Shown one piece after another: positions 1 through 33,741 of a stretch of 33,741 bases of DNA. The position numbers and the translations under genes are program-made. The notes beneath the pieces were generated by a model, which was not told the origin of the DNA, made no database searches, and saw only the letters and a list, made by a program, of their open reading frames with translations. This stretch comes from Flavonifractor plautii ATCC 29863 (GTDB taxonomy: Bacteria; Bacillota; Clostridia; Oscillospirales; Oscillospiraceae). The stretch is from positions 1 to 33,741 of the forward strand of contig NZ_JH417851.1 of NCBI RefSeq assembly GCF_000239295.1. The letters run 5' to 3'. Position 1 is the stretch's first letter; every line of letters starts with the position of its first letter.

Positions 1-4
1 CACA

Positions 5-394
5 TCACACCCCCGCCCGGTCTATTGCTTCCGCTGTTTTTCTGATTTCGTCTGCCCTGTGCCGCATGGAGCGCACGCAGGCGGCCCGCTCGTGCTCGGT
101 GGCGGGTAGATAGTACCCCGTGGCGTTATCCGCCAGAATGGGCCTCCCTTCACGCCGCTCCCGCTCGATCATCAGGCGCACCGTGCGCCCGTCCAGGCCC
201 GTCAGCCTCTCCAGCTCCCGGCGGGGTATCGCGTTCTCCCTACCTGGAAGAAGAAGGTCTGCAATACCCCATTGACCACCGGGGGCCTGGGTGATATGCT
301 TGTTACGGGAATTGCTGCTTGTCCGCTGCTTTTCCTGTCCTGCCCGTCTGGATGTTGCCGCATCCGGGCGGGCTCTCTTTTCTGCTTTCGCCAT
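5..394 (-). CDS. Small basic DNA-binding protein of the integrative element
   Basis: This 129-residue protein has a lysine/arginine-rich N-terminus (about residues 1-35). A winged-helix-like segment follows at about 55-100, where RRELERLTGLDGRTVRLMI reads as a helix-turn-helix and GRPILADNATGYYLP as the wing. That pattern is common in small replication or regulatory proteins of phages and integrative elements. The stop codon lies 4 bp before the window edge, so the gene is complete. It is 4 bp downstream of the excisionase-like gene on the same strand and probably co-transcribed with it. The exact role is not recognised: a regulator or a replication/primase accessory protein are both possible. 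Confidence 0.6.
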   Translation of the reverse strand: MAKAEKRARPDAATSRRAGQEKQRTSSNSRNKHITQAPGGQWGIADLLLPGRENAIPRRELERLTGLDGRTVRLMIERERREGRPILADNATGYYLPATEHERAACVRSMRHRADEIRKTAEAIDRAGV

Positions 395-398
395 GTGC

Positions 399-605
399 TT
401 ACCCCCTTAGAACCTCAGTACCAGCAGAGGGGCTAAACAAAAATTCCTCCAGCCTGTCCAAATCCAGCAGATACTTTCTCCCGGCTTTTGAACTGGGGAT
501 TTCCCCTGCAATCACCTTCCGCCTGATCGCCGTCTTGGTCAAAGCTGTATCCGGGTCAATGGCCCTGACATACTCGGCCACTTGGTCAATCGTTCTCATT
601 CGCAT
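399..605 (-). CDS. Excisionase-like helix-turn-helix protein
   Basis: A 68-residue protein whose core pairs a helix-turn-helix (TALTKTAIRRKVIAGEIP) with AGRKYLLDLDRLEEFL. This is the pattern of small MerR-like winged-helix excisionase/directionality proteins from clostridial integrative elements, in which the recognition helix is followed by a short basic wing. The reading frame is open further upstream, but ATG at 605 was chosen because GGGAGG lies 9 bases before it and no such site precedes the upstream ATG. A sigma-A-like promoter sits about 45 bp upstream. The position next to a tRNA-derived attachment scar supports a role in excision control. Family assignment is by eye; a plain regulator is the alternative. 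Confidence 0.65.
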   Translation of the reverse strand: MRMRTIDQVAEYVRAIDPDTALTKTAIRRKVIAGEIPSSKAGRKYLLDLDRLEEFLFSPSAGTEVLRG

Positions 606-648
606 AAAATACAACCTCCCAGCGTGTTCTTTGGTATGGAACACCTAT

Positions 649-677
649 ATGATACAATATGTCATAACGTTCTGCAA
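649..677 (-). promoter_or_regulatory. Promoter and operator-like repeat of the excisionase-like gene
   Basis: On the minus strand, TTGCAG (672-677) and TATCAT (649-654) are separated by exactly 17 bp, a good vegetative promoter match. The -10 overlaps an imperfect inverted repeat, ATGATA-N5-TGTCAT (649-665), a plausible operator. Confidence 0.55.
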
Positions 678-1042
678 CTTTTTGATATATTCGAAAATTT
701 GGTTGTATTGCATCGAATAAGTTCCGGAAAGCTAGAGGTAAAGTTTAGTTCACAAAACTAAAGCGCAGATAAGCAAGCCAAAGCTATGTATAATAATTCT
801 TGTGAAAACAAATAATTATTGAACAAGAAGGATATAGCAAATAAATTTTGGGCATTTTAACAAAGAAAAATCACCTCCCATGTAGGGGTGGTATTACAGC
901 AGTATTGTCCGTTGTTTGTCCGTTATTTTTATTGGAAACTATAAAAAACCGCAGGAGATAAAGAGAGAAATTTCCCGCAAACCACTTGCAGCGCAATAGT
1001 TTGCAGCAGTACATAAAAAGATGTAAAAAGAAAAAATCCCCA
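678..1042. other. AT-rich non-coding end of the element
   Basis: No convincing gene is present. A frame that is open across part of this stretch runs through the tRNA fragment and the terminator, has no ribosome binding site and is rejected. Composition is clearly AT-richer than the rest of the window. The only structure seen is a pair of 9-bp direct repeats at 905-924, described separately. Confidence 0.6.
905..924 (+). repeat. Pair of TTGTCCGTT direct repeats near the attachment scar
   Basis: TTGTCCGTT occurs at 905-913 and again at 916-924, in phase at 11 bp. Tyrosine integrases bind short arm-type direct repeats within a few hundred bp of their core site. The pair lies about 120 bp inside the putative element end. 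Function is inferred from position only. Confidence 0.4.
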
Positions 1043-1065
1043 TTCGAATCCCGGCACTCCGACCA
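1043..1065 (+). pseudogene. tRNA 3'-end fragment, putative attachment site
   Basis: The sequence starts with the T-loop TTCGAAT, continues with CCCGG (3' T-stem) and CACTCCG (3' acceptor strand), and ends with discriminator A and an encoded CCA. The bases before it cannot form the 5' T-stem, the anticodon arm or the acceptor partner CGGAGTG, so the rest of the tRNA is missing. A first base pair C1:G72 with A73 would fit tRNA-Pro, but this is inference from the acceptor end alone. Confidence 0.75.
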
Positions 1066-1070
1066 AGCGT

Positions 1071-1114
1071 AGAGAGGCGGACAGGATAAAATCCTGTCCG
1101 CCTCTCTTGTTTCA
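1071..1114 (+). terminator. Terminator left over from the disrupted tRNA gene
   Basis: A perfect 17-bp stem (1071-1087 with 1091-1107) closes on AAA and is followed by TGTTT. It begins 5 bp after the tRNA fragment and has no other gene to serve on the plus strand, so it is best read as the native tRNA terminator. Confidence 0.75.
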
Positions 1115-1211
1115 TATCTGTCTTTCTGTAGCCCCCTTCATATGCTGATGAACCAGTTATATAATTATTGTTGAAAACAAAAATACAATAATATTGATTT
1201 TCTAACCGCAT

Positions 1212-1220
1212 GTCGACAAA
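1212..1220 (-). promoter_or_regulatory. Spo0A-box-like site
   Basis: The minus strand reads TTTGTCGAC, one mismatch from the Spo0A box TTTGTCRAA. A weaker match (ATCGTCGAA, minus strand, about 1358-1366) lies about 140 bp further on, near the start of the XRE/Spo0A-domain gene pair. Sites this short can occur by chance. Confidence 0.3.
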
Positions 1221-1320
1221 AAGTTAGCATTTGGGGCCCTGTTTTTGGAAGATAACACGCCCATTTACGCAAAAATGTGGTATATTGAATATAAAGTTAT
1301 ATCTAATAATGAATTCCATT

Positions 1321-1394
1321 ATGTCAGTTCGTTTTTCCGCCATGTCAGTACCCTATTTTCGACGATTTTCCCTAAAATAGTAGTCGTATACTAT
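1321..1394 (+). promoter_or_regulatory. Promoter and operator region of the XRE gene
   Basis: ATGTCAGT is repeated at 1321-1328 and 1342-1349, exactly two helical turns apart. ATAGTA-N6-TACTAT forms a perfect inverted repeat at 1377-1394 and overlaps TATACT (1387-1392), the best -10. The matching -35 is poor. An autoregulated promoter is likely, given that the first gene encodes a helix-turn-helix repressor-type protein. Confidence 0.45.
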
Positions 1395-1411
1395 CTACGG
1401 GAGGTAAATCT

Positions 1412-1795
1412 ATGAATTTCGACAAACAGCTTGACGTATTTTCCAGAAACCTGTCCGAAATCCGCCGGAACGGCCGCTACTCCTACCAGTCATTCTCTGA
1501 AAAGCTTCGGGTTGGGAAGTCCACGGTTCAGGCCATCGAAAGCGGAGACTACAATATTACGCTGAGTACGCTCATCACAATCGCTAATTCCCTGGAAATC
1601 CATCCGGCACTCCTGTTGATGGATCTGCCGATAGAGTTGGATCTAACAGGGACAAACCGCTATTATGCCAACTTACTTATGACCTACTCCGCCCTGCCGG
1701 AGGAACAGCGGTCCCAGTTCCGAAACATGATCCAACGCCTGGAATGCAGCCTCGATGGGGACCATTTAGAGCAGAACGACACCGGAGTGAACTGA
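1412..1795 (+). CDS. XRE-family transcriptional regulator
   Basis: This 127-residue protein carries an N-terminal Cro/C1-type helix-turn-helix at about residues 12-65. The core SFSEKLRVGKSTVQAIESGD is the turn and recognition helix, followed by STLITIANSLEIHPALLL. The C-terminal 60 residues are acidic and helical and may form a dimerisation or ligand module. GGGAGG sits 7 bases before the ATG. The next gene, which encodes only a Spo0A effector domain, starts 1 base after its stop, so the two are translationally coupled. An inverted repeat over the -10 region fits autoregulation. The target genes are unknown. Confidence 0.85.
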   Translation: MNFDKQLDVFSRNLSEIRRNGRYSYQSFSEKLRVGKSTVQAIESGDYNITLSTLITIANSLEIHPALLLMDLPIELDLTGTNRYYANLLMTYSALPEEQRSQFRNMIQRLECSLDGDHLEQNDTGVN

Positions 1796-1796
1796 A

Positions 1797-2126
1797 ATGG
1801 AAATTGCAGCCCGCCTGCGCCAGCTTGGATTCCCAAGCAACTATGTGGGGTTTCCCTACCTTGCCTGCGCCATCTCATTGGTGCAGACCGAGCCGGAGTA
1901 CCTATATCAGGTATTCAAATGTCTTTATCCCGCCGTTGCCACAGCGTTTCAAACCTCGGCAGCCTGTGTGGAGCGGGACATACGCACCCTGCTCTGCGCA
2001 TACTGGCGCTCCGGCGGCCAGCCATTATTGCAGGCCATCTCTCCGCGTCCGCTTACCGCCCGTCCCACGGTCAGTGAGCTGATTGCCCTGCTGTCCGGGT
2101 ATTTCCAGGATGTCGGAGACCTATAA
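1797..2126 (+). CDS. Stand-alone Spo0A C-terminal (effector) domain protein
   Basis: All 109 residues align by eye with the DNA-binding effector domain of Spo0A. The N-terminal LRQLGFPSNYVGFPYLACAI matches its LHEIGVPAHIKGYQYLRDAI. LYPAVATAFQTSAACVERDIR matches the recognition-helix region LYP-IAKKF-TT-SRVERAIR, and RPTVSELIAL matches KPTNSEFIAL at the end. There is no receiver domain, so phosphorylation cannot control it directly. It could compete for Spo0A boxes, form mixed dimers with Spo0A, or act with the XRE protein encoded 1 base upstream. Relative to Spo0A it has lost several basic residues of the recognition helix (SACVERDIR against SRVERAIR), so its site preference may differ. The family is clear; the role is inferred. 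Confidence 0.8.
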   Translation: MEIAARLRQLGFPSNYVGFPYLACAISLVQTEPEYLYQVFKCLYPAVATAFQTSAACVERDIRTLLCAYWRSGGQPLLQAISPRPLTARPTVSELIALLSGYFQDVGDL

Positions 2127-2167
2127 TTCGGGGCGCATCATGGCATACTGAAGCTGAGGTGATTTCC

Positions 2168-2596
2168 ATGTTGACAGAAGCGGAATTGCTCCAGTATATC
2201 TACCAGACTACAGAAATGGGCCGGGACGGCATTCAGTCCGTCCTGCCCCACGCGGAGGACGAGACCTTTCACCAGGCGCTGGAGCAGCAGCTCACGGAGT
2301 ATGAAAAGCTCTACGGCGCCACCGGAAAGATGCTGCGGGAACGTGGCCAGGAGCCCAAGGGGCTCAATCCCATGGTCAAGGCATCCTCCGAGATGATGAG
2401 CGCGATGAAAACCATGGCTGACCACTCTACCTCCAAGATCGCGGAGATGATGATTCAGGGCAACACCATGGGCATGACTAAGAGCCTCAAGCACCTGCAC
2501 GACTACCATGGGAAGGACGAACGGGTACGGGATCTGGCCAACAAGCTGCTGAAAACCGAGGAGGCCAATATCCAGCAGATGAAGAAGTTTCTCTAG
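2168..2596 (+). CDS. Small helical protein, possibly ferritin-like
   Basis: A 142-residue, almost entirely alpha-helical protein. Repeated acidic and histidine positions (EMGRDGI, HAEDETFHQALEQQ, KHLHDYH, EEANIQQMKKFL) resemble four-helix ferritin-like bundles of uncharacterised clostridial proteins. It is unusually rich in methionine in the middle, MMSAMKTMADHSTSKIAEMM. ATG at 2168 was chosen over a GTG 9 bases upstream because GAGGTGA then gives correct spacing. A strong terminator follows directly, so it is probably monocistronic or the last gene of the XRE unit. No function is recognised. Confidence 0.7.
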   Translation: MLTEAELLQYIYQTTEMGRDGIQSVLPHAEDETFHQALEQQLTEYEKLYGATGKMLRERGQEPKGLNPMVKASSEMMSAMKTMADHSTSKIAEMMIQGNTMGMTKSLKHLHDYHGKDERVRDLANKLLKTEEANIQQMKKFL

Positions 2597-2603
2597 TCTC
2601 CTC

Positions 2604-2636
2604 AAGGGCGGCGTCGAATTGGCGCCGCCCTTTTTT
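2604..2636 (+). terminator. Rho-independent terminator
   Basis: The 10-bp perfect stem AAGGGCGGCG / CGCCGCCCTT (2604-2613 with 2623-2632) runs into a six-T tract starting 8 bp after the stop codon of the small helical protein. Confidence 0.9.
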
Positions 2637-2670
2637 GCGCTTGCTGTCACAAAAACCGGAACATATCCGT

Positions 2671-2693
2671 TATAATGGGTGAAAACCGGTTTT
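2671..2693 (+). promoter_or_regulatory. Promoter element and palindrome before the ECF sigma gene
   Basis: TATAAT at 2671-2676 is a perfect -10, but no good -35 is seen at normal distance. The perfect 12-bp palindrome AAAACCGGTTTT (2682-2693) lies where transcription would start and could be an operator. GGAAC at 2658-2662 resembles an ECF -35 motif, but the matching -10 is missing. Confidence 0.35.
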
Positions 2694-2721
2694 CTATCCA
2701 GCAGACAAGGAGGAGGAGGCT

Positions 2722-3249
2722 ATGGACGAGGCGGAGCTGAGCCGGGCGTTCCCCATCGGGGACGGCGCCTGTCTGGAGGCAGTCATCGCCCGCTATGGAC
2801 AGGCCCTGCTGCGGTACTGCCATCATATCCTGTGTGACTACCATGAGGCCCAGGACGCGGTGCAGGACGCGCTGCTGCGGGCCTGGAGTCGCCGCAACCG
2901 CTTCCGGGCGGGCACCAATCTGGAGGCGTGGCTCTACAAGCTGGCCTATCACGCCTGTATCGACCTGCTCCGGCAGAGGCGGCGGCAACTCTTTGCCCCT
3001 CCCCCGCCGTCCGGGTACAACCCAGATTACATCGGGCCGGAGCTGCGGGCGGCCCTGTCCGTCCTCACGCCGGAGGAGCGGGGCCTGGTCTTCGGACGGG
3101 TGATGGAGGGCCGCTCCTATGAGGAGCTGTCCCAGATCTACGGCCCGTCCGCCGTCGCCCTGCGCAAGCGATACGAGCGGGCGCGGAAGAAGCTGGCCCT
3201 GGCACTGAGCGAATCGGAATTGGATGAACAGAAGGAGGTCGTTCCATGA
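2722..3249 (+). CDS. ECF RNA polymerase sigma factor
   Basis: A 175-residue protein with the two-domain ECF layout. Sigma region 2 spans about residues 18-90, with EAQDAVQDALLRAW as the core-binding helix and LEAWLYKLAYHACIDLLRQRRR over regions 2.3-2.4. Region 4 spans about 108-165, from LSVLTPEERGLVF to YEELSQIYGPSAVALRKRYERARKKL. It should direct RNA polymerase to a small regulon and be held inactive by the membrane protein encoded next, whose ATG overlaps its stop codon (ATGA). A strong AAGGAGGAGG ribosome binding site precedes the ATG. The inducing signal cannot be read from the sequence. Confidence 0.93.
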   Translation: MDEAELSRAFPIGDGACLEAVIARYGQALLRYCHHILCDYHEAQDAVQDALLRAWSRRNRFRAGTNLEAWLYKLAYHACIDLLRQRRRQLFAPPPPSGYNPDYIGPELRAALSVLTPEERGLVFGRVMEGRSYEELSQIYGPSAVALRKRYERARKKLALALSESELDEQKEVVP

Positions 3250-4640
3250 AGCGGACACCAGAGGAGGAGCGCATTTTCCGCGCCCTCGCTCAGATCGAAA
3301 CACCAGAGGCCGACCTGTCCGCCGCACTCCGGCGGACGGAGGAGCCGCGCCGCATCCGGCCCGTCCGTCCCCTGGCGGCGGCGGCCGTGCTGTGCGCCCT
3401 GCTGACCATCGGCGCGGCGGCGGTGGGCTTTTCCGGGGCGTGGCGGTACTTTGTCCCCTCCCTGCCCCAGAACGCCGTGCAGACCGTGGGGGCCAGCCAG
3501 ACCTCCGGGGACTACACCCTCACCGTGGAGGAGGCGGTGGTGGACGACAGCAATTTTATGCTCCTGCTGGCCCTGACCCGGGCGGACGGAGAGCCTATCG
3601 ATCCAGAGGCATCGCTGACCACCAACAGCATGGATCTGGAAATAACGGTGGACGGCCACTATTTTGGCCGCGCCACCGACTACCAGCTCTCCCCTGACGG
3701 AAAAACCATCTACATCTGCTACGAAAACACTGGCGCACTGACCGAGACATCCATTTTGGGCAAGCCTATCACCCTCACGGCCGATGGAGTGGCCGTAAGG
3801 CTTTTTGACGATGACGGAAATATTCGTATCCAGTGCGACACCCCTATCTCCCTATCTGCGCTTGCGGAATGGGGGACTCCGGACTTCTCTGCCGTACCCC
3901 TGGTGGAGCATGTAGAGGAGATTATCCAAACTGCGGTAAATGGTGGGGCAACTCTTCCGTTGTTTACGGTGGAGGGAGTTCCCCTCCTGACACTTCGCGG
4001 TGCGGCCCTGACCTCGGAGGGACTGGCCCTGGTGACGCAGGATGCCTCCTACGTCTCCGGTGATCTGGCGTATACGAGAAGCAGCTGTGAAGCCATCATC
4101 GATACCCGCACCGGAGCACGCTATCTTTGCCGCTCCGGTCACGGAGCAGCATTAGAGGATGGCACCTGGGCCTTTCTGGAGGTATTCGATGACTGCCCCT
4201 TTACCCTGGAAGATCTTCCCTATCTTGAAGTGGAGGTGTCCTATACCGTCGACCGGATTCTCTCTGACCAGCCGTTTTCGCTCACTTTTACGGTGGAAAA
4301 TTCATCCGGGTGGAAACTCCCGCTGGATGGTGCCCTGGAATTAGACGGGCTCACCCTGCATCCTTTGGAACTGCGGTTGTCAGCCCTGGATCTGCAAGTC
4401 TATTTCCAAGATGAAGCGGAGGCGGCCTTCTCCCTCTATCGGGACGGTACCGCTCCGGTGCTCCATCTGGCAAACGGCACAGATATCACCACCACCTGGC
4501 ATGGAGGCAGACATCTGGACTCTGCTCTGCCTATGGTGTCTTTCCAAACCATAGATGCCGACAGCCAGCGGCTGTTCATCGACCCCGCACAGGTGGTTTC
4601 CATCACCTTTGGAAATCTGGAGATCCCCGTGGAGCACTGA
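3246..4640 (+). CDS. Membrane-anchored anti-sigma factor (DUF4179-like)
   Basis: A 464-residue protein with a short cytoplasmic N-terminus (about 1-40, acidic, suited to binding a sigma factor), one membrane segment (about 42-62, LAAAAVLCALLTIGAAAVGF) and a large extracytoplasmic part of about 400 residues rich in beta structure. This matches anti-sigma factors of the DUF4179 type in Clostridia, where the outer domain is thought to sense envelope conditions. The 4-bp overlap with the sigma gene supports co-regulation as a sigma/anti-sigma pair. No protease site or zinc-binding HxxxCxxC motif was seen, so it is not a ZAS-type anti-sigma. The exact stimulus is unknown. Confidence 0.8.
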   Translation: MKRTPEEERIFRALAQIETPEADLSAALRRTEEPRRIRPVRPLAAAAVLCALLTIGAAAVGFSGAWRYFVPSLPQNAVQTVGASQTSGDYTLTVEEAVVDDSNFMLLLALTRADGEPIDPEASLTTNSMDLEITVDGHYFGRATDYQLSPDGKTIYICYENTGALTETSILGKPITLTADGVAVRLFDDDGNIRIQCDTPISLSALAEWGTPDFSAVPLVEHVEEIIQTAVNGGATLPLFTVEGVPLLTLRGAALTSEGLALVTQDASYVSGDLAYTRSSCEAIIDTRTGARYLCRSGHGAALEDGTWAFLEVFDDCPFTLEDLPYLEVEVSYTVDRILSDQPFSLTFTVENSSGWKLPLDGALELDGLTLHPLELRLSALDLQVYFQDEAEAAFSLYRDGTAPVLHLANGTDITTTWHGGRHLDSALPMVSFQTIDADSQRLFIDPAQVVSITFGNLEIPVEH

Positions 4641-4656
4641 CCTGTTTCCCTCCCCA

Positions 4657-4690
4657 AAAACGGCGCGCCCGGTTTAGGGCGCGCCGTTTT
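4657..4690 (+). terminator. Strong terminator after the sigma/anti-sigma operon
   Basis: A perfect 14-bp stem, AAAACGGCGCGCCC with GGGCGCGCCGTTTT, closes on a 6-base loop and begins 16 bp after the stop codon. A-tract and T-tract flank it, so it could work in both directions. Confidence 0.9.
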
Positions 4691-4693
4691 CCA

Positions 4694-4722
4694 TTGCCCG
4701 GCCCCGGCAAATCTGCTATGAT
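4694..4722 (+). promoter_or_regulatory. Promoter of the two-component system
   Basis: TTGCCC (4694-4699) and TATGAT (4717-4722) are separated by 17 bp, about 80 bp before the regulator gene. TTGTC is repeated downstream of the -10 at about one-turn spacing (4734-4755 region), which could be a binding site for the OmpR-type regulator itself. Confidence 0.5.
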
Positions 4723-4800
4723 TGTAAGAGATTTGTCAGAATTGTCTCACGCTCTTTGACAGAAAGGGCTGGTAAGATAGCGTCCATAGGAGGGATTTGT

Positions 4801-5499
4801 GTGAACGAGTGTATTCTGGTGGTGGATGACGATCCCGAAATCGTCCGTGCCATCGCCATCCTGCTGGAAAAAGAGGGCTATCAGGTGCTCAAGGCCTACA
4901 ATGGCATGGAGGCGCTGGAGCAGGCGATAAACCCCGCCCTGCGGCTGATCATCATCGACGTAATGATGCCAAGGCTGGACGGGCTTTCGGCGGTGATGAA
5001 AATCCGGGAAAAGCGCAACCTGCCCATTATTGTGCTCAGCGCCAAGAGCGAGGACTCGGACAAGGTGCTCGGCCTGTCCATGGGGGCGGACGACTACATC
5101 GCCAAGCCCTTCCATCCCCAGGAGCTGGTGGCCCGGGTGCGCAGCCAGCTCCGGCGCTATACCCAACTGGGTGACGTGAACGCCCAAAGCCAGGGCGGAG
5201 AGATCGTCAACGGCCGACTGTGCTACCGCCCGGAGGAGCGGGTGCTGCTGGTGGACGGGGAGCCGGTGAAGCTGACGGCCACGGAGCTGAAAATCGTGGA
5301 TCTGCTCATGCGCAACCTGGGGCGGGTCTTCCCCGCCGAGGAGATCTACCGACGGGTATGGAACGAGGAGGCCTATGCCACAGAGAACACCGTCATGGTA
5401 CACATACGGCGCATCCGCGAAAAAATCGAGCTCAATCCAAAGGAACCGGAATATCTGAAGGTGGTGTGGGGCATTGGATACAAAATCGAGAAGCGTTAA
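4801..5499 (+). CDS. OmpR/PhoB-family response regulator
   Basis: A 232-residue transcription factor. The receiver domain (about 1-118) shows the acidic pocket D9/D10, phospho-acceptor D53 in IIIDVMMPRLDG, switch residue S80 and conserved K102 in DDYIAKPF. The winged-helix effector domain (about 130-230) has LTATELKIVDLLMRNLGRVF and the recognition helix NTVMVHIRRIREKIE, ending in VVWGIGYKIE. GTG at 4801 was chosen because AGGAGGG lies 6 bases before it; the frame stays open upstream but lacks such a site. It overlaps the histidine kinase gene by 26 bp, so the two form a cognate pair. VanR/VncR-like regulators are the closest type by appearance. Confidence 0.93.
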   Translation: MNECILVVDDDPEIVRAIAILLEKEGYQVLKAYNGMEALEQAINPALRLIIIDVMMPRLDGLSAVMKIREKRNLPIIVLSAKSEDSDKVLGLSMGADDYIAKPFHPQELVARVRSQLRRYTQLGDVNAQSQGGEIVNGRLCYRPEERVLLVDGEPVKLTATELKIVDLLMRNLGRVFPAEEIYRRVWNEEAYATENTVMVHIRRIREKIELNPKEPEYLKVVWGIGYKIEKR

Positions 5500-7456
5500 G
5501 CCCGCCCTGGCCTTTCTGGCTTTCGTGCTGGGCGTCACGCTGCTGGTCTACAGTGCGGCGGCGGCTGTGATTGTGACCGTTGCCAGCGGGGGCTCTTTCT
5601 ACATCCCCTGGCGCGACATATTCTGGACCGACTACCAGACTACGGACAGCTTTCACAGCTTTATAGAAGCCCGCCTCTATGAACTGGCCTCCGCCGCCGA
5701 TACCCCGGAGGAGGAAAATCCCCTGGAGGGCTGGGACGACGGCCTGCTCTACCGCGTCCGGGCGGATGGAGTGCTGAAGTTCTCCAACACCGACGCCCTG
5801 TCTCCCGACCGGCTGCCCGACGGGTATAATTTTCTGATCACCTACGACGGGGAGAAGGTGACTGCCGTCAAGGACGGCCGCGACATCTCCGGTCAGTTCT
5901 CCCCCCTCCCCTTCGCGGATCCGGCCGGCGTGTCCGTCTCTCTGGCCGCGGCCGAGTACCCGCCCGCATCCGGCTCGTCGTCTCTCGCCTCCCTGGTCGG
6001 TTCTCTCCGACAGAACCGTGCCTTCTTTTTCTGCTTCCTGTTTCTTCCGCCCCTGGCAGGTATCGCCCTCACCGCCCTGTCCATTGTGTGGCACCGTCAC
6101 AAGGTGCGGGCCGACCGGGCCATCGCCTGGTTCACCGGGCGGGTGTGGCTGGAGGTCAAGCTCCTGCTGCTCGTCCCCTTCCTCTGGGTGTGCACCCTGG
6201 CCGGAATGTGCTGTCTGGCCGCGCTGATGGGGGAGGTGCTCACCTACAGCATTGTGCGCTACCTCTCCGTCCCCCTGGCCCTGTGGTGGGCTTACCTTTA
6301 TATCAACGACCTGCGGTACAATTTCGGACACCTCAAGGAGCAGAGCCTGTGCGCCGCCTGTGTGCGCCTGCTCCGGCGGCAGATCCTGCGCCACCCCGCC
6401 GCCCAGCGGGCCGACCGACGGATGATCTGGCAGTTTGCCGCCTGCCTCCCCTTTTTCCTGTTCTGCGCCCTGTCCGTGCCGGCCTTTCTGGTGTTCCGTC
6501 TGCCCCTTCCGCTGCTGCTCCTGCTCTGTATGGCCGGGATCGTGCTGATCGGTCTCCAGGTGTGGCTGGTCAGGGAAAGCCGCCGCTCTGCCGCTGAGCT
6601 GGACGCCCTGCTGGCCTGCATTGAGGCCGCCGGGGCGGGAAGGCTGGAGGGAGCCCCTCCCCTGCCGCCGGACTCAGATTTCCACGGTGCAGCGGAGCAG
6701 CTCTCCCACATGGAGGAGGGTCTGCGTACCGCATTGGCCGAACAGGTGAGGAGCGAGCGGATGAAGGTGGAGCTGATCACAAACGTCTCCCACGATCTCA
6801 AAACCCCCCTCACCTCCATCATCAGCTATACCGAGCTGCTCCAGCAGGAGGAGGGCCTGCCCGACCATGTGCAGGACTACATTCGTGTCCTCTCCGACAA
6901 GTCCAAGCGGCTCCAGGTCATGGTGCGGGACGTGTTCGAGGTGAGCAAGGCCGCTACGGGCAACCTGAGCGTAGATATAAAGCCGATTGATTTTGCAAAG
7001 CTGCTTCGCCAGACCCTTGCGGACATGGGTGAGGCCATCGAGGAGAGCGGCCTTGCCCTGCGGCCCCGTCTGCCGGAGTCCCCGGTCTGGATCGCCGCCG
7101 ACGGCGACCGGCTGTACCGGGTGTTCCAGAACCTGATCGGCAACGCCCTCAAGTACTCCCTGGAGGGCTCCCGGATCTACCTGGAGCTGACCGCAGCAGA
7201 CGGGCAGGCCGCGGCGGTGCTCCGCAACACATCACGGGAGGAGCTGCCCGACGGGGTGGATCTCACCGAGCGGTTCGTCCGGGGGGACGAGAGCCGCACC
7301 GACGGGGGCAGCGGCCTGGGCCTGTCCATCGCCCGCACCTTCACCGAGGCCTGCGGCGGAACTTTCTCCGTCCAAACGCAGGCGGATCTCTTCACCGCCT
7401 CCGTCTCCTTCCCCCTGACCAGGGAACGGCCGCCCAAGGAGGAGAGCGCGGTATGA
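5474..7456 (+). CDS. Membrane sensor histidine kinase
   Basis: A 660-residue kinase. Membrane segment 1 (about 9-36) is followed by an extracytoplasmic sensor region (about 37-180), then a cluster of about five more membrane helices (about 183-370). A short linker leads to the phospho-acceptor domain with H440 in NVSHDLKTPLTSI. The ATPase domain carries the N-box FQNLIGNALKYS (N557) and G-box GSGLGLSIA (about 613-621). The start is a TTG inside the end of the regulator gene, chosen from the 26-bp overlap; it is not strongly supported by a ribosome binding site, and the true start could be a GTG about 17 codons later. The six-helix membrane part is larger than in the classic two-helix sensor. 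Confidence 0.9.
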   Translation: MDTKSRSVKPALAFLAFVLGVTLLVYSAAAAVIVTVASGGSFYIPWRDIFWTDYQTTDSFHSFIEARLYELASAADTPEEENPLEGWDDGLLYRVRADGVLKFSNTDALSPDRLPDGYNFLITYDGEKVTAVKDGRDISGQFSPLPFADPAGVSVSLAAAEYPPASGSSSLASLVGSLRQNRAFFFCFLFLPPLAGIALTALSIVWHRHKVRADRAIAWFTGRVWLEVKLLLLVPFLWVCTLAGMCCLAALMGEVLTYSIVRYLSVPLALWWAYLYINDLRYNFGHLKEQSLCAACVRLLRRQILRHPAAQRADRRMIWQFAACLPFFLFCALSVPAFLVFRLPLPLLLLLCMAGIVLIGLQVWLVRESRRSAAELDALLACIEAAGAGRLEGAPPLPPDSDFHGAAEQLSHMEEGLRTALAEQVRSERMKVELITNVSHDLKTPLTSIISYTELLQQEEGLPDHVQDYIRVLSDKSKRLQVMVRDVFEVSKAATGNLSVDIKPIDFAKLLRQTLADMGEAIEESGLALRPRLPESPVWIAADGDRLYRVFQNLIGNALKYSLEGSRIYLELTAADGQAAAVLRNTSREELPDGVDLTERFVRGDESRTDGGSGLGLSIARTFTEACGGTFSVQTQADLFTASVSFPLTRERPPKEESAV

Positions 7457-7530
7457 GACGGCTATGCGCGTGCTTTGCCGCCCTGGCGCCGGCCATTCAT
7501 GACTTCCTGCGGATTACCGGCCATCAATAG
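7453..7530 (+). CDS. Possible 25-residue peptide coupled to the kinase gene
   Basis: An ATG overlaps the kinase stop codon (ATGA) and has AAGGAGG 10 bases upstream, a strong and well-placed ribosome binding site. The peptide is MRRLCACFAALAPAIHDFLR plus five residues, that is, a basic start and a hydrophobic middle with two cysteines. It could be a signalling peptide, the remnant start of a lost secreted protein, or chance. There is no homolog I recognise. Confidence 0.35.
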   Translation: MRRLCACFAALAPAIHDFLRITGHQ

Positions 7531-7617
7531 GACTACAGTACCGTTTTAGAAGCCGAGGATGCAGCCTCCCCCTGTCCGAAATGAGTTTATCAACGCAGCA
7601 TCCGGTATACCATATAT

Positions 7618-7660
7618 AAAATCCGGCAACTCCCATTTTGGGGGGTGCCGGATTTTATTT
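7618..7660 (+). terminator. Terminator before the MATE gene
   Basis: AAAATCCGGCA (7618-7628) pairs with TGCCGGATTTT (7646-7656), and further C/G runs inside extend the stem. A T-rich tail follows. It ends the two-component transcript and overlaps the -35 of the next promoter. Confidence 0.8.
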
Positions 7661-7687
7661 GACGAATCTTTGTGTTTATACTACAAT
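7659..7687 (+). promoter_or_regulatory. Promoter of the MATE exporter gene
   Basis: TTGACG (7659-7664) and TACAAT (7682-7687) are 17 bp apart, a near-consensus vegetative promoter. The -35 lies in the T-tract of the preceding terminator. Confidence 0.8.
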
Positions 7688-7726
7688 AAGAGTATTATCA
7701 GGCGATTTGAAAGCGAGGAAAATGGT

Positions 7727-9133
7727 ATGCCAGACAGCAATTCAAGCCAAAATCCCCTCGGCTCCCTCCCCATCAATACCCTGCTGCCCAAATTCGCAAT
7801 CCCTTCCATTGTCGCCTATCTGGTCACCTCTCTTTATAATATAGTGGATCAGATCTTCATCGGCCAGGGCGTGGGATATTTGGGAAACGCCGCTACCAAT
7901 GTGGCTTTCCCCTTCACCACCGTGTCCACCGCCATTGCCCTGATGATGGGCATCGGCACTGCTGCCAACTTCAACCTGAATTTAGGGGCCGGAAATGAGG
8001 AACGGGCTCGCCGGGTGGCCGGCACCGGACTGTCCTGTCTTGCGCTGTTCAGCCTCACCCTGGGCCTGATCGCCTTGTTTTTCCGAGGCCCACTCCTCAA
8101 CCTGTTTGGCGCTACGCCGGAGGTATTGCCCTACGCCATGATCTACACGGGCATTACTGCCTTCGGCCTGCCTATGGTCACCTTTACCACCGGGGCCAGT
8201 TCCCTGGTCCGGGCCGATGGAAGTCCCACCTATTCCATGCTCTGTACCCTCTCCGGCGCGGTACTCAACACCATATTGGACCCGGTGTTTATCTTCGGTC
8301 TGGACATGGGCGTGGCCGGGGGCGCACTGGCCACCGTATTGGGGCAGGCTCTCTCCTTGGTCATGGTACTGTACTATCTGTTCCGCACCCGCATCCGTAC
8401 CATCCGCCTGACGGCGGCCTCCCTGCACCCTTCCGGGGCACTTCTGCGTGCCATCTGCTCCCTGGGTGTTTCCCCCTTTCTAAATCAGATGGCCATGTTC
8501 CTGGTGCAGATCACCCTCAACAATACCCTGACCTACTACGGTGCGCTCTCCCACTACGGTGAGGACATTCCCCTGGCGTGCGTTGGGGTCATCTCCAAGG
8601 TCAACATCCTGATGCTGGGCTTTACCTTGGGTATCTCTCAGGGCTGCCAGCCCATCTTCAGCTACAACTACGGCGCCCGGCAGTATAGCCGCGTACGTGA
8701 GGCCTACCGAAAGGCCATTGTCGCCGCGTCCATAATCTGTTGCATTGCCTTTGTGTGCTTTCAGCTCTTTCCCCGGCCGATCGTGGCACTGTTCGACCCC
8801 TCTGGCAGCGAGGAGTATTTTCAGTTCGCCGAGCGGTATTTCCGCATTTATATGTTTATGACACTGGCCAATGCCTTCCAGCCCATTACGGCCAATTTCT
8901 TTACCTCCATTGGCAAGGCCAAGCGGGGCGCACTGATCGCCCTCACCCGGCAGGTGATCTTTCTCATTCCCCTGATTTTGATCTTCCCCCTCTTCCTGGG
9001 GATTGATGGCGTCATGTACGCCGGTCCCATCGCCGACAGCGCGGCAGTAGTGGTGGCCCTGGCCCTGGTTACCCGGGAAATGAAGCGGATGCCCCACGTG
9101 GACGAACCCGTGGCGGCAGATACACTGGTGTAG
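7727..9133 (+). CDS. MATE-family multidrug exporter
   Basis: A 468-residue polytopic membrane protein with about 12 predicted helices in two similar halves. PINTLLPKFAIPSIVAYLVTS and YNIVDQIFIGQGVGYLGNAA are the typical opening of bacterial MATE transporters, and QGCQPIFSYNYGARQYSRVR marks the start of the second-half signature. Such proteins export cationic drugs or metabolites with Na+ or H+ as driving ion. ATG at 7727 was chosen: GCGAGGA lies about 9 bases before it, and a longer frame upstream would run through the promoter and terminator. It is monocistronic by its own promoter and downstream terminator. It resembles the MepA branch, but the substrate is not known. Confidence 0.9.
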   Translation: MPDSNSSQNPLGSLPINTLLPKFAIPSIVAYLVTSLYNIVDQIFIGQGVGYLGNAATNVAFPFTTVSTAIALMMGIGTAANFNLNLGAGNEERARRVAGTGLSCLALFSLTLGLIALFFRGPLLNLFGATPEVLPYAMIYTGITAFGLPMVTFTTGASSLVRADGSPTYSMLCTLSGAVLNTILDPVFIFGLDMGVAGGALATVLGQALSLVMVLYYLFRTRIRTIRLTAASLHPSGALLRAICSLGVSPFLNQMAMFLVQITLNNTLTYYGALSHYGEDIPLACVGVISKVNILMLGFTLGISQGCQPIFSYNYGARQYSRVREAYRKAIVAASIICCIAFVCFQLFPRPIVALFDPSGSEEYFQFAERYFRIYMFMTLANAFQPITANFFTSIGKAKRGALIALTRQVIFLIPLILIFPLFLGIDGVMYAGPIADSAAVVVALALVTREMKRMPHVDEPVAADTLV

Positions 9134-9231
9134 CTGGCTCCAGCGGCGGCGGGCAATGTGGGCGGCGGCATCACCGCCAGTCTCTTAGGCCTCTAGGAGC
9201 AGCCAATCGGCCCATCCCGTACTCTTTTCTC

Positions 9232-9285
9232 GATACCGGCACCATAGGGAGGTGGCCCCGGGCGGCCGTTCCGGCTGCCGGTATC
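9232..9285 (+). repeat. Inverted repeat in the MATE/ferredoxin intergenic region
   Basis: GATACCGGCA (9232-9241) and TGCCGGTATC (9276-9285) form a perfect 10-bp stem around a 34-base GC-rich loop that itself contains GGCC/GGCCGT pairs. There is no T-tract. It could be a structured RNA element or remnant; the rest of 9134-9349 holds nothing recognisable. Confidence 0.4.
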
Positions 9286-9349
9286 TGGGGCTGTCACCCC
9301 GGCTTTTCCGGCTGCTGCGTGGACCATATGCTGTTCCCCGAATAACCAA

Positions 9350-9384
9350 ACAGGAGGCGCCCCACGGGGTGCCTCCTGTGTTTA
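9350..9384. terminator. Bidirectional terminator between MATE and ferredoxin genes
   Basis: ACAGGAGGC (9350-9358) pairs with GCCTCCTGT (9371-9379), extended by a GC-rich inner part around CACG, and is followed by TTTACTTT on the plus strand. The minus-strand gene ends at 9388, so the hairpin can serve both convergent genes. Confidence 0.75.
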
Positions 9385-9387
9385 CTT

Positions 9388-10152
9388 TCACAGATACAGC
9401 TCGGGCGGCTTGTCCTCCTTGGTCAATGCCTCCTCCAAATGAGCCGCTGTAGCGGCAAAGGCGGGGCCTTCCACCCGTCGGCTGCCCGCCGGGCAAGCCC
9501 GGACACAGGCCAGGCAGCGGATGCACTTCTCACCGTCGGTCGCACGGGGCGCGGCAGGATGGATGGCCTCCACCGGGCAGGCCCCGACGCAGCAGCCGCA
9601 GCGGGTGCAGGTATCGTCCCCCACTGGGTAGAACGGCGCCCTCTGAAAGCTGCGGTAGGGCCGGTTCCCGGGCAATTCCGGGGCGCACCAAGGCCCCGAC
9701 AGCTTCTCCGCCGCCCGACGTCCCAGCTCCGCGGCCGCCGCCAGATCCCCTGCGTTGGGTCGCCCCATGGCTACCTTGGCGGAAAATGTGTGAGGCGCTA
9801 CAAAGGCCCCCGCTGCCAGAGGGCGGAACCCCCGGGCGGCACACAGGTCGCTCAGCTCCGCCAGCGCGTCGTCAATGAGCCGGTTGCCATACACAGCCAG
9901 CAGCACCGCCGGAGTCTCCTCCCCCTGTAGGCCGTCCAGCAGCCCCGGCACCGCCGGCACCCGGCCGTAATAAACCGGTACGCCCAGGACAACTACGCCA
10001 TCTGCGCCGAACATATGAACTTTGCGCCGCTCCTCCGGTCGGGTCAGGTCCACTTCTCCGCCCATGTGTGGCATAGCTGCCGCCACAGCTCGGACATAGG
10101 TGCGCGTCCCGCCCGTGGGACTGAAATAGAGGGCTGTTGTACGTCTATGCAT
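9388..10152 (-). CDS. Flavodoxin-ferredoxin fusion (EFR1-like) protein
   Basis: A 254-residue protein with two parts. Residues 1-155 are flavodoxin-like, with the FMN phosphate loop SPTGGTRT at 11-18 and GVPVYYGRVPAV at about 57-68. Residues 178-225 carry two [4Fe-4S] motifs, CTRCGCCVGACP (Cys 182/185/188/192) and CIRCLACVRACP (Cys 210/213/216/220). Proteins of this EFR1 type are common in anaerobes and are thought to move low-potential electrons from ferredoxin clusters to a flavin. ATG at 10152 was chosen because AAAGGAAG lies 8 bases upstream; the longer frame would run back through the neighbouring terminator and gene. The electron partner is unknown. Confidence 0.9.
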   Translation of the reverse strand: MHRRTTALYFSPTGGTRTYVRAVAAAMPHMGGEVDLTRPEERRKVHMFGADGVVVLGVPVYYGRVPAVPGLLDGLQGEETPAVLLAVYGNRLIDDALAELSDLCAARGFRPLAAGAFVAPHTFSAKVAMGRPNAGDLAAAAELGRRAAEKLSGPWCAPELPGNRPYRSFQRAPFYPVGDDTCTRCGCCVGACPVEAIHPAAPRATDGEKCIRCLACVRACPAGSRRVEGPAFAATAAHLEEALTKEDKPPELYL

Positions 10153-10190
10153 GTGTTCCGCTTCCTTTCCACTTGTTTGATACACAGGAA

Positions 10191-10220
10191 CGTGCCGTGG
10201 GGAAAACACCCCACGGCACG
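10191..10220 (-). terminator. Terminator of the cysteine-rich peptide gene
   Basis: A perfect 12-bp stem, CGTGCCGTGGGG with CCCCACGGCACG, lies around a 6-base loop, 37 bp downstream of the peptide stop codon and 38 bp before the ferredoxin start. The T-tract is weak, so part of the transcription may continue into the ferredoxin gene, which shows no separate promoter. Confidence 0.7.
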
Positions 10221-10256
10221 TCTGCCTGTTTGCCGTTCGGCTATTGTACTGCCTTC

Positions 10257-10415
10257 TCAGCAGCAGCTGTTCCCGCAGCCGTTGTTGCAGCCACAGCCAC
10301 CACAGCCGCAACCGCCCCAGCTCCCGCCGCCGCAGCAGCAACAGAGCAGGATAATGATCAGAATGATCCACAGGCAGCCGCCGCCGCCAAAGCCACAGCC
10401 ATTATTGCACCCCAT
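10257..10415 (-). CDS. Chorion-like high-cysteine membrane peptide
   Basis: A 52-residue peptide with 14 cysteines and many glycines. It starts MGCNNGCGFGGGGCLW, has one hydrophobic segment (about residues 15-24, LWIILIIILL), then a CCCC run and a C-G repeat tail ending in NSCC. AGGAGGT lies 8 bases before the ATG, which makes it a real gene rather than chance low-complexity sequence. Clostridial genomes carry such peptides under the name chorion class high-cysteine protein; no function is established. The cysteines could bind metal or form disulfide networks at the spore or cell surface. It lies upstream of, and on the same strand as, the flavodoxin-ferredoxin gene. Confidence 0.8.
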   Translation of the reverse strand: MGCNNGCGFGGGGCLWIILIIILLCCCCGGGSWGGCGCGGCGCNNGCGNSCC

Positions 10416-10453
10416 ATGAAGTACCTCCTGGTTTGATGATGGAAACCAGAGGC

Positions 10454-10478
10454 GGAGCGGTGGGAGTACCGCCGCTCC
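10454..10478 (-). terminator. Hairpin downstream of the ABC operon
   Basis: GGAGCGGTGG pairs with CCGCCGCTCC (one G-T pair) around GAGTA, 60 bp after the ABC gene stop. No T-tract follows on the minus strand, so termination is uncertain. Confidence 0.45.
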
Positions 10479-10538
10479 GGCCCGGTCTCACTCCATACTA
10501 TGCCGGGGACGCAGAGGGGTGCTTGGTACAAATTCTTT

Positions 10539-12413
10539 TTATTCCAGCTCAAAGGCGCCGGTATAGAGCTGATAATACAGTCCGTGCTGCCGGATGAGAT
10601 CCTCGTGGTCGCCCCGCTCTACAATGCGGCCGTGATCCAGCACCATAATGGCATCAGAGTTGCGCACAGTGGATAGCCGGTGGGCAATGACAAAGACGGT
10701 GCGGCCGGTCATCAGGGAGTCCATACCCCTCTGGACGATGGCCTCAGTGCGTGTGTCAATGGAGGAGGTAGCCTCATCCAGGATCATCACCGGGGGATCG
10801 GCCACAGCGGCCCGGGCAATGGCGATGAGCTGCCGCTGGCCCTGGGACAGGTTGGCGCCGTTGCCGGTGAGCATGGTGTCGTACCCCTGGGGCAGGCGGC
10901 GGATAAAGTCGTCTGCGTTGGCCAGCACGGCGGCGGCCTCCACCTCCTCGTCGGTGGCGCTCAGATTGCCGTAGCGGATGTTTTCCCGCACGGTGCCGGT
11001 AAAGAGGTTGGTATCCTGAAGCACAATGCCCAGGGAGCGGCGCAGATCCGGCTTATGAATATCGTTGATAGAGATGCCATCATAGTGGATCTTGCCGTCC
11101 GCGATGTCGTAGAAGCGGTTGATCAGGTTGGTAATGGTGGTCTTACCCGCGCCGGTGGCGCCCACGAAAGCCAGCTTCTGGCCGGGCTTGGCGAAAAGGC
11201 TGATGTCGTGGAGGATGGTTTTGCCCTCCTCATAGGCGAAGTCCACATCATCAAAGCGCACGTCGCCCGCCAGCTTGGTATAGGCGAAGCTCCCGTCCTC
11301 CTGGGGAACCTTCCAGGCCCACAGATTGGTGCGCTCACTGGTTTCCTGGAGGGCGCCGTCCTTGTTATAGGAGACGTTGACCAGGGTGACGGTGCCGTGA
11401 TCCTCCTCGGAGGGCTCATCCATCAGGTCAAAAATCCGTTGAGCACCGGCCAGAGCCATGACCACAGAGTTGAGCTGCTGAGAGATCTGGCTGATTGGGT
11501 TGGTCAAACTCTTGGAGAGCTGGAGGAAGGATGCGATGACACCCAGGGTAATACCGCCCCCCAGGCCATTGAGGGCCAGCGCTCCGCCCACCATGGCGAT
11601 GACCACATATTGGATGTTGCCAATGTTGATGAGGATGGGCATGAGGATATTGGCGTACTTGTTGGCCTTATAAGCGCTTTCAAACAAGGCGTCATTCACA
11701 CGGTCAAAGCCCTCCTGGGCCTCCTCCTCGTGGCAGAAAACCTTGACCACCTTCTGGCCGTTGATCATTTCTTCGATATAGCCGTTCAGATCGCCTAGCT
11801 TCACCTGCTGGCGGACGAAGTAGCGGCCGCTGCGTCCGGCCAGGAACCGGGTCACCAGCAGCATGCACACGATGCACACGATTACCACGCCAGTGAGAGT
11901 GAGGTTGAGTACAACCATGCTGACAAAGGTGACCACGATCATCATCAGGGAATTGATTACCTGGGGAATGCTCTGGGAGAGCATTTGCCGCAGGGTATCC
12001 ACGTCGTTGGTGTAGACGCTCATCACATCGCCGTGGGCGTGGGTGTCAAAATACCGGATAGGTAGCGTCTGCATGTGGCCGAACAGATCGTCGCGGATCT
12101 TCTTCTGCACGCCCTGGGAGATGGTGACCATCAGACGGTTGTAGGCCAGGGCGCACAGGGCGCCCACCACATAGAGGCAGGCCATCAGGAGCAGAGCGTG
12201 GAGCAGGCCGGTGAACACCGGGTTTTCCATGGCCAGCAGAGGCGTGATATAGTTGTCGATCAGGGCGCCCAGGAAGATGGAGCCGGCCACAGAGGCCACC
12301 GCGCTGACCAGGATGCATACCAGCACCAGAAAAAAGCGGATTAGGTAGCCCCGGCCCACATAACTGAGCAGGCGCCGGACCGTGTGGGACTTTTTCTTCG
12401 GCATCTTATTCAT
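10539..12413 (-). CDS. ABC exporter half-transporter, catalytic-site subunit
   Basis: A 624-residue membrane/ATPase fusion: six membrane helices (about 1-330), then a nucleotide-binding domain. Walker A is GATGAGKTT, the signature LSQGQRQLIAIARA, and Walker B VMILDEATSSID with the catalytic glutamate, followed by the switch histidine in VIAHRLS. Between the two domains is a segment of about 45 residues (from VTLVNVSYNKDG to YTKLAGDVRF) that splits the usual start of the ATPase domain; related clostridial exporters also have it. ATG at 12413 overlaps the end of the partner gene by 8 bp and has GGGAGGGA upstream. It pairs with the next protein as a heterodimeric exporter. The MarR context suggests drug or toxic-metabolite export. 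Confidence 0.9.
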   Translation of the reverse strand: MNKMPKKKSHTVRRLLSYVGRGYLIRFFLVLVCILVSAVASVAGSIFLGALIDNYITPLLAMENPVFTGLLHALLLMACLYVVGALCALAYNRLMVTISQGVQKKIRDDLFGHMQTLPIRYFDTHAHGDVMSVYTNDVDTLRQMLSQSIPQVINSLMMIVVTFVSMVVLNLTLTGVVIVCIVCMLLVTRFLAGRSGRYFVRQQVKLGDLNGYIEEMINGQKVVKVFCHEEEAQEGFDRVNDALFESAYKANKYANILMPILINIGNIQYVVIAMVGGALALNGLGGGITLGVIASFLQLSKSLTNPISQISQQLNSVVMALAGAQRIFDLMDEPSEEDHGTVTLVNVSYNKDGALQETSERTNLWAWKVPQEDGSFAYTKLAGDVRFDDVDFAYEEGKTILHDISLFAKPGQKLAFVGATGAGKTTITNLINRFYDIADGKIHYDGISINDIHKPDLRRSLGIVLQDTNLFTGTVRENIRYGNLSATDEEVEAAAVLANADDFIRRLPQGYDTMLTGNGANLSQGQRQLIAIARAAVADPPVMILDEATSSIDTRTEAIVQRGMDSLMTGRTVFVIAHRLSTVRNSDAIMVLDHGRIVERGDHEDLIRQHGLYYQLYTGAFELE

Positions 12414-14145
12414 CCTCGCTCCCTCCCTTTGTCTGGGATTCATAAATTTCCCGGTAGATCTCACAGCTCTGGAGCAGCTCGCCGTGGGTGCCCATGGCGG
12501 AAATCCTTCCGCCATCCATCACCAGGATTTTGTCCGCGTCCTCGATGGAAGAGATACGCTGGGCAATGATAAACTTGGTGGTGTCGGGGATCTCCTCCCG
12601 GAACGCCTTGCGGATCAGTGCGTCGGTTTTGGTGTCCACGGCGGAGGTGGAATCATCCAAAATCAGAATCTTCGGCTTCTTCAGCAGGGCCCGGGCGATA
12701 CACAGGCGCTGCTTTTGGCCGCCGGACACATTGGAGCCGCCCTGCTCAATATAGGTATCGTACTTGTCGGGGAATTCCTGGATAAAGGGGTCGGCCTGGG
12801 CCAGCTTGCATACCCGGACCATCTCCTCATCGGTGGCGTCCTTCTTACCCCAGCGCAGGTTCTCCTTAATGGTGCCGGAGAACAGCACGTTCTTCTGGAG
12901 CACCATGGCCACCTGCTCCCGCAGGGCGTCCATGTCGTAGTCCCGCACATCCACACCGCCCACCAGGATGCGGCCCTCGGTAGCGTCGTACAGCCGGGGA
13001 ATAAGCTGCACCAGCGTGGTCTTGGAGGTGCCGGTGCCGCCGAGAATACCCACCGTCTCACCGGACTTGATGTTCAGGTTGACGTTTTTCAGGCACTCCT
13101 TACTGGGATCCTTGGCGTAGCTGAAGCTGACGTTCTCAAAGACTACAGAGCCGTCCTTGACCTCCTCCACCGGATTCTCCCCGTTGCGCAGGTCGCTCTC
13201 CTCGTTGAGCAGCTCGGTAATACGCTCGGCGGAGGCGCGGGCCAGGATGATCATGACCAGCACCATGGAGAGCATCATCAGGCTCATGAGGATCATCATG
13301 ATATAGCTGAACATACTGGTGAGCTGCCCCACATCCATGCTGCCGCCCACTACCAGATGGGCGCTCAGCCAGGACACGGTCAGAATACACGCATAGACGC
13401 ACAACTGCATGAGCGGCATGTTGAAGGCGATGAGCTTTTCCGCCTTGGAAAAGTCCATATAGATCTCCTGGGAGACCTTCCCGAATTTTTCCTTCTCGTG
13501 CTCCTCACGCACAAAGGACTTCACCACCCGGATGCCAAGCAGGTTTTCCTGTACCACATTGTTCAAGTGATCATACCGCTTGAACACCCGCTCAAAGATG
13601 GGGTGGGCTCCGGTCATAATAAAGAACAGGCCCAGGCCCAGGATGGGGATCACCACCAGGAAGACCAGCGCCAGTCTGGGGTTGATGGTAAAGGTGAGCA
13701 CCCATGCACAGATAAGCATGATGGGACAGCGCACAGCGATGCGGATGATCATCATAAAGGCCATCTGTACGTTGGTCACATCGGTGGTCAGACGGGTAAT
13801 GATACCGCCGGTGGAGAATTTGTCGATGTTGGAAAAGGAAAATTTCTGAACATTCTGATACATCTCCCGGCGCAGATTGCGGGAGAAGCCGGTGGCCGCC
13901 CGGGCGGCATAACGGCCGGACAGGGCGCCCAGCAGCAGAGCCGCCAGGGCCATGAGGACCACAATGCCGCCGTAGTAGAAAATACGTTCCATATTTCCCG
14001 CCTCAACGCCCTGGGTCAGCAGACGGCCTGTCATCATGGGAATCAGGACATCAAAGGCCACCTCGCCGATGACAAAGATCGGCGTCAGAATCGTGTCCTT
14101 TTTGAACTCCTGAATACAGCTCACAAGTCCGCGTTTTTTCTTCAT
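12406..14145 (-). CDS. ABC exporter half-transporter, degenerate-site subunit
   Basis: A 579-residue fusion of six membrane helices and an ATPase domain. Walker A reads GGTGTSKTT, with serine in place of the last glycine, and Walker B ends LILDDSTSAVD, with aspartate where the catalytic glutamate is expected. The signature VSGGQKQRLCIARA is intact and the H-loop reads IAQRIS instead of AHRLS. These changes are the mark of the degenerate half in heterodimeric exporters such as BmrCD or TM287/288. ATG at 14145 was chosen because AAGGAGG lies 7 bases before it; another ATG two codons earlier is too close. It is 31 bp from the MarR gene and overlaps the partner gene. Confidence 0.9.
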   Translation of the reverse strand: MKKKRGLVSCIQEFKKDTILTPIFVIGEVAFDVLIPMMTGRLLTQGVEAGNMERIFYYGGIVVLMALAALLLGALSGRYAARAATGFSRNLRREMYQNVQKFSFSNIDKFSTGGIITRLTTDVTNVQMAFMMIIRIAVRCPIMLICAWVLTFTINPRLALVFLVVIPILGLGLFFIMTGAHPIFERVFKRYDHLNNVVQENLLGIRVVKSFVREEHEKEKFGKVSQEIYMDFSKAEKLIAFNMPLMQLCVYACILTVSWLSAHLVVGGSMDVGQLTSMFSYIMMILMSLMMLSMVLVMIILARASAERITELLNEESDLRNGENPVEEVKDGSVVFENVSFSYAKDPSKECLKNVNLNIKSGETVGILGGTGTSKTTLVQLIPRLYDATEGRILVGGVDVRDYDMDALREQVAMVLQKNVLFSGTIKENLRWGKKDATDEEMVRVCKLAQADPFIQEFPDKYDTYIEQGGSNVSGGQKQRLCIARALLKKPKILILDDSTSAVDTKTDALIRKAFREEIPDTTKFIIAQRISSIEDADKILVMDGGRISAMGTHGELLQSCEIYREIYESQTKGGSEDE

Positions 14146-14175
14146 GCACATTCCTCCTTGGGGATTGATTCGCTT

Positions 14176-14188
14176 GCTAACTGTTAGC
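14176..14188. promoter_or_regulatory. Second operator-like palindrome at the marR/ABC junction
   Basis: GCTAACTGTTAGC is a perfect palindrome (GCTAAC-T-GTTAGC) that covers the MarR stop codon and lies 31 bp before the ABC start. GTTAGCAAG on the minus strand is shared with the operator in the promoter. It may let the repressor block read-through into the exporter genes. Confidence 0.5.
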
Positions 14189-14671
14189 CTCCTCACAGTC
14201 TTTGCCGCAGGTGCACCCGGCCGGAAGTACAGACGGCTCCATCAGGTTCTGCTTCATTTTTGCGATGGTCATCATGAACTGCTGCAACTCCTCAGCGCCG
14301 ATTCCCTTGGTCAGCGCCGCCTCTACCTGTGTGATGCGCGAGGCAATCTGCTGGTTCAGGGCCTCCGCTTTCGGCGTTGCCATCACCTGCTTGAGCCTGG
14401 CGTCACGGGATACGGAGCACCGCATCACAAATCCCTCCTCCTCCAGGCGCTTCAGCAGCCTGGACGCGGTGGAGCGGCGGATATAAAACGCCTCCTCCAG
14501 ATCCTTCTGAAAGATTTCCTGATCCCGATTATGGCACAGAAATCCCAGAAGCATCCCCTGCATCTCGGTAAAAGCATCGCACTCCGGCTGGCCGGAGAGC
14601 TCCCAGACCTTGCGCCGGATCAGATTGGACAGCGCCTTGACCTCGTAACCCGCATGGCGTTCTTGCCTCAT
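14177..14671 (-). CDS. MarR-family transcriptional regulator
   Basis: A 164-residue winged-helix protein. The DNA-binding part (about 50-115) reads QKDLEEAFYIRRSTASRLLKRLEEEGFVMRCSVSRDARLKQVMATPKAEA, the typical MarR recognition helix and wing. Helices on either side form the dimer. It is the first gene of the operon with the ABC exporter, so it most likely represses that exporter until a ligand binds. An inverted repeat sits between the -35 and -10 of its promoter, as expected for autorepression. The C-terminus ends in a short cysteine-containing tail, CTCGKDC, unusual for the family and possibly a metal or thiol sensor. No ligand can be named. Confidence 0.9.
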   Translation of the reverse strand: MRQERHAGYEVKALSNLIRRKVWELSGQPECDAFTEMQGMLLGFLCHNRDQEIFQKDLEEAFYIRRSTASRLLKRLEEEGFVMRCSVSRDARLKQVMATPKAEALNQQIASRITQVEAALTKGIGAEELQQFMMTIAKMKQNLMEPSVLPAGCTCGKDCEEANS

Positions 14672-14710
14672 TCAGACACCCCCTTCCATGCAAGCTATTT
14701 TACAGAGTTT

Positions 14711-14739
14711 ATTTTAGTTATCTTGCTAACAGTTGTCAA
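14711..14739 (-). promoter_or_regulatory. Promoter and operator of the marR-ABC operon
   Basis: On the minus strand, TTGACA (14734-14739, perfect -35) and TAAAAT (14711-14716) are 17 bp apart. The spacer contains the inverted repeat GTTAGC-AA-GATAAC (14717-14730), in the right place for a repressor to block RNA polymerase. Confidence 0.8.
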
Positions 14740-14755
14740 TGGGCAACATTTACAA

Positions 14756-14785
14756 AAAGACCCTCCGGTAAACCGGAGGGTCTTT
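14756..14785 (-). terminator. Terminator of the rex-SLH unit
   Basis: A perfect 13-bp stem, AAAGACCCTCCGG with CCGGAGGGTCTTT, around a 4-base loop, 4 bp after the SLH gene stop and followed by a T-tract on the minus strand. Confidence 0.9.
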
Positions 14786-14789
14786 CCAT

Positions 14790-15935
14790 TCAGCTCAGCC
14801 TGTCCACGGTGACGCCGTTCATCACCGCCTGAAATACGGCTTTGTCCACGCCGCTGCTGGCAGCCGTCCTGTCCAGCAGGATGCCGCTGCCGTCCTTCAG
14901 AGGGGCCGACAGTGCGAAATAGGACAGATAGGCCACCTGGGCCCGCAGGAAGGGGCTACCTGTCAGCTTGGCCTGCTCCGCAGCGTTGAGCACACCAAAC
15001 TCCACGCTCTTGCCCACGGCATTGGCCCAGGAGAAGTCAGGCGACGCCCCGCTGTCCGAGTAGCCCAGCGCCCGCAGAAGAAAGGTCATGTACTCCCCTG
15101 CCGAGAGCTGTGCATCCGGTCCAAAGTAGCGCTGTCCACCAGCACTGACGTTGTTGCCCTTGGTATAGCCCTTCTCATAGGCATAGGCCACATAGCGGTC
15201 GCACCAGGCAGGGGTGTCCGCAAAGGGGTTGGCCGCTGTGCTGCTCAGCGCAGCCCCCTCCTCCCCGATCAAACGCAGGAACATGACCAGTCCCACGATA
15301 CGGGTGGGAGCCTGCTCCAGATCATACCCGGAGCCGTAGGCCGTTCCAGTGCCCTGGAACAGCCCCATCTGCTTTAATGCGTCGGCCAGAGCATTGTAGT
15401 CCAGCCCCGCTCCGGAGGACACGGTATAGAAGCCCTCTACGCCCAAAACCGCAGTATCAGAGGTGATTGTCACTGCCGCTGTGGTATTTTCGGCCGCTAA
15501 GACGCGGTGACGTGCGGTCAGCGCGGCACCGGAGGCCACGGTCTGCCCCACCGTAATATCCACCACACTGCCGCCGGAATAGGACACGGTTCCGCTTCCA
15601 GCCAGGAGCAGCAGCCCGGAACCGGCAGGCAGGCTGACCACGTCTCCCCTTTTAAAGCGGAAATCCGTGATTGAGGCGGCATAGCTCTGTTCTCCACCTG
15701 CCCGGGCCAGATAACCGCTGTGCCTGGCATTCAGATCCGCCAGCACAGAGTCGTAGACGGTCTTTGTCTGCTCCGCGATGCGTGTCTCCGCCTGCCGCAG
15801 TACGTCCGGAATATAAGTGTCGTTCAGGTAGCCCTGCGTTACAAGGCTCTCCCCTGTTCCCGTATCGGCGGCATATACTGCCGCACAGCCTATCAGGATG
15901 ACCAGGGCAAGCAGGCCAACGGCAAGTCTCTTCAT
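14790..15935 (-). CDS. S-layer-homology-domain envelope protein
   Basis: A 381-residue exported protein. The N-terminus is a signal peptide (about 1-22); LIGC at 14-17 also fits a lipobox, so it may be a lipoprotein anchored at Cys17 rather than freely secreted. Residues 25-175 form a domain I do not recognise, with beta-rich Ser/Gly/Thr stretches. Residues about 180-350 carry up to three SLH motifs; the clearest is NPFADTPAWCDRYVAYAYEK ... YFGPDAQLSAGEYMTFLLRALGY (236-292). SLH motifs bind pyruvylated cell-wall polymers. Its ATG overlaps the rex stop (ATGA), so it is translated with the redox regulator, an uncommon pairing. Confidence 0.8.
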   Translation of the reverse strand: MKRLAVGLLALVILIGCAAVYAADTGTGESLVTQGYLNDTYIPDVLRQAETRIAEQTKTVYDSVLADLNARHSGYLARAGGEQSYAASITDFRFKRGDVVSLPAGSGLLLLAGSGTVSYSGGSVVDITVGQTVASGAALTARHRVLAAENTTAAVTITSDTAVLGVEGFYTVSSGAGLDYNALADALKQMGLFQGTGTAYGSGYDLEQAPTRIVGLVMFLRLIGEEGAALSSTAANPFADTPAWCDRYVAYAYEKGYTKGNNVSAGGQRYFGPDAQLSAGEYMTFLLRALGYSDSGASPDFSWANAVGKSVEFGVLNAAEQAKLTGSPFLRAQVAYLSYFALSAPLKDGSGILLDRTAASSGVDKAVFQAVMNGVTVDRLS

Positions 15936-16564
15936 GGTACCTCCGAAATCATATAGCTCAGCGCCAACAGGCTGTCGGCAAAGTGGACGTTCTCAATCAC
16001 TATGTCCGGCGCGTCCACCGTCAGCTCAATATTGGTGAAATTCCAGATTCCTTTCACGCCGGAGGCCACCAGCCGACCGGCGATCCGGTTGGCCACGCTC
16101 CGGGGAACCGTCAGCACCCCGATGCTGGCCGGATGCTGGCCCAGATACTCCTCCAACTGGTCCACGTGGTGGACCGGCACCCCGGAGAGTCTCTGCCCAA
16201 CCACATCCGGCGCCACATCAAAGGCGGCCGAAAGCGCCACACCGGAGCGCTCGAAGTGAAAGTTTTCCATCAGGGCCCGGCCCAAGTTGCCCGCCCCCAG
16301 AATGACCGCGTTGTGGCCGCGGTTCATACCCAGAATGTCGGAAATCTCCCCCCGCAGATTTTCAATATTATAGCCGTAGCCCTGCTGGCCGAACCCGCCG
16401 AAGCAGGAGAGATCCTGCCGGATCTGTGAGGCGGTCAGCCCCATGGATTTGCCCAGCGCGTTGGATGAAATGCGCTCCACACCGGCCAAATAGAGGTCGT
16501 TCAGGTGGCGGTAGTACCGTGGGAGGCGACGTATCACCGCACTGGACACTTTATCTTTTTTCAT
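15932..16564 (-). CDS. rex: Redox-sensing transcriptional repressor Rex
   Basis: A 210-residue protein with the Rex two-domain layout. The N-terminal winged helix (about 1-80) includes ISSNALGKSMGLTASQIRQDLSCFG, and GYGYNIENL leads into the Rossmann domain. The dinucleotide motif GAGNLG is at 90-95, followed by FDVAPDVVG and the C-terminal swapped helix (HFADSLLALSYMI). Rex senses the NADH/NAD+ ratio and represses fermentation and anaerobic respiration genes when NAD+ is high. No Rex operator was seen in this window, so its targets lie elsewhere. It is transcribed with the downstream SLH protein gene and is divergent from the peptidoglycan-binding cassette. Confidence 0.95.
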   Translation of the reverse strand: MKKDKVSSAVIRRLPRYYRHLNDLYLAGVERISSNALGKSMGLTASQIRQDLSCFGGFGQQGYGYNIENLRGEISDILGMNRGHNAVILGAGNLGRALMENFHFERSGVALSAAFDVAPDVVGQRLSGVPVHHVDQLEEYLGQHPASIGVLTVPRSVANRIAGRLVASGVKGIWNFTNIELTVDAPDIVIENVHFADSLLALSYMISEVP

Positions 16565-16732
16565 AGCTCCATCACTCTTCTTCTTGTTCCAAAGCGGTAC
16601 CGCACGTAACTCGCCCGTTCCGCTGCAAGATTCCTATTCAGTTTACTCGAAAGAGGGGCCGATGTCAACGTTCTTTTCCCTGGAACCGCCTTCCGGTCCG
16701 GTGCATAGAGTGAGGAAAAGGAGGAATGCCAA

Positions 16733-17122
16733 TTGGCCTCGATTGGAACCATTGTCACCCGCGTATATACCTCCCGGGCCCAGCTCCCGGTGCCGGGCGC
16801 TACTGTAGCGGTGACGCAGAGGGCGGGCGGCGGGCGGCATACGCTGCTGGCCTTACGAGTGACGGACGAAAACGGACGCACCGCGCCGATCCGCGTCGCC
16901 ACACCCGAGCCGTCTGCCAGTGAATCCCCAGGGACAGAGTCCCCCTTCGCCGTCTGTGACATCTGGGTGGAGGTACCGGGCTATGAGATGCTTCTGGTGG
17001 AGAATGTCCAGGTCTTTCCTAATACGGAAACACTACAGGAGCTGGAGCTGATTCCCCTGCCGGAGCAGACCTCGTCGTCTACCCGGGGGGAGATCGTGGA
17101 TATTCCACCCCAGGATCTGTAA
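16733..17122 (+). CDS. Small beta-domain protein of the peptidoglycan-binding cassette
   Basis: A 129-residue protein. Residues 5-110 look like a single carboxypeptidase-regulatory-like (transthyretin-fold) beta sandwich: VPGATVAVTQ, TDENGRTAPIRV and CDIWVEVPGYEMLLVENVQVFP are its typical strands. There is no signal peptide. The start is taken as TTG at 16733 because AAGGAGGA lies 7 bases upstream; the ATG just before it is in another frame. The next gene starts 12 bp after its stop, so they are co-transcribed. Its partners suggest a role in spore or cell-wall assembly; the exact function is not recognised. Confidence 0.7.
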   Translation: MASIGTIVTRVYTSRAQLPVPGATVAVTQRAGGGRHTLLALRVTDENGRTAPIRVATPEPSASESPGTESPFAVCDIWVEVPGYEMLLVENVQVFPNTETLQELELIPLPEQTSSSTRGEIVDIPPQDL

Positions 17123-17134
17123 GGAGGTACCCCC

Positions 17135-18355
17135 ATGCCGACCACACCTGTAACGCCCTATGTCCCACAGTACATCACCGTGCATCTGGGCGCCCCCAGC
17201 GCCGCTGCGGAAAATGTGACGGTTTCCTTCCCGGAATACGTTAAGAATGTGGCCTCCAGCGAGATCTATCCCACCTGGGAGCCGGCGGCTATCCGTGCAA
17301 ACATCCTGGCGATTATTTCGTTTGCCCTCAACCGGGTATATACCGAATATTACCCCAGCCGCGGCTACCCCTTCAACATCACCGCCAGCACGGCCTACGA
17401 CCAGAAATTCATCAAAGGGCGCAACATTTTTGAGAACATCAGCCAGATGGTGGATGAGATCTTCAATTCCTACATACGGCGCACCGGCTTTGTGGAGCCC
17501 CTGGCAGCCAAATTTTGCAACGGCACCACCACCACCTGCGACGGTCTCTCCCAGTGGGGCAGCCAGGCCATGGCAGAGCAGGGCGCCGACTCCGTCACCA
17601 TCCTGCGAAACTATTATGGCGACAATATCGAGATCGTGAACAATGCTCCTGTCATGGGTATCCGCAGCTCCTACCCCGGAACTCCGGTGCGGCTGGGCGA
17701 CCGGGGGGAGCCGGTGGTGCGCATCCAGACCATGCTCAACCGCATCTCCCGCGATTACCCCGCTATTCCGAAGGTTCAGCCGGTGGACGGGATCTTCGGA
17801 GCGTCCACCGAGCAGTCGGTCATCAAATTCCAGCAGATTTTCAGCCTGACGCCGGACGGAGTCGTTGGAAACGCCACCTGGTATAAGCTGGTCTTTCTGT
17901 ACGTGGGCGTTCTGGAATTGGCGGAGCTGGTCAGCGAGGGTCAGACCTTCTACACCACCTTGGTGCCCGTCAACCGCCCCGATACCATTTCCCTCGGCGA
18001 CACCGGAGAAAATGTCAAGGTAATACAGTACCTTCTCTCTGTGGTGGCGGAGTTTTATAATAACATCCCCCCGGTGGCTGTGGACGGGATTTTCGGGCAA
18101 TCCACCCAAAACGCAGTCCTGGCTCTTCAACAGATGGCTGGTCTGTACCAAGACGGCGTTGTAGGCGAGGACACCTGGGCCGCACTCTACCGATTTTATG
18201 TCGGCATAGTGGATACCATGAGCCAATATACCAATGTCATCCCAGAGCAGTTCCGGCCGGAGCTTCCCGAGAGCGAAGCCACCAGCCTGACCCAGTACCC
18301 CGGCCAACCCATGACACTGGGCAGCACCGACGAGAGAGGAGAAGACGCCACATGA
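17135..18355 (+). CDS. SpoIID-like domain fused to two peptidoglycan-binding domains
   Basis: A 406-residue protein. Residues about 30-165 align by eye with SpoIID/LytB. FPEYVKNVASSEIYPTWEPA matches the active-site region VPLEEYLKGVVAAEMPASWP, including the catalytic-type glutamate (E43 here). GLSQWGSQAMAEQGADSVTI (from about 138) matches the GMSQYGA motif. Cys128 and Cys135 may bind metal. Two peptidoglycan-binding (PGB_1-like) repeats follow at about 185-250 and 285-350, each with VDGIFG ... V..FQ/LQQ ... DGVVG..TW. No signal peptide or membrane helix is visible, unlike SpoIID itself, so how it reaches the wall is unclear. SpoIID is a lytic transglycosylase in engulfment; a related spore-wall role is inferred. 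Confidence 0.75.
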   Translation: MPTTPVTPYVPQYITVHLGAPSAAAENVTVSFPEYVKNVASSEIYPTWEPAAIRANILAIISFALNRVYTEYYPSRGYPFNITASTAYDQKFIKGRNIFENISQMVDEIFNSYIRRTGFVEPLAAKFCNGTTTTCDGLSQWGSQAMAEQGADSVTILRNYYGDNIEIVNNAPVMGIRSSYPGTPVRLGDRGEPVVRIQTMLNRISRDYPAIPKVQPVDGIFGASTEQSVIKFQQIFSLTPDGVVGNATWYKLVFLYVGVLELAELVSEGQTFYTTLVPVNRPDTISLGDTGENVKVIQYLLSVVAEFYNNIPPVAVDGIFGQSTQNAVLALQQMAGLYQDGVVGEDTWAALYRFYVGIVDTMSQYTNVIPEQFRPELPESEATSLTQYPGQPMTLGSTDERGEDAT

Positions 18356-18912
18356 TTCGCTCCCAACTCCACCTGATTGGACAGCCCGTACGCAGCCTCC
18401 AAACCATGCTGCGCACCATTTCTTTCGCTTACCCCTTCCTCCCCCGTCTCACGCCGGACGGAATTTTCGGCGAACGCACCCTAGAGGCCGTCATGCTCTT
18501 TCAGAGGGAATTTTTCCCTCCGGTCACCGGACAGGTAAACCAGGCCACCTGGGACGCTATCGTTTCCTTGTATCACCAGGTGGTTTCCCGCCTCACTCCG
18601 CTGCCCACCCGCAGCTTTCCAAGTCCAGAGTTTTCCGTCGCACCGGGTGAGGCCAGCGTTCATCTTAACCTGGTGCAGTCCATGTTCTGCGGGCTGTCTC
18701 GGGTCCTGAACGGCGTGGAAACCTGTGATGTCTCCGGGGTAAACAATGCCGCCACCGAGCACAACATCAAGTGGATTCAACATCTGAATCACCGTCCGGA
18801 AACCGGGACGCTGGATCAGGAGAGCTGGAATACCCTCAGCCGCCTCTATACTATGTTTGTCACCAGCGCCCAGTCGCCCTGGACTACGCGGCCTGAGCTT
18901 TTTATGCCCTGA
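18352..18912 (+). CDS. Peptidoglycan-binding protein
   Basis: A 186-residue protein with two PGB_1-like repeats. The first (about 10-75) contains QTMLRTISFAYPFLPRLTPD, then GIFGERTLEAVMLFQREFFP and GQVNQATW. The second (about 98-165) is weaker, with NIKWIQHLNHRPETGTLDQESW as its core. The start ATG overlaps the stop of the SpoIID-like gene (ATGA), so the two are translationally coupled. It has no catalytic domain, signal peptide or membrane helix. It probably helps its neighbour to bind wall material. It is the last gene of the cassette. Confidence 0.8.
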   Translation: MIRSQLHLIGQPVRSLQTMLRTISFAYPFLPRLTPDGIFGERTLEAVMLFQREFFPPVTGQVNQATWDAIVSLYHQVVSRLTPLPTRSFPSPEFSVAPGEASVHLNLVQSMFCGLSRVLNGVETCDVSGVNNAATEHNIKWIQHLNHRPETGTLDQESWNTLSRLYTMFVTSAQSPWTTRPELFMP

Positions 18913-18928
18913 CGCGGCATATATGTGT

Positions 18929-18965
18929 AAGGTGGGTGCCCTGTCCATAGCAGGGCACCCACCTT
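18929..18965. terminator. Hairpin between the peptidoglycan cassette and ferritin gene
   Basis: A perfect 15-bp stem, AAGGTGGGTGCCCTG with CAGGGCACCCACCTT, around a 7-base loop, lies between two convergent genes. T-tracts are poor on both sides, but position and stability suggest a shared terminator. Confidence 0.7.
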
Positions 18966-18986
18966 GTCTACAGTTTCAACTACAGG

Positions 18987-19499
18987 TTACAGTACCAGAC
19001 TGGGAGCTGCATAGGTGCGGCCCGCCAGCTCACTGTTGAGCATGTAGAGGCCTTTGGCATCGTCGCCGTAGAGCTCCATCTTTTTGATCATATCCTCGGC
19101 GGTCTTCTCCTCCTCGCCCTGCTCTTTGACAAACCAATCCAGGAACTGCATGGTGCGGAAGTCCTTGACCTCATAGGCTGCATCGTAGATCGTGTGAATC
19201 AGATTGGTGACATACTGCTCATGGGCCAGGCCGGCCTTGAGCACCTCCAGCCTGCCGTTGGGGGCGGCGGTGGGCCTGGCAATGCCCTCCAGCACCGGGC
19301 GGTGGCTGTTGTTCTGGAGATACTGGAACATAAGCATGGCGTGATCCCGTTCCTCCTGCGCCTGCACCTTGTACCAGTTGGCGAAGCCGTCCAGTCCCTC
19401 GTCCTCGAAGTAGGCGGAGAACTCCAGATACAGGTAAGCGGAGTAGAACTCCTTATTGATCTGCTCGTTCAGCAGAGAGGCAACTTTTTCGTTCAGCAT
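18987..19499 (-). CDS. Non-heme ferritin
   Basis: A 170-residue four-helix-bundle iron-storage protein. All expected ferroxidase residues are present at the usual positions: E17, E50, H53, E94, Q127 and E130. This arrangement is typical of bacterial FtnA-type ferritins, which assemble as 24-subunit cages and oxidise and store Fe(II). It has its own promoter 35 bp before the start and AAAGGAG upstream of the ATG. It is monocistronic: rightward lies the duplicated polC tail, leftward a shared hairpin. The usual role is iron storage and protection from oxygen stress. Confidence 0.95.
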   Translation of the reverse strand: MLNEKVASLLNEQINKEFYSAYLYLEFSAYFEDEGLDGFANWYKVQAQEERDHAMLMFQYLQNNSHRPVLEGIARPTAAPNGRLEVLKAGLAHEQYVTNLIHTIYDAAYEVKDFRTMQFLDWFVKEQGEEEKTAEDMIKKMELYGDDAKGLYMLNSELAGRTYAAPSLVL

Positions 19500-19533
19500 A
19501 ATAAATACACTCCTTTCTCATCTGGATGGCATA

Positions 19534-19562
19534 AGAATACCACGGATTTTATTCTGTTACAA
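19534..19562 (-). promoter_or_regulatory. Promoter of the ferritin gene
   Basis: TTGTAA (19557-19562) and TATTCT (19534-19539) on the minus strand are separated by 17 bp and lie 35 bp before the ferritin start. Confidence 0.6.
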
Positions 19563-19628
19563 CTGTAAATTCCACTCAGAAATTCCTCTGCGCCCTAACA
19601 ATGGCCGTAGGCAACAGAGGACAGGATA

Positions 19629-19680
19629 CCGGTTAAAACAGTCCGTCGAACAGGGTAATCTGACTCGTATCCGGCATGCC
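19629..19680 (-). pseudogene. Perfect duplicate of the polC 3' end
   Basis: These 52 bp are identical to 19808-19859, the last codons of polC with its stop codon (GMPDTSQITLFDGLF, stop, then ACCGG read on the minus strand). The copy lies 179 bp downstream of the real gene end and is cut off from any gene body. The sequence between the two copies is repeat R. Perfect identity suggests a recent event or ongoing conversion. Confidence 0.9.
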
Positions 19681-19807
19681 CCAGGGGCGGCCGCGCCGTC
19701 CCTGGGGTCCCGTTTCCCTCCATCTGGCGGGACGAAATCAATTCGCCCCGCCATCGAGGTTTTGCCTGCGGCAAAACGCTCGGACGCTACAGGCAGCGGA
19801 CGGCATG
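19681..19807 (-). repeat. Repeat R, copy at polC
   Basis: A 127-bp segment between the real polC end and its duplicated tail. Hairpin 1 pairs TGGCGGG (19725-19731) with CCCGCCA (19747-19753). Hairpin 2, GTTTTGCC-TGC-GGCAAAAC (19759-19777), is perfect. Both hairpins and the bases around them match the repeats at 33394-33741. No reading frame in the polC frame crosses it. Confidence 0.8.
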
Positions 19808-19811
19808 CCGG

Positions 19812-22800
19812 TTAAAACAGTCCGTCGAACAGGGTAATCTGACTCGTATCCGGCATGCCGTCCAGAGCACCAGCGGCCTTGAGCTGCTCGATGTGGGTCT
19901 TGGAGACCTTGGGACAGGCTGCGGAAAACTCCTCGATGGATATAAACCGCTTTCCCTCCCGCTGCTCCATGATAGACCAGGCCGCCGTCTCGCCCAGACC
20001 AGGCACAGAGGTGAAGGGGGGCAGCAGGCTTCCCTTCTCATTGTCTGGCAGGAAGTTGACCGCGTGAGAGCGGTAGAGATCCATGTGCTCAAAGGTGAAC
20101 CCCCGCAGATAGAACTCATAGACCACCTCAAGGGTGACCAAAATATCCTCCTCCACGGGAGAGGGCTTCTCCTTGCTCTCAATCTCCCGCATTTTAGCCT
20201 TACACACATCCATCCCCTGGCACATGAAGGTGGCGTCGAAGGCCTTGGCCCGGATGGAGAAGAAGGCGGCGTAGAAGGCCAGGGGGCGGTGGACCTTGAA
20301 CCAGGCGATGCGGAAGGCCATCATGACATAGGCCACCGCGTGGGCCTTGGGGAACAGGTACTTGATCTTCTTGCAGGAGCCGATGTACCAGTCGGGTACG
20401 CCGGCGGCCCTCATCTCCTCCTCCGCCCCATCCGGCAGGCCCCGGCCCTTACGCACCGACTCCATGATCTTGAAGGCCCGCTTCTCCGGCATGCCGCAGG
20501 AGATGAGGAAGAGCATGATGTCGTCGCGGCAGCCGATGGCCTGGCCGACCGGGACGCCCTGATCCACAATCAGATCCCGGGCGTTGCCCAGCCACACGTC
20601 GGTTCCGTGGGAGAAGCCGGACAGGCGCAGGAGGATGTCAAACTCGTGGGGCTGGGTGTCCACCAGCATGCCGCGGGTGAACTTGGTGTTGAACTCCGGG
20701 ATGGCCACGGCGCCGGTTGGGCCCAGGATGGGGTCGTCCACGAAGCCCAGCACCTCAGAGGAGGTGAAGATGCTCATGGTGTCCCGGTCGTCCAGAGGGA
20801 TCTTTTGCGGATCCACCCCGGTGAGATCCTGGAGCATGCGGATCATGGTGGGATCATCGTGGCCCAGCATGTCCAGCTTGAGCAGGTTGGACTCCATGGA
20901 GTGATATTCGAAGTGAGTGGTAATGATGTCGCTGTTGGGATCGTCGGCGGGGTGCTGCACCGGACAGAAGTCGTAGATCTCCCGGTTCTGGGGGATGACC
21001 ACCATGCCGCCGGGGTGCTGGCCGGTGGTGCGCTTGACGCCGGTGCAGCCCTGGGCCAGCCGGTTCTCCTCCGCCCGGTTTACCGTCCTTCCCCGCTCAT
21101 CCATGTACTTCTTGACATAGCCGAAGGCGGTCTTTTCCGCCACGGTGCCGATGGTGCCCGCCCGGAACACGTGGGTCTGCCCGAACAGCTCAAAGGTGTA
21201 CCGGTGGGCGTTGGCCTGATATTCGCCGGAGAAGTTCAGATCGATGTCGGGCACCTTGTCGCCGCCGAAGCCCAGGAAGGTCTCGAAGGGGATGTTGAAG
21301 CCGTCCTTGGCGTAGGGCGTTCCGCAGACGGGGCACACCGCGTCGGGCATGTCCGCGCCGCAGCCGATCCCCTTCTCTTTGGCGGTGTCGAAGTCCGAGT
21401 GCTTGCACTTGGGACAGCGGTAGTGGGGCGGCAGGGAGTTCACCTCCGTGATACCCGACATGAAGGCTACCAGGGACGAGCCCACGGAGCCACGGGAGCC
21501 CACTAGGTAGCCGTGGGCCAGGGAGTCCTGCACCAGCTTCTGGGCCGACATATAAATGACGTCGTACTTGCACTTGATGATGTCGCCCAGCTCGGCATTG
21601 ATGCGGTCCACCACGATTTTGGGCGGTTCCTCACCGTAAAGGGCTTTTGCTTTCCCCCAGACCAGACTGGTCAGCTCCTCCGCTGAGTTCTCGATCTTGG
21701 GGGCGAACAGCCCCTGGGGCAGAGGCACTACGTCCTCACACCAGTCGGCTACCAGATTGGTGTTGCGCACCACCACCTCATAGGCCTTCTCCTTCCCCAA
21801 ATAGGCAAACTCCTCCAGCATCTCGGTGGTGGTCTTGAAGTAGATGGGCAGAGACGAGTCGGCATCTTCAAAGCCCTTGGAGGCCAGCAGGACGTGGCGG
21901 TAGATCTCGTCCTCCGGGTCCAGGAAATGGACGTCGCCGGTGGCGCACACAGGCTTGTCCAGCGCCTCGCCCAGGGATACGATGGTGCGGTTGAAGTCCT
22001 TCAGCTCCTCCTGGCTCTGCACCATACCCTTGCGCAGCATGAAGGCATTGTTGCACAGAGGCTGAATCTCCAGGAAATCGTACCAGGAGGCAATGCGCTT
22101 AAGCTCCGCAAAGTCTTTCCGCTTTACAACTGCTTGAAACAGCTCTCCAGCCTCGCAGGCCGAGCCGATAATGAGTCCCTCCCGGTGCTGGTTGATCAGG
22201 CTCTTGGGCATGATGGGGTAGCGTTTGAAGTGGTCCAGGTGAGAGGCCGAGATGAGCTTGTAGAGATTGCGTAGGCCCAGTTGGTTCTTGGCCAGCACGA
22301 TTAGGTGCTTGGGCTGGCGGCGGGCCTTGCCCCCGGTACGCAGCCTGGCCATAGCCGGATTGATCTGCTGGAGGGTATGTACACCCCTGTCCCGCAGCAT
22401 CTCAAAGAAAGGTACCAGCATATAGCCCACCGTGGCCGCGTCGTCATAGGCCCGGTGGTGGTTGAAGGCAGGCAGATTCAGGTGCTCCGCCACGATGTCC
22501 AACTTGTGCTTGCCCAGCTCCGGCAGCAGGTTCTGGGCCAGAATCAGCGTGTCGATGGAGGTGCTGTCGAAGGGGCGGCCCATGCGGCGGCACCCCTCGG
22601 CGATGAAGCCCATGTCGAACTCCGCATTGTGGGCGGCCAGCGGGCGCTCCCCCACAAAGTCCAGAAAGGCATTTATGGCCTCCGCCTGGGAGGGGGCTCC
22701 CCTCAGCATCTCGTCGGTAATGCCGGTAAGCTCGGTGATCTCGCGGGTCAGAGGCCGTTCAGGATCAGCAAACGTGGAGAACTGCTCCACCACCTCCCCG

Positions 22801-23972
22801 TTCCGCAGTACCACCGCTCCGATCTCGGTGATTACATCCCGCCGCTTGTCCAGACCGGTAGTCTCAATGTCGAAACAGACGATATCGCCTGTAAAGTCTT
22901 GTTCCTTGTCCCCGTGTACCACCACCCGGTCGTCTACGTCGTTAATGAAGTACGCCTCCACGCCGTAAAGCACCTTGATCTTCTTGGCCGAGTGCCAGGC
23001 ATCGGGGAATGCCTGGGCCACGCCGTGGTCGGTGATGGCGATGGCCCGATGGCCCCACGCTTCCGCCCGCTTGACCACGTTCTTGTCCGGCCCCGCCTTG
23101 GGGCTCACTTGGGTGAGGGCATCCATGGAGGACATGGTGGTGTGCAAGTGGAGCTCCACCCGCTTCTCCGGCGCGTCGTCGGTCTTCATGGGCTTGGCGC
23201 TCTCCATGATGGCGTAGGGCTCCAGCACCATGTCGCCAGTGAAGCGGTCGATGTTCAGCTTGCCCTGGATCACCAGATGCTGGCCCTTCTTCACCCCGTC
23301 CACAATGCCCTTCCCCTCGTCACCGGGGAAAAACTTGGACACCCGCACCGAGCCGGTATAGTCCGTCACATCGAAGCACACCACCCATGCGCCCCGCTTT
23401 TTCAGCTCCCGGTGATCCACGGCAAACACGTCTCCCTTGACGATGACGGTTCCCATGTCCAGCTCCAGGGTGCTCATGGGGATGCTCTCCCGCTTGATTT
23501 CGTGCTTGCCGTAGAGTAGCTTTCCTCTCGGGCCGCCGGAGGCCGCCTTTTTCTCCCGCGGGCTGGCAGTTTTGAGACCAGCCAGAGCTCTCCGGCGGAT
23601 CTCCTCCGTGCGGCGGAAGGCCGCCATGGCATCCTCCTCCACCGGGGCGGCCGGGGGCGGAGGAGGAGGGGCGCTGGCCGCAGGAGCCGGTTCAGCCGCC
23701 ACAGGAGCCGATGTGGGAGCAGTCGCGGCCGCCGCTCCCATCTCCAGCTCCACCCGCTCCACCCGGTAGGCCAAGGCCAGGCTCTTCTCGATCTGGTGCC
23801 GCAGGCCCTCCTCGGGCATTCGAGGGCACTCCACCTTGGCGCGGATAGAGCGGGCCGCCTTATCGATCACCGCCCCCGTGACCAGATAGCCGCCTGCCAG
23901 GGCCGCCAGCTCTTCACCGGGCCGCCAGGCGGAAAACAAATTCAAAAAGGGAATCTTCTGTGCCTGTGACAT
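19812..23972 (-). CDS. polC: DNA polymerase III alpha subunit, PolC type
   Basis: A 1386-residue replicative polymerase of the Gram-positive kind. An N-terminal domain and an Ala/Pro-rich linker (about 80-112) precede the OB fold (about 172-255). PHP residues (VELHLHTTMSS, 272-282; ITDHG, 313-317) follow, split by the DEDDh proofreading exonuclease: D368/E370 in CFDIETTGL, D453 in HNAEFDMGF, and HHRAYDDAA at about 505-513. Then come a zinc knuckle (CPKCKHSDFD ... CPVCGTPY) and the active-site motif VPDIDLNFSGEYQ. ATG at 23972 was chosen over one 13 codons upstream because the latter overlaps ispG. It is the last gene of the long operon. Its final 15 codons and stop are duplicated downstream beyond repeat R. 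Confidence 0.95.
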   Translation of the reverse strand: MSQAQKIPFLNLFSAWRPGEELAALAGGYLVTGAVIDKAARSIRAKVECPRMPEEGLRHQIEKSLALAYRVERVELEMGAAAATAPTSAPVAAEPAPAASAPPPPPPAAPVEEDAMAAFRRTEEIRRRALAGLKTASPREKKAASGGPRGKLLYGKHEIKRESIPMSTLELDMGTVIVKGDVFAVDHRELKKRGAWVVCFDVTDYTGSVRVSKFFPGDEGKGIVDGVKKGQHLVIQGKLNIDRFTGDMVLEPYAIMESAKPMKTDDAPEKRVELHLHTTMSSMDALTQVSPKAGPDKNVVKRAEAWGHRAIAITDHGVAQAFPDAWHSAKKIKVLYGVEAYFINDVDDRVVVHGDKEQDFTGDIVCFDIETTGLDKRRDVITEIGAVVLRNGEVVEQFSTFADPERPLTREITELTGITDEMLRGAPSQAEAINAFLDFVGERPLAAHNAEFDMGFIAEGCRRMGRPFDSTSIDTLILAQNLLPELGKHKLDIVAEHLNLPAFNHHRAYDDAATVGYMLVPFFEMLRDRGVHTLQQINPAMARLRTGGKARRQPKHLIVLAKNQLGLRNLYKLISASHLDHFKRYPIMPKSLINQHREGLIIGSACEAGELFQAVVKRKDFAELKRIASWYDFLEIQPLCNNAFMLRKGMVQSQEELKDFNRTIVSLGEALDKPVCATGDVHFLDPEDEIYRHVLLASKGFEDADSSLPIYFKTTTEMLEEFAYLGKEKAYEVVVRNTNLVADWCEDVVPLPQGLFAPKIENSAEELTSLVWGKAKALYGEEPPKIVVDRINAELGDIIKCKYDVIYMSAQKLVQDSLAHGYLVGSRGSVGSSLVAFMSGITEVNSLPPHYRCPKCKHSDFDTAKEKGIGCGADMPDAVCPVCGTPYAKDGFNIPFETFLGFGGDKVPDIDLNFSGEYQANAHRYTFELFGQTHVFRAGTIGTVAEKTAFGYVKKYMDERGRTVNRAEENRLAQGCTGVKRTTGQHPGGMVVIPQNREIYDFCPVQHPADDPNSDIITTHFEYHSMESNLLKLDMLGHDDPTMIRMLQDLTGVDPQKIPLDDRDTMSIFTSSEVLGFVDDPILGPTGAVAIPEFNTKFTRGMLVDTQPHEFDILLRLSGFSHGTDVWLGNARDLIVDQGVPVGQAIGCRDDIMLFLISCGMPEKRAFKIMESVRKGRGLPDGAEEEMRAAGVPDWYIGSCKKIKYLFPKAHAVAYVMMAFRIAWFKVHRPLAFYAAFFSIRAKAFDATFMCQGMDVCKAKMREIESKEKPSPVEEDILVTLEVVYEFYLRGFTFEHMDLYRSHAVNFLPDNEKGSLLPPFTSVPGLGETAAWSIMEQREGKRFISIEEFSAACPKVSKTHIEQLKAAGALDGMPDTSQITLFDGLF

Positions 23973-23997
23973 GGTTGAAACGCTCCTGCCTCCTCCG

Positions 23998-25035
23998 TCA
24001 AAGTTCCTCAATTAGTGCGAAAAGCTCGTCCACCAGGGCCTCCTGGGGAACCTTTTTCACGATCTCTCCCTTGCGGAAGAGCAGGCCCTCCCCGTTGCCG
24101 CCGGCGATGCCCACGTCGGCGGCGGAGGCCTCTCCGGGGCCGTTGACCACACAGCCCATGACCGCCACGGTGATGGGCTTGTCCACGGCCTTAAGCCGCT
24201 CCTCCACCTGGGTGGCCAGGCCGATGAGGTCGATACGGGTGCGCCCGCAGGTAGGGCAGGACACCAGCTCCGGTCCCTCCTTCCGCACCCCGGCGGCCTT
24301 GAGGATGTCCCGGGCGGCGTATACCTCCTCCACCGGATCGGCGGAGAGAGAGACCCGCATGGTGTCCCCGATACCCATGGCCAGCAAGCCGCCGATGCCC
24401 ACCGCGGATTTGAGGGTGCCCATGCGCAGGGTGCCGGTCTCCGTCACCCCAAGATGTAAAGGATAATCACTTTCCCGATTCATCAGGCGGTAGGCCGCCA
24501 TGGTGGTGCGCACGCTGGAGGACTTGAGGGACACGCATATGTCGGTAAAGTCAAATTTCTCCAGCAGGCGGATATGTCCAAAGGCCGACTCCACCAGGGC
24601 CTCCGGCGTCACCCCGCCGTATTTGGCCAGGATGGGCTTCTCCAGGGAGCCGCCGTTGACTCCGATACGGATGGGAATCCCCTTTTGGCGGCAGGCGTCG
24701 GCCACCGCCTTCACCCGGTCCTCCCCGCCGATGTTGCCCGGATTGATGCGCACTTTGTCGCACCCGGCGGCCACGCACTCCAGGGCCAGCCGGTAATCGA
24801 AATGGATGTCCGCCACCAGAGGGATGGGGCTCCGCTCCCGAATGGCCCCCACCGCCCGGGCGGCGGCCAGATCGGGCACCGCCACCCGCACAATCTCGCA
24901 CCCCGCCGCCGCCAGACGTTTGATCTGCTCCGCTGTGGCGGACACATCGTCGGTGCGGGTGTTGGTCATGGACTGAATGGTGACCGGAGCACCCCCCCCG
25001 ATGGGGACGCCGCCCACGCGAATCTGTCTGGTCAT
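23998..25035 (-). CDS. ispG: 4-hydroxy-3-methylbut-2-enyl diphosphate synthase (flavodoxin/ferredoxin)
   Basis: A 345-residue enzyme of the MEP isoprenoid pathway. It converts methylerythritol cyclodiphosphate to HMBPP with a [4Fe-4S] cluster. The N-terminal TIM barrel has [13 protein letters not shown] and [12 protein letters not shown]. The cluster-binding part near the C-terminus has [11 protein letters not shown] and [12 protein letters not shown]. It has the short bacterial form with no inserted domain. GGAGG precedes the ATG, 13 bp after the rseP stop. The gene dxr of the same pathway lies two genes upstream, so the operon supplies isoprenoid precursors for UppS. The flavodoxin/ferredoxin protein elsewhere in the window could be a reductant, but this is speculation. 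Confidence 0.95.
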
Positions 25036-25048
25036 AGGACAAGCCTCC

Positions 25049-26125
25049 CTACAGGATCAATTTGTTTACGTCGCTGACGGCCACCACCACCATCAGGGCA
25101 ATGAGGCAGAAGAAGCCCGCCATATTGATATAGCCCAGGTACTTCTGGTCGATACGCCTGTGGGTGAAGAAGTGGTAAATGCCGCCCACGAGTAGGAAAA
25201 GAATCTGCCCGCCGTCCAGAGCGGGGATGGGCAGCAGGTTCATCACCGCCAGATTGATGGCGATCAGCGCCACAAAGCTGAAAATATTGAGCAGAGCCCC
25301 GGCCATTCCGGCGGCAGCCGCCCCCTGCTGGCCCACCTCGCCGGCCATGGCGAAGATGCCGATGGGGCCGGCCATGTCGTTGAGGCTCACCGCGCCGCGG
25401 ATCAGATCCCCCAGACTGAGCCATACCGTTCGCACGTAGTCGATGGACTGGTACCAGGCGTTGCGCAGGGTGCCCAGGGGCCCGGCCTCCCGGAGCTCCC
25501 CCACCATGACTCCCCGCTTCAGGCTCTGCTGGCCGCTCTCGTCGGTGAGGGTACGGTAGGGCAGGTGCAGAGTGCCCAGATCGAGCCGCCGGCCGTCCCG
25601 GAGCACCTCGACGGCCACATCCTCCCCCGCCCGGCCCAGGAAAAGAATCGCATCGCTCTGGAAATAGATGCGGTGCCCGTCGATGCGGTAGAATTCGTCG
25701 CCGGGCAGCAGGCCGGTCTCCCGAATGTCCTCCGCCCCCGGCAGATAACCGCTGACCACCGGCGCGGACGGACTCCCCGCCACGGAAAAGAGCACCAGCA
25801 GGATCACCAGCCCCGTCACAAAATTCAAAAATGCTCCGGCCACCAGAATGATGAATTTTTTCCACGCCGGCTTACCGCTGAAGGACCGGGGATCGTCCGA
25901 GGCCTCCTCCTCACCCTCCATGGAGCAGAACCCTCCGATGGGCAGGGCCCGGAGAGAGTAGGTCGTCTCCCCCCTTGTCCTGGAGAGCAGCTTAGGGCCC
26001 ATACCGATGGCGAACTCCTCCACCCGCACCCCCAGGGTCTTGGCCGCGATGAAGTGTCCGAACTCATGGATGGCGATGAGCGCGCCGAAGAGCAGGATGG
26101 TAATCAGGATGAACAGGATGGTCAT
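25049..26125 (-). CDS. rseP: Site-2 protease RseP (zinc membrane metalloprotease)
   Basis: A 358-residue intramembrane protease. The zinc motif HEFGH is at 20-24 in the first membrane helix, and the third ligand is in LDGG (303-306). Between them lies a PDZ-like domain (about 115-185, [16 protein letters not shown]). Members cut membrane-bound anti-sigma factors or signal-peptide remnants. The window also encodes a membrane anti-sigma factor (3246-4640), a possible substrate, but no link beyond co-occurrence is seen. The order dxr-rseP-ispG is the common Firmicutes arrangement, and the gaps are 13 and 15 bp. A single PDZ domain is normal for Gram-positive RasP-type enzymes. Confidence 0.93.
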
Positions 26126-26140
26126 AGCATCGCTCCTTAC

Positions 26141-27304
26141 TCAGTGCGTATCGGGCCGGTGTCCCCGCACGGCCTCCCGCGCCGCCTGATCCGCGTCCAG
26201 AATGTCCCCCAGGGAGGGAGACTGCACCGCGGGAACCGCGGCCATGGCGTAGGCCACCTGCTCCGCAATGCCGGAAAAAGAGAGCTGTCCGGCCAGGAAC
26301 TGCCCCACGGCCTCCTCGTTGGCCCCGTTGAGCACCGCCGTGGCGCTGCCGCCGGTGTGGGCGGCCTCCAGGGCCAGGGCCAGACAGGGGAACGCCACAT
26401 AGTCCGGCGCATGGAAGGTCAGGGGCGGGCAGGACAGCAGGTCCAGCGGCTCTGCCACCGCCGCAACCCGGCCGGGCCAAGTCAGGGCGTATTGAATGGG
26501 CAGGCGCATATCGGGCACGCCAAGCTGCGCCAGCACCGCATGATCACAGTATTCCACCAGGGAATGGACTATACTCTCCCGGTGAATCACAATGGAGATT
26601 TTTTCCGGGGGCATGTGGTAAAGGCGCATGGCCTCAATAAATTCCAGTCCCTTGTTCATCATGGTGGCCGAGTCCACGGAGATCTTGGCCCCCATATTCC
26701 AGTTGGGATGGGCCAGAGCCTGCTCTACCGTCACTCCGGCAAGGTCCTCCCCTTTCCATCCCCAGAAGGGGCCGCCGGAGGCGGTCAGAATCAGGCGGCG
26801 CACCTCTCCCCTGTCCTGGCAGCCCTGGAGACACTGGAAGATGGCGGAGTGTTCCGAGTCCACCGGCACCACTTGGGAGCCGCTCCATGCAGCCGCATCG
26901 CTCACCAGCTCCCCGGCGCACACCAGTGTCTCCTTGTTGGCCAAGGCGATGCGCTTACCAGCCCGGATGGCGGCCAAAGTGGGACGGAGTCCCACGATCC
27001 CCACCACGGCGGTGAGCACCGTGTCCGCCGCCTCCAGGCTGGCCGCCTCCAGCAGGCCCTCCATCCCCTCCGCCACGCGGATGGGCGTGTCAGCCAGGCG
27101 CAGGCGCAGGGACGCGGCGGCCTCCGGGTCCATCATCACCGCCAGCTCCGGCTGGAAGCGGCGGCACTGCTTCTCCATCTGCTCCACGTCCCGGTTGGCC
27201 GTTAAGGCGGCCACACGCATGCCACAGGCGGCAATCACGTCCAGTGACTGCCGCCCGATGGAGCCAGTGGAGCCCAGCAGAGAAATACAGCGGTTTTGTT
27301 CCAT
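26141..27304 (-). CDS. dxr: 1-deoxy-D-xylulose 5-phosphate reductoisomerase
   Basis: A 387-residue enzyme that makes 2-C-methyl-D-erythritol 4-phosphate with NADPH, the committed step of the MEP pathway. The N-terminal Rossmann motif is LLGSTGSIGRQSLDVI (about 9-24). ANKETLVCAGE and VDSEHSAIFQCLQG contain the substrate and metal ligands. ASGGPFWGW is the flexible loop, and MNKGLEFIEAM follows it. Its ATG lies 1 base after the cdsA stop, indicating translational coupling. Length and motifs are normal for the family. Confidence 0.96.
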   Translation of the reverse strand: MEQNRCISLLGSTGSIGRQSLDVIAACGMRVAALTANRDVEQMEKQCRRFQPELAVMMDPEAAASLRLRLADTPIRVAEGMEGLLEAASLEAADTVLTAVVGIVGLRPTLAAIRAGKRIALANKETLVCAGELVSDAAAWSGSQVVPVDSEHSAIFQCLQGCQDRGEVRRLILTASGGPFWGWKGEDLAGVTVEQALAHPNWNMGAKISVDSATMMNKGLEFIEAMRLYHMPPEKISIVIHRESIVHSLVEYCDHAVLAQLGVPDMRLPIQYALTWPGRVAAVAEPLDLLSCPPLTFHAPDYVAFPCLALALEAAHTGGSATAVLNGANEEAVGQFLAGQLSFSGIAEQVAYAMAAVPAVQSPSLGDILDADQAAREAVRGHRPDTH

Positions 27305-27305
27305 G

Positions 27306-28133
27306 CTATGCTCCTCCCACGGCGGGCAGGAACCGGAGCAACAATTCGATCAGGGGCGCGCAGAAGATCACGCTGTCAAACCGATCCAGCACGCCGCCGT
27401 GTCCGGGAAAAATGTTGCCGAAATCCTTGATTCCGTACTGCCGCTTGATATAGGAAAATGACAGGTCGCCCATCTGGGAGATGGCGCTGCCCAGGGCTCC
27501 GTAGAGGGCCAGGTACAGGTAGTTCACAGTATAGTCGAAGGCGAAGCGGAGCAGCACGCCGTACAGTACCGTGCACACCACCGTCCCCACAAAGCCGCCC
27601 ACGGCCCCCTCCACCGTCTTTTTAGGAGAGAGCTCCGGCGCCAGCTTGTGCCTGCCGAAAGCCATGCCCGCAAACAGTGCGAAGGCATCGCTGATAAAGG
27701 CCGCCACCAGGGGCAGGATGAGCAAAGGCTCCCAGTGCTCCATCTGGCGAATGCGCAGGAAGGAGGACAGGAAGAAGGGGATCACCACAGTCAGGAAAAA
27801 GGCGCCTCCCAGCTTCTCCAGAGACAGGCGCTTGTGGCTTGCGATGGCCTCGGCAAAGAGAAGCACCACATACACGAACAGGCCGCACAGCGCGGGCAGA
27901 GGCCGCCCGTCATAGTAGACCCAGAAGGGAATCAGCCCGGCCAGTATGATGGAGTAGCCGGAGATGCGGGTATGCTTCAAAAAGCCGGTGGACCAGAGCA
28001 CCTCATGCACCGCGATCATGGACAGCCCGGCAATGAGGAGGCACAGAGCCCAAGGATACGCGGGAGAAATCAGGTAAAACAGCACCAGCAGGAGCGGGAT
28101 GAAAATAACCGCCACCATGATTCGCTTACCCAC
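27306..28133 (-). CDS. cdsA: Phosphatidate cytidylyltransferase
   Basis: A 275-residue membrane enzyme that makes CDP-diacylglycerol for phospholipid synthesis. It has about seven to eight membrane helices. The C-terminal family signature is complete: [20 protein letters not shown], then [10 protein letters not shown], with the metal-binding aspartates. The start codon directly abuts the uppS stop codon (no gap). Position between uppS and dxr is the usual one in Firmicutes. Confidence 0.95.
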
Positions 28134-28880
28134 TCAGACACCTCCAAAACGGCGGGAACGGCCCTGGTAGGCCGCCAACGCCCTATGCAGCTCCTCTTTG
28201 GAAAAATCGGGCCACAGTACGTCAGTAAAATAGAATTCCGCATAGGCGGACTGCCACAGCAGGAAGTTGGAAATGCGCACTTCCCCGCTGGGGCGGATCA
28301 CCAGATCCGGGTCGGGTACACCATTGGAGCAGAGGTATTCGGAAAACAGCACCTCGGTCAGCTCCTCCGGTTTCCGTCCTCCCGCCGCACAGTCTGCGGC
28401 GAAATGTCGGGCGGCCCGAACGATCTCGTCCCGTCCCCCATAGTTGAAGCAGACGTTGACCTGCATCCCCTCATACCGCTCGGAAATCTCGCTGGTTTTC
28501 CGGCACATATCCTTGAGCTCCTGGGGCAGCGGCTCCAGATCACCAAAAAAGTGGAGCTTAATTTTGTCCTTCTCCATCTTTTCGATGGACTCCAGCAGAT
28601 ACTTTTTCAGCAGGCCCACGATGGCGGAAACCTCCTCCAGCGGGCGCTTCCAGTTCTCCGTGGAAAAGGCGTACACTGTAAGGTACTCCAGTCCGATCTT
28701 CTGACAATAGGTGGCGATGCTGCGGAAAGTCTCTGCCCCCGCGGCGTGCCCCGCCGTACGAGGCAGGCCACGGCGCTTGGCCCAGCGGCCGTTTCCGTCC
28801 ATGATGATTGCCACGTGGCGGGGCAGGCGGTCAAAATCCACCTGTGCCTCCCCGCTCTCTTTCGTTTTTAAGAATGACAT
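28134..28880 (-). CDS. uppS: Undecaprenyl diphosphate synthase
   Basis: A 248-residue cis-prenyltransferase that builds the C55 lipid carrier of cell-wall synthesis. The catalytic motif IIMDGNGRWAKRRG is at about 25-38 with D28 as the Mg2+ ligand. YAFSTENWKRP, CFNYGGRDEI and DLVIRPSGEVRISNFLLWQS are the other conserved regions. It uses isoprenoid units made by the Dxr/IspG pathway encoded in the same operon. An 82-bp gap with a strong hairpin separates it from frr, so its expression may be reduced relative to the upstream genes. AGGA lies 6 bases before the ATG. Confidence 0.96.
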   Translation of the reverse strand: MSFLKTKESGEAQVDFDRLPRHVAIIMDGNGRWAKRRGLPRTAGHAAGAETFRSIATYCQKIGLEYLTVYAFSTENWKRPLEEVSAIVGLLKKYLLESIEKMEKDKIKLHFFGDLEPLPQELKDMCRKTSEISERYEGMQVNVCFNYGGRDEIVRAARHFAADCAAGGRKPEELTEVLFSEYLCSNGVPDPDLVIRPSGEVRISNFLLWQSAYAEFYFTDVLWPDFSKEELHRALAAYQGRSRRFGGV

Positions 28881-28908
28881 AGTTTATCCTACCCGGTCCC
28901 ATAAAATT

Positions 28909-28940
28909 CCGGTGCGGGACATCCAGGTGTCCCGCACCGT
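28909..28940 (-). terminator. Intra-operon hairpin between frr and uppS
   Basis: A perfect 12-bp stem, CGGTGCGGGACA with TGTCCCGCACCG, around TCCAGG is followed on the minus strand by GGAATTTTAT. It resembles a terminator, but no promoter is visible in the 28 bp before uppS, so it probably attenuates rather than ends the transcript. Confidence 0.7.
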
Positions 28941-28962
28941 GAGGTCTATCTGCTTTACAGGC

Positions 28963-29517
28963 TTAGACCGCCATCAGCTCTGTCTCTTTTTTGGCAGTGA
29001 GCTCGTCGATTTGCTTGCAGCGCTTTTCGGTCATGTCCTGGAGCTCCTTCTCATAGTCCTTCCGGTCGTCCTCGGTAATCTCCGACTTCTTTTCCATGGC
29101 CTTAAACTTTTCCATGGCATCCCGGCGGATGTTGCGGATGGCCACCTTGCCGTTTTCGCCGTACTTCTTGACCTGCTTCGTCAGCTCCTTGCGGCGTTCC
29201 TCCGTGAGCTGCGGAAAGGCAAGGCGAATTACTTTACCGTCATTCTGTGGATTGATGCCGAGATCGGAGGTCTGGATGGCCTTTTCAATGGCCTTGAGCA
29301 GGGTGCTATCCCAAGGCTGGATCATCAGGCTCCTGGGGTCTGGGGAGGAGATAGCCGCTACCTGGTTCAGAGGTGTGGGAGCGCCGTAGTAGTCCACGGT
29401 GATCTTGTCCAGCACAGCGGCGTTGGCGCGGCCGGCCCGGACGCTGGCGAAATCGCTCATGACCACGTCAATGGTCTTCTGCATCTTTGCATCGAATTCC
29501 TTGTTGACTTCCTTCAT
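28963..29517 (-). CDS. frr: Ribosome recycling factor
   Basis: A 184-residue translation factor that splits post-termination ribosomes with EF-G. Family features: VMSDFASVRAGRANAAVLDKI, VDYYGAPTPLNQVAAI, LMIQPWD, LGINPQNDGKVIRLAFPQLT and EERRKELTKQVKKYGE, in the right order for the three-helix bundle and hinge. ATG at 29517 was chosen because AAGGAGG lies 10 bases upstream, and it starts 1 base after the pyrH stop. The upstream in-frame extension lies within pyrH. Length is typical (about 185). Confidence 0.96.
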   Translation of the reverse strand: MKEVNKEFDAKMQKTIDVVMSDFASVRAGRANAAVLDKITVDYYGAPTPLNQVAAISSPDPRSLMIQPWDSTLLKAIEKAIQTSDLGINPQNDGKVIRLAFPQLTEERRKELTKQVKKYGENGKVAIRNIRRDAMEKFKAMEKKSEITEDDRKDYEKELQDMTEKRCKQIDELTAKKETELMAV

Positions 29518-29518
29518 A

Positions 29519-30241
29519 TCACGGTTCCTCCTTGACAATGGTTCCAATTTTCTCTCCCATAACGACCCGCAGGATGTTCTCCGGGTCCTTCAACGCAAAC
29601 AGAACCACCGGGATCTTGTTATCCATGGACAGGGACGTGGCGGTGGAGTCCATCACCTGCAGGTGCTGGGCCAGCACATCGTCATAAGTGATGGTGTCAT
29701 ACTTGACCGCAGAGGGGTCCTTCTTCGGGTCGGCGCTGTAGACGCCGTCAATGTTCTTAGCCAGCAGAATGGCATCCGCGTCGATCTCCGCGGCCCGCAG
29801 CACCGCGGCCGTGTCAGTGGAGAAAAACGGGTTGCCGGTGCCGCAGCCAAAGATCACGACCCGGCCCTTCTCCATGTGCCGGATGGCTTTGGAGCGGATG
29901 TACGGCTCAGCCATGGCGCGCATCTCGATGGCGGTCTGCACCCGCACGTCCACGCCCTTCTGCTCCAGCACGTCGGCCACGGCCAGGGCGTTGATGGTGG
30001 TGGCCAGCATACCCATGTGGTCGGCGCGGGTGCGCTCCATCCGGTCGCCGCCGTCCTTGACGCCGCGCCAGAAGTTGCCGCCGCCCACCACGATGCCGAT
30101 CTGCACGCCACAGGCTACGCACTTCTTGATTACGTCGCACACACTGCCGATCACGTCGAAGTCCAGGCCACGGCTGGCCTCTCCGGCCAGCGCCTCGCCG
30201 CTCAATTTCAAAAGGACCCGCTTATACTGCGGTTCACTCAT
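29519..30241 (-). CDS. pyrH: UMP kinase
   Basis: A 240-residue amino-acid-kinase-fold enzyme that phosphorylates UMP to UDP. Motifs: [13 protein letters not shown] (N-terminal phosphate loop), [27 protein letters not shown]-type region, [17 protein letters not shown] and [16 protein letters not shown]. It is the first gene of the long operon that includes frr, uppS, cdsA, dxr, rseP, ispG and polC. In most Firmicutes tsf and rpsB precede it; here a helicase and a reductase gene lie between it and the tsf remnants. No clear promoter was found in the 90-bp gap to the helicase, although that gap is AT-rich. Confidence 0.96.
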
Positions 30242-30331
30242 ACGTTCAACCCCTTTATACGGTATTCAGTCCCTTTTATTTTAATATAGTTTTCCACGTT
30301 TGCCTAGGGGTTAGGCCAAAGTTTTTACAAA

Positions 30332-32530
30332 TTATTCGTAATCGGAGTTTTGCCGCTCACCCGTTGAAGGGGCATCCTCCGGCCAAGCCTCCAGCTTCGC
30401 CCGGAAAGAGATCCGCCGGGGCGTCTCCATATCGTCGAACTGGACCAGGTGGGCTCCCCGGTTCAGGTCCACGTCCAGCACCCGGCCCAGCCCGAACACG
30501 AAATGCCGCACCCTCTGGCCCACCGGAAGGAGCACCGCGCCGTCGTCCGGGGGCAGGGCGCGGTTGCTGCTCTCGGCGTACCCCCTGGCCGCCTTCAGCA
30601 GGCCCTCCTGGGGCTCCGGTACGGGGATGAATGTCCCCCACATGTCCAGCAGGAACCGGGAAGGGTAGCGGGGTGAGCCGTCGAAATTCGTCCCGTCCGC
30701 CTCGGACAGGTACAGCCCCTTCTCTGCCCGTGTAACCGCCACAAAGGCCAGCCTCCGCTCCTCCTCCATTCCCTGACGGGTGCGCACCTTCCGTGAGGGG
30801 AAGATCCCTTCGTTCATGCCGCACAGGAACACATAGGGGAACTCCAGCCCCTTGGCCGCATGGACGGTCATCAGCTTCACACGGTCCCCCACCTCCCCGG
30901 TGTCGCTATTGGTAAAGAGGGCCACATGGGCCAGGTAGTGCTCCAGGGTACATTCCTCGCCGCAGGTGGTCTCATACTCATAGACCGCCTGCTTCAGCTC
31001 GGCCAGATTGTCCAGCCGGTCCTGGCTTCCCTCGGTGCGGAGCATCATCTCGTAGCCGCTCTCGTTGAGCACGGCGGACAGCACCTCTGAAACTGGCCGC
31101 CCCTCGCATTCGGTGGAAAGCCCCTCGATCAACGACACAAAAGACCGGGCCCGCGTCCCCTTAAACAGGGGCTCGTCCAGGCACTCCTGCAGGGCGCGGT
31201 ATAGAGGGCAGCCCTGCTGCGCCGCGTATTCCTCCAGAAAAGCCATCCGCCGCTTGCCCAAGTTGCGCTTGGGCGCGTTGACGATGCGCCGGAAGGACAG
31301 ATCGTCCCGGTAGGCGAGCATCCGCAGATAGGACAGGGCGTCCTTGATCTCCATCCGGCTGAAAAAGGGCACGCCGCTGTAGATCGTATAGGGAATCTTC
31401 TCACGGAGCAGAACGCCCTCCACCGCCCGGGTGACATAGTGGGCCCGATAGAGCACCGCCATGTCCCGGTAGGGCACCCCCTTCTCCCGCAGCTTGGACA
31501 TCTCACCCGCCATCCATCCGGCCTCCGTCACCGGGTTCTCCCCGAAATGGCACAGGACGGGCCCGCCGGATGGAAGGGTGGGGCGCAGCTCCTTTGGGAT
31601 ACGGGCGGCGTTTTGTGCGATTAGGGCGTTGGCCGCCGACAGGATCTCCGGTGTGGAGCGGTAGTTTTCCGTCATCAGAATGGTCTTTGTGCCCGGAAAC
31701 TGCTTGTCAAAATCCAGCAGGTACTTTACGTTGGCCCCCCTCCAGGTGTAGATGGTCTGATCCGGATCACCCACGATGAACAGATTCCTGTGATAGCCGC
31801 AGAGCACCTCCATCAGTCCATACTGGAGCCCGTCAATGTCCTGGAACTCGTCGATCATGATGTACTCCAGCCGCTTCTGCCACTTGAGCCGGATAGCCTC
31901 ATTTTCCTGGAAGATATGGAGGGTGAATTTGATCAGGTCGTTGTAGTCCAGCCCAAAGCACTTTCTCTCTTGGTAGAGGTAGCCGTAAAAGATCATATCC
32001 CCGGCCTGTACCGCGTCCAGATACCTCTGCTTCAGAGCGTCCAGCGACAGACTAAGCATGTCCCGGTAATACTCAGGTTCCTTGAACAGCTTGCGGATTT
32101 CGATCATATCCCGCGCCGCCCGGAAGGTCATATCCCGGAGGCTGAGGCCCCGCTCCTCATAGATCATCTGCAGCATGGCGTCAATGTCTGCGTTGTCCAG
32201 TACCAGAAAGCTCTTTGGATACCCCACCACGTGGCTGTCCTCCTGGAGCACGGAGACGCAGAAGCCGTGAAAGGTGTTAATGTAGCCCGTGTCGTCGTCC
32301 CCGGTCAGCCGATGGATGCGCTGACGCATCTCCGCGGCCGACTTGTTGGTGAAGGTCACGCACAGGATATTCCCCGGCAGGATACCCAGCTCATTGACCA
32401 GGAACGCAAACCGATGGGACAGGGCGCGGGTCTTGCCGGAGCCCGCCCCGGCGATCACCCGAACAAAGCCTTCGGTCGCCGTGACCGCCTCCCGCTGCGC
32501 CCGGTTGAGTCCCTCCAATAAATCCTCCAT
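30332..32530 (-). CDS. pcrA: UvrD/PcrA-type DNA helicase
   Basis: A 732-residue superfamily-1A helicase. The motifs appear in order: Q-motif region LNRAQREAVTA, Walker A GAGSGKT (about 28-34), FTNKSAAEMRQR, NTFHGF, Walker B IMIDEFQD, motif III GDPDQTIYTWRGA, motif IV ENYRSTPEI, motif V VHAAKGLEFPYVF and motif VI RRLAFVAVTRAEKGL. The C-terminus carries VGQRVRHFVFGLGRVLDV, the Tudor-like module by which PcrA/UvrD bind RNA polymerase. It unwinds DNA 3' to 5' in repair and in removing transcription and replication blocks. It has its own strong promoter. A second UvrD-like paralogue elsewhere in the genome cannot be excluded, so the gene symbol is tentative. Confidence 0.9.
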   Translation of the reverse strand: MEDLLEGLNRAQREAVTATEGFVRVIAGAGSGKTRALSHRFAFLVNELGILPGNILCVTFTNKSAAEMRQRIHRLTGDDDTGYINTFHGFCVSVLQEDSHVVGYPKSFLVLDNADIDAMLQMIYEERGLSLRDMTFRAARDMIEIRKLFKEPEYYRDMLSLSLDALKQRYLDAVQAGDMIFYGYLYQERKCFGLDYNDLIKFTLHIFQENEAIRLKWQKRLEYIMIDEFQDIDGLQYGLMEVLCGYHRNLFIVGDPDQTIYTWRGANVKYLLDFDKQFPGTKTILMTENYRSTPEILSAANALIAQNAARIPKELRPTLPSGGPVLCHFGENPVTEAGWMAGEMSKLREKGVPYRDMAVLYRAHYVTRAVEGVLLREKIPYTIYSGVPFFSRMEIKDALSYLRMLAYRDDLSFRRIVNAPKRNLGKRRMAFLEEYAAQQGCPLYRALQECLDEPLFKGTRARSFVSLIEGLSTECEGRPVSEVLSAVLNESGYEMMLRTEGSQDRLDNLAELKQAVYEYETTCGEECTLEHYLAHVALFTNSDTGEVGDRVKLMTVHAAKGLEFPYVFLCGMNEGIFPSRKVRTRQGMEEERRLAFVAVTRAEKGLYLSEADGTNFDGSPRYPSRFLLDMWGTFIPVPEPQEGLLKAARGYAESSNRALPPDDGAVLLPVGQRVRHFVFGLGRVLDVDLNRGAHLVQFDDMETPRRISFRAKLEAWPEDAPSTGERQNSDYE

Positions 32531-32565
32531 GGCATCGCCCCCTGATAGAACATCCGTTTTCTTTT

Positions 32566-32594
32566 ATTATAACAGGCCCGGGGACAAGTCTCAA
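32566..32594 (-). promoter_or_regulatory. Promoter of the helicase gene
   Basis: TTGAGA (32589-32594) and TATAAT (32566-32571) on the minus strand are 17 bp apart, a near-consensus promoter placed 36 bp before the start codon and just after the upstream terminator. Confidence 0.8.
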
Positions 32595-32599
32595 GAGAA

Positions 32600-32638
32600 A
32601 AAGCGGCGGCCCGGACTGTCTCGCCGAACCGCCGCTTT
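32600..32638 (-). terminator. Terminator of the flavin reductase gene
   Basis: AAAGCGGCGG pairs with CCGCCGCTTT around a 19-base loop, 3 bp after the stop, with a T5 tract on the minus strand. Confidence 0.8.
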
Positions 32639-32641
32639 CTC

Positions 32642-33202
32642 TCACTTGAGCTTCTTTCCGTCCTGGAAGGCGTTGCCCACCTTCTCCCCCAGCACCAGGT
32701 AGACGCTGTTTGCCATGTCGAAGGTGATGGGGCGCAGCTTGGCCGGATCAATGGCGCCGTCCGCGTTCAAGATGCGCTCGTCCGCACTGACGTTGACGAT
32801 CTCGCCAACCAACAGCTCACTCTCCTCGTCAAAGCTAACAAACCGGCACTCCAGGGCCAGGGGCAGCTCGTCGACCAGCGGGGCGTCCACATGGGCACTC
32901 TTGGTCACATGGAACCCCGCCCTGGCCACCTTGTCCGGCACCTGATTGGCCGACACAATGCCCAGGTAGTCGCACTCCGTCACGTGGTCCGCATCCGCCA
33001 TGCTCACCGTGAATGCCTTCCGGGCCAGGATATTTTTCACCGTCTTATGGCTGGCGCTCAGATACATGGCCACCCGTTTCATGTCGGCAATTCCGCCCCA
33101 AGCGGCGTTCATTACGTCCGGGGTGCCGTCTTCGCCGTAGGTGGCGAGCATCAAGACAGGCTGAGGGTACAGGAAGGGTTTGGCTCCAAAATCTTTCCTC
33201 AT
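32642..33202 (-). CDS. Flavin reductase-like (FMN split-barrel) protein
   Basis: A 186-residue protein of the flavin reductase/DIM6-NTAB type. YPQPVLMLATYGEDGTPDVM is the typical start of the FMN-binding split barrel; NAAWGGIADM, LSASHKTVKNILARKAFTVSM and LALECRFVSF are further family positions. These proteins bind FMN and often pass electrons to flavoproteins or metal centres. ATG at 33202 was chosen because GGAGGA lies 8 bases upstream; the longer frame would run into the AT-rich promoter region. A -10-like TATACT lies about 30 bp upstream, but the -35 is ambiguous. Substrate unknown. Confidence 0.85.
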   Translation of the reverse strand: MRKDFGAKPFLYPQPVLMLATYGEDGTPDVMNAAWGGIADMKRVAMYLSASHKTVKNILARKAFTVSMADADHVTECDYLGIVSANQVPDKVARAGFHVTKSAHVDAPLVDELPLALECRFVSFDEESELLVGEIVNVSADERILNADGAIDPAKLRPITFDMANSVYLVLGEKVGNAFQDGKKLK

Positions 33203-33303
33203 GATTGTTGTCCTCCGTTTCCATTTTATAATGTAGTACTTAGTATAGCACGTCCCCCGCGTCAAGCACAATCCCCCTGCACCAAACAGAACCCGCTGTC
33301 ACG
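33203..33303. other. Short spacer between the reductase gene and the repeat array
   Basis: AT-rich near 33220-33250, with TACTAAGTA and TATACT on the minus strand that may belong to the flavin reductase promoter. Nothing else is recognisable before the repeat array begins at 33304. Confidence 0.5.
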
Positions 33304-33307
33304 GAAA

Positions 33308-33334
33308 AGCGCCGGACACTGAGTGTCCGGCGCT
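33308..33334 (-). terminator. Terminator copy 1 downstream of the tsf tail
   Basis: A palindrome with 13-bp arms, AGCGCCGGACACT-G-AGTGTCCGGCGCT, is followed by a T4 tract on the minus strand. It is repeated at 33552-33578 with the central base flipped to C. Confidence 0.85.
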
Positions 33335-33351
33335 CGAAGCCAATCTGCAGT

Positions 33352-33393
33352 TTACTTGCCCAGCTGCTTGGCGATCTCTTCGGCGAAGTTCCG
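33352..33393 (-). pseudogene. 3'-end fragment of tsf (EF-Ts), copy 1
   Basis: Read on the minus strand this encodes RNFAEEIAKQLGK and a stop. NFAEE followed by a short basic end is the C-terminus of elongation factor Ts. In Firmicutes tsf lies just upstream of pyrH, which fits this position. No EF-Ts body precedes it: the frame continues into repeat R. Confidence 0.7.
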
Positions 33394-33547
33394 CCCCCCC
33401 CGGCTTGCCGGGCGGGGATCCCCGATTTTCATTCGATTGGGGCGGAATGAATCCGCCCCAATCCAAGGCTTTGCCTCCGGCAAAACGCTTGTACGCGCCA
33501 TGCGGCGCGGCCCGCCGGAGGCGGGCGCAGGAGAACGCGCAGGCATG
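33394..33547 (-). repeat. Repeat R, copy 1 at tsf
   Basis: Contains hairpin 1 (GATTGGGGCGGA, 33435-33446, with TCCGCCCCAATC, 33452-33463; 12 bp perfect), hairpin 2 (TTTGCC-TCC-GGCAAA, 33470-33484) and further GC palindromes. Read on the minus strand, it is open in the frame of the tsf tail from an ATG at 33546 (64 codons in total), but no ribosome binding site is evident. Confidence 0.85.
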
Positions 33548-33551
33548 GAAA

Positions 33552-33578
33552 AGCGCCGGACACTCAGTGTCCGGCGCT
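33552..33578 (-). terminator. Terminator copy 2 downstream of the tsf tail
   Basis: Same 13-bp-arm palindrome as at 33308-33334, with the central base C instead of G. Confidence 0.85.
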
Positions 33579-33595
33579 CGAAGACAATCTGTGGT

Positions 33596-33637
33596 TTACT
33601 TGCCCAGCTGCTTAGCGATCTCTTCGGCGAAGTTCCG
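33596..33637 (-). pseudogene. 3'-end fragment of tsf (EF-Ts), copy 2
   Basis: Encodes the same RNFAEEIAKQLGK and stop as copy 1. The only difference is one synonymous base (GCT for GCC, alanine). It too is joined upstream to repeat R, not to an EF-Ts body. The intact tsf is expected to the right of the window. Confidence 0.7.
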
Positions 33638-33741
33638 CCCCACCCGGCAAGCCGGGCGGGGAGCCCCGATTTTCATTCGATTGGGGCGAAATGAATCCGC
33701 CCCAATCCAAGGTTTTGCCTCCGGCAAAACGCTTGTACGCG
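33638..33741 (-). repeat. Repeat R, copy 2 at tsf (cut by window end)
   Basis: Matches copy 1 base for base in length up to the window edge. Both hairpins are kept. On the minus strand the frame of the tsf tail is open to the edge. Confidence 0.8.

What the first reader, a model, noticed from the sequence alone, without database searches (positions are those of the whole stretch)
19681..19807. Repeat R is one family at two unrelated genes, always tied to a duplicated 3' gene end
On the minus strand, the polC copy and the tsf copies share GCGTNCNAGCGTTTTGCCG and the following AGGCAAA.CCT (4-5 differences in 33 bases), then a GC-rich hairpin with a 5-9-base AT-rich loop in the same place, then a GGG.NCCC block. 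Both R copies begin with CATGCC on the minus strand. Both lie within a few bases of a tail duplicate of the local gene. One such case could be chance; two loci 14 kb apart with the same layout suggest a process: a non-autonomous element, perhaps mobilised in trans, that enters 3' ends of essential genes and carries or creates a new tail so the gene stays intact. I know of no described family with this behaviour. This is the best candidate for an undescribed system here.
Basis: partly seen in the sequence, partly recalled or inferred. Interest (0 to 1): 0.85.

Follow-up and report, generated by a model that had tools for sequence, protein, structure and literature searches.

The report
Hairpin elements carrying spare gene ends
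A gut-bacterial genus carries dozens of tiny non-coding hairpin elements near the ends of core genes; each keeps its gene whole with a second copy of the gene end and also holds a short reversed copy of the very spot it sits in, an arrangement for which I found no description.

Summary
R is a structured non-coding element: 63 copies (E<0.001) in this genome, 9 or more in each of 19 other genomes of its genus (Flavonifractor group). In 128 of 152 copies analysed, a second copy of the local gene end starts at R's 3' end; by an open-frame rule 97 of 125 copies sit at gene 3' ends and 17 at gene starts. New: between the first gene end and the hairpins lies X', about 10-19 nt, the reverse complement of the gene sequence spanning the insertion point (71 of 127 at a score reached by 0 of 632 swapped controls). 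The X-X' loop is quantised: about 70 nt in 33 of 55 gene groups, about 35 nt in 8. Stems covary almost perfectly yet avoid G-T wobble, pointing to folded DNA rather than RNA. The two gene ends differ mainly at third codon positions although one should be untranslated, so they largely diverged as working alleles. Best reading: a homing-like single-strand DNA element with a DNA guide and a replacement gene end. No enzyme was found; reverse transcriptase and Y1 transposase are not universal. First capture of a new gene is unexplained.

The parts
19812..24011 (-). polC, reading into tail1 (its last 48 nt, 19859-19812)
   Evidence: ORF list; NCBIfam NF001688 PolC-type DNA polymerase III, 1637.7 bits
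19850..19863 (-). X: gene sequence GGACGGCATGCCGG spanning the insertion point (between 19860 and 19859)
   Evidence: 14-nt perfect complement of X'
19798..19811 (-). X': CCGGCATGCCGTCC, directly after the stop codon, 38-nt loop from X
   Evidence: pairs with X in the DNA fold
19679..19800 (-). R, polC copy (model match); its first bases overlap X'; hairpin 1 19782-19755, hairpin 2 19752-19726, hairpin 3 19707-19679
   Evidence: covariance model 91 bits, E 1.2e-16; coordinates read
19615..19680 (-). tail2: second copy of the polC end, with a decayed X' after its stop codon
   Evidence: 94% over 66 nt; sequence
33638..33741 (-). R, tsf unit nearest the gene; runs on to contig position 33753
   Evidence: 98.6 bits
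33532..33637 (-). tsf end copy with stop codon (33598-33596) and terminator
   Evidence: 210-nt direct repeat D1, 93%
33527..33536 (-). X' of tsf, GTTCTCCTGC, reverse complement of GCAGGAGAAC in the tsf gene body beyond the window (L167)
   Evidence: read by eye; 10 nt only, below the score used for counting
33394..33509 (-). R, second tsf unit
   Evidence: 104.7 bits
33288..33393 (-). last tsf end copy with stop codon (33354-33352) and terminator
   Evidence: D1

Best explanation
R is the hairpin part of a non-coding, homing-like DNA element whose mobile unit is [spare gene end - X' - hairpins]. SHOWN: most copies sit at a junction u|d near the end of a gene; X' is the reverse complement of u|d; the stems are conserved by covariation; the gene reads into the spare end, while a second copy lies downstream and, at hyd in G007, runs on into the same downstream sequence as the empty site of G016. 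INFERRED: the element acts as folded single-stranded DNA. The hairpins are the recognition body; X' is a DNA guide at the 5' foot of the hairpins that pairs with the target around the cut, as the 4-nt guide of IS608 does, but 10-19 nt long and so gene-specific. The unit therefore goes to the same site of the same gene in another cell and brings the donor's gene end with it; leaving by u|d and hairpin|d restores the resident end. The 35/53/70-nt loop may be strand wrapped on one SSB tetramer. NOT EXPLAINED: the enzyme, and how a new gene is first captured.
For: Duplication at R's 3' end in 128 of 152 copies, 35 of 39 testable named loci. X' complementarity: 71 of 127 at 12 or more against 0 of 632 and 0 of 127 controls. 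Loop clusters. Stems: 99.4% of cells paired, 24 of 29 pairs changed on both sides, 0 of 500 shuffles; G-T only 28 of 3002 cells outside one column, with a conserved unpaired base and a conserved G-T pair giving the hairpins a direction. Same sites reused and patchy between species. Tail1/tail2 differences at third codon positions (256 of 2022 against 54 of 1986 second). In 6 of 12 diverged loci the nearest R-free relative is closer to tail2, in 2 to tail1, 4 tie or split. uvrA of G001: tail2 like R-free G014 and G009, tail1 like that of R-bearing G019, G000 and G017. IS608 guide logic (PMC5934647 passages) and foreign-tail outcome of fungal mobile ORFs (PMC3630166 passages).
Against: No enzyme: RVT_1 and Y1_Tnp each in 7 of 20 genus genomes. 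Tail1 is the closer one at uvrA of G000 (14 of 18 relatives), rnhA of G019 (12 of 15) and never the farther one at L284 (5 closer, 1 tie of 6). Many tails are identical (20 of 106 loci without mismatch), which plain duplication explains as well. X stays intact after insertion, so nothing seen prevents a second hit. No copies at different genes of one genome above 96.5%. In G030 only 1 of 29 copies examined has a gene-end duplication.
Confidence: 0.45

Rival explanations
1. Insertion with a very long target duplication: a staggered break (cuts about 50-110 nt apart) is filled in and so duplicates the gene end; the single-stranded overhang, wrapped by SSB, folds back and copies a few bases, making X'. 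The elements are then inherited vertically and recombination between the tails keeps them alike.
For: The loop, not the distance to the junction, is the sharp quantity; X' ends 5-6 nt upstream of the junction in 37 of 79; 20 of 106 loci have identical coding tails; orthologous R copies average more alike than random ones.
Against: Third-position excess between tails; tail2 nearer to the native relative in 6 of 12 diverged loci; X' still perfect where tails are old (L116: 18 of 18 in X', tails 71 of 93); five species share one X' mismatch at hyd.
Confidence: 0.27
2. RNA-guided homing: X'-R is a guide RNA (guide 5', scaffold 3') for a nuclease made elsewhere in the genome.
For: X' spans the cut and lies 5' of a structured body, the order of 5'-guide RNAs (recalled for IscB).
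Against: G-T wobble is avoided in the stems and not enriched among X:X' mismatches (28 of 3002; 25 of 178); the quantised loop has no role; X survives insertion and would be cut again; no Rfam match in 5 sources.
Confidence: 0.1
3. Retro-element or DGR-like copying: an RT-primed copy of R joined to a copy of the messenger's end.
For: The junction R|d and a tail copied from RNA would follow; DGR loci also have gene end, hairpin, second copy (recalled).
Against: RVT_1 not found in R-bearing G006, G012 and G030; stems avoid G-U; tail differences are third-position, which is not the adenine-directed pattern of DGRs (pattern recalled, base bias not counted).
Confidence: 0.07
4. Cis-regulatory RNA or terminator kept for the benefit of each gene.
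For: X and X' change together between species at polC and hyd.
Against: Occurs in both orientations to genes, is patchy between close species, tsf keeps its own terminator, and it does not explain the second gene end.
Confidence: 0.09
5. Assembly artefact at repeats.
For: 10-N gaps lie inside several copies (L004, L006, L013).
Against: Gap-free copies here and in isolate genomes such as Flavonifractor sp. An10, and one complete genome.
Confidence: 0.01

Closest known systems
Mobile ORF elements of fungal mitochondria (Glomus atp6, atp9, cox2, nad3; Allomyces atp6; PMC3630166, passages)
   Same: Gene core, inserted foreign C-terminus, element, native C-terminus pushed downstream; the inserted end differs mostly by silent changes.
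   Different: They encode a homing endonuclease and were reported for a few genes; R is non-coding, about 120 nt, at dozens of genes per genome, with X' and hairpins.
IS200/IS605 family, IS608 (PMC5934647, passages)
   Same: A guide at the 5' base of a hairpin pairs with the cleavage-site sequence; hairpin ends; insertion without breaking the rest of the site.
   Different: 4-nt guide against 10-19 nt; R carries no transposase; Y1_Tnp absent from several R-bearing genomes; IS608 brings no gene end.
REP / BIME elements and TnpA-REP (PMC8266576, PMC3733652, PMC2817692: search listings only)
   Same: Many small palindromic non-coding copies per genome.
   Different: REPs are 20-40 bp (listing); I know of no REP with gene-end duplication or an X'-like complement.
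MITEs (PMC10969869, PMC2229807: search listings only)
   Same: Small, non-coding, dispersed.
   Different: R has no terminal inverted repeats, and its duplication is tens of nt long with an inverted complement at one end.
Diversity-generating retroelements (recalled)
   Same: Gene end, hairpin, second copy of the gene end downstream.
   Different: No universal RT, housekeeping genes, third-position differences.
Integron attC sites (recalled)
   Same: Folded single-strand DNA with conserved unpaired bases.
   Different: No gene cassettes; X' and spare ends have no attC counterpart; integron integrase not searched.

Membership tests
IS200/IS605 family or derivative | Guide at the hairpin foot pairs with the cleavage site | tested here: met
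   X' next to the hairpins is complementary to the insertion site, 71 of 127 strong; 10-19 nt instead of 4
IS200/IS605 family or derivative | Y1 (HUH) transposase available in the genome | tested here: not met
   PF01797 not found at 1e-5 in R-bearing G000, G012, G014, G018, G030
IS200/IS605 family or derivative | Single-stranded circular intermediate | not testable with these tools
   needs experiment
MITE (TIRs and short target duplication) | Terminal inverted repeats of the element | tested here: not met
   stem positions are internal hairpins; none pairs the two ends of R
MITE (TIRs and short target duplication) | Short target duplication | tested here: not met
   duplications of tens to over 100 nt
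Fungal-type tail-replacing homing element | New gene end upstream, native end downstream | tested here: inconclusive
   tail2 nearer the closest R-free relative in 6 of 12 loci, tail1 in 2, 4 tie or split
Fungal-type tail-replacing homing element | Encodes a site-specific endonuclease | tested here: not met
   R is about 120 nt without room for one; a nuclease in trans was not searched
Diversity-generating retroelement / retro-element | Reverse transcriptase in the genome | tested here: not met
   RVT_1 in 7 of 20 genus genomes; not in G006, G012, G030
OMEGA / RNA-guided nuclease guide RNA | Transcribed, nuclease-bound guide RNA | not testable with these tools
   no expression data; nuclease families not searched
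Known structured RNA family | Match to an Rfam model at gathering score | tested here: not met
   0 matches in the window and 4 loci (44,744 bases)

The most novel reading that the evidence does not exclude
A naturally programmable, DNA-guided homing system: a 10-19 nt DNA guide (X') beside a hairpin body sends a single-strand DNA unit to one site in one gene, and the unit carries a replacement gene end so that both insertion and excision leave the gene intact. The guide-to-target distance is set by wrapping the intervening strand on one SSB tetramer (about 35, 53 or 70 nt for two, three or four subunits).
Probability: 0.25. Interest if true: 0.96.

Novelty: categorically new. Interest (0 to 1): 0.88.

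Why it matters
If right, bacteria have a class of tiny homing elements that need no gene of their own, sit in core genes without breaking them, and find their site by DNA-DNA pairing: a new principle of target choice, a hidden route by which gene ends pass between species, and a possible basis for scarless guide-programmed insertion.

Tried and rejected
Rejected: simple tandem duplication (the same hairpins recur at unrelated genes); intrinsic terminator (tsf keeps its own); DGR or RT-borne retro-element as a universal agent; Y1 transposase in trans as a universal agent; phage origin as far as tested (one exact core variant, 0 matches in viral contigs; polC R, no match among 50,697 phage records); known RNA family (0 Rfam matches in the window and four loci); assembly artefact. 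First thought, then dropped: that X' begins at the stop codon by design (tsf of G018 and gene-start cases differ). A 17.5-nt period is not claimed: the loop clusters are real against a smoothed null (0 of 2000), but the 93-99 group does not fit multiples of 17.5, and at least two of the 56 automatic gene groups merge different genes. A loose pattern flagged R at polC of G014 and G001 and at uvrA of G015; by reading, polC of G014 and G001 is false, uvrA of G015 was not checked.

Papers: eight searches were answered. No listed title or abstract describes such an element; that is the whole basis for saying it is not in print. Passages were seen of PMC4652220, PMC3630166, PMC9917605 and PMC5934647; no paper was read in full.

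Limits: copy numbers per genome are lower bounds (only the best first-look candidates are scored). The model was seeded with 19 copies of this genome. The 153 copies come mainly from G000, G015, G017 and G004; the other genus genomes give one or two of their best copies. G030: 29 of 90 copies examined. Several of the 127 X' loci are orthologues or tandem units, hence the grouping. Gene-end classes and codon frames come from open-frame rules. The 12 loci (8 genes) were chosen mostly for diverged tails; a thirteenth, L036, was dropped because its tails did not align. Families other than RVT_1 and Y1_Tnp were not searched, for want of searches.

Full report
1. What is there. On the window's minus strand polC ends at 19812. 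It is followed by 14 nt (X'), three hairpins (R, model match 19800-19679) and a second polC end (19680-19615). tsf has two tandem units of the same kind at the window's right edge. R is one family: blastn, an alignment of 19 copies and a covariance model give 63 copies at E<0.001 in this genome (67 at E<=1). Of 40 related genomes all 20 of the genus have it (9-63 copies, lower bounds), none of the five genomes from other genera of the family, and of 15 genomes of other families one (G030) has 85-90 diverged copies and one (G035) a single weak match. Named records place the genus in the Flavonifractor / Pseudoflavonifractor group (contig C8 of G017 has the length of a Flavonifractor sp. An10 contig).

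2. The duplication. For 153 copies I aligned the DNA after R with the DNA before it: 135 score 20 or more, against 18 of 456 swapped pairings. In 128 of 152 the second copy starts within -4 to +8 nt of R's 3' end. Loci from named genomes, found by one exact pattern, give 35 of 39 testable, 3 more of the 42 being at contig edges. By an open-frame rule, of 125 copies 97 duplicate the 3' end of the gene on R's left, 17 the start of a left-hand gene read the other way, and 11 neither (2 more were too short). Host genes named by NCBIfam: polC, alaS, mutL, lepA (start), uvrC (start), uvrA, a nfo-like gene, rnhA and rnc (all but polC were pieces, so most score below the full-length cut-off). tsf, hyd and serC are names by eye.

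3. X', the missed part. Between the first gene end and the hairpins lies the reverse complement of the gene sequence that spans the insertion point. In 71 of 127 testable copies the ungapped score is 12 or more; 0 of 632 swapped X/X' pairs and 0 of 127 neighbouring gene segments reach that. At 9 or more it is 98 of 127 against 4.4% and 4.7%. X' ends 5-6 nt upstream of the junction in 37 of 79 strong cases and reaches 6-13 nt to the other side in 67 of 79. The site prefers G at -2, A at -1, G at +1 and G at +2 (0.65, 0.40, 0.68, 0.55 of 111 sites). X' is followed by hairpin 1 directly or after one or two extra hairpins (gaps near 2, near 20, and 29-39 nt). In 29 of 127 the score is below 9: there X' is absent, decayed or hidden by tandem copies.

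4. Quantised loop. Over 55 automatic gene groups (one further group at 158 nt left out) the stretch between X and X' is 66-74 nt in 33, 33-39 in 8 (five at 35), 50-56 in 3, 93-99 in 5 and elsewhere in 6. At least two groups merge different genes. The distance measured from the junction is less sharp, so it is the loop that is fixed. E. coli SSB binds about 35, 55 or 65 nt per tetramer (PMC4652220, passages). The match is suggestive; it uses another species' protein and is a lead, not a test.

5. DNA or RNA. On 109 distinct rows 99.4% of stem cells pair, 24 of 29 pairs have changes on both sides, and 0 of 500 shuffles reach any of the five measures; slid controls pair 34-54%. The alignment was fitted to the model, which flatters the absolute figure. 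Outside one column, G-T is 28 of 3002 cells although 529 cells carry double changes; X:X' mismatches are not enriched for G-T (25 of 178, random 2 in 12). Functional RNAs usually use many more G-U pairs (recalled; no control run). Two asymmetries are conserved: an unpaired base in hairpin 1 (108 of 109 rows) and a G-T pair in hairpin 3 (63 of 108). Single-strand DNA enzymes are known to use such marks to tell strands apart (recalled). The polC unit folds as DNA with z = -7.0, X pairing with X'.

6. History. The same sites are used in several species, patchily: polC 7 of 20 by reading (G000, G003, G004, G007, G013, G015, G019), hyd 8 of 13, rnhA 5 of 20. X' changes with X between species at polC: GGCCTGCC/GGCAGGCC, GGCATGCC/GGCATGCC, GGTATGCC/GGCATACC. 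At hyd five species share one X' mismatch, so X' travels with R. In G007 hyd, tail2 continues into the same downstream sequence as the empty site of G016. polC of G008 and G016 keeps X' without R, and at polC a copy of X', decayed in most, follows tail2.

7. Two alleles, not one duplicate. In 106 loci with a clear frame, tail1 and tail2 differ at 80 of 1976 first, 54 of 1986 second and 256 of 2022 third positions; 20 loci have no difference. If tail2, which should not be translated, had decayed freely since a duplication, second-position differences should be about half of the third (inference). 11 of 127 loci have an indel between tails. For 12 loci of 8 genes, chosen mostly for diverged tails, the closest R-free relative matches tail2 better in 6, tail1 in 2, tie or split in 4. 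The clearest case is uvrA of G001: tail2 is like R-free G014 and G009 (0.90, 0.89), tail1 like tail1 of R-bearing G000, G017 and G019 (0.85-0.87). Against: uvrA of G000 (tail1 closer in 14 of 18 relatives), rnhA of G019 (tail1 closer in 12 of 15, tail2 in 2, tie with nearest G017), L284 (tail1 closer in 5 of 6, one tie). Over 71 orthologous pairs tail1 and tail2 diverge between species about equally. So foreign tails are supported at some loci, not proven as the rule.

8. Mechanism. The order X - tail - X' - hairpins | d is that of an IS608 left end (cleavage site, then a guide at the 5' base of a hairpin; PMC5934647 passages) with a gene-specific guide; the outcome is that of fungal mitochondrial mobile ORFs, which bring a foreign C-terminus and push the native one downstream (PMC3630166 passages). 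I favour a single-strand DNA, guide-targeted homing element (0.45). The main rival is insertion with a very long target duplication and fold-back copying, then vertical descent with exchange between tails (0.27). RVT_1 and Y1_Tnp are each in 7 of 20 genus genomes and in neither case in G030, so the agent is something else, a host protein, or lost in places.

9. Recent movement. Among 146 copies no pair at different genes of one genome exceeds 96.5% identity; the nearest relative of a copy is at the same gene elsewhere in 26, in a tandem unit in 23, at another gene in 97. So R either is not spreading to new genes now or changes fast. Direct repeats around palindromes are unstable in bacteria (established knowledge, recalled), so persistence needs re-insertion or selection. 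At uvrA, R is identical in G000 and G017 while tail2 is 87% identical.

10. Verdict. A real, genus-wide and, by the searches listed, undescribed family. Layout, X' and stem conservation are shown; homing and single-strand DNA are inferred; the agent and the capture of new genes are open.

Noticed in passing
G030 loci L109, L221-L249: A genome of another family holds about 90 diverged R copies in 1.9 Mb; of 29 examined one (L245) has a gene-end duplication, and L248 scores by matching a neighbouring element. R may exist there in a form that inserts without spare ends.
   Followed up: partly
L476 (Pusillibacter faecalis conjugative plasmid pMM59_01, NZ_AP023421.1:5052-5112); L477 (Vescimonas fastidiosa pMM35_01): R-like hairpins on a conjugative plasmid and on a second large plasmid record of related genera, a possible vehicle.
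   Followed up: partly
host genes: Several hosts are DNA-repair or replication genes (polC, uvrA, uvrC, mutL, nfo-like, rnhA); whether this is an excess was not tested.
   Followed up: no
L204, L216, L255, L264 (left end of R): Many copies have an extra GGGGCCCC hairpin between X' and the next hairpin that resembles hairpin 3 at the right end, as if both ends shared a module.
   Followed up: no
downstream of tail2 in L089, L074, L079: A different short palindromic repeat (GTAGGGGC... / ...GCCCCTAC type) lies just after several R loci; it looks like a separate REP-like family.
   Followed up: no
window 33288-33741; G017:C1:190666-191203; G017:C9:96012-96524; G000:C174: Tandem arrays of two or three whole [gene end - X' - R] units at one gene.
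   Followed up: partly
polC of G008 (L146) and G016 (L153): X' is left without R, so R can be lost while its reversed target copy stays.
   Followed up: partly
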